Source of the DNA: Pantoea sp. alder81
GTDB lineage: Bacteria > Pseudomonadota > Gammaproteobacteria > Enterobacterales > Enterobacteriaceae
NCBI RefSeq assembly: GCF_020179835.1
Contig: NZ_JAIUDA010000001.1
Span: forward strand, 1-64,000
Reading direction: 5' to 3'
DNA length: 64,000 nucleotides
This document shows positions 1-64,000 of this stretch, piece by piece; position 1 is the stretch's first letter, and every line of letters begins with the position of its first letter. Below the pieces are notes generated by a model. The model was not told where the DNA came from, did no database searches, and saw only the letters and a program-made list of their open reading frames with translations. Made by a program: the position numbers and the translations under genes.

Positions 1-108
1 CTGCGAAATTCAGGGGAATGCTGTTTACGGGGCTTTTTGCTGGTTGATACTGTTTTTGTCATGTGAGTCACCTCTGGTTGAGAGTTTACTCACTTAGTCT
101 CGTGTCCA
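1..108 (-). mobile_element. Left-over end of an IS3-family insertion sequence, running off the window
   Basis: An ATG at 62-60 on the minus strand opens a reading frame that begins MTKTVSTSKKPRKQHSPEFR and runs off the left edge. I recognise this as the start of an OrfA (helix-turn-helix) protein of IS3-family transposases. A good ribosome binding site (GAGGT) lies about 8 bases upstream of the ATG. The element seems to end near position 108, where the minus strand reads TGGACACGAG, because the restriction gene to the right loses its family resemblance there. The exact IS name and the terminal repeat cannot be fixed from one end. Confidence 0.75.
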
Positions 109-2588
109 CTATTCGCGGGTAGGATCATTTGCCTGACTTTGTTCTTCTGACCTGCTGGGATTGGTGCTCGGAAATCTCTTGGCTCTTCATCATTGGCAAA
201 ATTGAAGGTTGTCGGCTTCAGTACATCAAATCCCTGAGTAATGCTACCCACGTAGTCTGTTGGCGTAGTCCACATGTGCTGTTTAATTTGCGACCAAATA
301 AATTCAGCCAAAATACGACCTCCCGACTTAAGAACTCCTTCCGTATCAACATCACTTAAATAGCTTTTTAAGTGCGCAACCATTTGACCAGATAGCTTAT
401 ACAGCATTCCTGCATGCTCATCGTAATCAATCTCGTCGTGATCCATGAGATAGAATACCAGATAATTTTCTAAGCGTTCCTCTGAAACAACAACATTCTC
501 CCAGCTAATCGTGCTGATCTGGCTTGTTTCTAAATTGCTAATAAGGATTTCATTTGACTGTGGTTTTAGAGAGATATGCTCCAGACCTATAAGGTCAAAA
601 TCATTAAAACCATAGTTAACATCGCGTGTAGGAAGGACCACGATTTTCGGGATATCTATGGTAAATTCAGCAATCGTCTCTGTAACCGTAGAAACAATCT
701 CATCAACGGAGACTGAATCAAACATTTCAGCTTGCTCTGTTGCTTGCCCGACTGAGTTAGTATACCCCTCTGCCACTTTGTTATCGTTATCAATATTTAG
801 AACAAACAATTCCTTAGCGACTTGGTGAACACGTTGCGCAATATGTTGCTTAACCTGCTCACTTGTTAGTTGTTTACTACTTTCGAGATTTTTGGCTTCT
901 TGCTGAACAATGGCAACAGTAAGCTCAGCGATTTTCTTTTGTGCTGGCGTATATTCTTTAGTTTGTACATTATTACTTGAACTACAGTTCTCAACTTGGC
1001 TCGAACCACTAACATCATAAGTGGCTTGCCGATCTCCTACTGAGCTGTTGTCTATATATACAGGTTTATTGCCTAAAGCGTAGTCCACCATTGAAGGTAC
1101 AAAAATCTGCTTTGGCTTTTTCTCCGGAATGTCATTTTCCTCGCCAGGGCCAATATAAAGTGTCTTTTTGATGATGGACTCTTTGTCATTTGCCTGATCA
1201 ATGATCTCTTGGAAGCGATCGTGTGCAATGATTGTCAATCGATCAACAGCCTCAACTTTTGTTCGCTTTCCATAAGGTAAACGAAGCCCTCGGCCAATGG
1301 TTTGCTCAGTCAAAATCTCAGACGCAGAGGCACGGAGGGGCACTATGGTATAGAGGTTGGTAACATCCCATCCCTCTTTTAGTTTGTTAACATGAATAAC
1401 AATTTCAGTATCTTTGTCATGCTCTACAGATAGCAGACGCTGAGTTGTTTCCTCTGACTCTTCTCCAGTTTGGTTAGAGTGAATAGTTATGACTTTGCCT
1501 GTGTAAGCACCTTCAAAAAATGAATCTGCCTCAATTTTTTTCTTTAATGATTCTGCATGTGATGTGTCTTGTGCAACAACCAGCATAAACGGCTTAATAA
1601 GCTTCTCGCCTGTGTTATTTGCATAACTGGCTAACTCTGTCTTCACATACTCATGGTGATGAATACCATCTTCCAGCTTAATTTCTTCCAAGCGTTCATG
1701 TGAATAATCACTAGGCTTAAACTCTTTACGTGTCGCAACAGCTGGAGTTTTAACATAACCATCATTCAGAGCACTTGCTAATGGATAATGGTAAATAATA
1801 TTTGTGAACTCCTGCTGCTTTGATCCAACATGTTTTGGAGTAGCTGTTAGCTCAATACCCAATACTGGCTTAAGGTCATCTAGTGCTTTTGCTCCTGCAG
1901 AGGCATAGTAGCGGTGAGCCTCATCCATGATAACGACAAGATCAGGCAAATCAGCTAAGTAGTTAAAGTATGAATCACCAATATATTCTTGCAAACGACG
2001 CATTTTAGGGTCATTAGATTTGTTCGCACCAATCTTATTGTCTTTAGCATTTATTTTCGAAATATTAAATATGTTGATATGCGGGGCATCTTCCCCTACA
2101 AATAAATCACCGGTCATCGTTTCAGCAACGGCATAATCCAAACGTACACCGCGACCATCTTCATAATCATCACCAGTGATGATAATTGGTGGTGTTTGAA
2201 CGAGTTCAGGAATCCCTTGGAACACATACTTCGGGCTTCCCATCAAGAAATCTTTTTTAAGTTTCTCATAAATCGTTAAGTTTGGCGCGAGAACGAAAAA
2301 ATGCCTACTGCGCCCGGTAAGATACAACCAAGTAATCATAGCTCCCATTAGGCGCGTTTTACCCACGCCCGTAGCCAGCGCAAAGCACAGTGAAGGAAAA
2401 GCGCGTTCAAACTTTTTCACTGATGGATAATGAGGCTTCAAAATTTCAATCCAACGGTTCAGATCAGCATCTTTGCTTAATCCCATTTGTTCAAGAACAT
2501 CACACAAAATTTGTAGTGATTTTTCTTGTGGATTGCGAAGAGAAAGCCGAGCACTAATTTGATTAGCTATTTTTACATCATTGCTCAT
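90..2588 (-). pseudogene. Type III-like restriction helicase (Res), 3' end cut off by the IS
   Basis: Superfamily 2 DNA helicase of the type III restriction subunit kind; with a Mod partner such proteins translocate on and cleave unmodified DNA. Visible motifs are Walker A (ATGVGKT, about residues 72-78), the DEAH box in VIMDEAHRYYA, the following ELTATPK, and the motif VI region TIGRGLRLPYG. The frame is 832 codons, but the last seven or so (NSGHETK) are read from the IS end. Res proteins of this type normally continue for over 100 residues with a PD-(D/E)xK nuclease domain, which is absent here, so the product should lack cleavage activity. The start lies 3 bases after the end of the methyltransferase frame. 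Last gene of a minus-strand operon. Confidence 0.8.
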
Positions 2589-2591
2589 TGA

Positions 2592-4229
2592 TTACACTTC
2601 CTCTTCATCGTCGTAAAGTTCAGCATCACCTTCAGCTAATACATTCAAAGTAAAACTGTAATCGTCATTATCCCATTCACATTTATTTAAAATTGATTGA
2701 GGGATTTTCTTAATCGTTAAGTTCGGGAATTCAACGCCTTCACTCATAAAAGCTTTACAGCAAATTAGTAGTGTGCGCTCCTCACCGACCTCTTCACTAA
2801 TACGCTTAAGTTAGTCATACGCAAGAGCACCAGTCGTGACATAAATAAAGTCGGTCTCTGTGCTGAAACCATGATTCCAGAATTGGGTTTCACTTGGTGC
2901 ATACATAAAGCCCATGTGTTTACACATAGCAGCAGAAAGCATCTCTGCGTTGTACTCTTTGTTGATAACCCAGTTACCCCATTCATCTTTCTGGAGAAGG
3001 GACGGAGCTAAGCGTAAGTAACGGAAACTACCACCACCTTGCCAGTTGACTGACTTGGAGATACCACCTTGGTCCGTACCATCAATTACTTTTTTAAGGC
3101 GAGGAACGATGTGAGTTTCACAATGATCACCTAATTCCACCATGATCCAACGACGGCCTATTTTTTGAGCTACCGCACCGGTAGTACCGGAACCGGCAAA
3201 TGAGTCCAATACGAGATCACCGGGGTTAGTGGCGATAGTTAATATACGCTGTATTAAACGCTCTGGCTTTGGCGTATCAAATATATCTTGACGCCCAAAT
3301 AGCTGAATTATTTCTTTTTTTGCTTCATCGGTATGTCCCACTTCGTCATGAGGCCACCAGTTATGTGGCGTCATACCATCACGAACCTCTGATAAAAAAA
3401 GCTTCACCGCTGGTGTAGAATTGGTTCCATTTACTCCCCACCAAATACGACTTTCTTCAACATGTCTTCGGTGAGTTTCTCGATCATATTTCCAAGCTTT
3501 CTTTGTGTTTTTGATTATTTCACCGGTATTAGGGTTTGTGATGTCGTAACACAAGTTGGGACGTTTTTCAGGTGTGGCTTGGTTAAGATAATCTACTGAC
3601 TTCCAAGGTCCTCTAGGATCATTATCTGGATTTTTATATCTAGCAATTGAGTCTGCAGTACGAGGTAGCAAGTTGTTAACAAATTTATCCGATTTTCTAT
3701 AAACAAGAATTCTGTCACAGATTGAAGCTATACCTTTAAAATTGTTACTTACACTGTATTTTCTCTGCCAAGTAATATCAGTAACAAAGTTTGATCGTCC
3801 AAAGATCTCATCACATATTATTTTTAAATAGTGCGACTCATTGTCATCAATAGTGATCCATAGTGAACCATCTTCAGATAGCAGTTGATGAAGTAGAACT
3901 AATCTATCACGTATCAATGTAAGCCACATTGAGTGCTCTAATCCGTCATCGTAATGTGAAAAGGCACTACCTGTATTATAAGGAGGATCAATTAATATAC
4001 ATTTAACTTTACCGGTATAGTCTTGCTCTAGTGCTTTGAGAGCTAACAAGTTATCAGACTTAATCAGTAAGTTATCAAAAATATGCTCATCGCCTTTATC
4101 AATATCTGCTGGAATATTGGCATGCGAGTATTGTTGATTTTCCAAAAAAATACGAGGTTCAAGTCTAGGTAACTTCTCTTTACCAATCCAGTTAAGCTCT
4201 AGTCTATTACCTTTACAATTAATCATCAC
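2592..4229 (-). pseudogene. Type III-like DNA adenine methyltransferase (Mod), one in-frame TAA
   Basis: Site-specific DNA methyltransferase of the beta class: the catalytic motif DPPYNTG (about residue 83) precedes the cofactor-binding motif DSFAGSGTTG (about residue 345), with target recognition between. It should methylate adenine and pair with the Res protein downstream. The frame is open for 472 codons, meets TAA at 2811-2813 after ALAYD, and then stays open as LKRISEEVGEE to a second stop at 2592-2594, 3 bases before the res start. The uninterrupted length would be 545, usual for the family, so the first stop looks like a point mutation. The 472-residue product keeps all catalytic motifs and could still be active; only the Res-contacting C-terminus would be lost. 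Confidence 0.8.
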
Positions 4230-4251
4230 ATATACCTTAATAACTCGCAGC

Positions 4252-5013
4252 TTAATAGCTACTACTGAAATTTTTATTCCCGATCATTTCAAGAGCGATC
4301 AGTTCTAGGAAATCTTTTGTTTGAAGGCCATCTTTGATATAGATAACTCTGAAATTACTTTCACCCTGTTTCAACGTCTCACCTTTTTCATCCCAAGCTT
4401 TGTGGCTAGACATTATTTCAGCCGTTGCACCGCCCAAGATATACAGGTCTACCTCTCCATTTTTTATAAGTTGCATTCCTTCAGAGCGTCGGTAAAAACT
4501 TTCTTTATAATTATCCTTATACCTTTTCAAATGAAACATTGGGCGAATATAAAATTCCTTCTCCGTTTCAAAATTGCCTTTTTCTTTAGACTGATAGGCA
4601 CCTAAAATATGCCAATCATTTATTAATCCTTGTAAAGACTTCTTGATGCAAATAGATGAGCGAACTTCAACTATTGCTTGGTTAAAATCTGAAGCTAAGC
4701 TAATGTCGAATTTATCTGCATGCTCAAAATTATCATCTCTAACCTCATCTTAGCTTTCAACCTTAATCGGAAAATTATGCTTTCTGAAATAAGTTCTTAG
4801 CAATCTAGTACACGAAATGTCCGCAAGAGCACCAAGGAAATTTTGACTAATCCTTTCATTTTCATCTCTTATCCGTCCGGCTGGATCACCCTCTCTAACA
4901 TATTTGGCTTTTTTCTCTGCGATAATCTGAGCCTGGCTTATTATCTCAGGAGCACCTAAGATATCGACCTTCAATATATTCCAACTGGCTACATTGACTT
5001 CGTCATATTTCAT
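4252..5013 (-). pseudogene. Small unknown protein of the restriction operon, possibly a nuclease, one in-frame TAA
   Basis: I do not recognise the family. The start chosen is MKYDEV at 5013, whose ATG overlaps the stop of the SNF2 gene (ATGA). The frame stops at TAA 4750-4752 (codon 88) but codon-by-codon reading shows no other stop until 4252, giving 253 positions in all. The second half contains FDISLASDFNQAIVEVR followed by a Lys-rich stretch. A spaced D then E-x-R after a helix with a conserved-looking Glu (RDENERISQNF) is the sort of pattern seen in PD-(D/E)xK nucleases; that is a guess. Its place between SNF2 and Mod in a coupled operon argues for a role in the same system. Confidence 0.6.
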
Positions 5014-7835
5014 TTTTTCGCCACGCCCCACGTTGCCTCAAAAACTGTCTTAACTTGGGTTTCTATCACCAGTTTTTCTTCTATTTTTTCTAGTAACTTG
5101 TCTTCTTCTTGTTCAATGATTTTTTTCTCTTCATGGTAGTTGAGCATCACTTGATCTCTTTCCCGCTCAAGTGATTTAAGCGAACGTTTAGCCGCCATTT
5201 TCTCTTGCAATGTACCGAGCTGTCGAGATGCTTTTCTCGCATGTTTTATTTCTTGGTCTAACTGTTTAATACGGATATCTAAAGCAATTCTCTTATCTTC
5301 AGCCCAGCGCTCTAACTTCTCAACTTCGTCTGCATAATACTGCTCATTATCATGCTCCACTTCACTGATAAATACTTGAACCTGTTGGTTTGTATGATTA
5401 TCTAAGTTGGCCCAAAACTCTGTAGTTTGAACTTTTTCATGCGCAGCAATTGGCAGTTGTAGCATCCGTTCGACAGTTTCAGGATGGATAATCTCACCAG
5501 TATCGGTTATCGCCGCAAGAATTAGCCGCTCACGTTTTTCTTCACTCGATCCAATGCTGACTTTCGTCATGCGCAAGATGCCATTTTGAGAAATTAAGTT
5601 CCTTACATCAGCCCAGTGGATATCTTCTAGCTGGTAAACAAAAGGCAAATGGGTACTCACAAGTCTATCGACTTTGTAGCGTTCTAATAGTTCCAGCCCC
5701 AAGCCTTCAGATACACGAAACAAGTTGTGGTCATGCTGTACTGCATGATGCCAATCCAGTGAGTAGAATGTTCCTCCTACGTTAAAACCATGTTCAGTCA
5801 CGACAAATGAACAATCTGACGCAAATGCCATATTGGCCAGTAACAGTAATCTCTTCTGATACTGAGATAATTGGGTCGTTACTATATTGCGACGTGTATT
5901 TAAACGTTCAACAACATCCGCGTCAAAATTCTCCAATAGAGAACGCCGTGTATCATTGACCTTTACTTCAAGCTGTTCTTTTAACTGCTCTTGTAACTGA
6001 TTAAATTCGTGCTCAATTTGGTCATCGCTTCTGCAGTTCTGGTAGATATCATGTATTCTTCTCTCGATATCTACCCCTGACTCAATTGATCCTAGAATTT
6101 CATCTGATGCTCCAAAAACCCCTTCAAACAAAAGAAACTTTTGACTAAGTAACTCAAAGACTCGCTCATCCGCGCGATTACCCTTGTTAATGAAATTAAC
6201 TACAACAACATCATGCTTTTGACCATAGCGGTGAATACGTCCTATCCGTTGTTCTACACGTTGTGGATTCCATGGTAAGTCGTAGTTCACGAGTAGCGAA
6301 CAAAATTGTAAGTTAATACCTTCTGCCCCCGCTTCGGTACAAATCATCAAGATGGCTTCTTCTTTGAATTTATCGACCAAAGCAGCCTTCATATCGGCGG
6401 TTTTGGAGCCAGATATTCTTGTTGAACCTTGATGTTTTTCTAACCACTCTTTGTAAATAGCTTTCGAGGTAGCGTCGTTATTACTTCCGTTTAATAAGAC
6501 GATCTGACTATTATATCCATTGATTACAAGAAACTCCGCCAACCAACTTTGAGTCCTAACAGATTCAGTGAAAATAACCGCTTTTCTGCTTCCGCCTAAC
6601 TCAGTCGTCTTATCAAACGCTCTTGTCAATACACGAAGTAAAGCCTCTGCTTTAGCATTACCACTGATTTTAGCTGCAAGTTCTTTAAACGAACGTAGCA
6701 ATTCAATTTCAGCACTTAACGCAACTGGATCAATATCTTCATCATCTACTGCATCTTCATCTTGATAATCATTTAAGCTGTCAAGATCTTGTAAAGCTTC
6801 GATGAGAGGTAACTTTTGCTCTAACCGATTAATCATGGTTTCAAGCGTACCCAACATCGCGTATGAAGATGAAGCAAGTATTTTGCGAATCACCAGTGTG
6901 ACTAAATGTCTCGCACCGGATTTGATAGAGAGAAGATCTCCTCGCTGCAAGTACTCAGATACCTCTGCATAAAGCTGTTCTTCTTCTTTCGAAGGACGAA
7001 AGTCTTCAGTCATGGAATAACGACGAGTAAAACTGACACCCCCCTCTTCTTGAACTTGTCGACGCAATGTACGATTACAAACTTTGCTCAGCCTTGAACG
7101 CAAAAGTGCCAACTCAATTTCATCCAAATTTTGCCGACCATATCTTGCTTTAAAGGAGTTTAGATCACCAAAAAAGTGTGGGTCTAGAATCGAAACTAGC
7201 CCATAAAGCTCTAATATGCTGTTTTGTAATGGAGTGGCAGAGAGCATCACTTTTTTTCGACCTTTTAATGCGAGTTCTAACTTTTTCGCCGTTTTTGCGC
7301 CATCTGTTTTGTAGATATTACGAAGCCTATGTGCCTCATCTAACACAACCAGATCCCAATGAACTTGGGTTAACTCGTCTTCCTTTCGAGCAGCAAATTC
7401 GTAAGAACAAATACAAATGGCAGGTTTACCAGTGCTTATTTCCACATCAAACGGATTAGCAATTCCACTCCTGATTGCTGAACTAAAAGTGGTGGCTTCA
7501 AGGATCGCAGACGGTAGCGAGAATTTGTCTTCAAGCTCTTGGCCCCACTGCTTTCTCAAAGTAGCAGGTACAATTAATAGTAGTTTTCGCTTGCGCTCTG
7601 CCCATTTCTGAGCAAGGACCAAGCTAGCTTCGATTGTTTTTCCCAACCCAACTTCATCTGCCAAGATGACTCCACTAGACAGCAGCGAAGACAAAGCAAA
7701 CAATGCCGCCTCGACCTGATGTGGGTTCATGTCAACTTTTGAATTAGCGATGGTCTGAGTCATTAACTCTTCTGCTTTTCCAGCAAGTGTCAGAGAATGA
7801 GCTACCCAAGCTTTTTGATGGTCCGAAAAATACAC
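5010..7835 (-). CDS. SNF2/RapA-like DNA helicase of a defence operon
   Basis: Swi2/Snf2-type double-stranded DNA translocase, 941 residues. N-terminal ATPase lobe with Walker A (DEVGLGKT, about residue 61), the DEAH box in LVVLDEAHRLRN and SATPLQNS. The C-terminal helicase lobe has AGAEGINLQFCS, then the arginine-finger motif QRIGRIHRYGQ. The last 120 residues are a highly charged coiled coil rich in Glu, Lys and Arg. Nearest common relatives are RapA and the SNF2 proteins of defence islands (for example DrmD of DISARM), but no drmA or drmB lies nearby. The start codon is GTG, with AAGG upstream. First gene of the minus-strand operon, coupled by ATGA to the next one, and the only intact gene of the four. 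Confidence 0.85.
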   Translation of the reverse strand: MYFSDHQKAWVAHSLTLAGKAEELMTQTIANSKVDMNPHQVEAALFALSSLLSSGVILADEVGLGKTIEASLVLAQKWAERKRKLLLIVPATLRKQWGQELEDKFSLPSAILEATTFSSAIRSGIANPFDVEISTGKPAICICSYEFAARKEDELTQVHWDLVVLDEAHRLRNIYKTDGAKTAKKLELALKGRKKVMLSATPLQNSILELYGLVSILDPHFFGDLNSFKARYGRQNLDEIELALLRSRLSKVCNRTLRRQVQEEGGVSFTRRYSMTEDFRPSKEEEQLYAEVSEYLQRGDLLSIKSGARHLVTLVIRKILASSSYAMLGTLETMINRLEQKLPLIEALQDLDSLNDYQDEDAVDDEDIDPVALSAEIELLRSFKELAAKISGNAKAEALLRVLTRAFDKTTELGGSRKAVIFTESVRTQSWLAEFLVINGYNSQIVLLNGSNNDATSKAIYKEWLEKHQGSTRISGSKTADMKAALVDKFKEEAILMICTEAGAEGINLQFCSLLVNYDLPWNPQRVEQRIGRIHRYGQKHDVVVVNFINKGNRADERVFELLSQKFLLFEGVFGASDEILGSIESGVDIERRIHDIYQNCRSDDQIEHEFNQLQEQLKEQLEVKVNDTRRSLLENFDADVVERLNTRRNIVTTQLSQYQKRLLLLANMAFASDCSFVVTEHGFNVGGTFYSLDWHHAVQHDHNLFRVSEGLGLELLERYKVDRLVSTHLPFVYQLEDIHWADVRNLISQNGILRMTKVSIGSSEEKRERLILAAITDTGEIIHPETVERMLQLPIAAHEKVQTTEFWANLDNHTNQQVQVFISEVEHDNEQYYADEVEKLERWAEDKRIALDIRIKQLDQEIKHARKASRQLGTLQEKMAAKRSLKSLERERDQVMLNYHEEKKIIEQEEDKLLEKIEEKLVIETQVKTVFEATWGVAKK

Positions 7836-7933
7836 TTAAGACAACCTTAAAATAATCAATATAAACATATGCTTATTCTTTAATTGTGATCGATATTTTG
7901 TTTTTTAACACTCAATTCACAGCTTAAGATCTC

Positions 7934-7988
7934 TGGACTGCCCCCACCGTGGTAGAAGATCCTGCCCTATAGTTGTGGGGGCTGTCCA
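7934..7988. repeat. Near-perfect 14-bp inverted repeat in the SNF2 upstream region
   Basis: TGGACTGCCCCCAC at 7934-7947 is matched by its reverse complement at 7975-7988 (13 of 14 positions), enclosing 27 bases. The ends look like transposon termini, but 55 bp is too small for an ordinary insertion sequence. It could be a tiny MITE, the scar of an element, or a terminator for the gmrSD transcript. It lies between the two minus-strand genes gmrSD and SNF2. The rest of the 258-bp gap shows no gene. Confidence 0.5.
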
Positions 7989-8093
7989 CCGTAAAGACAG
8001 AAAATGTCTACCTGAATGGGGCACTCAAACGCAATGTTGCTTACTACGGTGAGTCGTTGCATACATGTCATATTGGAAGGTGCCCGGTGCGAA

Positions 8094-9893
8094 TTAGCTT
8101 TGACTCAAAGCCTTTCCCATGGCTTTTTCTATCAGTCCAAGTAACTCTTTTTGTCTCTGCTCGTAGAATGCTTCAAAATCATCGGCACGTAGGGGGGCTA
8201 CTGGGATGTGGTGGCTTCTCAAGAGATCATTCATCGCGACATCATCTAGCTGCACTTGGGGGTGCGATTGTAACGACGCTAGGTAAACTGATGGGGCAGA
8301 ACCGCCAATCATTCTGTTTGCCTTATATGAAATTGGTGTTTTATTAATGATCGAGTCGTATTGACGTCTTGGTATTCCGTTCTTCTCGCACCAATCTTTC
8401 GGGAAAATATGATGAATATCAACTGGAACTTCGTCGGTCTCAAGACTACGAATTCTCGCTTTCCAGAAAAGATCCTGAGCACCATCGCGTAAGACGAGAA
8501 CGTTTATGCCTTTATAGGCCGCACTCAACCGGGATGCTAGTGAGTCAAGACGATCAATCTGGAAATTCGCATCGTTAATAGTGCGAGGAAGATCACCGTT
8601 ACTTTCAATCCACGCAAGTAGTTCTTCAACATCATTAGCAATACGCGTTTCTACTGCACCACCGTATAGTTCACCCAATACACCACACCAAAACCACCTG
8701 GCTAGCTTCTGATGAATTTGTGGTTCTCTCCAACGTTCTTCATCTTTGTTGCAAATAATGGTCATGACTGCTGCTAGAGGTGCAACTTGAGTTCGATAAG
8801 GTAATTCTCGCTGAGAACTAAAACGTTCTTGGCGAAGAAACTTGGCTGCGTAATTGAAACCATTCTCTACCACCTCAGCCCAGTTTTTGTAAGCGTTTAA
8901 AGGTAGCTCAAGGACAGAGGCTCGTTTTGCACTAACTGGTGATACTTGTTTACCTGTTTTTCCTGCTGCTATATCAGCTTTCCGTTTCTCCAGAGTATGC
9001 AGCATGGTGATGGCCTGTAGAAAATCCGTGCTTTCAATGCCATTCAGAATCACTTCTTCGGAAATTCTTTCTTTGCGCGAGGTAATATTTCTAATTTCAC
9101 TGCCATACCAGTCATCACGAAGATTGTAGCCATCAGCTGCATAGCTTGCGGTAACAAGCTCAAATACAGACAGTGGTACGCCACCAGTATTTACCTTTTC
9201 GAATACGAGGCATACAGCTTCTTTGGTGGTATCTTTTTTCAGAATAATCAAGGGAATTTGATAATCGTTATAAGCATCCAGCACCTGCGTTTTGAATTCA
9301 AAGAAATGTGGTACAGCCAAAGCATTGTGGGTGTAGAGATCTTGTAACCAAGCCATAGCTTCGAGGATTTCCGAACATGGGAAATAAAGCTGCTGGCATT
9401 CGAGTTCTCGGGTGGAAAGATCGAGATCAACCTTTCGACCAAAATCACTGCGTATTTGACGATTACCATCAGTTGCAATAATTGCGTCATCCAGCCTGTC
9501 TGGTCCCGCAAGAGCTGTGGGTATATGAATATAGTAATAGCGATCGATAGGTTTTCCCTTATCAGTCGTTGTTTTTACTGGACCCTGAAGTCTTAGCACT
9601 TGAGTTAATGTTGTTAACCGCTGCTGTCCATCTAAGATTAGTTTTTCTGGTGACGACAACCTAGGCAAGGGAACATTTTCAATCGGCCGGACTTGAAAAC
9701 GTACTTCACCTCCAGTTTCCAGAAGCATAACTGCCCCTACAGGGAATGAGCGGCCAAGGCTGACGAGTAAGCTACGAACATGCTCATCGTCCCATACCCA
9801 ACCTCTTTGAAAATCTGGTAACTGGATTTTCCCTTCAACGATATCTTTAAGAAGGTCTTTAAGCGGAAGCTTAGTACTATCAAACGTCGACAT
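8094..9893 (-). CDS. GmrSD-type restriction protein (DUF262 plus HNH domain)
   Basis: Probable type IV-like, modification-dependent defence protein with both GmrS-like and GmrD-like parts in one chain. The N-terminal DUF262 (ParB-like NTPase) domain shows IQLPDFQRGWVWD and the signature ILDGQQRLTTL (about residues 84-94). Near the C-terminus, VDIHHIFPKDW followed by a distal INKTPISYKANR has the pattern of an HNH/DUF1524 nuclease with its metal His pair. Family members such as GmrSD of E. coli and BrxU cut glucosylated or methylated phage DNA; the substrate here is unknown. The start at 9893 is preferred over 9935 because AAGGATG lies just upstream. Length 599, no break seen. Same strand as the SNF2 operon but separated by 258 bp. 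Confidence 0.85.
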   Translation of the reverse strand: MSTFDSTKLPLKDLLKDIVEGKIQLPDFQRGWVWDDEHVRSLLVSLGRSFPVGAVMLLETGGEVRFQVRPIENVPLPRLSSPEKLILDGQQRLTTLTQVLRLQGPVKTTTDKGKPIDRYYYIHIPTALAGPDRLDDAIIATDGNRQIRSDFGRKVDLDLSTRELECQQLYFPCSEILEAMAWLQDLYTHNALAVPHFFEFKTQVLDAYNDYQIPLIILKKDTTKEAVCLVFEKVNTGGVPLSVFELVTASYAADGYNLRDDWYGSEIRNITSRKERISEEVILNGIESTDFLQAITMLHTLEKRKADIAAGKTGKQVSPVSAKRASVLELPLNAYKNWAEVVENGFNYAAKFLRQERFSSQRELPYRTQVAPLAAVMTIICNKDEERWREPQIHQKLARWFWCGVLGELYGGAVETRIANDVEELLAWIESNGDLPRTINDANFQIDRLDSLASRLSAAYKGINVLVLRDGAQDLFWKARIRSLETDEVPVDIHHIFPKDWCEKNGIPRRQYDSIINKTPISYKANRMIGGSAPSVYLASLQSHPQVQLDDVAMNDLLRSHHIPVAPLRADDFEAFYEQRQKELLGLIEKAMGKALSQS

Positions 9894-9935
9894 TTTCACA
9901 TCCTTGCGCAGTAACAATTGTTCAAAACTATACAA

Positions 9936-10403
9936 CGATGATGGATTTTTTACATTGCTCCTGGCAGGAGAATGAGATGTTTGGGCTACGAAGTACTTTA
10001 AAAGAGCACTGCTTTCGTTAGGATTTGCAACCCCAGACAGAGTAGTAATTTGTTACAAGTCCTACTAGAAAAAGAAATCTCACTATAGTTCACCTGCAGC
10101 AACGTATTCACTGTACGGATGTATATTGGTTTATAACTATTTTCAGAACTAAATCATTTTCGTGAGCAGCAGATATTCTCTTTCTGACAATGCGGAATGC
10201 GACAGGTTGTGTCGTTTTACTGATGATGACCTCGCTTTGTAATCAACTAATTACCTTATGTTTCATTGCGTTAGATGGTTTCATTTACCCCCACCATTTT
10301 TTCATTTCACCACCCTTTAGTACGACATAACGTGTCGAACCAGTACGTCATAATCACCCATATTAATATCTGGTTATTTTGGGAGTTCAGGACTGTTCTC
10401 ACC
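9936..10403. promoter_or_regulatory. Divergent promoter region between gmrSD and the WYL regulator
   Basis: No gene seen. It holds two copies of the palindrome CGACA-N5-TGTCG, at 10200-10214 and 10323-10337. The second sits just upstream of a CATAAT (10349-10354) that could be the -10 element of the regulator gene, so a protein bound there would cover the -35 region. The obvious candidate protein is the regulator encoded next door. The upstream in-frame ATG at 10275 would put both the second palindrome and the CATAAT inside the gene, so the shorter start at 10404 is preferred. Confidence 0.5.
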
Positions 10404-11087
10404 ATGAAAATACAACATGATCATTATGACCGCCTGTCTGTCAGGTTATCGGTCATTATCAGCCGGTTACTGGCTGGCCAATCCCTGGAGCTCAAAGCGC
10501 TGGCAAATGAGTTTGGTGTCTCAGAGCGCACACTACAGCGGGATTTTCAGCAGCGTCTAATCCATCTGGATCTTGAACATTCCAGTGGCTGTTATCGACT
10601 TATCCGGCGAGCCGGTCGAGAGCACTTACCCAATACCTTTGCGTTTATCCTCAACTCTGGCATTTCGGGGATCATTCCGGCTCAGAACCGCAGACTCATC
10701 CGGTTGATTACCAGCAGCTCTGGTGGCTCTCCATGCCTTATCGGGCATGGAGGGCTGCCATCACCAATCACCCAGACCACCTGCTTTCTGGAGCTGGCCG
10801 AAGCTATCCGTGACTACCGGGCCGTTACGCTATTAGTCAATGGTAAGAGCTACGAAGGAGTGACTCCTCGCCGCCTGATCTTTCAGTCAAGAAATTGGTT
10901 TCTTGTAGCTACTCGGGCGAGAAAGCTACAGGTGTTTCAGATGGAAGACGTTAAGGCTGTAACTGTTCTTGACACCTCTTTTTGCAGAAAGCCTGAACTT
11001 GATGCACTCACCGCCAGTGAGGAGTTTATTTCGGCTCTTCCACACTTTCGTTTCATCAGTGACGTTATTCAGACCTTCAGAGAGTAA
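10404..11087 (+). CDS. WYL-domain transcription regulator of a defence/CP4-like island
   Basis: DNA-binding regulator, 227 residues from the chosen ATG. The N-terminal helix-turn-helix reads ALANEFGVSERTLQRDF (about residues 32-48), of the DeoR-like type. The C-terminal part (VTPRRLIFQSRNWFLVATR) matches the WYL ligand-sensing domain, in which the signature is degenerate (WFL). Such proteins usually act as autorepressors of defence islands and respond to nucleic acid or nucleotide signals. The upstream palindromes at 10200 and 10323 are candidate sites. It sits before a GTPase gene, the order seen in E. coli CP4-type prophage islands. Confidence 0.75.
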   Translation: MKIQHDHYDRLSVRLSVIISRLLAGQSLELKALANEFGVSERTLQRDFQQRLIHLDLEHSSGCYRLIRRAGREHLPNTFAFILNSGISGIIPAQNRRLIRLITSSSGGSPCLIGHGGLPSPITQTTCFLELAEAIRDYRAVTLLVNGKSYEGVTPRRLIFQSRNWFLVATRARKLQVFQMEDVKAVTVLDTSFCRKPELDALTASEEFISALPHFRFISDVIQTFRE

Positions 11088-11125
11088 CTGGCAACGTTCA
11101 TTTCAACATAAGCAAGGAGACCTTT

Positions 11126-11673
11126 ATGGATGACCCGGTGAAGGGCGAAAGCCGGATGATTACTGATGCCAATGGCATCACCAGAAGAGAAGGGGGGATT
11201 TCAGGAATATGGGGAAATATGTTTAATGAGAACAATGGGATAAAAGCCGACAGCCCGCCGCTCATACCTGACATCAGGGATATTCTCGATGTTTTCCCTC
11301 AGTCGCTGCGGGAAAGCCTGGTTAACAAAATCAGTGAAGCTAACGACTATGAACCTGTTATTGGTGTTATGGGAAAGACCGGCGCAGGTAAATCAAGCGT
11401 GTGTAATGCGCTATTCTAGGGCGAAGTGTGTGCGGTCAGTGACGTTGAAGCCTGTACGCGTGAGGCCCGAGAACTGCGCATACGCTTCGGCAAACGATCG
11501 CTGAAGATCATTGATATTCCTGGTGTCGGTGAGAATGCTTTACGGGATAAAGAGTACGAAGGTCTTTACCGTACTTTGCTTCCCTCACTGGATCTCATCC
11601 TCTGGGTGATAAAAGGCGATGATCGAGCTTTTTCTGCAGATGAGCATTTCTACAATAATGTCCTGCTCCCTGC
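11126..11673 (+). pseudogene. YfjP-like island GTPase, broken by a TAG and truncated
   Basis: Fragment of a TRAFAC GTPase of the YfjP/YeeP type found in E. coli CP4 islands. The G1 motif GKTGAGKSS lies about residue 87 and G3 as DIPGVGE further on. The frame starts well (AAGGAGA before ATG 11126) but stops at TAG 11417-11419 directly after the G1 region. The family usually has Gln in that position (NALFQGE), so CAG to TAG is likely. The frame then continues from GEVCAVSDVEAC to about 11,673, where similarity ends at VLLPA and another gene remnant begins in a different frame. The C-terminal half of the GTPase is gone. Not expected to be functional. Confidence 0.75.
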
Positions 11674-12012
11674 AGCTTCGGTAAGAAGATCATCATTAAC
11701 AATTCGGTGACGCATAACCGCTGGGGCTTTAGCCTTAACTGGGGTTGGCGGCGGGATCAGTTGGCAGACTTGGAGCGAATGCTGTTTCTGCTGGATGGCA
11801 GACCCATCCCTGACAACCGGGGTGATATCTCCACTCGGTTGATGGAGCATATCCGGGATAATCCGGCTAAGGACGTTTACGAAGATGAGTTCTTCAGCAT
11901 TCGTTACTATCAAAAAGGCACAGCGCACTTGGCCTTCAAGCGTCTGGAGTTGATTGAGCGAATGAATGACATCATTGCTAAACACTTTCCGGGAATGCTG
12001 GCTGCGCGGTAA
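11674..12012 (+). pseudogene. C-terminal remnant of a DUF4942 island protein
   Basis: The frame reading SFGKKIIINNSVTHN and then RWGFSLNWGW, RRDQLADLERMLFLLDG and ELIERMNDIIAKHFPGML is the C-terminal part of DUF4942-type proteins, which accompany YfjP-type GTPases on CP4-like islands. There is no start codon or ribosome binding site of its own, and it is joined directly to the GTPase remnant, so a deletion has fused two neighbouring genes out of frame. Identification rests on recalled family sequence. The N-terminal part is missing and function is unlikely. Confidence 0.65.
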
Positions 12013-12017
12013 GTTTG

Positions 12018-12061
12018 GTGTCGTATGTTTGCTGTTAAAAGTGTCGTATATTTGCTATGAT
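12018..12061 (+). promoter_or_regulatory. Two direct repeats at the promoter of the AbiE-like pair
   Basis: GTGTCGTATGTTTGCT (12018-12033) is repeated with one change as GTGTCGTATATTTGCT (12041-12056), 23 bases apart start to start. TATGAT at 12056-12061 is a plausible -10 element, so the second repeat fills the spacer. AbiEi-type antitoxins repress their own promoters, and the repeats are likely operator sites. Both repeats contain TGTCG, the half-site of the palindromes at 10200 and 10323. Confidence 0.5.
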
Positions 12062-12086
12062 GAAGAAACGACCAAAGGAGGTTGGC

Positions 12087-12482
12087 ATGACCATAAAAGC
12101 TCGTATTCAGTCACGGCTGAAACGCTCAAAGCGTTATGTTTTCACTCGTGACGATTTCAAAGATCTTGCTGGTTACGATCAAATTGGCAGAGCACTGCGT
12201 GAACTGGTGAAGGAAGGGCAGTTGCTGAAAGTAGGCTATGGCATCTACACCAAAGCGCGGCAAAATGCGATTACCGGTAAGCTGATGCCTGCTGCTCCCG
12301 GAGGTTCTGCTGCGGTAATGATTGAGGCGTTGGAACGTCTGAAAGTGGATTACCGTCTGGCAGGAGCAACAAGTGCCTACAACAGTGGTAAATCTACCCA
12401 GATCCCCGCGTCACTTGAAATCAAAACCTCACCACGTTTTAAGAGAACATTGTCAGTAGGGAGCAGCAAGCTAAATGGATGA
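12087..12482 (+). CDS. AbiEi-like antitoxin (DUF6088 family)
   Basis: Probable antitoxin and autorepressor, 131 residues. The N-terminal winged helix-turn-helix reads VFTRDDFKDLAGYDQIGRAL, followed by ELVKEGQLLKVGYGIYTK, the wing typical of AbiEi/DUF6088 proteins. The start at ATG 12087 is chosen because AAAGGAGG lies 7 bases upstream; an earlier in-frame ATG at 12057 overlaps the putative -10 and has no such site. Its last 8 bases overlap the toxin gene, so the two are translated as a coupled pair. Confidence 0.8.
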   Translation: MTIKARIQSRLKRSKRYVFTRDDFKDLAGYDQIGRALRELVKEGQLLKVGYGIYTKARQNAITGKLMPAAPGGSAAVMIEALERLKVDYRLAGATSAYNSGKSTQIPASLEIKTSPRFKRTLSVGSSKLNG

Positions 12483-13425
12483 TTTAAGAAAGCTATTCCC
12501 GGACGTTGCCGATGCCCTGGGCATTGAATCAGTTGCAATTGTAGAGAAAGATCATTACATCGTTGAGTTATTGCGATTGCTCCAGCCTCTGTCCTTTGAT
12601 ACACATCTGCTGGTTTTTGCCGGTGGAACAGCATTATCAAAAGCGGGTATATCTTTGAACAGGATGTCGGAGGACGTGGACATTAAGCTTGTTCCTGTCG
12701 CCGGTTTTTCCCAGCAATATTCCAGAGGTCAGCGTAAAAGTATCCGTAAGGGTATTATTCAGACCATTATCGAAACGATTGCCGCCTCAGGTACGTTTCG
12801 CATGGATGAAGAGTATCCAAAGGTTACTCGTGATGAATACCGTTATAATGAAATTCCAATGCGTTACCCGCAGAAATATTCACAAGCTCCTTGCTTAAGA
12901 CCATTTATCAAACTGGAACTGATGGAAACGGATTTGCTTGAGGCTGCGGAAAACCGTGCTATTAGCTCCTTGGTAATGGATCTAACAAAAAAGGGCGAAG
13001 CAGTGAGGGCTTTCCCTTGCGCAACGATCGGCAGCACGCAGGCTGAAAAACTGATTTCGATGATGCGCAGAACGGCTGCAAGTATGCGTGATGTGGAACG
13101 TGTAGTGGATGAATCACTGGTTCGTCATATTTACGACAATTTTTGTATTGTTAGAGAAAAAGGTGCTGATGTTCCTGTTTTAAAGCAATTCGTGCAGGAA
13201 TGCATTGAGCAGGATATTGAACGTTACGGTGCCCAGTATCCTGAATTCTGCGAGTCGCCTGTTGAAGAACTAAAAATGGGGTTGGAAGAACTTGAGAGCA
13301 ATCCTGTTTATAAAGAACGCTATCTGCAGTTCGTCACACCAATGGTGTTCGGTGAAAGCCACGTTTCATGGGAAGATGCCTATATCTGCTTCCGCAAAAC
13401 GGCATTAGATGTGTTAAAAGCATAG
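12475..13425 (+). CDS. AbiEii-like nucleotidyltransferase toxin
   Basis: Toxin of a type IV-like toxin-antitoxin pair, 316 residues, in the AbiEii/AbiGii (DUF1814) group. The nucleotidyltransferase core is visible as VFAGGTALSKAG (about residues 43-54) followed by RMSEDVDIKL, giving the GG(T/S)-x9-DxD pattern that binds nucleotide and metal. Members add nucleotides to tRNA 3' ends or otherwise block growth, giving abortive infection. The frame is intact, unlike most of the island around it, which fits selection against loss of the pair. A short unremarkable stretch follows before the probable island boundary. Confidence 0.85.
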   Translation: MDDLRKLFPDVADALGIESVAIVEKDHYIVELLRLLQPLSFDTHLLVFAGGTALSKAGISLNRMSEDVDIKLVPVAGFSQQYSRGQRKSIRKGIIQTIIETIAASGTFRMDEEYPKVTRDEYRYNEIPMRYPQKYSQAPCLRPFIKLELMETDLLEAAENRAISSLVMDLTKKGEAVRAFPCATIGSTQAEKLISMMRRTAASMRDVERVVDESLVRHIYDNFCIVREKGADVPVLKQFVQECIEQDIERYGAQYPEFCESPVEELKMGLEELESNPVYKERYLQFVTPMVFGESHVSWEDAYICFRKTALDVLKA

Positions 13426-13578
13426 CGCCAGAGATATGCTCTACTGTGAGCATTTTCCAGGTAACCTTTGCCCCGATTCGAGTCCCAAAATCAATGATTT
13501 AATGTGTTGGTATCGATGTTGGTAAATTATCTAAATGTTATTTTTTATTTCTTTTAAATCAAAGGATTAATCATTATG

Positions 13579-13599
13579 TGCGAGTCCGGCCTTCGCACC
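13579..13599 (+). other. tRNA-Leu (leuX) 3'-end-like fragment, probable attachment site
   Basis: CGAGTCCGGCCTTCGCACC at 13581-13599 matches the T-arm and acceptor end of the enterobacterial leuX tRNA, which reads the same with one more G before CACC. No tRNA body precedes it. leuX is a well-known insertion hotspot for genomic islands, which leave a copy of the tRNA 3' end at their far side. The plus orientation fits a tRNA gene to the left, outside the window. The match is recalled, not searched. Confidence 0.5.
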
Positions 13600-13953
13600 C
13601 TACAGTTTCACCATTCCCAAAACCCGCCACAAATCCCCCACACTCAAATCCCTCACCACTGAACGCGGCTCCTTCCTCAACCAACTCACCAATCGCCCAA
13701 TCCCCAACAAATCCAGCCCCTCAGAATTAAACAGATACTCATTATCTCCGAGCCCAAAAGTCTCCTTAAACGATCTCTCCTCGGTCACAAACGAAACTCC
13801 AAACTTCTTCTCCGCGTCCTCCAGCAACTCAACTCCATCATCTCCGGTAATACCCAGATCAGCATCCAGCAGGGTATGCTCAGTAATCACAGACTTGTGA
13901 TCCCCCGAAAACTCACGCAGAAATTCAATCACCTCTTCCAAAGTAGGCTTCAC
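13600..13953 (-). CDS. DUF1493 family acyl-carrier-like protein
   Basis: Small acidic protein, 117 residues, of the DUF1493 family, whose members look like acyl carrier proteins. The pattern TLLDADLGITGDDGVELLED resembles the carrier helix II region, but the usual DSL serine is replaced by GDDG, so a phosphopantetheine arm is not expected. Function is unknown. Its ATG (13953-13951) overlaps the stop of the LysR gene, so the two are translationally coupled. The 3' end lies directly beside the attachment-like site, and the gene may be backbone or the last island gene. Confidence 0.65.
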   Translation of the reverse strand: MKPTLEEVIEFLREFSGDHKSVITEHTLLDADLGITGDDGVELLEDAEKKFGVSFVTEERSFKETFGLGDNEYLFNSEGLDLLGIGRLVSWLRKEPRSVVRDLSVGDLWRVLGMVKL

Positions 13954-14879
13954 ACTAACCTCCCAGATTCATCCCCAGCCACCAACGGCAAATCCTCATC
14001 CAACGTCCCCAGCATATACTCAACAAAAACCCTTACCTTGCTATTCGCCGTCTGCTTCGTTGCGAACACCGCACTCACCGGCATCGATCCCACTGCAAAC
14101 TCCCTCAACACCGGCACCAATGTCCCTGAAGCCAAATCCGGTCCCGCCAGCCAGGCCGGAAACTGCGTAATCCCCAACCCCGCCAGAGCGGCGGCACGCT
14201 GTTGCTCACCATCATTACTCTGAAACCGGCCTTGAGGCATCAGCGTAATCGCCTTACCGTACCCATCCACAAACCTCCACGGATGCATGCCGCGACCGGC
14301 ATTAAACGAGATGCACTGATGCTCACTCAGTTCAGCAGGTGCGGCGGGCACGCCATAATTCGCCAGATAATCCGGGCTCGCCACCGTGATCAGCGGGCTG
14401 TCGGCCAGCTTGCGTTGCGTCAGCGCCGAATCCTGCAGTTCGCCGTGTCGGATGGCGACATCGATATTCTCTTCTATCAAATCCACATGCCGCTCGGAGA
14501 CGCGCAGTTCCACATTCAGCGCCGGATAGCGCGCCAGCAGCGCAGGCAGGCGCGGCACGATGTAGAAGCGGCCAAACACTGGTGCCACTGAGATGCGCAG
14601 CGTGCCTGCCGGTTCATCTGCGCCATATTTGACGTTTAATTCTAGCTGGTCGAATTCATCGCGCAGGCGCAGTGCGCCGTCATAAAAGGTTCGGCCTGCG
14701 TCGGTTAGGGCGATGCCGCGTGAGGAGCGTTTCAGTAACGGGTGATTGAACTGCTTCTCCAGTGCGGCGATCTGTTTGCTGACCGCAGATTGGCCAACAC
14801 CGGCTTCTTTAGCGGCGGCGGAGAAACTGCCGCATTCGACCACGCGCAGAAACAGCCGGATAGCATCAAGTCGATCCAT
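13950..14879 (-). CDS. LysR-family transcription regulator
   Basis: Full-length LysR-type regulator, 309 residues. The N-terminal helix-turn-helix reads SFSAAAKEAGVGQSAVSKQI (about residues 18-37), followed by the linker helix. The remaining 220 residues form the periplasmic-binding-like effector domain (LRISVAPVFGRFYIVPRLP onward), most like the group that includes DmlR and PgrR. It is transcribed away from the esterase gene at 14981, the classic arrangement in which a LysR protein controls its divergent neighbour. The effector is unknown. DUF1493 is coupled downstream. Confidence 0.85.
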   Translation of the reverse strand: MDRLDAIRLFLRVVECGSFSAAAKEAGVGQSAVSKQIAALEKQFNHPLLKRSSRGIALTDAGRTFYDGALRLRDEFDQLELNVKYGADEPAGTLRISVAPVFGRFYIVPRLPALLARYPALNVELRVSERHVDLIEENIDVAIRHGELQDSALTQRKLADSPLITVASPDYLANYGVPAAPAELSEHQCISFNAGRGMHPWRFVDGYGKAITLMPQGRFQSNDGEQQRAAALAGLGITQFPAWLAGPDLASGTLVPVLREFAVGSMPVSAVFATKQTANSKVRVFVEYMLGTLDEDLPLVAGDESGRLV

Positions 14880-14980
14880 TACGTAGTCCTGATGGGAATA
14901 GAAGGTATTCCATTAAGCCAGCTAGTTGCGAAAATTGGAATGGCATAAGATTGCTCCACACCCTTTTACCGGAGCAACTT

Positions 14981-15865
14981 ATGAACAAGACACAGTATCC
15001 CTTAACCGATCACGACCGTTTGCAGGTGCAGCAATCACTGACCGAACAGCAAGCGCATCGCGAGCACTTTAGCGGCACGATGCGCGAGTATTATGACGAG
15101 ATGAGTGCGGAGACACCACTGGAAGCAGGTGTGCATTGTGAGCACGTCGCGGATTCGGGTTGGTGGCTGCATCCGCAGGAGACACGCACCGAGCAGGTTA
15201 TCGTGTTCATCCATGGTGGGGCATATATGCTCGGCAGCGCGCAGGCCTACCGCGGATTCGCCAGCCAGCTGGCGGTGCGCACTGGCTATTCAACCTTTGT
15301 GCTGGACTATCCGCTGGCACCGGAACATCCATTCCCGACCGCGCCGGACAGGGTGATTGAGATACTGAAAGGGCTAGTCGACAGCGGCATTGAACATATC
15401 GCGCTGGTGGGCGATTCAGCGGGTGCTGCGCTGTCATTGGTGGCGCTGCAGCATCCGCAGCTGGTGCAGAAAATCCGATCTGCCGTGCTGTTTTCGCCCT
15501 GGACCGATCTGACCTTCAGTGGCGCTTCTTTTAACGATCCCAGCATACGCGATCCGATTTTCCAGCCATCGATCCTGCAGGATGCCGGTGCGGCTTATTT
15601 GCAGGGCGCATCGGCGGAGGATCAACGCGCCTCGCCGCTGTTTGCGCAATATAGCCACTTACCGCCGCTGGTGATTCAGGTTGGCACCGAAGAACTGTTG
15701 CTGGATGACGCCACGCGCTTAGCGGCTCACTTCGCTGAGCAGGGCGGTGAAGTGCAGTTGGATATCTATCAAGGCACGCACCACGTGTTTCAACGGGATA
15801 TCCGGTTGGATGCCGCGCGTCACGCACTGGATAGCGCTGCCAGTTTTATTCGCCAGTATCAGTAA
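14981..15865 (+). CDS. Alpha/beta hydrolase of the hormone-sensitive lipase (esterase) type
   Basis: Cytoplasmic carboxylesterase-like enzyme, 294 residues, with no signal peptide. The oxyanion-hole motif HGGAYMLGS and the nucleophile motif GDSAGAA place it in the HSL (bacterial family IV) group, and DYPLAPEHPFP is typical of it. The likely triad is Ser of GDSAG, Asp in ELLLDDATRL and His in GTHHVF. The substrate is probably a small acyl ester. The start at 14981 is chosen because GGAG lies 6 to 7 bases upstream. It is divergent from the LysR gene and probably under its control. Confidence 0.8.
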   Translation: MNKTQYPLTDHDRLQVQQSLTEQQAHREHFSGTMREYYDEMSAETPLEAGVHCEHVADSGWWLHPQETRTEQVIVFIHGGAYMLGSAQAYRGFASQLAVRTGYSTFVLDYPLAPEHPFPTAPDRVIEILKGLVDSGIEHIALVGDSAGAALSLVALQHPQLVQKIRSAVLFSPWTDLTFSGASFNDPSIRDPIFQPSILQDAGAAYLQGASAEDQRASPLFAQYSHLPPLVIQVGTEELLLDDATRLAAHFAEQGGEVQLDIYQGTHHVFQRDIRLDAARHALDSAASFIRQYQ

Positions 15866-16114
15866 CACTTCGCAAGCCTGGCCAGTGATTCCCGCAACGC
15901 AGGCCGGGCACAAATCCATTCTCTCATCCCCCCATCACATTTATTTTAGTAGCCGCCACATCCACCGATATAACCGTTAAGGGATCGTTTCCGAAGAGGG
16001 GGGCTGGCGAGGCAAAGGCGAGTCAATTTGGCGCTAATGCCTGACGGTTAATGACGCACGTCAATTCACCCAGCCGCTCTAATTTATCGGTCAATGCGCG
16101 GGACGGGGTGAAGA

Positions 16115-16741
16115 ATGGAAAAGGTACTGATTGTTGACGATCATCCAATCACGCGATTAGCGCTCAAGATACTGATTGAAGAAGATAATCGGGTAGTAGT
16201 GGGCGAAGTGAGCGATGGCATTCAGGCCATCCAGTTTGTGAAAAAACTGCAGCCGGATTTAGTGATTATTGATATCGATATCCCGGTGCTCAACGGTATC
16301 GATGTCATCAGGCGCGTGCGCCAGAGTGGGCACGAGATGGGCATTCTGGTGCTCTCGGGCAAAGACAGCGAACACTATATCCGCCGTTGCGCCACGGCGG
16401 GTGCCAACGGATTTATGAGCAAGTGCAAAGATTTGGCCGAGCTGAGAGATGCGATTCGCGCCATCAGCAAGGGGTACGGCTTTTTCCCGATGAATCGTGC
16501 GCGTCAGGGCTCGCACCTTGATGAGGAAAGCAGTGACCAGCGCAAAATTGATGAGCTGTCGCCGAAAGAGCTGGATGTGCTGCGTCAGCTGGCGCGCGGC
16601 GAGAAAGTGGTGGATATCGCCCGAGGCATGAATATCAGCGATAAGACCGTCAGCACCTATAAAAGCCGGCTGATGATGAAGCTGGAGTTGAAGAACCTGG
16701 TGGATGTGCTCGATTTTGCCCAGCGGCACAATCTGGATTGA
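16115..16741 (+). CDS. EvgA/BvgA-like response regulator, copy 1
   Basis: NarL/FixJ-type response regulator, 208 residues. The receiver domain has the acidic pair DD at 8-9, the probable phosphorylated Asp53 (IIDIDIP) and the switch Lys near GFMSK. The C-terminal LuxR-type helix-turn-helix reads ISDKTVSTYKSRLMMKL, nearly the EvgA sequence. It ends 13 bases from the 3' end of the sensor kinase on the other strand and is about 60 percent identical by eye to the second regulator at 20372. It is the natural partner, or competitor for phosphate, of the neighbouring hybrid kinase. Confidence 0.85.
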   Translation: MEKVLIVDDHPITRLALKILIEEDNRVVVGEVSDGIQAIQFVKKLQPDLVIIDIDIPVLNGIDVIRRVRQSGHEMGILVLSGKDSEHYIRRCATAGANGFMSKCKDLAELRDAIRAISKGYGFFPMNRARQGSHLDEESSDQRKIDELSPKELDVLRQLARGEKVVDIARGMNISDKTVSTYKSRLMMKLELKNLVDVLDFAQRHNLD

Positions 16742-16754
16742 TGTGCTCGGCATA

Positions 16755-19700
16755 TCATGCGCTGAATTCGTCTTTGAGAAAGGTTTCGATAGCCTGATTC
16801 AACACATGCACGCAGCCCAGCGTTTCATCGAGCATCTGGCCGAGATGGCGTTCATCGGCTGGGGCGCTACAGGCTTGCTCTAATTCGCGGCACTGATCGG
16901 CAATCGAGACTGCGCCGATGATCTGCACCGAACCTGCCAGACGGTGCAGGCTGCGTTCCAGCGCGGGCCAGTCGCGATTGTCGAAACAGGCGCAGGCCAC
17001 CTGCATATCCTGCAGGTTTTCATCGCGGGTGGCGCTGAGCAGGCGCTGCAGCATCTCGTTGTCCTGATGGGCCAGTTCGCGCAGGGCGTTGAGATCGAGC
17101 AGATGATTGAGTGCGACATGGCCGGGATAGGGCACAACAGTCGGGCGCGGAACCCTTTGCAACAGCGCTTCCAGCTGCGGCAGGCGTAACGGTTTGAACA
17201 GGCAGTCATCCATGCCCGCTTCCAGGCAGCGCGATCGCTCTTCAGGCTGTGCGTTGGCGGTCAGCCCCATGATGGTGAGCGGTTCACGCTGTTTCTTACG
17301 CAGTTCGCGCGTCAGGGTAAAGCCATCCATCACCGGCATGCTGCAATCGGTGATCACCAAATCAATCTGGTTTTCCTGCCACAGCCACAGCGCCTGTTCG
17401 CCATCCTCGGCTTCGATCACTTTGTGTCCCAGTCGGGTGAGCTGGCGTTTCAGCAGCAGGCGGTTGGCAGGATGATCATCCACCGTCAGGATGGTTAACG
17501 GCAGGCCGCAGGCATCTTGCTGGCGTATCGGTTCCACCGGCGCGCTGACCGCTTCACGGCAATCCACCGGGATGCGCACGCAGATGCGGGTGCCGCGTCC
17601 CGGTTGGCTGTGCAGCGTCAGGCTGCCCGCCATCATCGCCACCATTTGTTCGCAAATCGCTAATCCGAGTCCGGTGCCGCTCTGTTTTTTACCCGATGCG
17701 GACTGTTCGTAAGGATTGAATATCAGCTGCTGATCCTCTTCGCTGATGCCGATGCCGGTATCCTGCACCGTAAGTTCCAGCGTGGCGCGATCGCCTTCGC
17801 CGGGTTTGCTGCGCACCTGTACTTCGACCGTGCCGCGCTCGGTGAATTTGATGGCGTTGCTGATCAGGTTGGAAAGGATCTGCCGCAGACGCATCGGATC
17901 CAGCAGCAGTTCGTCTGGATGCAGCACGTCAATCTGATAGTGCAGCAGCAATCCTTTCTGGCGCGCCAGCCCTTCGAACACGCGCACCACCGGTTCGGCC
18001 AGCGTATCGAAGCGCACCCATTCCGGCGACAGCTCCAGCTTGCCCGATTCGATTTTCGCCATGTCGAGGATATCGCCAATCAGCCCCATCAGCGATTGCG
18101 CGGATTCATAGGCGACGCGCACCGACTCTTTATCGCACGGCTGTTGCAGACGATTGGCGACCGCCAGCTCCAGCAAGCCGATAATCGCGCTGATCGGCGT
18201 GCGAATTTCGTGGCTCATGGTGGCGAGGAAGGTACTTTTGGTGCGATTGGCCTGTTCGGCGCGCTCGCTGGCCTGCAGCAGATCGCGGGTCAGCTGTTCA
18301 TGTTCCGTCACGTCCTGCCAGCTGCAAATCATGCCGGCGAGGTTGCCGTGATTATCACGAAACGCCACCGCGCGGTGAATGACATCACGCAGTTCGTGGC
18401 CGTTATCGATCTGGCCGCGCTGCGGTGCCATCTCCAAAGACGTTTGCTCGGCCAGCAAGGCCATTTGCGCCTGGCAGATGGCGTGCAACGGGTGCGCGCT
18501 GTCACTGAGCGGCAATTGGCTGATATTGGAATGTGGATCGTTGAAGAACTGGCTCCAGGCCGGGTTTTTGTTGGTCATCTCGCCTTTGTGGTCAATGACG
18601 TAGATCGGCACCGGCGTGCCATTAAACAGGGTTTTTTGGAAGGTGGCGTGTTCCTGCAGCCGCGCCTGAGCCTCTTTACGCTGACGCACCGCGCGATGCA
18701 GATGGTAGTTCCAGAACAGCGAGGTGAGCACCAGCACCGCGAAGATCCCCGCCAGCCAGTAGAATTCGTGACGATACGCCATCCAGGTATCGAGTTTAAC
18801 ATCGGGCGTGCCCTGCCATTTCATTGCCAGCAGCGAGATATCGCGCGGCGGAATGGTCGCCAGCACCTTGTTTAGGATGCTCAGCAGTTCCGGATTATCG
18901 CGCCCTACAGCAAAGGAAATCCGCGCCGGATTTTCCCCGAGGCGTGAAACAATCTGCAGGCGATTACTGAAGTAGCGATCGATCATATAGCGTGCGGCAA
19001 TCAGGTTATTCACCGCGCTATCTACCCGGCCTTCATTAACCATCTGCAGCGCGATGCTGGCGTTCTCGACGGTGACCAACTTGATGTGGGGGAAATTTTC
19101 CGTCAGCCAACTGGTGAGTTCGTGCTGGGGTGTGATCGCCAGCGTATCGGTATCGTTGAGTGATTTGGGCGCACCCAGCGTGTTTTTGCTCACCAGCACA
19201 TAGGGCGGCAGCACATAAGGGCGAGAGAAAAGGGCGCGCGCTTCTCGCTGCGGGCTGTGGGCAATCGATCCCACCAGTTCAACTTCATGGCGGCTTAACC
19301 GGTCAAACATTGCATTGACGGAGGAGGCTTCCACCATGGTGAAATCGATGCCGGTGCGCAGGTGGATCAAGCGCAGTAAGTCCGCGGTCATGCCGTTAAA
19401 TTTGTTGTGTCGGTCTTTGAGTGTGAAAGGCGCATCAAGCGGGTTCATCACTACACGCATTGTCTGATGCTGAGCCAGCCAGCGCCGCTCACGATCGGTG
19501 AGTTGCAGAGAGGGTGCCGCCATCATCGGCGGTATACTTTGCACCCACTGATGGAAGATGGCTTTGTGCTGCTGCAAGGGAATGGCGTTCAGTACCGCAT
19601 TGACGCCCCGATACAGCGGCGCATTGCGAATGGGAAAGACAAAGCGCGGTCCGGCATCGGTGGGCTCAAAAATGCGTATCACGGAAAGCGTTGAGGCGTA

Positions 19701-20367
19701 GTTGCGTTCAATCAGGTAGTTGGCGGTGTTGAGATTGCCAATAAAGTAGTCGTTTTCGCCAAAGGCTAATGACGCCAACGCACTGAGCGCAGAAGGATAG
19801 CGGGTGATTTTCGCTTCCGGATAGCGCGCCTCGATCCAGGCGTCGCTCAGGTAGCCACGCGGCATGGCGATCTGCATCGGCGAATTATCATCACTCATTT
19901 CAGACATGATGTTATCGCGTGACACCATCGCAGGATAATCAGAGGCAAACGGGGGTACTTAACAGCAGTTCCGCGCCAGTGGGTTCCGGGCTGCCTGCGC
20001 TGTCTACCAGTATATCCACCTTGCCTTGCTGCAGGGCGTCGAGCGCCGCACTGCGACTGCTGTAATAGTGCGTGTTGATATGCAAACCAAGGTAGTGCAG
20101 GACTAAAGCGGTGTAGTCGGCGGAGATCCCTTCCAGCGTGTTGGCATCGATGACCATATCGAATGGCGGATTTTCAGGCGCGTAGATGGCGACGCTGACT
20201 TCGCGCTTTTCGCCCAGCCAGCGCCAGTCGTTGTCGGGCAGATCAAAGGTCAGCAGGACATTTTGTTCACGGCTGACCAACTGCATGATGCGGGGATCTT
20301 CAGCCCTGACTGGCTGACTCATCAGACAGAGTACCAGGCCAATCAGGAGGAGTAATTTCAACATCAA
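16755..20367 (-). pseudogene. EvgS/BvgS-like hybrid sensor kinase with a one-base frameshift
   Basis: Inner-membrane phosphorelay sensor. Order of parts: signal peptide (MMLKLLLLIGLVLCL), two Venus-flytrap binding domains in the periplasm, a membrane helix (FYWLAGIFAVLVL), a PAS domain, the histidine kinase with H-box ATMSHEIRTPISAI (near 18,206-18,225), the ATPase (GTGLGLAICEQM), a receiver with Asp in LVITDCSMP, and an HPt domain with His in RSLHRLAGS. The span is 3613 bases, one more than 1204 codons. The frame breaks in a run of five G (19951-19955): removing one base joins LLLSTP to FASDYPAMVS, restoring 1203 residues. As written, a 142-residue secreted fragment and a signal-less 1057-residue part result. 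Confidence 0.85.
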
Positions 20368-20371
20368 TGCG

Positions 20372-20995
20372 TCAGGCGATATTATTACGTTTGGCGAACT
20401 CGTAAAGGCCGACCATATTTTGAATGTCGAGCTTTTCCATTAATCGACGTTTGTAAGTGCTTACCGTTTTATCACTGATTTTCATTCTCTGTGCCATTTC
20501 CACCACTTTCATTCCTTTGGATAAATACACCAGCACCTGCAATTCTTTACTGGAGAGGCCGGCAATTTTATTTTTGTCTTCCTGAATATCATCCGGTAAT
20601 CCCTGACGTCTGCGATTTAAAGGAAAGAAGCCATATCCGGCATTAATCGCGCGAATGGCATCGTGCAGTTCGGTCATGTTATTGCGCTTGCTAATAAAAC
20701 CATCGGCACCCGCAGTGGCGCTGCGCTTGATATAGTGGTCAACGTCCTTGCCGGTCAGCACCAGAATGCCGCCGTTAAAGCCGTTGTGGCGCAGCCTTTG
20801 CACCAGATCGATGCCGTTATAAGAGGGCATGTCGATGTCCACGATGATCAAATCCGGCGACAGTTTTTTGGTCAGCGCTAATGCTTCAAATCCGTCATCC
20901 GTTTCGCCCACCACATTCATGTTGTCCGTTTCAAGCAGCAGTCTTAACGCCATCCGAACCACCGGATGGTCATCAACGATAAGAACTTCCTTCAT
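20372..20995 (-). CDS. EvgA/BvgA-like response regulator, copy 2
   Basis: NarL/FixJ-type response regulator, 207 residues, placed 4 bases upstream of the sensor kinase gene on the same strand, hence its operon partner. The receiver has DD at 8-9, the probable phosphorylated Asp53 (IVDIDMP) and a Lys in GFISK. The LuxR-type DNA-binding domain reads ISDKTVSTYKRRLMEKL. The close likeness to the regulator at 16115 points to duplication. EvgA relatives control acid and drug resistance; BvgA controls virulence. Targets here are unknown, though the P-type ATPase lies just upstream in the opposite direction. Confidence 0.85.
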   Translation of the reverse strand: MKEVLIVDDHPVVRMALRLLLETDNMNVVGETDDGFEALALTKKLSPDLIIVDIDMPSYNGIDLVQRLRHNGFNGGILVLTGKDVDHYIKRSATAGADGFISKRNNMTELHDAIRAINAGYGFFPLNRRRQGLPDDIQEDKNKIAGLSSKELQVLVYLSKGMKVVEMAQRMKISDKTVSTYKRRLMEKLDIQNMVGLYEFAKRNNIA

Positions 20996-21739
20996 ATGGC
21001 TGTCCTGTTTATTGCGGTGAATGGAATATTAATAAGAATTGGTTTTATTGGTTAACGGATTTTAAGAGTAAAGTTTAAATGGCGCAAATGATTATTTTGT
21101 AGGGGTTTCCTGATGCGATAAATATCATGCCCTGACGCATTATTTATATATTTACGATGGTGTTTTCTGAGTTTTTAAAAAGTGATAAATGATTTTATCT
21201 TAGGGTAGTGATGGAAACTCAACCTTAATCGACTATTCAAGGGTATCAATAAAATTTTCGCCATCGATTAATGTTTAGTTGCGCAGGGCCGGTGGCTCAT
21301 CAGAGTTGCGATGATAACGGATGAGGTTAAGGAAGTGATGAGTGACAGCCCAATCTTGTTTAGATAAGGTTTAACTTTCACCTAAAAGTAAAGTTATTTG
21401 TGTGGTTCTGAGATTTACGTCATGAAATGTCACCCTATTGATAATTTCCAGATGACATCATCTTGCGGCGATGTTGGTGGCGCTCTGGTTAGTTGATTGT
21501 TTTAATTAGATATATTAATTGATTCTATTATCGATTATTGAAGGGGTAATAGCCCTGTTGAATCAATTGCATCTGTCGGTATTAACTCCGTCAGGAGCGT
21601 GAATTAACTTAATTCAATTGAGGGAGTAATTAACAAAAACATGACCCCGGTCATCACGGTGGCAGTGAATATTATTAAAGTAGGCTTTTATTTTTGCTTC
21701 TCCTTTTTTCATTTCATTCTCAACCGTACGGGGTTAATT
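20996..21739. promoter_or_regulatory. Long A/T-rich divergent region before the P-type ATPase
   Basis: No gene seen in 744 bases. Features visible: an inverted repeat TAACTTT-N11-AAAGTTA (21372-21396); a possible promoter TTGAAT (21558-21563), 16 bases, TATTAA (21580-21585) pointing at the ATPase; and a hairpin ATGACC-CC-GGTCAT at 21641-21654. An in-frame ATG at 21641 would add 33 mostly hydrophobic residues to the ATPase, but its purine-rich site is 14 bases away. The long leader suggests regulation of the transcript, but I could not match it to a known riboswitch. Confidence 0.35.
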
Positions 21740-24439
21740 ATGACCGTTGTTCCTTTCCGTCCCGGGCGATCAGATTCATCTGTTCGACCCTTATATCAGC
21801 TCGACAGTGCCAGCGCCTTTAGCCGCTTAAACAGTTCGCCCAGTGGCTTGCAGACCGAAGAGGCGCAGGCGCGTCTGGCGGCTAACGGGCGCAACGTGCT
21901 GCCACAGAAAGCCGAAAAATCACTGCTGATGCGCTTTCTGGCGCACTTCAAAGATGTGCTGATCTATATCCTGCTGGCGGCAGCGGTGATTACCGCGGTG
22001 ATGGGCCATTGGGTAGATACCTTTGTCATTCTCGGCGTTGCTGTCATCAACGCACTGATTGGATTTATCCAGGAAAGTAACGCCGAGAAGTCATTGAAAA
22101 GCATTCAAAACATGCTGTCGAACGAAGCGATGGTATTGCGCGATGGGCGGCAGATTACCGTGCCGACCGAAGAGCTGGTGGTTGGTGACGTGGTGTTACT
22201 GCGTCCTGGCGACAAAATCCCTGCCGATCTGCGCTTGTTCGACGTGCACAATTTGCGGGTGGAAGAGGCCATTCTCACCGGAGAATCCACGGTGGTGTCC
22301 AAGTTGAGCGACGCGCTGGAGGGCGAAAAGTCGCTGGGCGATCGACTCAATCTGGCTTATTCCGGCACCACGGTGAGTTCCGGCACTGCCGCTGGCGTGG
22401 TGATCGCCACCGGCGGGGATACCGAGTTAGGGCACATCAACGCGATGATCTCTTCCATCGAAGAGGCAAAAACGCCGCTACTGGTGCAGATCGATAAACT
22501 CGGTAAGGCAATTTTTTACATCATTCTGTTGATGATGGCCGCGCTGTTTGTCTTCGGTTATCTGCTGCGCGATATTCCATTGGCGGAGTTGCTGCTGGCA
22601 GTGATCAGCCTGGCGGTCGCGGCGGTGCCAGAAGGTTTACCGGCCATCATCTCAATCATTCTCTCACTCGGCGTGCAGTCGATGGCGCGCAATCACGCCA
22701 TCATTCGCAAACTGCCAACGGTCGAAACTCTCGGCGCCATGTCGGTAATATGCTCCGATAAAACCGGCACGCTCACCATGAATGAAATGACGGTGAAAGC
22801 ACTGGTACTGGCGAACAGTCACTGGCGCATCAGTGGCAACAGCTATGAGCCGAAAGGAGAGTTTCATCTGGAAAGCGGCCAGCGCGATGAGGCGCTGCTT
22901 AACGGCTTTTTACAGACGGTGGATATCTGCAACGAGAGCCAACTGCGTCAGGATACTCAGGGTCACTGGGGGATAGTGGGTGGGCCCACCGAGGGCGCGC
23001 TCAAGGTGCTGGCGGCGAAAGCGGGTATCAACTCGGAATCTGTGCAGGTGCTGAGTAAGCTGCCGTTTGATTCGGCCTACAAATACATGGCCGTGAGCTG
23101 CCTGATTGATGGCAAGGCTTGCCTGCTGCTGACCGGCGCACCGGATGTGCTGCTCGCGCTGTGCCAGCAGCAGCAGGGCGAGAACGGCGCTGAAGCGCTG
23201 GATAGTGATTACTGGAATGCCGCGATCACCACTTATGCCAGCGAAGGGTTGCGCACCGTGGCCGCCGCCTGTCGCTGGCTACCGGAAGGCCGACAGCAGA
23301 TCGATCACGCCGATCTGCGCGAGGGCATGATGATGCTGGGTCTGGCGTGCATGATGGATCCGCCACGTCCGGAAGCGATTACCGCCATACGTGACTGTCA
23401 GCAGGCTGGAATCCGCGTCAAGATGATCACCGGCGATCACCCGGAAACGGCGATGGCCATCGGGCAGATGCTGGGGATCGGCAACAGCGACAGCGCCATC
23501 ACCGGTTATCAGCTGGAGCACATGGACGATGCAGAACTGGGCAAAGCGGCGCGTGAATACGACATTTTCGCACGCACCAGCCCGGAACATAAGCTGCGTC
23601 TGGTGAAAGCGCTGGCAGAGAGCGGGGAAATCGTCGGGATGACCGGCGATGGCGTGAATGATGCGCCTGCGTTAAAACAGGCCAATGTCGGCATCGCCAT
23701 GGGCATTAAAGGCACCGAGGTGACCAAAGAGTCGGCGGATATGATTCTGGCGGATGACAACTTCGCTACTATCGCGGCTGCGGTGAAAGAGGGGCGTCGC
23801 GTTTACGATAACCTGAAGAAAACTATCCTGTTCGTGATGCCGACCAACCTCGCGCAGGGGCTGTTGATCATCATCGCGATTTTGATGGGCAACCTGCTGC
23901 CGCTGACGCCGGTGCAGATCCTCTGGATGAACATGGCGACCTCGGCGACCCTGTCATTTGGGCTGGCATTCGAAGCCGCCGAGCGCAATATCATGCGCCG
24001 GCCACCGCGTAACGTGCGCAGCCATGTGATGGATGGTTACGCCATCTGGCGAGTGATTTTTGTTGGGCTGCTGATTTCCATCAGCGCCTTTGTGCTGGAA
24101 GCCTGGCTGCAGCCGCGCGGTTACTCGCCGGAGTTTATCCGTACGGTGCTGCTGCAGATGCTGGTCACTGCCCAGTGGGCGTATATGCTCAACTGCCGCA
24201 ACAGCGAGGGCTTCTCACTGGATAAAGGCTTGCTGAAAAATCGCGGCATCTGGCTGGTGACGCTGGTGCTGGTGGCGCTGCAGGCGATGATTATTTATCT
24301 GCCGCTGATGAATACGCTGTTTGGCACCGAGCCCCTGCCGATCAAATACTGGTTTATCTCGCTCGCGGTCAGCGCCGTGATTTTCGTGCTGGTGGAAATC
24401 GAGAAACAGTTGACGCGCGGCTGGCGCGTCGCCCGATAG
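21740..24439 (+). CDS. P-type cation-transporting ATPase (calcium/PMA-like)
   Basis: Inner-membrane P2-type ATPase of 899 residues from the chosen start (ATG after GGGG at 21730-21733). The N-terminal cation ATPase domain is followed by paired membrane helices (VLIYILLAAAVITAVM), the actuator motif ILTGEST, the ion-binding helix AAVPEGLPAI, the phosphorylated Asp in CSDKTGTLT, the hinge MTGDGVNDAPAL, and a C-terminal six-helix bundle. The PEGLP motif is that of calcium- or manganese-type pumps, and proton-type PMA pumps are less likely. It probably exports a divalent cation. It abuts the AI-2E-type gene, end to end. Confidence 0.85.
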   Translation: MTVVPFRPGRSDSSVRPLYQLDSASAFSRLNSSPSGLQTEEAQARLAANGRNVLPQKAEKSLLMRFLAHFKDVLIYILLAAAVITAVMGHWVDTFVILGVAVINALIGFIQESNAEKSLKSIQNMLSNEAMVLRDGRQITVPTEELVVGDVVLLRPGDKIPADLRLFDVHNLRVEEAILTGESTVVSKLSDALEGEKSLGDRLNLAYSGTTVSSGTAAGVVIATGGDTELGHINAMISSIEEAKTPLLVQIDKLGKAIFYIILLMMAALFVFGYLLRDIPLAELLLAVISLAVAAVPEGLPAIISIILSLGVQSMARNHAIIRKLPTVETLGAMSVICSDKTGTLTMNEMTVKALVLANSHWRISGNSYEPKGEFHLESGQRDEALLNGFLQTVDICNESQLRQDTQGHWGIVGGPTEGALKVLAAKAGINSESVQVLSKLPFDSAYKYMAVSCLIDGKACLLLTGAPDVLLALCQQQQGENGAEALDSDYWNAAITTYASEGLRTVAAACRWLPEGRQQIDHADLREGMMMLGLACMMDPPRPEAITAIRDCQQAGIRVKMITGDHPETAMAIGQMLGIGNSDSAITGYQLEHMDDAELGKAAREYDIFARTSPEHKLRLVKALAESGEIVGMTGDGVNDAPALKQANVGIAMGIKGTEVTKESADMILADDNFATIAAAVKEGRRVYDNLKKTILFVMPTNLAQGLLIIIAILMGNLLPLTPVQILWMNMATSATLSFGLAFEAAERNIMRRPPRNVRSHVMDGYAIWRVIFVGLLISISAFVLEAWLQPRGYSPEFIRTVLLQMLVTAQWAYMLNCRNSEGFSLDKGLLKNRGIWLVTLVLVALQAMIIYLPLMNTLFGTEPLPIKYWFISLAVSAVIFVLVEIEKQLTRGWRVAR

Positions 24440-24440
24440 T

Positions 24441-25442
24441 TCACGCTGGCTGGCGCAGTGCCAGCCAGACTTTTTTCAGCAGGAAGGTGAGGGGAATCGC
24501 CAGTATCGCACCGGTCATGCCGAGCAGTGCTTGCCAGAACAGGAAGGCCAGCAGCTGCACGGTCAGGGTGAGATTCAGGCGCTTGCCGAGCATCAGTGGC
24601 TCCAGCACCGAACTGAGCAACAGGTTCAGCACCACAAAGAATCCCACCAGCATCAGGCTGGTTTGGATATCGAACAGGATAAAGGTTTGGATCACCGGTG
24701 GAATGGCCGCCAGAAAGGATCCGAGCACCGGAATGTAGTTGAAGATAAACATCAGCACGCCCCACAGGAAGGCGAACTTTAATCCCAGCAAATGCGCCAT
24801 GCCCCAGACAATCACGCCGCCCAACAGGCCGGTTAGCGTTTTCACCCGCGCATAAACAATCACACTCTGAATCCCTTCTTCCAGCGCGATAAACAGCGCA
24901 GTGTGCTGCTTACTGGCGCGCAGCGTGCGTTTCAGCAGCGGCAGCTCAACCAGCATAAACAGCAGCATCAGAAACACCATCAGCCACCACGAGAGCAGGC
25001 CAGGGATCATCGACAGCTGCGTAGTGACGAAACGCACCACGGCACCGGCATCAACAAAATTCAGCATCTCATCGGCGGTCAGGGCAATGCCCATCTGGCT
25101 TAGCGAAAATGTCAGGTATTGCAGCTTGGCTGCCACCAGATTGGGTGCCTGACGGCTGAGTTTGATCAGGTCGGGCGCGGAGGCGCTGAGTGACATGATG
25201 GTGATGACGATCAGCAGCAGCAGGATGGCAATCACCAGCAGAGAAGAGAGCACGCGCGGAATACGATAGTGCGCCAGGCGGCTAATCAGCGGATCGAGCA
25301 TCACGGCGAGGAAGATGGCCAGCAGCACCTGATTAATCAGCGGCGCGCCGAGCCTTAGTCCTAACAACACAATTGTCAGGCAAGCGAGTAAAAACAGGGC
25401 TTGTGCCAGTGGCGAGAGGGATTTTAACCAACCCTGGTGCAT
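24441..25442 (-). CDS. AI-2E/PerM-type membrane protein, first copy
   Basis: Integral membrane protein of the AI-2 exporter (UPF0118, PerM/TqsA) family, about 333 residues from the start at 25442. An alternative start at 25475 would add 11 residues; GGAG precedes 25442 by 11 bases. Hydrophobic segments include ALFLLACLTIVLLGL, a central cytosolic-domain pair, and the family C-terminal region FNYIPVLGSFLAAIPPVI with the proline-rich loop. Family members export the signal AI-2 or act as sodium/proton antiporters; the substrate cannot be told. It is followed end to end by the P-type ATPase and preceded by a second family member. Confidence 0.75.
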   Translation of the reverse strand: MHQGWLKSLSPLAQALFLLACLTIVLLGLRLGAPLINQVLLAIFLAVMLDPLISRLAHYRIPRVLSSLLVIAILLLLIVITIMSLSASAPDLIKLSRQAPNLVAAKLQYLTFSLSQMGIALTADEMLNFVDAGAVVRFVTTQLSMIPGLLSWWLMVFLMLLFMLVELPLLKRTLRASKQHTALFIALEEGIQSVIVYARVKTLTGLLGGVIVWGMAHLLGLKFAFLWGVLMFIFNYIPVLGSFLAAIPPVIQTFILFDIQTSLMLVGFFVVLNLLLSSVLEPLMLGKRLNLTLTVQLLAFLFWQALLGMTGAILAIPLTFLLKKVWLALRQPA

Positions 25443-25463
25443 GGGTGCGATTCTCCAGTAAGC

Positions 25464-25490
25464 GGCGGTTGCCAAAACAGAACAACCGCC
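25464..25490. repeat. Intercistronic hairpin between the two AI-2E-type genes
   Basis: GGCGGTTG (25464-25471) pairs with CAACCGCC (25483-25490), leaving an 11-base loop. It fills the gap between the stop at 25506 and the next start on the minus strand. There is no T-run, so it may slow RNA decay or partly stop transcription, giving unequal expression of the pair. Confidence 0.4.
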
Positions 25491-25505
25491 TGATGGGGAA
25501 ACGGC

Positions 25506-26609
25506 TTACTCGCGCGTTTTTCCCTCTTCGATAAACTCTTCGTCGATCTCTTCGGCGTTTTCACGGTTGTCACGACCCGAGAGCAGATTCCAGCAGGCGA
25601 TAAACAGCGCTGCAATCAGCGGACCAATGACAAAACCGTTGATACCGTAAACTTCCATGCCGCCCAGTGTAGCGATCAGGATCAAGTAGTCCGGCATTTT
25701 GGTGTCTTTACCCACTAACAGCGGACGCAGGATGTTGTCCACCAGGCCTACAATCACCACAAAGAAGCCGACCAGGAACAAGCCTTTCCATACTGCGCTG
25801 GTGGCGAAGAAGAAGATGGCAGCGGGCACCCAGACAATCGCTGAACCCACAGCAGGGATCAGCGACAGGAACGCCATCAACGCACCCCAGAGTAAGCTGC
25901 CGTCAATGCCGGTGAACCAGAAGGCAAGACCGCCCAACACACCCTGAACCACCGCGACCACCACCGTGCCTTTGACGGTAGCGCGTGAGACGGCGGCAAA
26001 TTTCACCATTAGATGATGTTTAACATAGGTGGAGAGCGGCAGGGCTTCCAGTATTAAGTTGACCAACCATGCACCATCCTTCAGCAGGAAGAACAGCAGG
26101 TAGAGCATCACGCCAAATCCGACGGTGAAGGTGAAGGTGCCTTTGCCGATCAGGAAGACGCTACCCGCCATATACTGACCGCCTTTGAGCGCGAACTCAG
26201 ACAGCTTCTGCTGTAATTTGCCAGCGTCATTCAGATTATGATCGGTGAGATAACTTTGTGCCCAACCCGGTAAATGTTGGATCAGATCAGCAAACACCGC
26301 CGGGAACTGCGAGGAGTTGTTCTGCAGCTTGGTGTACACCGTGTTGACTTCCACCACCATTGACGAGGTGATGATCGCCAATGGCGTGAACACGATCAGA
26401 CAGATGATCGCCAGGGTGGCAAAGGCAGCGAGTCCGTTACGATCGCCCATTTTGCGGCGTAACAGCGACTTCAGTGGATGGAAGATCACCGCCAGAATGG
26501 CAGCCCAGAAAATGGCGGAGAAATAAGGTGTCAGCACATCGAAAAAGGCGACCGTGACGATCGCTAAAATCACAATAAAGAAACCGAAGTTAAGGCCTTT
26601 GATACGCAT
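25506..26609 (-). CDS. AI-2E/YdiK-type membrane protein, second copy
   Basis: Membrane protein of the same AI-2 exporter superfamily, 367 residues, close in length to E. coli YdiK. Segments: two N-terminal helices (FFIVILAIVTVAFFDVL), a large middle domain, then VVAVVQGVLGGLAFWFTG, LLWGALMAFLSLIPAVGSAI with the conserved proline region, and a last helix before an acidic tail rich in Glu. Paired tandem members of the family suggest duplication, although likeness between the two is modest. It is transcribed ahead of the 24441 gene with a 63-base gap holding a hairpin. Transported substrate unknown. Confidence 0.75.
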   Translation of the reverse strand: MRIKGLNFGFFIVILAIVTVAFFDVLTPYFSAIFWAAILAVIFHPLKSLLRRKMGDRNGLAAFATLAIICLIVFTPLAIITSSMVVEVNTVYTKLQNNSSQFPAVFADLIQHLPGWAQSYLTDHNLNDAGKLQQKLSEFALKGGQYMAGSVFLIGKGTFTFTVGFGVMLYLLFFLLKDGAWLVNLILEALPLSTYVKHHLMVKFAAVSRATVKGTVVVAVVQGVLGGLAFWFTGIDGSLLWGALMAFLSLIPAVGSAIVWVPAAIFFFATSAVWKGLFLVGFFVVIVGLVDNILRPLLVGKDTKMPDYLILIATLGGMEVYGINGFVIGPLIAALFIACWNLLSGRDNRENAEEIDEEFIEEGKTRE

Positions 26610-26791
26610 TCAATAGTCTCGTAAGTAAACGTGGCGATTGAACTATAGAACGTGATTCGCGGAATGTAATGCTTTTAGCCAAGGCGTGCGGACATCGGAT
26701 GTCCCGATCTGTCCCGCTGATGTCTGCAAGCGGGCTGGTGCAATAGCTGAATCGCGGTGATGATGGTAAAAAATCTGACAGGAGATGAACC

Positions 26792-27031
26792 ATGCTGGAA
26801 CTGCGTCCCAACTGCGAATGCTGTGATAAAGACTTACCGCCGGACTCACCTGATGCGCGTATCTGCTCGTTCGAATGCACCTATTGTGTCGAGTGCGTGG
26901 AAACCACGCTGAACCACCGCTGCCCGAACTGTGAGGGTGAATTGGTGCGCCGTCCGGTGCGACCGGCGGCGGCGTTAGCACGTCATCCGGCCTCGACCAC
27001 GCGTCATTTATCGGCTTCCGCAACGCGCTGA
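26792..27031 (+). CDS. DUF1272 cysteine-rich small protein
   Basis: Protein of 79 residues in the DUF1272 family. Eight cysteines, in CECC, CSFECTYC, CVEC and CPNC (the pattern begins NCECCDKDLPPDSPDARICS), point to a treble-clef or zinc-ribbon fold binding one or two zinc ions. The basic C-terminal tail after CPNCEGELVRRPVRP is probably disordered. Function unknown. AGGAGATG lies just before the start. Its last 28 bases overlap the 3' end of the DUF523 gene on the other strand. Confidence 0.8.
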   Translation: MLELRPNCECCDKDLPPDSPDARICSFECTYCVECVETTLNHRCPNCEGELVRRPVRPAAALARHPASTTRHLSASATR

Positions 27032-27495
27032 ATGAGTTCGCACAGCTGCGCTTCGTTAAAGACTTCGATGCCGTGCTGGCGTAGCAGGGCGGCGGCCACC
27101 CCGTTGCCTGCAATTTTTTCGCCGCTAAAGTGGCCATTATAAATCTGCCGACTGCCGCAGGTTGGGCTGCCATCGGTGAGCAGGGCAAATCGACACTGCG
27201 CTTCCTGCGCGGCGCGCAACGCTAGCCAGGCTGCCAGCACATAGTGCTGTGTCACATCGTCGCCGTTGGATTCAAGAATTTTCGCCTCACCCATGAGAAC
27301 CTGTTCAGCACTGCCGCCACGAATTTCAGCCGGCAATCGCGGGGTGTTCAGGCCTGCCGCCAACTCGGGGCAGTGGATCACCAGACGATGTTCGGCGCGC
27401 CACCGCGCCAGCGTGCGGGAGATGAGCAACTTATCGCTGCCATTATAACGAACCGTAAATCCCATCAGGCAGGCACTGACTAATATTCTTTCCAT
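27004..27495 (-). CDS. DUF523 (YbbK-type) protein
   Basis: Protein of 163 residues in the DUF523 family, which accounts for the conserved N-terminal ILVSACLMGFTVRYNG and the Cys-containing motifs VIHCPELAAGL and TDGSPTCGSRQIYNG. The cysteine positions suggest metal or thiol chemistry, but the function is unknown. The start at 27495 is chosen because GGGAGGGAG lies immediately upstream; a start at 27573 has none. It converges on DUF1272 with a 28-base overlap. Confidence 0.75.
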   Translation of the reverse strand: MERILVSACLMGFTVRYNGSDKLLISRTLARWRAEHRLVIHCPELAAGLNTPRLPAEIRGGSAEQVLMGEAKILESNGDDVTQHYVLAAWLALRAAQEAQCRFALLTDGSPTCGSRQIYNGHFSGEKIAGNGVAAALLRQHGIEVFNEAQLCELIQRVAEADK

Positions 27496-28304
27496 GACTC
27501 CCTCCCTCGGAAATAAATTGCCGCGGTAACCCAATATTCTAACGCTGACAACGAAGTTGAAATAAACATCCATTCATCAATGCAAAGCTGCGCTATATTT
27601 AGCGCGATATTAATCACGATCGTGAATTAATTGGGGTGCGCCGGGATTCTAACTTATTAATGCCGTGGAAATTGATGAATAACGCTGAAGTCTGCCGGGC
27701 AAACAGGACTGAAAGCGCATTGTGAAACCAATGGCATTGATTTGGTTGCGTTTTATTGCCTGGTTATTGTGTGGTTATCACGGGTGAAAGGTTCATTTCA
27801 ATCACCACGCTGGCGTGAAATTTATCAACCCCAGCTATTCTGGTCAGAGCACAGACCTTATTTGTGCGTCAGAACTGTCACACAGCAGATTATTTCTTTG
27901 AGCCGTTTTATTTTTACGGTTTTTTCCGAAAAGCAGGGGTTTTTAAAAGAATTTTGCATTTTAAAATGGTATTGTTTACCCGCAATGCTAGTGATGTGGC
28001 GTTGTGTGCTTCAGTTTTACCCTCATTTTTTAGGGTTTACCCGCTTTATGCAATTTATGGAAATAGCATTCTCCACCCGATCCTCGCGATCGGGTTTCTT
28101 TCCTTTCCCCCTGTAATATCAATCCCGCTCACTTTAAGACCAGATAATGTCAGAAAAGACACAATCGTTAAGAAAGCGCTAATTTGCAGTAATGTATTGT
28201 AAGTCTCCGGTTTTTAAGAGTTTTGGAAATCCTCTTTTGCTTCCGATTGGTGAATAGTATCTCTCGACGGCGCAGTAACTGCCGTTATCATTGGAGGCAA
28301 CATC
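27496..28304. other. Long gap upstream of the RcnB-like gene: possible small RNA and operator
   Basis: No convincing gene; a 124-codon plus-strand frame (27742-28116) has no ribosome site or family likeness. At 27609-27631 there is a near-palindrome ATTAATCACGATCGTG followed by AATTAAT, a candidate operator. A weak hairpin CCGT/ACGG with a T-run lies at 27903-27926. A strong terminator at 28075-28106 closes a transcript with no gene before it, which could be a small RNA ending about 200 bases before the RcnB-like gene. Confidence 0.35.
28075..28106 (+). terminator. Rho-independent terminator with no gene upstream on its strand
   Basis: ACCCGATC (28075-28082), loop CTCGC, GATCGGGT (28088-28095), then TTCTTTCCTTT. 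The only gene before it on the plus strand is DUF1272, over 1 kb away. Confidence 0.7.
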
Positions 28305-28778
28305 ATGAAAAAAACAACATTAAGTCTTATTGCGTCACTTATTGCATGCAGCACACTGTTCTCTTCCGTCTCCTGGGCAGATGGCCCGGGCGACCAACGC
28401 TGGCAGCAGCACGGCGGCGACCAGCATCAGGATCATGGGCGTGGCCCTGACCATGGTGGCGATCGCGGTCCGGATCACGGCAATAATCGCGGCCCCGATC
28501 GTGGCCCAGACCATCATGATCGTTACGCCGATCATCGCGGCCCAGATGGACACCACGACGGCGATCACTTCGCCTGGAACGGCCATGACTTCCGTCGCGG
28601 TCACCCAATGCCGCCAGAATACCGTGGCCCGCACTATCGTGTAGATGACTGGCGTGAACGTCGTCTGCCGGAGCCACCGCGCGGTGAGTACTGGTCTTAC
28701 GTTGACGGCAATTACGTCCTGATTGCTGCCGCCACTGGCGTGATCACCTCTCTGCTGCTGAACGGCGCTTTCAACTAA
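28305..28778 (+). CDS. RcnB-like periplasmic protein, His/Asp-rich
   Basis: Secreted protein of 157 residues with a clear signal peptide (about residues 1-25, cut after VSWA). The middle (about 26-100) is a low-complexity run of His, Asp, Gly and Arg in loose repeats of the type RGPDHGGD, able to bind nickel, cobalt or other metal ions. The C-terminal part (YRVDDWRERRLPEPPRG, YWSYVDGNYVLIAAATGVI) matches the RcnB domain with its final membrane-associated helix. RcnB of E. coli takes part in nickel and cobalt homeostasis, but here no rcnA or rcnR is next to it, so the metal is uncertain. GGAGG precedes the ATG. Confidence 0.8.
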   Translation: MKKTTLSLIASLIACSTLFSSVSWADGPGDQRWQQHGGDQHQDHGRGPDHGGDRGPDHGNNRGPDRGPDHHDRYADHRGPDGHHDGDHFAWNGHDFRRGHPMPPEYRGPHYRVDDWRERRLPEPPRGEYWSYVDGNYVLIAAATGVITSLLLNGAFN

Positions 28779-28786
28779 TCTCTCTC

Positions 28787-28815
28787 ACGGATGGCTACGG
28801 CCATCCGTGTTTCTC
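28787..28815 (+). terminator. Terminator of the RcnB-like gene
   Basis: ACGGATGGC (28787-28795), loop TACG, GCCATCCGT (28800-28808), then GTTTCTCTC. The stem is perfect over 9 pairs and starts 8 bases after the stop codon. Confidence 0.75.
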
Positions 28816-28883
28816 TCTGCTTTCTGCCCTCACCAGGTTATTCTCTCTGCGACCCTTTTTTCCCTACAATGCGCTAAGGAGTC

Positions 28884-29714
28884 ATGATGACCGTGGTAAA
28901 AATGGTGGCAGTAGACAAGGACGGCACCTTTCTCGACGATAAAAAGCAGTACAACCGGGCTCGTTTTCAGGCTTGTTATGAGGAAATGAAACGGCGCGGC
29001 ATTAAGTTTGTGGTCGCCAGCGGCAACCAGTATTACCAACTCAAATCCTTCTTCCCCGATATCTCCAGTGAAATTGCCTTCGTCGCCGAAAACGGCGCGT
29101 GGATCATCGATCGCGATGAAGAGCTGTTCTGCGGTGCGTTCAGCCGCGCCGATATCGATGCAGTGCTCGATACCCTGCACAACGGGCACTATCCTGAATT
29201 GCGGTACATCCTCTGCGGACGTGAAAGTGCTTACTACTTCGAAGGTCTCGACGAAAGCTGGCTGGTGAAGATGCGGCATTATTGCCATCGCCTGAAGCCG
29301 ATTCGCAGCCTTGATGAGGTCGCGGATGACAAACTCTTCAAGTTCGCCCTCAATCTCTCCGATGAATTCGTTGAGCCCTTAATGGCCGATATCGAACGCC
29401 TGCATAAGGGTTCTGCTGCGGCGACGTCCAGCGGCCACGGATCTGTGGATTTGATCGTACCTGGCAATCACAAGGGCCATGGGCTCGATCTGCTCGGCAA
29501 ACGCTGGGGCATCGATCGCAGTGAGATTTTGGTGTTTGGCGATGGCGGTAACGATCTGGAGATGCTGCAGCAATCCGGCTTTAGCTTCGCCATGGCCAAT
29601 GCACCGCAAAAGGTGAAAGACGCCGCACGCTTTGAAGCGCCCAGCAACAATGAAGAGGGTGTACTGCAGGTGATTGAACAGATGCTGGCAGGCAAACCGC
29701 CGTTTGCACTCTGA
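28884..29714 (+). CDS. ybjI: HAD-superfamily (Cof-type) sugar phosphatase
   Basis: Cytoplasmic phosphatase of HAD subfamily IIB, 276 residues, matching E. coli YbjI along its length. Motif I is DKDGTF (nucleophile Asp10), motif II FVVASGN, and motif IV FGDGGNDLEML, preceded by the Lys of LIVPGNHKG. YbjI-type enzymes hydrolyse flavin mononucleotide and sugar phosphates, and FMN phosphatase activity is reported for the E. coli protein. Two ATG codons in tandem follow AAGGAG; either may serve. It stands alone, converging with the dehydrogenase gene. Confidence 0.85.
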   Translation: MMTVVKMVAVDKDGTFLDDKKQYNRARFQACYEEMKRRGIKFVVASGNQYYQLKSFFPDISSEIAFVAENGAWIIDRDEELFCGAFSRADIDAVLDTLHNGHYPELRYILCGRESAYYFEGLDESWLVKMRHYCHRLKPIRSLDEVADDKLFKFALNLSDEFVEPLMADIERLHKGSAAATSSGHGSVDLIVPGNHKGHGLDLLGKRWGIDRSEILVFGDGGNDLEMLQQSGFSFAMANAPQKVKDAARFEAPSNNEEGVLQVIEQMLAGKPPFAL

Positions 29715-29822
29715 GCGTCATCTGACACTCAATTTATGCTTTGCTGATGCACTGAACATACCCAGGCGCAGCGAGATGAAGCGGCGCGACATTGCGCTGT
29801 AAAATGGCGGGATAGTGAAGGT

Positions 29823-29850
29823 GTGCGGGCGTGCTTTGGCGCGCCCGCAC
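29823..29850. terminator. Hairpin between ybjI and the alcohol dehydrogenase gene
   Basis: GTGCGGGCG (29823-29831) pairs perfectly with CGCCCGCAC (29842-29850). It lies between two converging genes and can act for both; there is no T-run on either side, so it may act as a Rho-aided or processing stop. Confidence 0.5.
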
Positions 29851-29868
29851 AGTCGAAATCAACCGTAG

Positions 29869-31020
29869 TTATGCCACATGCCAGGCTGCGGTGATCATCT
29901 CGGTGATGGTGGGTGCATCGTAACTGACCCAGCCGTTTTTACTGTTGGCGCGGGCGACAATCCAGTCAACGTCGGTAGGGCTCAGAGTCGGGCCTTCCAG
30001 CCAGAATGGCACAATCGCATGCTGCTGCAGCCAGGCTTTCAGCGCTAATGCTGGCGGTGCCAAATCGTCCGGTAGCAGCGCTTGCCCCAGCTGTGCCATC
30101 AACCGCTGCTGTTCAGCGTTTTCGGTTTCAGCCAGCACATCAAGGAACGGGAACAGCAGGCGTCCACACACTTCACCGTGATGGAAAGGCTTGATGGCGC
30201 CCAGTTCACCGGCAATCCCATGAATCACGCCTAATCCTGCACTGCTCAGACAAACACCGCCCAGCCAGGAAGCCATCATCATCGCTTCCCGTGCTTCATC
30301 ACCTTGCGCATCGTCGCGATTCAGATTTGGCCACGCCTTAAAGAACAGCCGCAGCCCATTCAGCGCAGTCTGTTGGGTAAAGAGATTGCCTTTGCGCGAC
30401 AGATACGCTTCGAATAGGTGAGTGAAGGCATCAATGGCGCAGGTCGCCAGCACGTTATCCGGCGTCCCCTTGAGCAAATCGGCATCCAGAATCGCTACCT
30501 GAGGCACAAACACCGGATGACGCAGCGATGCTTTGATTTGAATATGCTGCTGGTCGGTCACCACGGCATTTTGCGTCGCTTCACTACCGGTGCCCGCGGT
30601 GGTTGGTATCGCGATAAGCGGCAAGGTAACGGCCTGCACCGGCGTATCACCGACTTTTTCCAGGTAGCGTGCGGTGTTCAGCGGATGCTGCATCATGGCG
30701 CTGAAGGCTTTAGCGGCATCCAGCACGCTGCCGCCGCCGATCGCTACCACGCGATCCACATGTCCGCGCCAGCGATTCACCCAGGCATCAATTTCATCGG
30801 GTGAGGCTTCATGGCTGACAATCTCATAGCCCAGAATCTGGTCATTCAGTGCCGCGCCCAGTCTTTGCCAGGCGGGGCCGTTAAGGAAAGAACGGCCACA
30901 AAACAGCAGCGTCGGTTGGGGATTGGCGGCAAGCAGGGGTATTAAACGGTCGATGCTGCCACGTCCAAACAGGGTTTGTTGATTACTGTACAACTCGATC
31001 AGATTCTCACTCACCTGCAT
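29869..31020 (-). CDS. Iron-containing alcohol dehydrogenase
   Basis: NAD(P)-dependent dehydrogenase of the group III (iron-activated) alcohol dehydrogenase family, 383 residues. The N-terminal Rossmann-like part has the nucleotide motif VVAIGGGSVLDAAKAFSAMM followed by PTTAGTGSEATQ. The C-terminal helical part holds the metal ligands: Asp and His in CAIDAFTHLFEAY, and His residues in VIHGIAGELG and KPFHHGEVCG. The substrate may be an alcohol, aldehyde or hydroxy acid and cannot be told. AAGGAT lies before the ATG. It is divergent from the gluconate-type permease, and the two GntR-type operators lie between them. Confidence 0.85.
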   Translation of the reverse strand: MQVSENLIELYSNQQTLFGRGSIDRLIPLLAANPQPTLLFCGRSFLNGPAWQRLGAALNDQILGYEIVSHEASPDEIDAWVNRWRGHVDRVVAIGGGSVLDAAKAFSAMMQHPLNTARYLEKVGDTPVQAVTLPLIAIPTTAGTGSEATQNAVVTDQQHIQIKASLRHPVFVPQVAILDADLLKGTPDNVLATCAIDAFTHLFEAYLSRKGNLFTQQTALNGLRLFFKAWPNLNRDDAQGDEAREAMMMASWLGGVCLSSAGLGVIHGIAGELGAIKPFHHGEVCGRLLFPFLDVLAETENAEQQRLMAQLGQALLPDDLAPPALALKAWLQQHAIVPFWLEGPTLSPTDVDWIVARANSKNGWVSYDAPTITEMITAAWHVA

Positions 31021-31165
31021 ATCCTTTTTTTGAAGGGCATAAAGACCTTAGTGTAACCAAAAGCCGTGACGCCCCCGCTGCAAACATTCTGATAACTGCC
31101 TGGCAAAAAGTTGATCACCTTCGCAAAACAGAAATTCACCGCGCGCGGCTGATGCTTTGTGCGCA

Positions 31166-31195
31166 ATGTTACCCTTAACATGATACCCGTAACAT
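31166..31195 (+). promoter_or_regulatory. Two abutting GntR/IdnR-type operators upstream of the permease gene
   Basis: ATGTTACCCTTAACAT (31166-31181) and ATGATACCCGTAACAT (31180-31195) share 2 bases. Both match the palindromic operator of the E. coli gluconate regulators GntR and IdnR (ATGTTACCCGTAACAT type). A possible -35 TTGTGC (31157-31162) and a -10-like CATGAT (31179-31184) are covered by the sites, which suits repression relieved by gluconate. The regulator gene is not in the window. Confidence 0.75.
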
Positions 31196-31306
31196 TGTGC
31201 GGCAGACCGCATGCCTTAAATCGATGTCACCGAATCGACTGTCCTTTGGGATCTACAAAACAAACCGCTGCCGACATGCTGTCGTGCGCAAAAGTGGAGA
31301 AAAATT

Positions 31307-32623
31307 ATGCCATTACTCTATGTGGCGATTGGCGTAGCCTTACTGCTGCTGTTAATGATTCGCTTCAAGCTGAACGGATTTATTGCGCTGATCCTGGTCG
31401 CGCTGGCGGTGGGGATGATGCAGGGCATGCCCGTCAACAAAGTGATTGGATCGATCAAAACCGGTGTGGGCGGCACCCTTGGCAGCCTGGCGCTGATCAT
31501 GGGCTTTGGCGCCATGCTGGGGAAATTGCTGGCTGACTGCGGCGGTGCCCAGCGTATTGCCACCACGCTGATTGCTAAATTTGGTCAAAAGCACATTCAG
31601 TGGGCGCTGGTTTTAACCGGCTTCACGGTGGGCTTCGCGCTGTTCTACGAAGTGGGCTTTGTATTGATGCTGCCGCTGGTGTTCAGCATTGCGGCGTCCG
31701 CGCGCGTACCGCTGTTGTATGTCGGCGTGCCAATGGCTGCGGCACTCTCTGTGACGCACGGATTCCTGCCTCCGCATCCTGGCCCCACCGCGATTGCGAC
31801 GCTGTTCAATGCCGATATGGGTAAAACGCTGTTGTATGGCACGCTGCTGGGAATTCCTACCGTGATTCTGGCGGGCCCGGTCTATGCGCGCTTCCTGAAG
31901 GGCATCGACAAACCGATTCCTGAAGGCTTGTGGAACCCGAAAACCTTTACCGAAGCCGAAATGCCAGGCTTTGGCGTCAGCGTCTGGACGGCGTTAGTGC
32001 CGGTGGTGCTGATGGCGTTGCGCGCCGTCGCGGAAATGGTGCTGCCGAAAGGACATGTGCTGCTGCCTTACGCGGAGTTCTTTGGTGACCCGATTATGGC
32101 GACGCTGATTGCGGTACTGATCGCCATCTTCACCTTTGGTCTGAACCGTGGACGTAGCATGGATGAAGTGATGGGCACCATCACCGACTCGATCAAAATC
32201 ATCGCCATGATGCTGTTGATCATTGGCGGCGGCGGGGCCTTCAAGCAGGTGCTGGTGGACAGCGGCGTTGATAAATACATCGCGAATATGATGCATTCCA
32301 CTAATCTGTCGCCGATCTTCATGGCGTGGTCAATCGCTGCAGTGCTGCGTATCGCGCTGGGTTCAGCTACTGTGGCGGCGATTACTGCCGGTGGGATTGT
32401 GGCGCCACTGATTGCCACCAGCGGCGCCAGCCCAGAGTTAATGGTGATTGCGGTGGGATCCGGCAGCGTGATTTTCTCTCACGTCAACGATCCGGGCTTC
32501 TGGCTGTTTAAGGAGTATTTCAATCTGACCATTGGCGAAACCATTCGCTCCTGGTCGGCGCTGGAAACCATCATTTCGGTGTGTGGCCTGGTGGGCTGCT
32601 TGCTGCTCGCTAACGTCATCTGA
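31307..32623 (+). CDS. GntP-family gluconate/hydroxy-acid permease
   Basis: Inner-membrane proton symporter of the GntP family, 438 residues (family usual 438-450), with about 12-14 hydrophobic helices. Conserved stretches are GGTLGSLALIMGFGAMLGKL, VTHGFLPPHPGPTA and FSHVNDPGFWLFKEY. It should take up gluconate or a related aldonate or hydroxy acid. The upstream GntR-type operators support gluconate. GGAG stands before the ATG. It is followed by a terminator, so it is transcribed alone. Paralogues gntT, gntU and idnT are too alike to choose between. Confidence 0.9.
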   Translation: MPLLYVAIGVALLLLLMIRFKLNGFIALILVALAVGMMQGMPVNKVIGSIKTGVGGTLGSLALIMGFGAMLGKLLADCGGAQRIATTLIAKFGQKHIQWALVLTGFTVGFALFYEVGFVLMLPLVFSIAASARVPLLYVGVPMAAALSVTHGFLPPHPGPTAIATLFNADMGKTLLYGTLLGIPTVILAGPVYARFLKGIDKPIPEGLWNPKTFTEAEMPGFGVSVWTALVPVVLMALRAVAEMVLPKGHVLLPYAEFFGDPIMATLIAVLIAIFTFGLNRGRSMDEVMGTITDSIKIIAMMLLIIGGGGAFKQVLVDSGVDKYIANMMHSTNLSPIFMAWSIAAVLRIALGSATVAAITAGGIVAPLIATSGASPELMVIAVGSGSVIFSHVNDPGFWLFKEYFNLTIGETIRSWSALETIISVCGLVGCLLLANVI

Positions 32624-32632
32624 CGGAATTCA

Positions 32633-32659
32633 GCTGAGGCGATGTGCCTCAGCTTCTTC
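32633..32659 (+). terminator. Terminator of the permease gene
   Basis: GCTGAGGC (32633-32640), loop GATGT, GCCTCAGC (32646-32653), then TTCTTC. It lies between two converging genes. Confidence 0.7.
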
Positions 32660-32670
32660 ACTGCTGCGGT

Positions 32671-33753
32671 CTACTGCGCCAGCGCGCGGAAGGCCGCCAG
32701 CTCCTCATCGGGCATGCCCGCTTGTGACGCCGCTGCGCAAATCTGTTCCCAACTGTTACTGTCGAGCGGAATCCCCTCGCGATCGCGTTCGATACGATTC
32801 TGCTCTTCCCATTCGCCCGGCACCTGAATTGGCGCATCGCCGCTTTGTGGCGAACGTTTTACCCACTCCAGGAAAGATTCTGCTTCTTCCTGCATCGCAG
32901 GGGCATCAAACGCCTCAGGATTAACGATGATGGTGGTCATGCAGTTGAAAATAGCATCATGGCTGCTGACCAGCGTGGCATCGTGCGTGGTGCGGCCGCC
33001 AGAGAGTGCCCCGCCAAGAATTTCGCACATCGTGGCCAGCGCGTAACCTTTGTGCAGACCAAAGGGCATCAGCGAGCCATAAGGTGCCTGATGCATCACG
33101 CCAGGTTCGGTGGTGGCCTGGCCCTGGTGATCGATCAGATAGCCCGGTGCGACCTGTTGCCCTTTGTTCCACGCTACACGCGTTTTACCGTAGGCAATGC
33201 CGCTGGTGGCGAAATCGAGCAGCAGCGGTTTAGCATTGTGACGCGGGAAGATGGCGCAGAAGGGGTTGGTACCGAAGCGACGATCGCTGCCGTTAAAAGG
33301 CGCAACCATCGGATCGCCCATCACGTTGACGAAATGGAAAGAGACAAATCCCGCGGCTGCGCACTGTTCGGCCCAATGACCGATGCGACCAATGTGGTGG
33401 GAATGGTGTAAACCTACCGCAGAGATCCCCAGTTTGGCGGCACGCTCAATCCCCAGTTGCATCGCCTGATGTGCAGCCACCTGACCAAAGCCGTTATGAC
33501 CATGCAGCGTGAGCACGGCACCGGTATCCTTTTCAATGGTGGTGTGCTGATTAAGCTGCAGGAAACCCTGCTTGAGTGAACTCATATAGCTCGGGATCAT
33601 TCCCACGCCATGGGAATCGTGGCCGGCCAGATTGGCAGCGACAAGGTGATCGGCCACCAGTCGTGACTCTTCGGCGCTGCTGCCGGCATGTAACCAGATG
33701 GCCTGAACAAACTGATGTAACTGGGAAGGGGGAAGTCGATAAAGGGCACTCAC
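32671..33753 (-). CDS. hcxB: Hydroxycarboxylate dehydrogenase B (YbiC-like)
   Basis: NAD(P)-dependent 2-oxo-acid reductase of the malate/L-sulfolactate dehydrogenase family, 360 residues. It matches E. coli HcxB (YbiC) closely: HDSHGVGMIPSY, HHSHHIGRIGHWAEQ, FGTNPFC and GHKGYALA-like LHKGYALATMCEILGGALSG. The His of the N-terminal GHDSHG is the usual catalytic residue. The E. coli enzyme reduces 2-oxoglutarate and phenylpyruvate-type acids. The start is taken as GTG at 33753 because AAGGAG lies 9 bases before it; a longer frame begins at 33807 without such a site. It converges with the permease gene. Confidence 0.85.
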   Translation of the reverse strand: MSALYRLPPSQLHQFVQAIWLHAGSSAEESRLVADHLVAANLAGHDSHGVGMIPSYMSSLKQGFLQLNQHTTIEKDTGAVLTLHGHNGFGQVAAHQAMQLGIERAAKLGISAVGLHHSHHIGRIGHWAEQCAAAGFVSFHFVNVMGDPMVAPFNGSDRRFGTNPFCAIFPRHNAKPLLLDFATSGIAYGKTRVAWNKGQQVAPGYLIDHQGQATTEPGVMHQAPYGSLMPFGLHKGYALATMCEILGGALSGGRTTHDATLVSSHDAIFNCMTTIIVNPEAFDAPAMQEEAESFLEWVKRSPQSGDAPIQVPGEWEEQNRIERDREGIPLDSNSWEQICAAASQAGMPDEELAAFRALAQ

Positions 33754-33830
33754 GCGGTCAATCTCCTTGTCATGTTCAATAGGGCATCCTGCGCTTAAAG
33801 CCATCATTACCGCAAGTGAGCGTTATCAAA

Positions 33831-33855
33831 AGCAAAGGGCCACAATCTGTGGCCC
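33831..33855 (-). terminator. Terminator of the 81-residue gene
   Basis: GGGCCACA (33837-33844), loop ATC, TGTGGCCC (33848-33855). Read on the minus strand it is followed by TTTGCTTTT. It lies 6 bases after the stop of the gene at 33862. Confidence 0.6.
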
Positions 33856-33861
33856 AAAAAC

Positions 33862-34107
33862 TCAATGCGGCTGTTCAAAGCCCGCTTTAACCATCTGATC
33901 ACGCAGTGCGCGGGTAATCTCACGGTTCCCACCCGTGACCGGATAAATGACATTGTTGACGACATCGTCAAGGTAATGCTCTTCAAACTCTTGCATGGTG
34001 AGTTGGGTGCCACCTTCATCATTGATAGCAATGCTGCCACTGATGTGGTTGCCGTAGTCCTTTGCCTTCAGGCTATAACGCCCCATGCTGGTATTAATCG
34101 TGCTCAT
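33862..34107 (-). CDS. Hypothetical protein of 81 residues
   Basis: I do not recognise this protein. It is supported as a gene by a strong ribosome binding site (AAGGAGATC) 5 to 6 bases before the ATG and by a terminator right after the stop. It is soluble, slightly acidic, and has a segment EFEEHYLDDVVNNVIYP with alternating acidic and hydrophobic residues. There is no signal, membrane helix or cysteine. Its neighbours give no clue. Confidence 0.65.
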   Translation of the reverse strand: MSTINTSMGRYSLKAKDYGNHISGSIAINDEGGTQLTMQEFEEHYLDDVVNNVIYPVTGGNREITRALRDQMVKAGFEQPH

Positions 34108-34319
34108 TAAGATCTCCTTGTTACGTAGGCAGTGATAACAATTGAGGCCTGCTACAGGCGCTGTAAGTTTAGACAGCAGGGGCAGGCGGTGCGCAGCGGG
34201 AGAGGGGGGTAAAATCGCGACCTGCGACCCGTCTCGCAGAAATTAAACTGAACGGAAGGCAACAATCATCCGGATGCGTGACAGTGCTCGCACTGCGCAG
34301 CGAACACAGAATGATCATC

Positions 34320-34325
34320 TATACT
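34320..34325 (+). promoter_or_regulatory. Promoter -10 element of yohP
   Basis: TATACT, preceded by C, lies 43 bases before the ATG. The heptamer CTATACT is the form favoured by sigma-S. No clear -35 element is seen, which fits that reading. Confidence 0.45.
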
Positions 34326-34367
34326 GGATAACAGACGCGTTATTTTTCATCACTGAAGGAGCGAACA

Positions 34368-34451
34368 ATGAAAATAATTCTGTGGGTTATTGCCATCATT
34401 TTTATCGTGGGGTTACTGACGATTACGGGTGTCTTTAAACTGATTTTCTAA
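34368..34451 (+). CDS. yohP: Small inner-membrane protein YohP, 27 residues
   Basis: A 27-residue protein beginning MKIILWVIAIIFIVG and ending in GVFKLIF. It is one transmembrane helix with a Lys at each end. The sequence is nearly that of E. coli YohP, a small membrane protein known for post-translational insertion with SRP and YidC. AAGGAG sits 7 bases before the ATG and a strong hairpin follows the stop. Function is unknown. The sigma-S-like -10 suggests stationary-phase or stress expression. Confidence 0.85.
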   Translation: MKIILWVIAIIFIVGLLTITGVFKLIF

Positions 34452-34457
34452 CGCGAA

Positions 34458-34476
34458 CAGGCACCTCAGGTGCCTG
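34458..34476. terminator. Hairpin after yohP, shared with the converging small gene
   Basis: CAGGCACC (34458-34465), loop TCA, GGTGCCTG (34469-34476); GAA and TTC on either side extend the pairing. The T-run is weak. Confidence 0.6.
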
Positions 34477-34482
34477 AATTCG

Positions 34483-34668
34483 TTATTCTGCCTGAGACAC
34501 GGCATATTCTTTAATTATGAGCGCTGCAGAAATGAGGTCGCGCCAGTCAATAGGTTTATGACAGCCCGCGCAACATGCACCGTGGTGTGAGATATTCCGC
34601 ATCTCTTCCATTTTTGGCGATGTGAAATAAAATTTAGCGCAGCCGCAGCGTCGACAGCGAATAGTCAT
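34483..34668 (-). CDS. Small putative zinc-binding protein, 61 residues
   Basis: Four cysteines in two CxxC-like pairs (CRRCGC at 5-10 and CCAGC at 32-36) around a short linker make a zinc-ribbon likely. The rest is IDWRDLISAALIIKEYAV, a short helix. It resembles the enterobacterial small proteins often labelled ECs_2282 family; that match is recalled only. GGGAGGAA lies 6 to 7 bases before the ATG. A hairpin (CTTTCCA/TGGAAAG, 34683-34699) in its leader could affect translation. Confidence 0.65.
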   Translation of the reverse strand: MTIRCRRCGCAKFYFTSPKMEEMRNISHHGACCAGCHKPIDWRDLISAALIIKEYAVSQAE

Positions 34669-35059
34669 CTCAATGTTCCTCCCTTTCCATCCTGGAAAGA
34701 TGAGATTTATCTTATTCGTTTGCAGAGATCAATTCATAAATTTAATTAATTTATTTCTTAAGTAAACGATCGGCGTTAACTTGCTGAAAAGTAACTTATA
34801 TCTGTGAGCCATTATGACGTATCAAGTGCACTTAATGTGCATTTTTCCCAGCGGTCCGACATTTCCCTTTCAACAGATAAACCCCAACCTAATCTAAATC
34901 ATCGGCAAATAATCTTGTATCCCAGACTATACCTGGAGTTTTTAGCCGCTTTTTTAAATACCCTTTTAAGTCGTAGCGCTAATAATCGCCCACTCACCGA
35001 ATAACGGTTTTTTTACTGGGTTGGGTTGAGTTTAAGAGATGATTTAATAGGACAGATTT
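34669..35059. promoter_or_regulatory. Region upstream of pagP
   Basis: No gene seen. The region is A/T-rich with a hairpin at 34683-34699. Near 35,022-35,046 it has GTTTA-like half-sites (AGTTTA, GATTTA) that loosely resemble a PhoP box, as expected for pagP, but the match is too poor to call. Confidence 0.3.
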
Positions 35060-35632
35060 GTGAATCGGCACATTTTTTCCGCTCTTTTGGGCGGCATTTT
35101 GACTTTATCAATGACGTTTTCGGCTGCTGCAGTCACAGCATCGCAAGCCATTGAATCGGGGTGGAATACTTTTAGCAGCAATGTTGAGCAAACCTGGTCG
35201 CAGCCACAGCATGATGATTTTTACCTGCCCGCTATCACCTGGCATAACCGCTGGACCTATGACGATGAGCACATCGAAAAGTATAACGAGCGGCCCTGGG
35301 GCGCAGGGGGTGGCGTGTCCCGTTGGGATGAAAAAGGTAACTGGCATGGGATCTATGCCATGGTGTTCAAAGACTCGTTCAACAAATGGGAGCCTATCGC
35401 CGGTTATGGTTGGGAAGCGACCTGGCGACCCTTGAACGACCAGAATTTCCACATCGGTGCAGGCTACACCGCAGGCGTAACAGCGAGAGATAACTGGCGT
35501 TATATCCCTGTCCCACTGGTTTTACCATTAGCATCAATAGGATATGGTCCAGCCACTTTCCAAATGACTTATATTCCAGGCACTTATAACAACGGCAACG
35601 TCTACTTTGCCTGGTTGAGATTCCAGTTTTAG
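35060..35632 (+). CDS. pagP: Lipid A palmitoyltransferase PagP
   Basis: Outer-membrane eight-stranded beta-barrel enzyme that moves a palmitate chain from phospholipid to lipid A, helping resist antimicrobial peptides. 190 residues: a signal peptide (about 1-24), then an amphipathic N-terminal helix ([15 protein letters not shown]) and barrel strands. The catalytic His is in PAITWHNRW (usual His, Asp, Ser of the family; Asp in WTYDDEH). It ends in the aromatic WLRFQF, as barrel proteins do. The start codon is GTG. Followed by cspE, as in E. coli. Confidence 0.9.
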
Positions 35633-35705
35633 CGCGTGTAAAACGTCAAAAAGTGTGAAGGGGGTACAAAAAATCAATATTTATCACTTTTTCATCAATT
35701 CGCAC

Positions 35706-35734
35706 TGGACAAATGTCACCGCAATTGCTGTACT
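35706..35734 (+). promoter_or_regulatory. Possible cspE promoter
   Basis: TGGACA (35706-35711), a 17-base gap, TGTACT (35729-35734). The transcript would have a leader of about 40 bases before the cspE ATG. Confidence 0.35.
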
Positions 35735-35782
35735 AGATGCCGACACAGTTTAGTGTCCATTTTTCATGTAAAGGTAATATAG

Positions 35783-35992
35783 ATGTCCAAGATCAAAGGT
35801 AACGTTAAGTGGTTTAATGAGTCGAAAGGCTTCGGTTTCATTACTCCAGAAGATGGCAGCAAAGATGTATTCGTACACTTCTCTGCAATCATGAGCAATG
35901 GTTTCAAAACTCTGGCTGAAGGTCAGCGTGTAGAGTTCGAAATCACTGACGGCGCTAAAGGCCCATCTGCTGCTAACGTTATCGCTCTGTAA
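35783..35992 (+). CDS. cspE: Cold-shock-family RNA chaperone CspE
   Basis: Single-domain cold shock protein of 69 residues, matching E. coli CspE almost residue for residue. The RNA-binding motifs RNP1 (KGFGFI) and RNP2 (VFVHF) are intact. It melts RNA secondary structure and acts as a transcription antiterminator. The position after pagP is the E. coli order, and a strong terminator follows. Confidence 0.95.
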
Positions 35993-36011
35993 GTTAACAG
36001 TTAGAATTTTG

Positions 36012-36039
36012 AAAACCCGCCTTATGGCGGGTTTTTTTT
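36012..36039 (+). terminator. Terminator of cspE
   Basis: AACCCGCC (36014-36021), loop TTAT, GGCGGGTT (36026-36033), then a T-run. Also a possible stop for the small minus-strand gene next to it. Confidence 0.9.
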
Positions 36040-36048
36040 ATCCTTTTT

Positions 36049-36147
36049 TTACATGTGCCACCAGGTCAGGGAGTAGCCCAACACGGCTGCCATGGCGATG
36101 CCTAACGCCATCATTTCATCATAGCTACGTGGAATCAGATCTTTCAT
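36049..36147 (-). CDS. Possible 32-residue small membrane protein
   Basis: A short frame beginning MKDLIPRSYDEMMALGIAMA and ending YSLTWWHM, with one hydrophobic segment (about residues 13-27). It fits a small inner-membrane protein with a charged N-terminus and aromatic C-terminus. GGGG lies about 9 bases before the ATG, which is weak. It sits where crcB stands in E. coli and reads into the cspE terminator from the other side. I do not recognise it. Confidence 0.45.
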   Translation of the reverse strand: MKDLIPRSYDEMMALGIAMAAVLGYSLTWWHM

Positions 36148-36351
36148 GTACGCGCCCCAGAGATGTGTTTCCTTGAGCATCGCAAAGCCAGGTTAAGCCA
36201 TCCTTAAGCCGTGATGACAGTATGATGACAGGGCACATTCTGCGGTGTATTTCACAGATACTGCCAGTAACATTCTCATAACAATCCTTACTTGCAGCTT
36301 TTTACGTGACAACGCTATATAACTGCATGCAAGGACTCATGAGGAGGCAGG

Positions 36352-36783
36352 ATGAATATACGTCAGGCACTGGCAAAAGACAGTTTTGCCCTGAGTGCGC
36401 TGTTAACCGAACTGGGATACAGCGGCACGGAAAAGTTTATCGATACGCGTCTGGCGCAGTTATGCAGCCATCCCGACGAAATTTTATTGGTGGCGGAACA
36501 CGGCAATCAGGTTCTGGGTTTTCTCTCTCTGCACTTTATTCCCCAACTGGCACTGCCCGGTGATTTCGCCCGCATCAGCTATTTTTGCATTGCGGAAGGC
36601 GAGCGCAGTAAAGGCAGTGGCCAGCAGTTACTCAGCCATGCTGAACAACTGGCGCGCTCACGCGGCTGTGACCGCATGGAAGTGCATTGTCACGCCTCAC
36701 GCCTGAAAGCCAACCAGTTCTATTCGCGTGAAGGCTATGTGGAATCTCCGCGGTATCACATCAAAGATCTGGGCTCGCTTTAA
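36352..36783 (+). CDS. GNAT-family N-acetyltransferase
   Basis: Acetyl-CoA-dependent acetyltransferase of 143 residues. The core is visible: strand region RISYFCIAEGERSKGSGQQL, with the CoA loop (R/Q)xxGxG/A as RSKGSGQQLL, then the helix and the C-terminal YSREGYVESPRY. Substrate unknown. AGGAGG lies before the ATG. Its last 23 bases overlap the 3' end of the MocR-type gene on the other strand. Confidence 0.8.
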   Translation: MNIRQALAKDSFALSALLTELGYSGTEKFIDTRLAQLCSHPDEILLVAEHGNQVLGFLSLHFIPQLALPGDFARISYFCIAEGERSKGSGQQLLSHAEQLARSRGCDRMEVHCHASRLKANQFYSREGYVESPRYHIKDLGSL

Positions 36784-38116
36784 GCTCTCGTCCGGAGGCG
36801 ATGACCAGCGCGTCTGCAATGCTTTCTAGCTGATCGAACGGCAGTAGCGAGGCGCTGACGCGAATAAAGGGTTCCCCGTTAAGGCAGCAGCGTTCTCCCG
36901 GCAGTACGGCAATACCGCGTGCTGCAAGGGTGATCATGGCGTATTGCTCAGATTCCACCGGGATCTGCACGCTTAACCCATCTCGCTCCTCTAACACCAG
37001 ACCACGTTTGGCCAGTGCCGCCAGTAACTGCTGACGACGCTGCGCATAAACGGTTTTCGCCTGTTGAATACTCTGCTGTGTGGCCTCATCGGTGAGCATC
37101 CACGCCACCGCGTCCTGCAAGATACGGCTGGTCCAGCTGACGCCAAAGTTACGCCACGACTGTAAACGCTTCACCATGTCTGCCGTAGCGGATAACGCCG
37201 CCAGGCGCAGATCCGGGCCGTAGGCTTTGGAAAATGAGTGCACGTGGATGACGCGTTCCGGGAAGTGGAAACCCAGGCTCCAGGCGGGCCAGCGTGACAG
37301 ATCGCCAATGCCATCGTCCTCGACAATCATCGTGGTGCTGTTCGCCAGCACCCGCGCCAGCTCGGCGCTGCGGCGCTGGGTCACGCTGTACCCGGTGGCC
37401 GAATGCGTTCGGGGCTGATAGATAAACATCGCCGGTGATTTCTGCAGATACGCGGCCAGCGCCGTGGGTAGCGGACCCTGATCATCACAAGGCAGCGGCA
37501 AAATTTCTGCCCCGATATTTTCCAGCATATCCAGTAAACGCGTGGCGGTGGGATCTTCAATCACCACCCGATCGCCCGGCGACAACAGCGTCTGCACAAT
37601 CAGGTTCATGGCATCAAACCCCCCATCAGTGGCCAGCCAGGCTTCCGCCGGATAGGGCCAGCGTGGGCTGATGGCCGCTTGCAATTGCGGGGAGATCGCC
37701 TCGCGTTGATAGCTGTTTAACTCCGGCGAGGCAATGCCGGCGTGGATCGCCCGTTTGAGGTCGGGCAGCAGCGCCGGATCGGGTGACGCCATCGCCAGCG
37801 CTGCCCGGATGTTCTCGCCATAGTTACCAATCTTCTCGAAGCGTATAGGGCGGGGCAGCACGCTGTTGCCACACACCCATACACCACTGCGTCCTTTACC
37901 CGCCAGCACTTTCTGCTTCTTGAGTTGCGCCCAGGCAGCAGAAACGGTTGCCGGGCTGACGCCCAATCTTTCTGCCAGTTCGCGCACTGCGGGCATCTGC
38001 ATGCCGACAGCGATTTCGCCGTCCCGAATCAAGGATGACGCGGTGAGCGTTATCCCCTTCACCGAAGCATCAACTATTTGTTGGCTAAGCCACTCGACAT
38101 CTACCGTTTGCGTCAT
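36761..38116 (-). CDS. MocR-type regulator (GntR domain fused to an aminotransferase fold)
   Basis: Transcription regulator of 451 residues with two domains: an N-terminal GntR winged helix (AVRELAERLGVSPATVSAAW, about residues 43-62) and a C-terminal fold type I aminotransferase domain binding pyridoxal phosphate. The Lys of the FSKAYGPDLRL segment is the likely Schiff-base site, and the conserved Tyr and Asp regions are present. Related proteins include PtsJ and PdxR. It is divergent from the five-gene operon starting at 38252, so it is the probable regulator, sensing an amino-containing ligand. Confidence 0.85.
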   Translation of the reverse strand: MTQTVDVEWLSQQIVDASVKGITLTASSLIRDGEIAVGMQMPAVRELAERLGVSPATVSAAWAQLKKQKVLAGKGRSGVWVCGNSVLPRPIRFEKIGNYGENIRAALAMASPDPALLPDLKRAIHAGIASPELNSYQREAISPQLQAAISPRWPYPAEAWLATDGGFDAMNLIVQTLLSPGDRVVIEDPTATRLLDMLENIGAEILPLPCDDQGPLPTALAAYLQKSPAMFIYQPRTHSATGYSVTQRRSAELARVLANSTTMIVEDDGIGDLSRWPAWSLGFHFPERVIHVHSFSKAYGPDLRLAALSATADMVKRLQSWRNFGVSWTSRILQDAVAWMLTDEATQQSIQQAKTVYAQRRQQLLAALAKRGLVLEERDGLSVQIPVESEQYAMITLAARGIAVLPGERCCLNGEPFIRVSASLLPFDQLESIADALVIASGRELKASPDL

Positions 38117-38251
38117 AAGAAAATCATTTGTTCAGTAACAAAGAATTGATTGTTCAGATTAGTATTCGCGTTTTAGACTCAAATTCAAGCACTATTTGCT
38201 GAATAAATAAACAGCGCCAGATCTCTGGCCGAAAACGGGGAAAGCACAATT

Positions 38252-39211
38252 ATGGTAACCATCAGACTGGCGGTGCGTGACTGGGATTATTTCACCCCGC
38301 TGGCACTCGGCGATATTATACCGGAAGGCTTTACGCTGGAGATCGATCGCGTTGGCACACTGGTTGATAACCTCGCCACCAGCGACAAATACGATGCGGG
38401 TGAGGTGTCATTCAGCCGCTACGCTCAGGCATGCGCCAGAGGCGATAACTCACTGCTCGGCCTGCCTCATTTCCTGATGCGCGGCTTCCGCCAGCGCTGC
38501 ATCATCACCACCGCCGACAGCCCAATTACCACGCCAGCACAGCTGAAAGGCAAGAAAATCGGTGTAACCGGCTGGCAGGATTCTGGCAACACCTGGACGC
38601 GCACCGTGCTGCGTGAAGCCGGCGTGGAGATTGATGATGCGTACTGGTTTGCCGGCCGCCTGACCGAAGAACATCCGATAGTTGATCGCCTTGCAGGCTT
38701 CGGTCGTCCGGGCCGCATTGAACCTGCACCGGGCGAGCGTCCACTGATCGACCTGCTGAAGTCTGGTGAGCTGGATGCGGTGTTCACACCGTTTATGCCG
38801 GAAGGTTTCTTCCTGAAGAATTCTGGCCTGCGTCAATTGCAAAACGACTTTGTGACTGCTGAGCGTGACTACTTCAACCGCGTCGGCTACGTGCCGGGTA
38901 TCCATTTGCTGGCGATGAAACCAGCACTGGCGGAAATGCATCCCTGGTTGCCGCAGGCGCTGAGCGACATCATCGATCGTTCGTACCAGATGTGGATGCA
39001 GAAACGCGAGAAATACGCCGACACCACGCCGTGGCTGCTGGATGATTTGCGACGCACCGCGCAGGAATTACCGGCGGACTGGAATCAAAACGGATTCTCC
39101 GCTAACAAAAAGATGATCGCCGATTTTGCCAACGAGCTGTTCCAGCAAGGCTTAACCAAAACATTACTGACGCCGGAAGCGATTTTCCCGGCTGCAGCGC
39201 AAGGGGAGTGA
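38252..39211 (+). CDS. NMT1/THI5-like two-lobed binding-fold protein, cytoplasmic
   Basis: Protein of 319 residues resembling sequences annotated as 4,5-dihydroxyphthalate decarboxylase and NMT1/THI5-type substrate-binding proteins. It has no signal peptide, so it is not the periplasmic binder of the transporter that follows. Visible conserved stretches: RVGTLVDNLATSDKYDAGEV, TTPAQLKGKKIGVTGWQDSG and LIDLLKSGELDAVFTPFMPE. The annotation as a decarboxylase is uncertain in this family; it might be an enzyme or a ligand carrier. First gene of the operon. Confidence 0.6.
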   Translation: MVTIRLAVRDWDYFTPLALGDIIPEGFTLEIDRVGTLVDNLATSDKYDAGEVSFSRYAQACARGDNSLLGLPHFLMRGFRQRCIITTADSPITTPAQLKGKKIGVTGWQDSGNTWTRTVLREAGVEIDDAYWFAGRLTEEHPIVDRLAGFGRPGRIEPAPGERPLIDLLKSGELDAVFTPFMPEGFFLKNSGLRQLQNDFVTAERDYFNRVGYVPGIHLLAMKPALAEMHPWLPQALSDIIDRSYQMWMQKREKYADTTPWLLDDLRRTAQELPADWNQNGFSANKKMIADFANELFQQGLTKTLLTPEAIFPAAAQGE

Positions 39212-39213
39212 TG

Positions 39214-40008
39214 ATGAAAGTTGCAATGGGGCAGTTCGCTGTCAGCCGTGAATGGCAGGAAAACACCGATATCTGTATCGGTTTGATGAACAATGCACTG
39301 GCCGGAGGCGCGGATTTACTGGTCCTGCCAGAAGGCGTGCTAGCACGTGATATTGCCGACCCTGATCTGGTACTGAAAGCCGCACAGCCGCTGGATGGTC
39401 CTTTCATCACGCAGCTGCTGTCTGTCAGCAAAGGCAACGATTTAACCACCATGATGAGCGTGCACGTGCCGACAGAGGGCAACAAAGCGCTCAATGTGCT
39501 GATCGCGATGCGTAACGGTGAACTGATCGCCGCCTACGAAAAGCTGCATCTTTATGATGCTTTTGCGATGCAGGAGTCGCAGCGCGTGAATCCAGGCAAC
39601 GAAATCCCACCGCTGGTGGAAGTGGCGGGGATGAAAGTAGGCCTGATGACCTGCTATGACGTGCGCTTCCCAGAGCTGGCGCGCCGTCTGGTGCTGGACG
39701 GTGCTGATGTGCTGGTATTGCCTGCCGCGTGGGTCAAAGGCCCGCTGAAAGAGATGCATTGGGAATTGCTGTGTACCGCACGTGCGCTGGAAAACACCTG
39801 TTACATGGTGGCCGTGGGTGAGTGTGGTCCGCGCAATATTGGTAATAGCCTGGTAATCGATCCCCTCGGCGTAGCAATTGCCAAAGCGCCAGAGTCGGCG
39901 GCGCTGGTGTTCGCTGACCTCGATCCGCAACGCATTGCCTACGCGCGCAGCGTACTGCCGGTGCTGGAAAACCGCCGTTTTGCTCGTCCTGAACTGAAAC
40001 CACTTTGA
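39214..40008 (+). CDS. ybeM: Nitrilase-family amidase, YbeM-like (deaminated glutathione amidase type)
   Basis: Cytoplasmic carbon-nitrogen hydrolase of 264 residues. The catalytic Glu40 (VLPEGVLARD), Lys110 (YEKLHLYD) and Cys147 (MTCYDVRFPE) are all present. It matches E. coli YbeM in length and across all motifs. YbeM/Nit1-type enzymes hydrolyse deaminated glutathione or related omega-amides, a repair function. In E. coli K-12 the gene is near tatE and broken. Here it is intact and in an operon with a transporter, so it may instead hydrolyse an imported amide. The start at 39214 fits AAGGGGAG 6 bases upstream. Confidence 0.85.
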   Translation: MKVAMGQFAVSREWQENTDICIGLMNNALAGGADLLVLPEGVLARDIADPDLVLKAAQPLDGPFITQLLSVSKGNDLTTMMSVHVPTEGNKALNVLIAMRNGELIAAYEKLHLYDAFAMQESQRVNPGNEIPPLVEVAGMKVGLMTCYDVRFPELARRLVLDGADVLVLPAAWVKGPLKEMHWELLCTARALENTCYMVAVGECGPRNIGNSLVIDPLGVAIAKAPESAALVFADLDPQRIAYARSVLPVLENRRFARPELKPL

Positions 40009-40029
40009 TAGATTTTGGGGAACTGGCAC

Positions 40030-40917
40030 ATGAATAAATTAACAACAGCAATAGCGTTGGCTCTGGGGCTGACGGTCAGCGCGGTGCAGGCAGCGGAGAC
40101 GATCCCAACGCAGAAAGTCGATCAGGCGCTGCATGACCGCCTGCCAGCAGAGATTAAAAGCGCCGGGAAAATGATTTCGGTAAATAACGGCTCTTTTCCT
40201 CCGTATGAGATCGTTAACGGACCACATTCGATGGACGGCGCCTCTGCAGATCTGACGAATGCACTGGCTCAGCTGCTGGGCGTAAAAATTGAACATGCCA
40301 CGGTGAGCGGTTTGTCAGGTGTTTTGGCTGGTATCAATTCTGGCCGTTATCAGATGGCGATTGGGCCGATTGGCGATTACCCGGATCGTCAGCAGAAAGT
40401 CGATTTCATCGATTTTGTGCAGGAATTCGTGGTGTTCGGCGTGCAGAAGGGCAATCCAGCGAAGATTAATGGTCTGGAAGACACCTGCGGCAAGCGTATC
40501 GCCGTGATGGCGGCCGGTTCTGCCGAGCAGGTGATTCGTAAGCAGTCAGATGCCTGCGTCGCCGCGGGCAAGCCAGCGGTGGTGGTGCAATCCTTTACCG
40601 ACCAGCCTTCATCAATTCTGGCGGTGCGTTCAAAACGTTCTGATGCGTTCTTCTCTTCGCAGGCACCGCTGACTTACTTTATCGATCAAGCCAATGGCCA
40701 GCTGGAGCTTTCCGGTAAAGGGCAGAAAAACGGCTTTGGCGATATTTTCCAGGGCACGGTGGTACCAAAAGGTTCCGAACTGGGCAACGTAGTTCTCGAC
40801 GCCTATAAAGAGCTGTTCGCCAACGGCACCTACGCGGCGATCATGAAGAAGTGGAAACTCGACGGCAATATCTTGCAGCAGCCGGGTCGTAATCTGGCGC
40901 AGGGGACAGCAAAATGA
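40030..40917 (+). CDS. Periplasmic amino-acid-type ABC binding protein
   Basis: Solute-binding protein of family 3 (polar amino acids and opines), 295 residues. A signal peptide (about residues 1-22, cut after VQA) precedes the two-lobed domain, with FPPYEIVNGPHSMDGASADL and VSGLSGVLAGINSGRYQMAI typical of the family. It catches the substrate and hands it to the permease. The start at 40030 is preceded by GGGGAA; an upstream in-frame codon at 40015 would spoil the signal. Its stop overlaps the permease start. Confidence 0.85.
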   Translation: MNKLTTAIALALGLTVSAVQAAETIPTQKVDQALHDRLPAEIKSAGKMISVNNGSFPPYEIVNGPHSMDGASADLTNALAQLLGVKIEHATVSGLSGVLAGINSGRYQMAIGPIGDYPDRQQKVDFIDFVQEFVVFGVQKGNPAKINGLEDTCGKRIAVMAAGSAEQVIRKQSDACVAAGKPAVVVQSFTDQPSSILAVRSKRSDAFFSSQAPLTYFIDQANGQLELSGKGQKNGFGDIFQGTVVPKGSELGNVVLDAYKELFANGTYAAIMKKWKLDGNILQQPGRNLAQGTAK

Positions 40918-41864
40918 ACCCAGTCACCCACAATACGCGAGCCAGGGATAAGGCCAACGTGCAGCAGCGCGATGTCGCTTTCGCCCACAGTGCGCCCACC
41001 TATGGACGCTGGATCTCATGGATTGTGGTACTGGTGGTCGCGGCCAACTTCCTCTGGCTGGTGGCGACCAATCCCAATTTTGAATGGAAAGTGGTGATGC
41101 AGTGGTTCACCGAAGGCTCGGTGATGAAAGGGCTGCAGGTGACGCTCGGGCTGACGGTGGTCTCGATGATCCTTGGTACGCTGCTGGGCCTGTTGCTGGC
41201 GGTGTGGCGTCTTTCGGAAAATAAGCTGCTGAGCGGTATCTCGTCGCTCTACATCTGGTTTTTCCGGGGTACGCCGCTGCTAGTGCAGCTGATCTTTTGG
41301 TACAACCTGTCGACGCTGTTTCCGAACATTTCGATTACCGTACCCTGGACGGACATCACCTTCGCCAGCTGGAATACCAACGATCTGATTACGCCGCTGA
41401 CCGCTGCATTTGCCGGACTGGCCCTCAATGAAGCGGCCTACATGGCCGAGATCATCCGCGCCGGGCTGTTGTCCGTGGATCAGGGACAGGTGGAAACCAC
41501 TCAGGCGTTTGGCATGAGCCGCAGTCGTGCGCTGCGCCGCATCATCATTCCGCAGGCGATGCGATCCATCATTCCACCGACCGGCAATCAGCTGATCAGT
41601 ATGATCAAAGCGACGTCGCTGGTAAGCGTGATAGCCATGGGCGATCTGCTTTACTCGGTGCAGGCCGTTTATAACCGCACCTTTGAAATTATCCCGATGC
41701 TGATGGTGGCCGTGATTTGGTATCTGCTGATCACTTCGATCCTGAATATTGGGCAGTCAGCGATTGAACGCTACTACGCACGCGGCACCAAACGTACCGT
41801 GGTGAATAAACGTCGGGCAGACACGGCTGTCGCAGCGACACATCAGCTGAAGGAGGATGTATGA
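40914..41864 (+). CDS. Polar amino-acid-type ABC permease
   Basis: Inner-membrane permease of 316 residues of the HisM/GlnP type. Helices include [40 protein letters not shown] and [11 protein letters not shown]-like [17 protein letters not shown]. The cytoplasmic loop [20 protein letters not shown] contains the EAA motif contacting the ATPase. There is just one permease, so it works as a homodimer. ATGA couplings join it to both neighbours. The N-terminal 40 residues are an unusual hydrophilic addition. Confidence 0.85.
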
Positions 41865-42631
41865 GTGAGGTTCAGCCGCTGGTATCTGCGCGCAATGTCC
41901 AGAAGAGCTATGGCGATAACGAAGTATTAAAAGGTATCGATCTGGATGTGTTTCCCGGCGAAGTGGTGGTGATTCTCGGGCCATCGGGCTCGGGTAAGTC
42001 GACCTTCCTGCGCTGCATCAACCATCTGGAAGATATGAATGCCGGTTCCATCATGGTCGGTGACGAGCAGATCGGCTACGAATTGAAGCGCGGGATTCTG
42101 CATCGCTTGTCGGCACGGCGAATAGCTCACCAGCGTCAGAAAATCGGCATGGTGTTTCAGCAGTTCAACCTCTATCCGCACATGACCGTGCTGCAGAACA
42201 TCATTGAAGCGCCCATCGGTGTGCACAAGTTTCCACGCCAGGAGGCACTACAGCATGCGCGCGAGCTGCTGACGACGGTAGGATTAAGTGATAAAGCCGA
42301 AGCATGGCCACGTCATCTTTCCGGCGGGCAACAGCAGCGCGTGGCGATTGCTCGTGCGTTAGCCATCAAACCGGCGCTGATGCTGTTTGATGAGCCGACT
42401 TCAGCGTTGGATCCCGAGCTGGTGGGCGAAGTGCTGGCGACGATGCGCACGCTGGCCGATCGCGGGTTAACCATGATCGTGGTGACGCATGAAATCGGCT
42501 TTGCGCGTGAAGCGGCGGATCGCGTGGTGTTTATGGATGGCGGTGTGGTGGTTGAACAGGGGACGCCGGAGCAGGTGATTAGCCATCCGCAGCACCCGCG
42601 TACGCAGGCATTTTTGAGCCGCTTTATTTAA
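41861..42631 (+). CDS. Polar amino-acid-type ABC ATPase
   Basis: ATPase of 256 residues powering the importer. Walker [10 protein letters not shown] (about residue 42), Q-loop [10 protein letters not shown], signature [15 protein letters not shown], Walker [14 protein letters not shown] and the switch His in VVTHE are all intact. The sequence matches the GlnQ/HisP group. It is the last gene of the operon, ATGA-coupled to the permease. Confidence 0.9.
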
Positions 42632-42737
42632 TGTTGCGCGGATGTTGATCGTAATCTGTTACAGATTCCAGTTGAGACAGCTGATAAACTGCGCGTTAAT
42701 AGTCATGTCTGTTTTTCGCTAAGGTTGAAGGTAAAGT

Positions 42738-42941
42738 ATGGAAGGTTTCAGCATTGCCAAACTGCTGATCATCGGTGCACTTATTGTACTGCTGTTTGGT
42801 ACCAACAAGTTACGTTCACTGGGTGGTGATCTGGGTTCCGCCATTAAAGGCTTCAAGAAAGCCATGAAAGACGATGAATCCACCGCAACCAAAAGCACCG
42901 CTGAAGAAGCGCCGGCTGAACGCGTGAGCCACAAAGAGTAA
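42738..42941 (+). CDS. tatE: Twin-arginine translocase subunit TatE
   Basis: Single-pass inner-membrane protein of 67 residues, a TatA paralogue that helps form the pore for folded proteins with twin-arginine signals. The N-terminal helix [19 protein letters not shown] is followed by the amphipathic helix FKKAMKDDE and an acidic tail. The position beside lipA is as in E. coli. A strong terminator follows. Confidence 0.93.
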
Positions 42942-42990
42942 TCTCACTTCAAACGTCAATAAGTGTAAATATTTATGACGTTGATAAAAA

Positions 42991-43022
42991 AACCAGACTG
43001 CTTCCAGTCTGGTTTTGTTTTT
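42991..43022. terminator. Bidirectional terminator between tatE and lipA
   Basis: AACCAGACTG (42991-43000), loop CTTC, CAGTCTGGTT (43005-43014), then T-rich sequence; on the left an A-run gives the minus strand its own T-run for lipA. Confidence 0.9.
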
Positions 43023-43072
43023 TGGCACGGGTGAAAAAAGCCTGGTTGCGGGCATCACACCCGCAGAACCGA

Positions 43073-44038
43073 TTATTTCACTTCCAGCCCTTTAGCCTGC
43101 ATATCCGCGTGATAAGAAGAACGTACGAACGGGCCACAGGCCGCGTGGGTAAAGCCCATCGCCATGGCTTCTTCTTTCATCTCATCAAACTCTGCCGGGC
43201 TAACATAGCGCTGTACCGGTAAGTGATGGCGGCTTGGCTGCAAGTACTGGCCGAGGGTGAGCATGGTGACACCATGACGACGCAGGTCACGCATCACTTC
43301 AACGATTTCCGCATTGGTTTCACCCAATCCGACCATCAGGCCAGACTTGGTTGGCACATCCGGATGCGCTTCTTTAAAACGCTCCAGCAGCTTCAGTGAC
43401 CAGTCATAGTTAGCGCCTGGACGCACCTGACGGTAAACGCGCGGCACGTTTTCCATGTTGTGGTTGAACACATCTGGTGGCGTGGCGGTAAGGATTTCCA
43501 GCGCACGATCCATACGGCCACGGAAGTCAGGCACCAGCGTTTCGATTTTAATGGTTGGGCTTTTCTCACGGATGGCAGTGATGCAATCCGCAAAGTGCTG
43601 AGCCCCGCCGTCGCGCAGATCGTCGCGGTCAACCGAGGTGATCACCACATAACGCAGCGCCATATCGGCAATGGTTTGTGCCAGTTTCAGCGGTTCGTTG
43701 GCATCAGGCATATTCGGACGGCCGTGTGCGACGTCGCAGAACGGACAACGACGCGTACAAATCGCGCCGAGGATCATAAAGGTGGCGGTGCCGTGGTTAA
43801 AACACTCTGCGAGGTTAGGGCAGGAGGCCTCTTCACACACCGAATGCAGACCATTTTTGCGCATGGCGGCTTTGATACCCTGAATGCGGCTGGAATCCGC
43901 AGGCAGTTTAATCTTCATCCACTCCGGCTTACGCAGAATTTCTTCACGCTCGACCATCACAGTTTTCACCGGGATCAGCGCCATTTTGTCGGCATCGCGA
44001 TACTTGACGCCACGTTCCATCTGAATTGGTTTACTCAT
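43073..44038 (-). CDS. lipA: Lipoyl synthase
   Basis: Radical S-adenosylmethionine enzyme that inserts two sulfurs into protein-bound octanoyl groups to form lipoate, 321 residues. Auxiliary cluster ligands Cys68, Cys73, Cys79 ([12 protein letters not shown]) and radical-SAM ligands Cys94, Cys98, Cys101 (CTRRCPFC) match E. coli exactly. It works on the product of LipB, encoded upstream on the same strand. E. coli has ybeF between them; it is absent here. The converging tatE shares its terminator. Confidence 0.95.
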
Positions 44039-44214
44039 AAATCTGCAGGTTCCGGTCGGGATTGCGATTTGAAAGCTTCCTCACTCAAACTGAGAACCAG
44101 GCTTTCAACTTTATTTGAAAATATGGCAAAAATTATATCATTTCGTCTGCGCATAAGCAGCCGATATGCGAGCGCTAAAGTTACAATTTTGTAAATGAGC
44201 ACAGACAGTCAAGG

Positions 44215-44865
44215 TCAGACCGCGGCTTCATTTTGCCATTCCAGTTGGCTAAAGCCGGTTAAACGGGCGAAATGTTCCACTAAACGTGGCTGCACATCAG
44301 CAGGTGTCACGCCTGGCTGCTTTTCGCTGAGCTGTGTCATACGCATCCCGGCATAGCCGCAGGGGTTGATGCGCAGGAAGGGGGCCAGATCCATCGCCAC
44401 GTTCAGTGCCAGACCGTGGAAGGAGCACCCTTTACGGATGCGTAATCCCAATGAGCACACTTTGTCATTGCCGATATACACGCCGGGTGCGTCAGCACGT
44501 GCGCGCGCAGCGATACCATAATCCGCCAGGGTGGCGATCACGGTTTCCTCCAGCGCGGTGACCAGCTCTCTGACGCCGATTTTATGACGCTTAATATCAA
44601 TCAAAACGTACATCACCTGTTGCCCTGGCCCGTGATAGGTCACCTGACCGCCACGATCGCTCTGTACCACCGGAATATCGCCCGGCATCAGCAGATGTTC
44701 GGCTTTGCCTGCCTGGCCCTGGGTAAACACCGGATGATGTTCCACCAGCCAGATTTCATCGGCGGTATTGCTGTCACGTTGATCGGTAAACTGATGCATC
44801 GCATCGGAGACAGGCTGCCAGTCGCGCTGGCCCAGTTGACGAACAAGAAGCGTGTTAGCTGACAA
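44215..44865 (-). CDS. lipB: Octanoyl-ACP:protein octanoyltransferase
   Basis: Moves an octanoyl group from ACP to the lipoyl domains of dehydrogenase complexes, 216 residues. Conserved [13 protein letters not shown], the Lys/Cys regions GNDKVCSLG and [10 protein letters not shown] (acyl-enzyme Cys) are present. The start codon is TTG at 44865, as reported for E. coli lipB, which lowers translation. It is upstream of lipA, with a 176-base gap that holds no gene. Confidence 0.93.
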
Positions 44866-44934
44866 AGCGGAGATCCGGTAGAGAGTGAAGGGCTGAGTAT
44901 AACGCTGGCAAAGCCGCCTTTGCCAGCGCGGGGA

Positions 44935-45198
44935 TTACAGAACCATGCGCACGATATCGATGTTACCCAGTTCTTCGTACAGGGTTTCTACCTGTTCGAT
45001 ATGGGTGGCGGTAATGGTGATTGAAACCGAATGGTAGTTACCTTTGCTGCTCGGTTTCACTGCCGGGGTATAGTCGCCGGGTGCATGGCGCTGCACCACT
45101 TCAACCACTTGATCAACCAGCTCCGGTTGCGCCAGACCCATTACTTTATAGGTGAAGGGGGTAGGGAATTCGAGCAGTTCATTCAGTTTGGTTTTCAT
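44935..45198 (-). CDS. ybeD: DUF493 protein YbeD
   Basis: Small ferredoxin-like (alpha-beta) protein of 87 residues, the DUF493 family. Conserved: [32 protein letters not shown] and [15 protein letters not shown]. It resembles ACT-type regulatory domains; its true role is unsettled. It sits between dacA and lipB as in E. coli, consistent with a link to lipoate or cell-wall genes. Confidence 0.93.
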
Positions 45199-45276
45199 GT
45201 TGGCTCCGGTGCTTAAAATTGAGAAGAGCAGCCCGCAGGCCGCCCCTACTACAGGTGGTGCATAAAAAATCGATAA

Positions 45277-45296
45277 GGGAGGCTTTCCAGCCTCCC
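45277..45296 (-). terminator. Terminator between dacA and ybeD
   Basis: GGGAGGC (45277-45283) pairs with GCCTCCC (45290-45296). Read from the minus strand it is followed within 10 bases by TTTTTT. It separates dacA from ybeD-lipB. Confidence 0.7.
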
Positions 45297-45358
45297 CTAT
45301 ACGTTTGAAACGGGGGTTTCTAATTATATGGTATCAGACAGACGATTTTTCAAGCGTC

Positions 45359-46570
45359 TTAGCCAAACCAGTGATGGAACATCAGTTTGATGTAATCAAT
45401 GATACGGCTGAAGAACCCGCCTTCCTGCACTTCGTTCAGCACCACCAGCGGGCGCTGTTCAATGGTTTTGCCATCCAGCTGGAAGTTGATGCTGCCGACA
45501 ACCTGATTTTTCTGCAGCGGGGCATGCAGTTCGGTATTGGTCAGCACGTAGCTGGCTTTCAGGTCTTTCATACGGCCGCGTGGAATGGTCAGGTAGGCAT
45601 CTTTTTCAACGCCAAGCTGGACGCGATCGCTGTTGCCAAACCATACCGGCTCAGAGGCAAACTCTTTACCTGCTTTCAATGGCGCCACGGTCTCGAAGAA
45701 ACGGAAGCCCCAGGTCAGCAGTTTTTTGCTTTCGGTTTCACGACCTTTATAGGTGTGACCGCCCATGACAGCAGAGATCAGACGCATCTGTCCTTCAGTC
45801 GCAGAAGCCACCAGGTTGTAACCTGCCGCGTCAGTGTGACCGGTTTTGATGCCGTCCACGTTCAGGCTGGTATCCCACAGCAGACCATTACGGTTCATCT
45901 GTTTGATATTGTTGAAGGTGAACTCTTTTTCACGGTAGACCGAATATTCGTCCGGCACATCACGAATCAGTGCCTGACCGATCAGCGCCATATCACGCGC
46001 GGAGCTGTACTGGCCTTCAGCATCCAGACCGTGCACCGTCTGGAAGTGAGTGTTTTTCAGACCCAACGCGCCAACGTAGTTGTTCATCAGGCTAACAAAT
46101 GCATCCTGACTGCCGGCAACGTAATCGGCCATCGCTACACAGGCATCATTCCCTGACTGCAGCACGATACCGCGCGTCAGCTGAGAAACCGGTACGCGAT
46201 CGCCTGGCTTCAGGAACATCAGTGAAGAGCCTTTGAACACCGGATTACCGGTTGCCCATGCATCTTTACCTACGGTGACGATGTCGTCGTTATGGATTTT
46301 GCCCGCTTTGACCGCCTGACCAATCACGTAACTGGTCATCATTTTGGTCAGGCTGGCTGGATCACGGCGTGCATCGGCGTTCTTTTCAGCCAGGACTTTG
46401 CCGGAGTTGGCATCGATCAGCACATAAGCTTCAGCATCGATTTCCGGGACGCCCGGGATCATCGTCTTAAGGTTAACATCGTCCGCAAAGGCGGCATGGC
46501 TGAGAGAAAGGGCGACCAGTGATCCCACTGTCAGGCGTTTCAGAAAACGAGAGGGTTTCAGCGTATTCAT
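45359..46570 (-). CDS. dacA: D-alanyl-D-alanine carboxypeptidase, PBP5
   Basis: Periplasmic, membrane-anchored carboxypeptidase that trims pentapeptide stems and controls cell shape, 403 residues. The signal peptide covers about 1-29. Active-site motifs are SLTK (Ser73, Lys76), SGN in [12 protein letters not shown] and KTG in [10 protein letters not shown]. The C-terminal amphipathic anchor ([14 protein letters not shown]) holds it to the inner membrane. All key residues are present. Downstream of rlpA. Confidence 0.95.
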
Positions 46571-46692
46571 GTTAAGGACTACAACATCCGTGGGCTAAGA
46601 GTGAAAAAAGTGCCTTACTATAGCAAACGCCCGATCGGGCGACATCTTGCTTTGCAAATCAGTTTCAGCAGTAAAGGTAACTGCCCGTGACA

Positions 46693-47802
46693 TTAAGGAC
46701 GGGCAGTAGTAATAAATGAGCTCATCTGTGCTTCAGTGGTCAGACGCTGTTGTAACGCAGCGGCTTCCGCCCGACTGCTGTAACCGCCGAGTTGAATACG
46801 ATAAACATTGCCATTGGCTTCCACGTTACCCGGCACGCCAAAACGTTTACCCAGGCTGGTCGCCAGTTGACGGGCGCGCGCCGCATCATTGACTGCACCG
46901 ACCTGCACCACGTAACCACCGGCGGCATGTGCACTCTGACTGACTGGTGCAGTACTGGCTGGAGCAGAAGCCGGTGCCGCGACAGGTGCAGCAGACGTTG
47001 CCTGCACAGGCGCAGCTGTCGGTTCACTGCCTTCCAGCACGCCGTTAGCTAAAGGCTGAGGCGCGCCGAGGAAACCGCTGCTCTGCACCGGCGCACCGAG
47101 GCCACCGTTACTCTGCAGGGTGCTGTTATCCACTGCGCGAACATCCTGTGGCGCAGGGGCTGGCGTGGTATTGGCGCTACTGCCGCCCATCATCACCATG
47201 CCGCCGTTAAGGTCTGGGCGCGCGGGCAGGGCGTAGCTCTGCTTCGCCACCGTGGTACCAATGGTGCCGGGGCCGGAAACAGAACCATCCGGTGCGACTT
47301 TGATGTAATCCACGCGAACACGCGAATTATTCGAGATATTCAAACGGTCGCCTGCCGCGCGAGACAGGTCAATGATGCGGCCGGGGGTATACGGGCCACG
47401 GTCATTAACACGCACCACGATCTGGCGACCATTGGCGAGGTTAGTGACGCGCACATAACTTGGCAGTGGCAAAGTAGGGTGCGCTGCCGTCATGGCTTCC
47501 GGATCGTAGGATTCGCCAATCGCCGTGCGATTGCCTTGCGCTTCTGCACCGTACCAGGTGGCCAGTCCAACTTCGCTGTAATTCGAAGGATCTTTGATCA
47601 CGCGATAATTTTTACCATTAACGCTGTAATCCTGGCTGGTAGAAGGATTGATCGGTTCATAGCGCGGTTCAACGCCCGGGATTTCCACCACCGGGCCATT
47701 ATAGGCCGGCTGTGGTGGCGCAGTATTATTCTGCTGTTCCGGTGCGGAACAGGCAGCCAGTACCAATGATGCCAGTGCAACCCCAAGCCAATCCTTACGC
47801 AT
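46693..47802 (-). CDS. rlpA: Septal ring lytic transglycosylase RlpA
   Basis: Outer-membrane lipoprotein of 369 residues. The lipobox LAAC (Cys18) is followed by a proline-rich stretch, a double-psi beta-barrel domain with the catalytic region GLATWYGAEAQGN and VRVNDRGPYTPGR, a low-complexity Ala/Pro/Thr linker (about 215-290) and a C-terminal SPOR domain that binds denuded peptidoglycan at the septum. It degrades glycan strands left after amidase action. Active in Pseudomonas; in E. coli activity is doubtful. Confidence 0.93.
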   Translation of the reverse strand: MRKDWLGVALASLVLAACSAPEQQNNTAPPQPAYNGPVVEIPGVEPRYEPINPSTSQDYSVNGKNYRVIKDPSNYSEVGLATWYGAEAQGNRTAIGESYDPEAMTAAHPTLPLPSYVRVTNLANGRQIVVRVNDRGPYTPGRIIDLSRAAGDRLNISNNSRVRVDYIKVAPDGSVSGPGTIGTTVAKQSYALPARPDLNGGMVMMGGSSANTTPAPAPQDVRAVDNSTLQSNGGLGAPVQSSGFLGAPQPLANGVLEGSEPTAAPVQATSAAPVAAPASAPASTAPVSQSAHAAGGYVVQVGAVNDAARARQLATSLGKRFGVPGNVEANGNVYRIQLGGYSSRAEAAALQQRLTTEAQMSSFITTARP

Positions 47803-47812
47803 GTGCAGCCTC

Positions 47813-48925
47813 TTAAACGCTTTTAGATAACATTTTTCGATGAGTATGGATCGACATCACGATGCCAAATCCGGCCATTAAGACAATCAACGCCGATCCG
47901 CCATAGCTCACCAGCGGCAGCGGAACACCGACCACGGGTAAGATACCACTTACCATACCAATGTTAACGAAAACATAGACGAATAAAATCAACATCAAAC
48001 CACCGGCCATCACGCGACCAAAGGTCGTTTGCGCGCGCGCCGCAACAATCAGGCCGCGCAAAATCAGCAGCAGATACAGCACCAGCAAGACTAATACGCC
48101 GACCAGGCCGAGTTCTTCTGCAAGTACCGCAAAGATAAAGTCGGTGTGACGCTCGGGTAAAAACTCCAGCTGTGACTGGGTGCCATGCAACCAGCCTTTG
48201 CCACGCAGGCCACCCGAACCTATCGCAATCTTGGACTGAATAATGTGATAACCGGCACCGAGCGGGTCACTCTCTGGATCGAGCAGCATCATCACGCGGT
48301 CGCGTTGATAATCATGCATCAGGAAGAACCACAGCACCGGGATAAAGGCCGCCACCAGCAGCACCGCCACGGCGATCAGCTTCCAGCTCATCCCCGACAG
48401 GAACAGCACAAACAGGCCGGATGCCGCGATCAGAATCGAGGTGCCGAGGTCTGGCTGGGCTGCCACTAACAGCGTCGGCATGAAGATCAGCACCAGCGCA
48501 ATACCGGTGTTTTTCAGCGTTGGCGGACAGACATCACGGTTAATAAACCGCGCGACCATCAGCGGAACCGCAATTTTGGCTATTTCGGAGGGCTGAAAGC
48601 GCACGAAGCCGAGATCCAGCCAGCGCTGTGCGCCTTTACTGATATGACCGAAAGCATCTACCGCGACAAGCAAGATGACGCAGACGATATAGAGATAGGG
48701 CGCCCAGCTTTCATAGACGCGCGGTGGCACTTGCGCCATCACCAGCATAATGATGACACCCATGGCAATCTGACCTAGCTTGCGCTCCATCATGCCTGGA
48801 TCCTGACCGCTGGCGCTCCAGATAACGATGGCGCTGTAAGCCAGCAACGCAAGGATAATCAGCATAAACAGGGGGTCGATATGGATACGCGTCCAGATCG
48901 ATCTTTTCTGCGGGCTATCGTTCAT
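47813..48925 (-). CDS. mrdB: Rod-shape peptidoglycan polymerase RodA
   Basis: Inner-membrane SEDS-family glycosyltransferase, 370 residues, about ten helices, that polymerises lipid II during elongation with PBP2. The key region [20 protein letters not shown] and the catalytic-loop segment with Asp ([19 protein letters not shown]) match E. coli. An upstream start at 48931 would add two residues; the later one gives the E. coli length. It follows mrdA with 8 bases between. Confidence 0.95.
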
Positions 48926-48933
48926 GGACATCT

Positions 48934-50838
48934 TTATTCACCTTCGTAGCCAGGCGGCGTCGGTGCAGCTTCAGGCAGCACGGTATTGTTGTCGCCTAAC
49001 ATTATGTGGTCGAGAATCTGGCGCATCACCGTACCCACTGCAGGGCCGGCACCGCCGTTCTCCAGAATCATGGTCACGGCGACGCGCGGTTTGTCGTAAG
49101 GCGCGAAAGCTGTCATCAATTTATGGTCACGCAAGCGTTCGGCAATTTTATGCGCGTTATAGGTTTCGTTCTCTTTCAGACCGAACACCTGCGCAGTACC
49201 GGATTTCGCGGCGATTTTGTAAGGCGCATCAGCAAAGCTCTTGTGCGCCGTACCGTTAGCGCGGTTGGCCACGCCGTACATACCATCTTTGGCGATTTCC
49301 CAGTATCCCGAGTGGATGTCGCCAATCGGTGCATCTGGCGGCTGGCGATAAGGCACCATGGCCTGGCCTTCACGGGTGGCGCGCAGTAAATGCGGCACTT
49401 TGATGATGCCGTCATTGATCAGAATCATCATGGCTTTGTTCATTTGTATCGGGGTTGCGGTCCAGTAACCCTGACCAATGCCCACCGGAATGGTGTCACC
49501 CTGATACCACGGCTTCTTAAAGCGCTTCAGTTTCCATTCACGCGTTGGCATGTTGCCGGGACTTTCCTGCGGCAAATCGATGCCGGTGCGATGGCCATAG
49601 CCAAATTTGGTCATCCATTCGGACAGGCGATCAATGCCCATGTCGTAGGCGACCTGATAGAAGAAGGTATCGGCAGATTCTTCCAGCGATTTGGTGACAT
49701 TTAAACGCCCGTGTCCCCATTTTTTCCAGTCGCGGTAGCGCTTTTCCGAACCGGGCAACTGCCACCAGCCGGGATCAAACAGGCTGGTATTGCGGTTAAT
49801 CACGCCTGCGCTTAGGGCGGAGACGGCAACATAAGGTTTCACCGTTGAGGCGGGCGGGTAGGATGCCTGTAACGCGCGGTTATACAGTGGACGGTTCTCA
49901 TCACTCAGCAGGGCTTTGTAATCCTTGGTGGAGATACCATCGACAAACAAATTGGGGTCGTAGCTGGGGTTGGACACCAGCGCCAGAATTTCACCGGTGC
50001 GCGGATCGCTTACCACCACTGCCGCACGACTGCCGGTCAACAGGGTTTCGATGTACTGCTGCAGTTTCAGGTCAACGGTCAGATAGATATCGCGACCGGC
50101 CTGCGGAGATTGCTCATGCAACTGGCGGATCACCCGACCGCGGTTGTTAACTTCAACCTCTTCATAGCCGGTTTTGCCATGCAGCACATCTTCGTAATAG
50201 TTTTCGATACCCAGCTTGCCGATATCATGCGTTGCCGCATAGTTTGGCCATTTACCTTCATCATCGAGGCGTTTAACGTCGCGGTCGTTAATTTTTGAGA
50301 CGTAGCCCACCACGTGCGTCAGCGTCTGGCCATAAGGGTAATAGCGGCGTTGATAACCCTTTACTTCCACGCCGGGGAAACGGTACTGATTGACGGCGAA
50401 ACGCGCCACCTGCACTTCGTTGAGCGCGGTTTTAACCGGAATGGAGGTGAAGCGGCGTGAGCGCTTACGCTCTTTTTCAAAGGCGTCGAGATCGTCGTCA
50501 GTGAGATCCAGAATTGGGCGCAGGTCCTGCAGCGTCTGCTTCAGGTCATCAACTTTTTCGGGTACCAGTTCGGCCTGATAAATGGTGCGGTTCAGCGCCA
50601 GCGGGACGCCGTTGCGATCAAAGATGATGCCGCGGCTGGGTGCCACGGGCACCAGCTTGATGCGGTTCTCATTTGAACGAGTGCTGTAATCGTCGAATCG
50701 CAGGATTTGCAGATGATAGAGGTTGACCACCAGCACGCTGGAGAGCAGGAAGATGCCAACAAAAGCCACCAAAGCCCGGCGGACGAAGAGTTTCTGTTCG
50801 GCAGTGTAATCGCGAAAGGCGTTGCTCTGTAATTTCAT
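48934..50838 (-). CDS. mrdA: Penicillin-binding protein 2
   Basis: Class B transpeptidase of the elongasome, 634 residues: a short cytoplasmic tail, one membrane helix ([20 protein letters not shown]), a pedestal domain and the transpeptidase domain. The active-site Ser is in PPASTVKPY (SxxK), with SAD in [11 protein letters not shown] and KSGT in [11 protein letters not shown]. The Ala before the catalytic Ser replaces E. coli Gly, a minor change. Partner of RodA, encoded next. Confidence 0.95.
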
Positions 50839-50872
50839 CCGCTGCGTTTATTGTCTGGAGGTTGTCAGGCGT

Positions 50873-51343
50873 TTATTCACGGTGATAAGGATGATTCGTG
50901 GTGATGCTCCAGGCACGATACAGGCTTTCTGCAACCAGCACACGCACCAGCGGATGTGGCAGCGTCAACGTGGACAGCGACCAGCTCTGCTCGGCAGCCG
51001 CTTTGCATGCCGGTGCCAGTCCTTCCGGACCGCCAATTAACAAGCTGACATCGCGGCCATCCTGTTTCCAGCGCTCAAGCTGTTGCGCCAGCTGTGGGGT
51101 TTCCCACGGCTGCCCTGGAATATCCAGCGTGACGATGCGATTGCCTTTACCGACAGCCGCTAACATCGCTTCACCCTCTTTTTCCAGGATGCGCTTGATG
51201 TCAGCGTTCTTGCCACGTTTACCCGCGGACACTTCGGTCAGTTCAAACGGCATATCCTTGGGGAAGCGGCGCAGATACTCCATGAAACCGGTCTGAACCC
51301 AGTCGGGCATTTTGGTGCCGACGGCGACAAGCTGCAGTTTCAA
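50873..51343 (-). CDS. rlmH: 23S rRNA pseudouridine-1915 N3-methyltransferase
   Basis: SPOUT methyltransferase of 156 residues acting on the assembled 70S ribosome, methylating pseudouridine 1915 of 23S rRNA. Dimer-forming alpha/beta knot region with LLIGGPEGL and [18 protein letters not shown], matching E. coli RlmH over full length. Three bases separate it from rsfS, so one transcript is likely. Confidence 0.95.
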
Positions 51344-51346
51344 GGC

Positions 51347-51664
51347 TTAGCTCCAGAGCTTTTCCAGCTCATACAGCTGGCGGCTCTCTTCCTGCATCAC
51401 GTGTACGATCACTTCGCCGAGATCAACCACCACCCAATCAGCGGCAGCTTTACCATCGACGCCCAGCGGTTTCAAACCCGCGGCACGGGATTCCTGCACC
51501 ACGTGATCGGCGATCGAGACAACGTGACGCGTCGACGTGCCGGTGCAGATGATCATGCAATCGGTGATACTTGATTTGCCCTGAACATCAACAGCAATGA
51601 TGTCCTGGCCTTTGATATCATCAATCTTATCAATAACGAAATCTTGGAGTGCTTTACCTTGCAA
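51347..51664 (-). CDS. rsfS: Ribosomal silencing factor
   Basis: Protein of 105 residues that binds L14 of the 50S subunit and keeps the subunits apart when nutrients are short. Conserved YbeB-type nucleotidyltransferase-like fold without catalysis: [44 protein letters not shown]. In E. coli cobC lies between it and nadD; here the 91-base gap is empty. Confidence 0.95.
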
Positions 51665-51755
51665 AAGGTTCCCCTTAAAAACAGGTGATTACGAGCAGGC
51701 TGAACGCCCGGAAAACATAGCCTAAAATGAAGCGGCGCAGTATAGCACGCAACGA

Positions 51756-52400
51756 TCAACCGCGATATAAGCCAGCGCGATCGATATAATCGATAACTTC
51801 GTCGGGCAGTAGATCGGTGCAGGATTGCCCCTGGTGACGACGCTGGCGTATTTCCGTGGCGGAGATGTCAAACAGCGGCGTATCCGCCAGCCAGATACGG
51901 CCTGCCGGTGAATGATGCAACTGTTCTGCGTGCTGCGCCCGATGCACATCCAGCCATTGCTGCATCTCAGGTGTTTCCATCTGCATCGCATAGCCTGGCC
52001 GTTGGCACACCAACAGATGGCACAGAGAGAGGAGATCCTGCCAGCGATGCCATTTGGCTAACGTTAGCAGAGAATCTTGTCCGATGATAAACCCGAGGGG
52101 CTGTTCTGCGCCGCGTTCCGCACGCAATGCTTCAAGGGTTGCGACCGTCCATGACGGCGTATCCCGCTCCAGCTCACGCGTATCAATATCAAACAGTGGG
52201 CGGGTCGCAATCGCACAGCGCAGCATCTCCACGCGTTGCCGGGCGCTGGCTTCGGGCTGTGGGCGATGTGGTGGCACGTTATTCGGTAGCAGCGTGACCT
52301 TTTTCAGCCCAACCTGCTGCGCCAGTGCTTCCACCGGGCGCAGATGCCCAAAGTGGATTGGGTCGAAGGTGCCGCCGAACAGCGCGTAGAGTTTAGACAT
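51756..52400 (-). CDS. nadD: Nicotinate mononucleotide adenylyltransferase
   Basis: Makes nicotinate adenine dinucleotide from NaMN and ATP, an essential NAD step. 214 residues; the N-terminal nucleotide motif [13 protein letters not shown] with HxGH and the C-terminal ISATEIR (ISxT/S-x-R) motif are both present. It overlaps the end of holA by 8 bases. Confidence 0.95.
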
Positions 52401-53424
52401 CAGTAAAGCTTAGGGGAAAATCGCGGTGGCATAGCAGCAGCGACAATGTCTCGAGCTGCGGCCAAAGATTCTGACCGTAGTCCTGCTTCATGGTCAGTTC
52501 CAGTTCGGCGAGCAGATGCACGGCGCGTTGCAGACGGCGTGCATCAAGGCGTTGTAGCGCATCAGTAAACAGCGCGCGACGGTTCTGCCAGATGCGTTGT
52601 TGATCCATCAGCGTACGCAGACCCTGTTTGGCCTGATTGCGCTGCAAATGCAGCAGCGTTAGTAAATCACGTTGCAGAGTACGCAGCAAAATCACCACTT
52701 CAGCGTCTTCTTTTTCCAGCTGATGCAGAATATGTAGGGCGCGCTTACTTTTGCCCGCCAGCAGGGCATCTACCCAGTGGAATGGCGTAAAGTGTGCAGC
52801 GTCATTCACCGCGTCTTCAACGCGGGGCAGGGTGAGTTTGCCATCTGGCCACAGCAGTGACAGACGTTCCAGCGCCTGTGCCAGCGCCAGCAGATTGCCT
52901 TCATAGCAGTAGCACAGCAGCTGAATCGCTGCGTCATCAACACTCAACTTCATGGCTTTGGCGCGGCTGGCAACCCAACGTGGCAACTGCGCTTGTTCGG
53001 GCGTCTGGCAGGGGACCAGCACGGCATGGGCGCTGAGCGCTTTAAACCAGGCGCTGTTTTCCTGCGCTTTGGTCAATTTTGCCATGCGCAGCACCAGCAG
53101 GATATCGCTGTGCAGCAGGCTGGCGAGTTTAACCAGTTGCTCGGCCATCGCCGCATTGGCACCGTTTTCCGGCAGTTGCAGGGTTAAGGTCTGGCGCTGA
53201 GTGAACAGGCTGAGTGCCTGACAGCTGGTAAAGATCGCATCCCAGTCGGTTTGCGCATCGAGAGTGACACTGAAGTGTTCTTCAAAGCCTTGAGAAGCGG
53301 AAACCGTACGAATGGCATCCGCACTTTCCTGAATCAGCAGCGGTTCATTGCCGGTCAGAAAATAACAGGCGCGCAGCCCCTCACGAAGCTGCGCGCTCAG
53401 TTGTTCAGGATAAATCCTGATCAT
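52393..53424 (-). CDS. holA: DNA polymerase III delta subunit
   Basis: Clamp-loader wrench subunit, 343 residues, that opens the beta clamp. Family features: an N-terminal AAA-like domain starting [20 protein letters not shown], the clamp-binding LSLF region, and the C-terminal collar with alternating helices. Length matches E. coli HolA. It overlaps lptE by 4 bases and nadD by 8, a compact operon. Confidence 0.95.
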
Positions 53425-54020
53425 TGCAGACTGGTTGCTGACGAAGACGACACTTCTGGTGAATTCTCACCCGGTGCGATGATCTCCGGCTGTGGCAATG
53501 TGTCTTTGTTGCTTTCCTGCGCGGCATGAACCGTTAACAGCTTACGCACCAGTTGCTCGGCGGCACGTTGACGCATTTCCTGCACGATCATGTCCTGCTC
53601 GGCATCCTTCGCCAGTGCGGCATTCGGGTTGTCGAAGAAAGAACGGTACACGGTGGTGCTGATCGGGTAGATGCCTTTGCCCGGAATCAGAACCTGCGCG
53701 GTCACTGTCATCACCAGTGAATACTCAGCAGTGGTACCGCTGATAAACACCGATGCAGTATCACGCCCCTGCATCTCTGCGCCTAAACGCAGAGTTGGGT
53801 ATATGGCGCTGGCCTTTTTGCTGTCATCAACGATGGTGACATCATTGATACGCAGCTGCTGGCGCACGGTGCGCGCCAGTGGACCATAGGGGTCGCCACT
53901 TTGAACAATCAGCGTTTTCATCTCGTTTGGCACCATGGTGGTGCCGCGCGGGTGAAAACCACAGCCTGCAGTGATCATCACCGCAAGCAGGACAAACAGC
54001 CTGATAATCAGTTGTCGCAC
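53421..54020 (-). CDS. lptE: LPS-assembly lipoprotein LptE
   Basis: Outer-membrane lipoprotein of 199 residues that plugs the LptD barrel and takes part in LPS insertion. The lipobox ITAGC places Cys20 as the acylated residue. After it comes the characteristic [20 protein letters not shown]. The C-terminal tail is rich in Ser, Glu and Pro and likely disordered. It lies 14 bases after leuS. Confidence 0.93.
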
Positions 54021-54034
54021 AGTTCCTCCTGAAC

Positions 54035-56617
54035 TTAACCTACGACCAGGTTAAGCAGTTTGCCAGGGACATAAATCACTTTACGAAGTGTGACGCCTTC
54101 CAGATATTTCGCCACAATATGCTCCTGCGCAGCACGCGCCTGAACCTGCTCCTGCGTAGCATCCGGCGCAACGGTAATTTTGCCGCGCACTTTGCCATTC
54201 ACCTGCACAACGACCAGCAGTGAATCTTCTACCATGGCGGATTCATCCGCAACCGGCCAGCTGGCTTCATCTACGTTACCTTCTCCGCCCAGCGCTTGCC
54301 ACAGAACATAGCTGGCGTGCGGCGTGAACGGATACAGCAGACGGACAACCGCCACCAGCGCTTCCTGCATCAGAGCGCGATCTTGCTCGCTCTCCTGCGG
54401 GGCTCGGGTCAGTTTGTTCATCAACTCCATAATGGCTGCGATAGCGGTATTGAAGGTCTGGCGACGACCGACATCATCAGCGACTTTGGCGATGGTTTTG
54501 TGCAGATCGCGACGCAGCGCTTTCTGATCGTCGTTCAGTGTATTGAGGTCCAGCGCAACGGTGGCACCTTTCGCCACGTGTTCGTAGGCCAGTTTCCACA
54601 CACGCTTCAGGAAGCGGTTCGCACCTTCAACGCCAGATTCCTGCCATTCCAGCGTCATTTCGGCTGGTGAAGCAAACATCATGAACAGACGCACGGTATC
54701 AGCACCGTAACGTTCAACCATCAGCTGTGGATCGATGCCGTTGTTTTTTGACTTCGACATCTTGCTCATGCCGGCATAAACCACTTCACGGCCCGCGTTA
54801 TCGACAGCCTTGGTGATGCGGCCTTTATCATCGCGCTCAACGGTAACATCAACCGGAGAAACCCAGTTACGCTCGCCGCTGGTACCGGTGTAATAGAACG
54901 CATCGGCCAGTACCATGCCCTGACACAGCAGACGTTTGGCTGGCTCATCAGAGTTCACCAGGCCCGCATCGCGCAGCAGCTTGTGATAGAAGCGGAAATA
55001 CATCAGGTGCATGATGGCGTGTTCAATACCACCCACATACTGATCGACCGGCAGCCAGTAGTTTGCTGCGGCCGGATCCAGCATGCCTTCGTTATAGTTA
55101 GCGCAGGTGTAACGCGCGTAGTACCAGGACGACTCCATAAAGGTGTCGAAGGTATCGGTCTCGCGCAGCGCAGGCTGGCCGTTGACCGTGGTTTTCGCCC
55201 ACTCAGGATCGGCTTTGATTGGGCTGGTGATACCATCCATGACGACATCTTCCGGCAGAATCACCGGCAGCTGATCTTCTGGTGTTGGCATCACAGTGCC
55301 GTCTTCCAGCGTCACCATTGGAATTGGTGCACCCCAGTAACGCTGACGGGATACACCCCAGTCGCGCAGACGATAGTTCACTTTACGCACGCCGACGCCT
55401 TTCGCGGCCAGCGCATCAGCAATGGCGTTGAAGCCTGCCTGATGATCCAGCCCGTTGAACTCACCAGAGTTGAACAGCGCGCCTTTGTCGGTCATCGCCG
55501 CTTCGCTCAGATCAGGCGTTGAACCATCCAGATTCAGGATCACTGGCTTGATGTTCAGGTTGTACTTGGTGGCGAACTCCCAGTCACGCTGGTCGTGGCC
55601 TGGAACCGCCATCACTGCGCCGGTGCCGTATTCCATCAGGACAAAGTTAGCGACCCAGACTGGGATCTCTTCGCCCGTCAGCGGATGGATAGCAAACAGG
55701 CCGGTGGCCATGCCTTTCTTCTCCATCGTCGCCATATCTGCTTCAGCCACTTTGGTGGTGCTGCATTCAGCGATAAAGTCAGACAGCGCAGGGTTGCTGG
55801 CCGCAGCCTGACGCGCCAGCGGGTGACCGGCTGCCACAGCAACGTAGGTCGCACCGAGGAAGGTGTCAGGACGCGTGGTATATACGGTCAATTTCTCTTC
55901 GCTGTACGCCACATCAAAGGTGATTTCCACGCCTTCAGAACGGCCAATCCAGTTACGCTGCATGGTCTTGACCGTTTCAGGCCAGTCTTCCAGCTTATCC
56001 AGATCGTTCAGCAGTTCTTCCGCATAAGCGGTGATTTTCACGAACCACTGTGGAATCTCTTTGCGCTCAACTTTGGTGTCGCAGCGCCAGCAGCAGCCGT
56101 CGATAACCTGTTCGTTGGCCAGCACGGTTTGGTCGTGTGGACACCAGTTCACCGCCGAGGTCTTTTTATAGACCATGCCTTTTTCGTACAACTTAGTGAA
56201 GAACCACTGCTCCCAGCGATAGTACTCTGGCTGGCAGGTGGCCAATTCACGGCTCCAGTCATAGCCAAAGCCCAGCAGTTTGAGCTGGTTCTTCATGTAT
56301 TCGATGTTGTCATAAGTCCATGGCGCAGGTGCGGTGTTATTTTTTACCGCAGCGCCTTCAGCTGGCAGACCAAACGCATCCCAGCCAATCGGCTGCAGGA
56401 CGTTTTTACCCAGCATGCGCTGATAACGCGCAATCACATCGCCAATGGTGTAGTTACGCACGTGGCCCATGTGTAGACGGCCAGAAGGATAGGGCAGCAT
56501 GGAAAGGCAGTAGTATTTCTCTTTGCCTTCCTGCTCGGTCACTTTAAAGGTTTCGTTTTCGTCCCAGTGCTGTTGGACGCGGGATTCTATCTCTTCCGGG
56601 CGGTATTGCTCTTGCAT
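54035..56617 (-). CDS. leuS: Leucyl-tRNA synthetase
   Basis: Class Ia synthetase of 860 residues, exactly the E. coli length. HIGH-type motif in [13 protein letters not shown] (about residues 40-52), the editing domain (CP1) with [14 protein letters not shown], the KMSKS motif and the C-terminal [14 protein letters not shown]. The CWRC-type zinc-binding region appears as [18 protein letters not shown]. First gene of the leuS-lptE-holA-nadD operon. Confidence 0.97.
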
Positions 56618-56959
56618 GGCTGCCTGTGGTCCTTTATGAAAATCGTTAACCCTGAATATTTCGCGTCACGGGAAGGCGGCAAAGGTGTGAATACACTGGC
56701 GCTTACCGAAGTAAGTGACGAAGTGAACACGTGCAGCCAACGCACCTGTGATTTGAAGTATGACGGGTTCGCATACATTTAGATCCGCATAGCATACCCA
56801 TAAGCCCCTTCCTCAACAACATTTCACGCCCCAGACGGCCGGATTTCTAATCAATGCGCCGCCGCTTTCACCCTTTTGCGATTTACTCCGCTTTCGACAC
56901 GGCAAATATGACAGAACAGCTAAACTTACTATCAGCTATTCCGCGGAAAGGAGAACAAA
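56618..56959. promoter_or_regulatory. Divergent promoter region between leuS and ybeL
   Basis: 342 bases with no gene seen. Must hold the promoters of leuS (minus) and ybeL (plus). No clear hexamers, terminator or attenuator (no Leu-rich leader) could be identified by eye. Confidence 0.3.
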
Positions 56960-57442
56960 ATGAATAACGTGGCGCAGGAGTATCGTGCAACGATAGCGGT
57001 ATTAACCCAACGGCTGGAGCAGGGCGAGCGCGATGTCGATGCGCTGGTCGCCGAGGCGCGGCAGGATTTAGTCGCAAAAAATACGCTGACCTCATCTGAA
57101 GTGAATGAGGTGATGCGGGCGGTCAGGCGCGATTTACATGAGTTCGCGCTGAGCTACCAGGAATCCTCAGATGTGCTCGGCGATTCGGTGTTTCTGCGGG
57201 TAATCCGCGAAAGCGTGTGGAAAGAGCTGGCGGATATCACCGACAAAAGTCAGCTTGAGTGGCGCGAAGTGTTTCAGGATTTGCGCCATCATGGCGTTTA
57301 TCAGAGCGGTGAAGTGGTGGGGTTGGGGAATCTGGTGTGTGAGAAGTGTGGATTCACGCGTGCGATTTACACCCCGGAGAGCCTGACGCGTTGCCCGGAA
57401 TGCGGGCACGATCATTTCCAGCGTCAGCCTTTTGAACCTTAA
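56960..57442 (+). CDS. ybeL: DUF1451 zinc-ribbon protein YbeL
   Basis: Soluble protein of 160 residues of the DUF1451 (YbeL) family. A helical N-terminal part with VAEARQDLVAKNTLTSSEV is followed by a zinc ribbon of two CxxC pairs (VCEKCGFTRAIYTPESLTRC and PECGHDHF). Function unknown. AAAGGAGAAC precedes the ATG. It is divergent from leuS and converges on gltL, as in E. coli. Confidence 0.92.
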   Translation: MNNVAQEYRATIAVLTQRLEQGERDVDALVAEARQDLVAKNTLTSSEVNEVMRAVRRDLHEFALSYQESSDVLGDSVFLRVIRESVWKELADITDKSQLEWREVFQDLRHHGVYQSGEVVGLGNLVCEKCGFTRAIYTPESLTRCPECGHDHFQRQPFEP

Positions 57443-57467
57443 TATTTTCCCATCAGCGCGATGAACC

Positions 57468-57523
57468 GCGCCGCGACAACCGTGCATTGTTGATGAACAA
57501 CAGGCACATTGTTGTCGCGGCGC
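57468..57523. repeat. Long stem between ybeL and gltL
   Basis: GCGCCGCGACAAC (57468-57480) is perfectly repeated in reverse at 57511-57523. Inside, GTTGATGAACAAC (57488-57500) folds again. No T-run on either side. It probably ends both converging transcripts or protects their 3' ends. Confidence 0.6.
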
Positions 57524-57537
57524 ATTTATCACACTAA

Positions 57538-58263
57538 TTAATGCAGGATCTTGGCGAGGAAGTCTTTCGCACGGTCAGACTGCGGATTATTGAAGAAGTC
57601 ATCCTTATTGGTGTCTTCAACAATTTTCCCTTCGTCCATAAAGATCACGCGATTAGCTACTTTGCGTGCAAAGCCCATTTCATGCGTGACCACCATCATG
57701 GTCATGCCTTCGTTCGCCAGCTCAACCATCACGTCCAGTACTTCGTTGATCATTTCTGGGTCGAGCGCTGAGGTCGGTTCATCGAACAACATGGCAATCG
57801 GATCCATGCACAACGCACGGGCAATCGCCACGCGCTGCTGCTGGCCGCCAGAAAGCTGTCCAGGGAACTTCTCAGCATGTGCAGCCAGACCAACACGCGT
57901 CAGCAGCTTGAGGCCTTTCTCACGTGCAGCGGCTTTATCACGCTTCAACACTTTCACCTGTGCCAGCACCAGATTATCGACAATGCTCAGATGCGGGAAC
58001 AGTTCGAAGTGCTGGAACACCATGCCGACCTTGCTGCGCAGCTGCGCCAGGTTGGTTTTCTTGTTGTTCACTTCGGTACCGTTAACCTGAATGCTGCCTT
58101 CCTGCACCGGTTCCAGACCGTTCACGGTTTTGATCAGCGTAGACTTACCTGAGCCAGACGGACCGCAAACCACCACCACTTCACCTTTTTTCACTTCGGT
58201 GGAGCAGTTGGTCAGCACCTGAAAGTGACCATACCACTTAGAAACATTTTTCAGGCTAATCAT
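57538..58263 (-). CDS. gltL: Glutamate/aspartate ABC transporter ATPase
   Basis: ATPase of 241 residues powering glutamate and aspartate uptake. Walker [11 protein letters not shown]-loop [10 protein letters not shown], signature [15 protein letters not shown], Walker [15 protein letters not shown] and switch VVTHEMG are intact. It directly follows gltK with no gap. Last gene of gltIJKL. Confidence 0.96.
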
Positions 58264-58941
58264 TTAAACCGTCCTCTTTCTTTTCAGATAGCTAACCAAC
58301 AGCGAAGCGCTCAGGCTGATCACGAAGTAGACCAGACCGGCAAACAGAACCATTTCAACCTGGGTACCGTCACGTTCGCCAATGGTGGAGGCAGTGCGGA
58401 AGAAGTCAGCCAGGCTCAAGACATACACCAGCGAGGTATCCTGGAACAATACGATGCCCTGCGTCAGCAGCAGCGGCACCATGGCGCGGAACGCCTGCGG
58501 CAGGATGATCAGTTGCATCGACTGCCAGTGCGTCATACCCAGCGCCAATGCAGCATGAGACTGCCCACGCGAGATACTCTGGATACCGGCACGAATGATT
58601 TCCGAGTAGTAGGCCGCTTCAAACAGGGCAAAAGCGATCATGGCAGAAATCAGGCGAATGTCGGTTTTGGGTGACAGTCCCAATACTTGTTGCAGTAATG
58701 CGGGCACCACCAGATAGAACCACAGCAGCACCATCACCAGCGGCACCGAGCGGAACAGGTTGACGTACAGCTTGGCGAACCAGCGAATCGGCGCGAACGG
58801 CGACAGGCGCATCACGGCCAGAATGGTGCCCCAGACAATGCCGAATACCACCGCAACGGCGGTGATTTTGAAGGTAATGATCAGGCCATTCCACAAATAG
58901 GGCAGGCTCGGCGGAATCGAACTCCAGTCAAAATCGTACAT
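58264..58941 (-). CDS. gltK: Glutamate/aspartate ABC permease GltK
   Basis: Inner-membrane permease, 225 residues, with five or so helices ([34 protein letters not shown]). The EAA loop [20 protein letters not shown] contacts GltL. It pairs with GltJ to form the channel. Its ATG overlaps the stop of gltJ by one base (TAATG). Confidence 0.95.
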
Positions 58942-59681
58942 TATTTGCCTCCCAGATTGCCGGGCAGGCGAATTTTACGTTCTACCAAACTCATAATCAG
59001 CATGATCACCAGGTTGATGCCTACATAAGCCAGGGTGATGGCGGTGAAAGATTCATAGGCGTGTGCCGAATAGTCGAGCAACTTACCGGCCTGCGCCGCC
59101 ATATCCACCAGACCAATGGTCGAAGCGATGGCCGAGTTTTTCACCAGGTTCAGCATTTCCGAGGTCATCGGCGGCACAATCACGCGGTAGGCATTAGGCA
59201 GCAGTACGTAGCGATAGGTTTGCGGTAACGTAAGGCCGACCGCCAGACCCGCATTTTTCTGACCGCGCGGCAGGGATTGAATCGCGGCACGAACCTGTTC
59301 ACACACGCGGGCTGCAGTAAACAAGCCCAGGCAAATGGTCGAGGAAACAAAGAACTGAATATTAGGATCCAGCTCGGCTTTGAACCACATTCCCAGTTTC
59401 TCGCCAACCAGTTCTGGTGCTACCAGATACCAGAAGAAGAACTGGACGATTAGCGGGATATTACGAAACAGTTCCACGTAGCAGGTGCCAATGGTCGACA
59501 GCAGTCGATTAGGCACGGTACGCAGAATGCCAAAGAAGGAACCTACCAGGAAGGCGATAATCCAGGCGCAGCAGGAAACCGCAATGGTTACCTGAAATCC
59601 GGACCACAGCCAGCCAAGGTAAGTCGTATTGCCGAACGGAGCGGCTTGTAAAAATATGCCCCAGTTCCAATCGATACCCAT
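58941..59681 (-). CDS. gltJ: Glutamate/aspartate ABC permease GltJ
   Basis: Inner-membrane permease, 246 residues from the start [12 protein letters not shown] at 59681, the E. coli length. An upstream in-frame start at 59720 would reach into the SroC-type terminator, and GGAG lies 7 bases before 59681. The EAA-type loop reads [20 protein letters not shown]. Forms the channel with GltK. Confidence 0.95.
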
Positions 59682-59693
59682 AACGAGCTCCGG

Positions 59694-59718
59694 TAAAAAA
59701 AGGGTAGCGAGGCTACCC
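59694..59718 (-). terminator. Terminator in the gltI-gltJ gap
   Basis: Seven-pair stem GGGTAGC/GCTACCC with a CTG-free loop of three bases and a T-run of at least seven on the minus strand, placed 13 bases before the gltJ start. Partial read-through would let the binding protein gltI be made in excess over the permease genes. Confidence 0.85.
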
Positions 59719-59842
59719 ATAAGATTGTTGAGCGGTGTCTTGCTGACTGTTTCAGGGGAACGGCCTGTTACAGTTTGTCTGTCCGCACCGCGTGTTCAGC
59801 AATCGAGAGGGCAGCAGAACTGCCCTTGTTGTCGTTGTTAAT
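59694..59842 (-). ncRNA. sroC: SroC-like small RNA from the gltI-gltJ gap
   Basis: In E. coli and Salmonella, SroC is an about 160-base RNA processed from the gltI 3' side that sponges GcvB. Here the equivalent gap of 161 bases ends in a strong terminator: on the minus strand GGGTAGC-CTC-GCTACCC (59718-59702) then TTTTTTT. A second hairpin AGGGCAG/CTGCCCT (59808-59826) stands just after the gltI stop. The call is from position and structure; the 5' end is not fixed and the GcvB-pairing sites were not checked. Confidence 0.65.
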
Positions 59843-60736
59843 TCAGAGTGCTTTATCGTTTGGTGCTTTGAACAGCGCTTGCATGTCAGATGACAGCTCG
59901 AAGTTCATGTTCAGATTCTTCGGTGGAATCGGCTGTTTGAACCAGGTTTCAAACCATTTGCCCGCTTCGCCTGAGGTCTGCGCTTTGGCAATGGTGTCAT
60001 CCATCAGCTGTTTGAACTGCGGGTCTTCTTTACGCAGCATGCAGCCGTAAGCTTCTTTCGACTGTGGTGTGCCAGTAATTTCCCAGTTGTCTGGTTTCTT
60101 GGCTTTCGCGCGCTCACCTGCCAGCAAGGCATCATCCATCATAAAGGCCACGGCACGACCGGTTTCCAGCGTACGGAAAGAATCGCCATGGTCTTTGGCG
60201 CTGATGATGCGCATATCCATTTTCTTCTCGTCGTTCAGCTTGTGCAGCAGAACTTCAGAAGTGGTACCGGAGGTCACGACAACGGTTTTGCCTTTCAGGT
60301 CAGCGAAATCTTTGATGTCGCCGCCTTTTTTCACCAGCAGACGGGTACCGATGATGAAGACTGTGTCGGAGAAGGCCGCTTGTTGCTGGCGTTCCAGGTT
60401 ATTGGTGGTAGAACCACATTCAAAATCGTAAGTGCCGTTCTGCAGCAGTGGAATACGGTTCTGAGAAGTAATCGGCAGCATTTTCACCTGCAGATCAGGC
60501 TTGTTCAGTTTGGCTTTGATCGCCGCCACGATGGCGTTGGAATAATCCTGCGAGTAGCCCACTACTTTTTGCTGGTTGTCGTAGTAAGAAAAGGGAACTG
60601 ATGACTCACGATGCCCAACGACGATCACGCCGCTATCATTAATTTTTTTCAGGGTGCCGGTGAGATCTTCCGCCTGGGCCGCTCCCGCTGCTGCTCCCAA
60701 CAGCAGAAGAGATAATGCCACTTTGCGTGTCTGCAT
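59843..60736 (-). CDS. gltI: Glutamate/aspartate periplasmic binding protein
   Basis: Solute-binding protein, 297 residues. Signal peptide about 1-22 (cut after AAQA), then the family 3 fold with GHRESSVPFSYYDNQQK, ECGSTTNN and ISAKDHGDSFRTLE, matching E. coli GltI closely. The start at 60736 follows AAGGAGTAGG; an upstream start at 60772 would bury the signal peptide. Highly expressed first gene, with a hairpin and SroC-type terminator after it. Confidence 0.96.
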   Translation of the reverse strand: MQTRKVALSLLLLGAAAGAAQAEDLTGTLKKINDSGVIVVGHRESSVPFSYYDNQQKVVGYSQDYSNAIVAAIKAKLNKPDLQVKMLPITSQNRIPLLQNGTYDFECGSTTNNLERQQQAAFSDTVFIIGTRLLVKKGGDIKDFADLKGKTVVVTSGTTSEVLLHKLNDEKKMDMRIISAKDHGDSFRTLETGRAVAFMMDDALLAGERAKAKKPDNWEITGTPQSKEAYGCMLRKEDPQFKQLMDDTIAKAQTSGEAGKWFETWFKQPIPPKNLNMNFELSSDMQALFKAPNDKAL

Positions 60737-61175
60737 GTTCCTACTCCTTTGAATGGATGTCGCGCAGAACATAAACTGCGCAGATTGTGATGTTGTGTGT
60801 ATTTCGTGCTGCTTTTTTAGTTATCCCTTAGCGCAACTGCGCGCAGGATAGTGATTAACATAGCGAATTGTTAACGCAATGAAACAAAAAAGTTTGTTTT
60901 TTGCGAGCCGCTCCGCACCAATAAGAGGCAATAAAAAGCCATTGCGCCGTTTCGGTGCGTGTCAGTGCCAGATAGTAGTGCGTGAACATGGCATTACGCT
61001 GACAAACCGCTGATGTTTAGAAAACCACTGAAATAAATAGCAATGATCGTGCCAGCACGGTGGAATGCGCAAAAAAGCCAGCAGAGAATCTGGTAAAGCG
61101 TAGCCGAGGGGAGCGGAAAACAGCGCAAAAAAAAGGCGAAGTGAGCACTTCGCCTGTCAAAATGTGATCGGGGTG
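60737..61175. promoter_or_regulatory. Gap between lnt and gltI: terminator and gltI promoter
   Basis: No gene seen in 439 bases. It holds the lnt terminator (61127-61154) and, nearer gltI, an A/T-rich stretch with the palindrome AACAAA-AAAG-TTTGTT (60883-60898), which must lie in the gltI promoter region. Clear -35 and -10 hexamers could not be set by eye. Confidence 0.35.
61127..61154 (-). terminator. Terminator of lnt
   Basis: GGCGAAGTG (61135-61143) pairs with CACTTCGCC (61146-61154). On the minus strand the stem is followed by eight T. It lies 21 bases after the lnt stop codon. Confidence 0.9.
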
Positions 61176-62702
61176 TCAGTGCCGGCGACGCATTATCGCC
61201 AGCACCAGGCCAATCAGCGTCAGAATCCACACCGGCCAGATGCCCGCTTTAGCATAAGGGGTTTCACCGGTGGTCGGAGTGACTTTGGCTTCCAGCACGT
61301 CACGCGTGAACTGCGGGATCTCTTTTTCAACATCACCGTTGGCATTTACCACCGCCGTGACGCCATTGTTCGTCGATCGCAGCAGCGGACGGCCCAGCTC
61401 CAGCGCACGCATACGCGCCATCTGGAAATGCTGCCACGGGCCGATGGAGTGACCAAACCAGGCATCGTTGGACACGGTGAGCAGGAAGTTGGTGTCAGGA
61501 CGGAAGTTGGCCCGCACTTGCTCACCCAACACAATCTCGTAGCAGATTGCGCTAGTGAGGTCATAACCCGCCACCTTTAACTGCGGTTGCACGTAGGCAC
61601 CACGGCTGAACGATGACATTGGCAGGTCGAAGAATGGCGCCAGTGGACGCAGCAGGTCTTCCAGCGGCACAAACTCACCAAACGGCACCAGATGATTCTT
61701 CTGATAACGGTTGTGGCTTTGATAGCTGTAGGGCTGGTCACCACCTAAAACAATCACGGAGTTGTAATCGTGGTAACGGTTGTCGCCTTCAACACGCGAA
61801 TCGACAATGCCGGTAATCAGCGTACTGCCGCGCGCGCGGAGTTCAGCATCCAGCGATTTCAGGAACGGCTGCTGGTTGCTTTCCAGGTCAGTGATGGCGG
61901 ATTCTGGCCAGATGATGATCGGCGCTTTGCCCATGTAAGGCTGGCTGTAAGAGGTATACACGCGTAGCGTATTCAGCAACTGTTGCGGATCCCACTTCAT
62001 GGATTGCGGGATGTTACCCTGCACCATGGCGATATCCACGCTGCGTTCCGGCAATGGCTGATACCAGTGCAACATGCGCAGCGGCCATGGCAGCACCAGT
62101 AACACGACTGCCGCAATCAGGCTTTTCACCGTGCGGTGGTAAAGCGCATGCACCAGCAGACCGGCGATCACCATCATCAGGAAAGTGATGGTCTCAACGC
62201 CCGCCAGCGGTGCAAGACCTTTGAGCGGGCCGTTGATCTGGCTATAGCCGAACTGCAGCCACGGGAATCCGGTGAGGATCCAGCCACGCAGGAATTCGCT
62301 GATTTGCCACAGTGCCGGTGCGGCCAGCACCAGACGCCATATAGATGCGCGCGGCCACAGGCGATTGAGCACCGCCGCAAATAGCATCGGATAGATGGCG
62401 AGGTAAGCGGCCAGCAATATCACCAGGAAGACGTTAACCGGGCCAGGCATACCGCCAAAGGTGGCGATGCTGACGTAAACCCAGTTAATGCCACTGCCGA
62501 ACAGACCAAAGCCCCAGATGAAGCCAATGGCAGCAGCTTGTGGACTTCGGCGATCCAGCAGCAACAGCTGCAGACCCGCCAGGGAAACTAATGCGGCAGG
62601 CCAAAAATCGTAGGGAGAAAAGGAAAGGGTGCCAATGGCACCCGTAATCAAAGCCAGCAGCAGGCGAACCCGCTGCTGCGAGTAAAGAGAGGCTAATGCC
62701 AT
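61176..62702 (-). CDS. lnt: Apolipoprotein N-acyltransferase
   Basis: Inner-membrane enzyme that adds the third acyl chain to lipoproteins, 508 residues: N-terminal bundle of membrane helices, a periplasmic nitrilase-like domain (about 225-480) and a last membrane helix. The catalytic triad is Glu in [11 protein letters not shown], Lys in [12 protein letters not shown] and Cys in [11 protein letters not shown]. Length matches E. coli (512). It follows corC by 4 bases. Confidence 0.95.
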
Positions 62703-62706
62703 AAAA

Positions 62707-63588
62707 TTATTCGTCTTCGAGTTGCGGTTGTGGAGAATCTTCCGGAATTTTCACATGCACCTGGATGATACGGCGGCTGTCGGCCATCGCGACTTTGAAT
62801 TGGTAACCATCAATGTCGATGCTCTCACCGCGCGCGGGAAGGTGGCCGAATCCCTGCATCACCAGACCGCCAATGGTATCCACTTCGTCATCACTGAAGC
62901 TGGTACCAAATACCTCGTTAAAATCTTCGATAGGCGCAAGCGCACGCACTGTGTAGGTGTGGCGATTCAACTGACGGATATCACGATCTTCCTCATCGTC
63001 ATACTCATCTTCAATTTCGCCGACAATCAATTCGAGGATGTCTTCAATCGTGACCAGTCCGGAAACGCCGCCGAATTCGTCAATGACGATCGCCATATGA
63101 TAGCGCTGGGAACGGAACTCTTTCAGCATGCGGTCGACACGCTTACTTTCAGGTACCACCACGGCGGTGCGCAGCACTTTCTCAATGCTGAAAGGCTCAG
63201 ACGCGCTGCTCATAAACGGCAGCAGGTCTTTGGCCATCAAAATGCCTTCGACGTGGTCTTTATCTTCGCTGATTACCGGGAAGCGTGAGTGGGCGGAATC
63301 AATAATGACCGCAAGGCACTCTTCAAGGCTTTGGTTGCGTTTAAGGGTGATCATCTGGGAGCGCGGGATCATGATGTCACGCACGCGCTGCTCGGCAATA
63401 TCCAGTACCCCTTCGAGCATGTCGCGGGTATCCTGGTCGATCAGCTCTTTTTGCTCAGAATCGCGGATCAGTCCCAGTAGCTCATCACGGTTTTTAGGTT
63501 CACCGTGAAAAAGTTGGTTAATTAACAGGGAGAAAAATCCCTTTTTACTACTGGGTGCGTCGCTGTTTTGAGAATGGTCGTCGCTCAT
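62707..63588 (-). CDS. corC: CNNM/CorC-type magnesium efflux accessory protein
   Basis: Protein of 293 residues with a CBS-domain pair ([35 protein letters not shown]) that binds adenine nucleotide and a C-terminal CorC/HlyC domain ([15 protein letters not shown]). It lacks the membrane domain of CNNM transporters, as in E. coli YbeX. Linked to magnesium efflux with CorA and more recently to ribosome maturation. The start at 63588 matches E. coli; a frame from 63636 does not. Confidence 0.95.
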
Positions 63589-63672
63589 GGCGTTATTATT
63601 TCGTTCTCTCTGGTGAGGGAAAGTAACTGCTGGCATCCGCGCCAGCAGCGCAATAACCTGAACCTAATGGGC

Positions 63673-64000
63673 TCAGGCGTCTTCTTTCTCCGAAATGTAC
63701 GGGTCAGGATAACCAAGAGCAAGCATTATCTCGGTCTCCAGCGCCTCCATTTCTTCGGCTTCTTCATCTTCAATATGGTCATAGCCCAGCAGATGTAGCG
63801 TGCCGTGGACCACCATATGCGCCCAGTGGGCTTCAACGGTTTTGCCTTGTTCTTCCGCTTCTTGCTCAACAACCTGACGACAAATAATCAGATCGCCCAG
63901 CAGTGGCAGCTCAATCCCTGGTGGCGCTTCAAACGGGAAAGAGAGCACGTTGGTCGGCTTATCTTTACCGCGATAAGTCAGATTAAGCTCATGACTCTCT
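63673..64000 (-). CDS. ybeY: Endoribonuclease YbeY, 5' end outside the window
   Basis: C-terminal 108 or so residues of the metal-dependent endoribonuclease needed for 16S rRNA 3'-end maturation and ribosome quality control. The zinc motif [13 protein letters not shown] (three His) is intact. The reading frame remains open to the right edge with [20 protein letters not shown], which is the family pattern. It precedes corC in the usual ybeZ-ybeY-corC-lnt order. Confidence 0.95.

Follow-up and report, generated by a model that had tools for sequence, protein, structure and literature searches.

The genes at the start of the window (the 64,000-nucleotide stretch of Pantoea sp. alder81 analyzed here, whose position 1 is a contig end) probably derive by decay from a three-subunit system related to type III restriction–modification (R-M), with an SNF2 ATPase as the third subunit and accessory genes in an exchangeable slot. 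Four genes lie on the minus strand in the order SNF2, small gene, Mod and Res. The RapA-like SNF2 ATPase (5010–7835; 941 aa) is intact, retains its GLGKT, DEAH and GRIHR motifs and is the only complete core gene of this copy. It overlaps by ATGA with the slot gene, a 253-codon frame (4252–5013) from a family with an invariant ExRSS motif. These are followed by the type III N6/N4 methylase frame, Mod (2592–4229), and by the helicase part of the type III restriction helicase, Res (90–2588), with a gap of 3 bases (2591–2589) from the end of the Mod frame to the Res ATG. The coordinates thus confirm the strand, gene order, overlap and gap given in the preliminary description.

Three lesions disrupt this copy; the preliminary description was silent on all of them. 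An in-frame TAA at 4750–4752 interrupts the slot gene, and another at 2811–2813 cuts Mod after 472 codons, within a stretch conserved in relatives. Res is split by an IS3-family element whose end (1–120, no strand assigned) occupies the contig start. Homology to Res stops at about residue 817 (window position ~120), where the IS end begins, and positions 64–134 match IS3-family elements. The C-terminal nuclease part of Res, corresponding to residues 812–948 of an Aeromonas Res, sits on a different contig, C13, and this detached piece retains the motif PDFVVET...LLMEPK. Moreover, positions 89–127 of the window match the end of contig C13 in inverted orientation (79% over 39 bases). Since Res is split and both Mod and the slot gene carry nonsense codons, this copy has most likely lost both restriction and methylation activity. 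In two Aeromonas plasmids a full-length Res is kept beside an IS-broken Mod, which would be expected if Res needs Mod.

Type III enzymes are textbook two-subunit restriction machines, which cleave DNA in an ATP-dependent manner from two inversely oriented sites. Mod belongs to this type, even though a stop codon truncates its frame in the window: it matches PADLOC MTase_III with 624 bits and has DPPY and FAGSG motifs. Its only Pfam domain is N6_N4_Mtase (PF01555), and its profile clearly detects EcoP15I Mod in the PDB (144 bits). Res matches PADLOC REase_III with 1147 bits; its best match among solved structures is EcoP15I Res, a weak one of 38 bits over 55 positions. The PDF...ExK motif is present in Res of three relatives (L006, L104 and L008) and in the contig C13 piece, and is absent from the window piece; counting the relatives and the C13 piece, Res combines the SF2 helicase and C-terminal nuclease typical of type III. 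The similarity to EcoP15I therefore comprises an N6_N4 methylase-domain Mod, an SF2 helicase Res with a C-terminal PDF...ExK motif, and adjacent mod and res genes. In contrast to EcoP15I, most operons seen here are headed by a RapA-like SNF2 gene and often have accessory genes between the core genes.

Structural modeling indicates that SNF2 is RapA-like along its whole length. The AlphaFold model (pLDDT 82) aligns to RapA over residues 3–941, and VIA-align superimposed 732 residues (3–940) on RapA structure 8t0l with a Z-score of 20.9 and rmsd of 4.3. Foldseek TM-scores against RapA were moderate (0.40–0.54 by query length), and some structures consisting of the motor only had Z-scores slightly above that of RapA. 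Many chromatin remodelers also matched the motor core in both Foldseek and VIA-align; these matches tell only that the core is a Swi2/Snf2 motor.

How often do these genes occur together? Among 80 chromosomal loci found by SNF2, the SNF2–Mod–Res set has the same order and strand in 45, spread over 13 phylum-level groups; among the 45 are some with a broken frame, either in SNF2 (L077, L079) or in Res (L081, L018), as well as L037, whose contig carries Res no further than codon 88. When 398 genomes were sampled independently, 14 of the 22 places with SNF2 had this order. The other eight were the broken window itself, four places cut by a contig end, two SNF2 fragments and one place having Res without a clear Mod. 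In the reverse direction, SNF2 was present in 23 of 25 plasmid records encoding this Res, 15 of the 23 being near-identical Salmonella plasmids. At the 20 Res places in the 398 genomes, SNF2 was on the same contig in 11 cases and split from Res over two contigs in one; six places were cut by a contig end, and two lacked SNF2 despite sufficient room. Genes of the slot type, Bro-N and Fic, are nevertheless present at those two. Conversely, at 12 of the 80 loci an SNF2 relative is followed by neither Mod nor Res; L072 is among these and shows a weak match to Mod on the upstream side. Both kinds of exception indicate that the tie to SNF2 is not absolute. SNF2 accompanies three type III Mod/Res subtypes, and the subtype changes nine times on the SNF2 tree. 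The grouping of SNF2, Mod and Res is thus more than chance. Closer to the window the operon is rare: SNF2 was found in one of 35 other genomes of the genus, and megablast-level searches of E. coli genomes detected no relative of the operon, the IS end aside.

The preliminary description had envisaged a recurring four-gene unit. What recurs is the three-gene core, with a variable slot in place of a fixed fourth gene, and no exact copy of the four-gene set turned up among the loci examined. We tallied 65 operons, that is, 67 minus L172 (the same record as L040), L173 (the same as L085) and L165, left out because its sole Mod match is doubtful, plus the window. The slot, located either between SNF2 and Mod or between Mod and Res, is filled in 40 of them. 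Both the window and L174 are counted among the 40; the single slot frame of L174, 107 codons long, could be an SNF2 fragment. The occupants of the slot are mutually unrelated and include AIPR, AAA/DUF4276, Schlafen, SIR2, Abi_2, RhuM and IetAS-like proteins, among others. The scan behind the Pfam names covered 34 slot proteins, of which eight belong to loci not counted in the 65; the other members were named by blastp cluster. When slot labels of 64 operons (the window excluded) were mapped onto the SNF2 tree, 31 changes were counted against a minimum of 17. Shuffled labels gave a mean of 37.2 changes, and none of 200 shuffles was as low as 31. Exchange is therefore frequent but not free, since the observed labels cluster on the tree more than shuffled ones do.

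The small protein of the window is one such occupant, from a family that has no model in the libraries searched. Its homologs, found at L025 and L096–L099, all have the ExRSS motif, and the family ranges from bacteria to archaea. Matches to the small protein occurred in two of the 398 genomes (its own, and a weak one over 83 residues) and, in a second phylum sample, in one of 299, again its own. No relatives were found in viral contigs. The protein had been labeled nuclease-like, for which we found no grounds: Pfam, PADLOC, NCBIfam and the PDB gave no useful match, a PDB profile search with the family gave nothing, and fold predictions for an intact Flavobacterium homolog and for the two separate window pieces were unusable (pLDDT 40). 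That the conserved D...ExR stretch of the family forms a PD-(D/E)xK core is a guess that we do not put forward as a claim.

Could the locus instead be an ordinary type III R-M system in a defense island, with SNF2 and the slot genes as independent neighbors? We regard this as rather unlikely. It would fit with Mod and Res alone matching PADLOC type III models, with the GmrSD, WYL and AbiE-like genes that are also present in the window, and with the Bro-N and Fic genes at the two Res places devoid of SNF2. However, independent neighbors would hardly keep the order and strand seen in 45 of the 80 loci, nor the association in 23 of the 25 plasmid records, and SNF2 stays while three Mod/Res subtypes are exchanged. 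A somewhat less likely alternative is that SNF2 works as sensor or effector in a separate system, in the manner of BrxHII or ArmA, with the type III pair supplying only the self mark. SNF2 does match a BrxHI/BrxHII model (243 bits), and both BREX and ARMADA, in the available portions of PMC12839542 and PMC12458937, pair a RapA-like helicase with a methylase. Yet Res keeps its helicase motifs, and the relatives looked at have a PD-(D/E)xK-like motif, which means that the operon has a predicted nuclease of its own.

A reduced or divergent DISARM, with SNF2 as DrmD and Mod as DrmMI, seems very improbable and is largely refuted. DrmD models are indeed the top SNF2 matches in PADLOC (656 bits) and NCBIfam, and a DrmD-related SNF2 helicase beside a methylase recalls DISARM. 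However, the NCBIfam score (DrmD_b, NF038318) of 648 bits falls short of the cut-off, 950 bits, and the operon has a type III Mod and Res, with Mod fitting the EcoP15I structure, instead of DrmMI and DrmABC. Neither DrmB nor DrmC is among the PADLOC matches listed for the seven window proteins of 90–11087 (best 25 of 56 families for Mod, best 25 of 44 for SNF2), and DrmA appears just as a 121-bit cross-match of SNF2. This agrees with the preliminary description, which had noted the absence of drmA, drmB and drmC. We also considered Hma with its embedded candidates (HEC), which likewise joins an SNF2-type helicase, a methylase and a third ATPase, is widespread and has embedded defense genes (as portrayed in part of PMC11411939). 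HmaB, according to the accessible text of Payne 2021 (PMC8565338), is an m5C methylase, in contrast to the PF01555 N6_N4 Mod here; HmaC is not among the nine PADLOC families matching Res, and SNF2 scores 154 bits with HmaA versus 656 with DrmD. Membership in Hma was rejected on the type of Mod and the lack of an HmaC match for Res.

In the three-subunit type III relative that we favor, Mod would methylate its site, most likely at adenine, and together with Res would recognize and cut unmethylated foreign DNA. SNF2, as the third core subunit, would be a RapA-like ATPase that most likely moves along duplex DNA, either stripping it of bound proteins or RNA polymerase or licensing the Mod–Res complex. 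The exchangeable slot genes would be accessory defense genes whose products most likely work alongside the restriction core or are guarded and restrained by it; PrrC and TgvAB offer precedents for such a second line. In the window, the IS element has cut Res, and the two nonsense codons have broken Mod and the slot gene. A bolder version, offered tentatively, makes SNF2 obligatory as the third subunit of a large type III branch yet to be named, and the operon a docking site at which complete second-line modules are swapped in and come under control of the core. The modules named in that reading are IetAS-like, AAA/DUF4276, AIPR, SIR2, Schlafen and the ExRSS family.

That defense genes can be embedded in R-M operons is already a published principle. 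Excerpts of PMC3506569, PMC3710099 and PMC2292703 describe PrrC in a type I operon, AIPR with type III R-M, and RhuM/DOC in R-M loci, and the available text of PMC11411939 places TgvAB inside a Vibrio cholerae type I operon. These operons resemble the present ones in having second-line or complementary defense genes inside an R-M operon and in sharing the AIPR, Abi2, RhuM, Fic/DOC and GmrSD families; unlike here, a fixed SNF2–slot–Mod–Res layout with frequent exchange is not described in those excerpts. The preliminary description had proposed a possible separate defense family. The catalogs already cover Mod and Res, which match PADLOC type III models and make up two of the three core members; the full-text literature searched yielded no recognized name for the SNF2–type III operon with its variable slot, although it may be named in Gao 2020 or Payne 2024. 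A type III branch in which a RapA-like motor is usually present would offer a direct route to asking what restriction gains from an SNF2 translocase. In turn, the slot provides a ready list of candidate defense genes: occupants matching no model, the small protein of the window among them, are likely to be defense genes because of their location.

Upstream of SNF2, on the same strand and 258 bases away, lies a gene for a GmrSD_N (DUF262) protein (8094–9935, minus strand) that matches PADLOC PDC-M55C (92 bits) and HEC-05 (60 bits); it is perhaps a member of the SNF2–Mod–Res unit, perhaps an independent neighbor. Beyond it, a divergent gene (10275–11087, plus strand) encodes a WYL/HTH regulator with 93% identity over 226 residues to its counterpart beside the operon of a relative from the same genus.

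The operon at the start of the window lies on the minus strand and consists of four frames: a SNF2 ATPase (5010–7835, 941 codons; Pfam SNF2-rel_dom and Helicase_C; best PADLOC match DrmD, 656 bits), a small frame occupying the variable slot between core genes (4252–5013), the methylase Mod (2592–4229; Pfam N6_N4_Mtase; best PADLOC match type III MTase, 624 bits) and the restriction helicase Res (90–2588; Pfam ResIII; best PADLOC match type III REase, 1147 bits). The order of the frames, the ATGA overlap between SNF2 and the small frame and the 3-base spacing between Mod and Res are all as the preliminary description had them. Since the operon genes have a G+C content of 36–41% in a 52% window, their composition fits horizontal arrival. 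The distribution of SNF2 among near relatives is patchy, with one occurrence in 35 other genomes of the genus and three in 59 other relatives searched. A WYL regulator stretch (10070–10953) shares 90.6% DNA identity with its counterpart (12063–12946) in L104, a locus of the same genus, whereas the adjoining SNF2 proteins are 66% identical: the two have the island site in common but differ in their operon versions. The same island also holds adjoining AbiEi-like (DUF6088/AbiEi_4) and AbiEii genes (12057–13425, plus strand), a further defence or toxin–antitoxin pair. Three short frames at 11126–12012 (plus strand), carrying GKS and DIPG motifs in turn, resemble one GTPase gene broken by frame changes, presumably YeeP/YfjP-like.

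The window copy is a broken remnant in which SNF2 is the sole intact core gene. The small frame is interrupted by an in-frame TAA at 4750–4752. Beyond the Mod TAA (2811–2813) the frame continues, and its sequence is conserved in relatives, among them one of the same genus whose Mod is open. Homology of the window Res ends at about residue 817; a search of the same genome with an Aeromonas Res placed residues 1–817 in the window and 812–948 on another contig, C13, where the detached piece retains the nuclease motif. The window start is a contig end, bases 64–134 match IS3-family elements, and the ends of the window contig and C13 match each other in inverted orientation (79% over 39 bases). Taken together, the two halves and these end matches indicate that Res was most likely split by an IS3-type element. 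On two Aeromonas plasmids (L006 and L178) this operon has a full-length Res, while Mod is interrupted by IS elements that differ between the plasmids. In type III systems Res needs Mod, so a full-length Res beside a broken Mod may be tolerable if the same holds here.

How typical is this gene combination? A SNF2 profile search of genome contigs gave at least 559 relatives among at least 592 candidate stretches. The best 80 were kept and sorted with profiles for three Mod/Res subtypes (A, B and C). SNF2, Mod and Res follow in order on one strand in 45 of these 80 loci (24 of subtype A, like the window, 5 of B and 16 of C), which span 13 phylum-level groups by record title. By our sorting, the other 35 comprise 2 with Mod and Res before SNF2, 10 in which the contig ends soon after Mod, 1 with only a Mod fragment, 10 ending within 1.3 kb of SNF2, and 12 with neither Mod nor Res downstream. 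An independent set of 398 genomes from the window's phylum had SNF2 at 22 places in 21 genomes, 14 of these places with the complete core; the remainder are the broken window, 4 places cut by contig ends, 1 having Res without a clear Mod, and 2 SNF2 fragments. The reverse search from Res in the 398 genomes gave one place in each of 20 genomes: SNF2 shares the contig in 11, the locus is divided between two contigs in 1, contig ends truncate 6, and 2 have room for SNF2 but lack it. Plasmid records with a window-type Res also have SNF2 in 23 of 25 cases, the two exceptions being partial matches, but near-identical Salmonella plasmids account for 15 of the 23, which lowers the number of independent cases. 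The SNF2–Mod–Res core is real, and the chance grouping that the preliminary description had allowed for does not agree with these counts.

Some loci depart from this arrangement. In L062 and L064 the order is permuted, SNF2 being preceded on its own strand by Mod- and Res-size genes. Mod and Res in L150 (7278–12883, plus strand) belong to the window's subtype and flank a Fic gene, but SNF2 is missing; the gene upstream is a class I tRNA synthetase. A row made up of SNF2, a methylase of 1046 aa and a helicase gene of 550 aa was also seen on the Klebsiella grimontii plasmid p5512.56-2-CTXM14 (L180, human isolate); this type of SNF2 occurs in 14 of the records listed (11 Klebsiella and one each of Escherichia, Citrobacter and Raoultella).

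In each of the three subtypes, representative Mod and Res proteins both match type III models of PADLOC. The best solved relatives by profile are, for Mod, 6k0w (named adenine-specific DNA methyltransferase (Mod)) and EcoP15I Mod and, for Res, EcoP15I Res, a weak match (38 bits, positions 379–433). SNF2 scores below the NCBIfam cut-offs for both DrmD (648 vs 950) and RapA (171 vs 576) and thus reaches neither named family. Its predicted structure (39 sequences, pLDDT 82, pTM 0.74) gave RapA as the first Foldseek matches (TM 0.40–0.54 by query length). A second structural comparison aligned RapA nearly end to end with the model (8so8: 728 residues over 3–941, Z 21.6, rmsd 8.4; 8t0l: 732 residues over 3–940, Z 20.9, rmsd 4.3); nearly all other matches cover mainly the motor, some with Z slightly above that of RapA. 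The Mod/Res subtype changes 9 times on the SNF2 tree: the motor has swapped partners yet kept to type III pairs. By homology, Mod would mark self and, with Res, cut foreign DNA as in EcoP15I, while SNF2, as a RapA-like duplex motor, may clear or probe DNA for the Mod–Res complex.

At least one gene lies between core genes in 40 of 65 operons. With the window left out, the SNF2–Mod interval is filled in 36 of 64 and the Mod–Res interval in 13 of 64. Representative occupants are AAA_21 with DUF4276, AIPR, Abi_2, Schlafen AlbA_2, SIR2, RhuM, Fic, GmrSD-HNH, protein kinase, Bro-N and SMC-like ATPases. Slot labels (64 rows) change 31 times on the SNF2 tree, the minimum being 17 and the mean of shuffles 37.2, with none of 200 shuffles that low; the AAA label alone requires 8 changes for 8 rows. 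Slot exchange is visible in the window's own clade, where the window has the small gene and its nearest relatives have other occupants: an AAA/DUF4276 pair in L006, a Schlafen protein in L160 and L161, and in L104 an AAA ATPase with an S8 protease, which match IetA (262 bits, cut-off 510) and IetS (155 bits, cut-off 900) below threshold. The Mod–Res interval of L171 codes for a protein of 231 aa (7577–8272, minus strand) without a Pfam match, in which an RNALAH stretch fits RxxxxH, the HEPN motif.

Slot genes may add to defence or guard it, by analogy with PrrC, which guards its type I enzyme (PMC3710099 and PMC3506569). AIPR was described inside R-M operons in 2008 and linked with type III R-M in 2012; RhuM, DOC and Abi2 in such operons followed in 2013, and 2024 brought embedded genes both for Hma and for a type I operon (PMC11411939). 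The embedding principle is therefore already known. No paper that names the SNF2–slot–Mod–Res layout was found in the literature searched, which did not include Gao 2020, Payne 2024 or the DefenseFinder models.

The small-gene family, for which the preliminary description's 'nuclease-like' is a tentative label, is named in none of the libraries searched; it is an R-M-linked family. Six aligned members share invariant residues including R, G and E-x-R-S-S. Relatives lie between Mod and Res in Flavobacterium (L025) and between a helicase–DUF4391 pair and Mod–Res in the archaeon Methanomethylovorans (L099), whose helicase matches the SNF2 profile weakly (118 bits); a further one occurs in Virgibacillus (L097). 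Plasmid matches to the Methanomethylovorans member also turned up in Campylobacter coli and Lactococcus lactis. Plasmid-borne relatives in Methanocaldococcus and Thermococcus (L096 and L098) adjoin methylase genes, the Thermococcus methylase being of the Eco57I/MmeI type.
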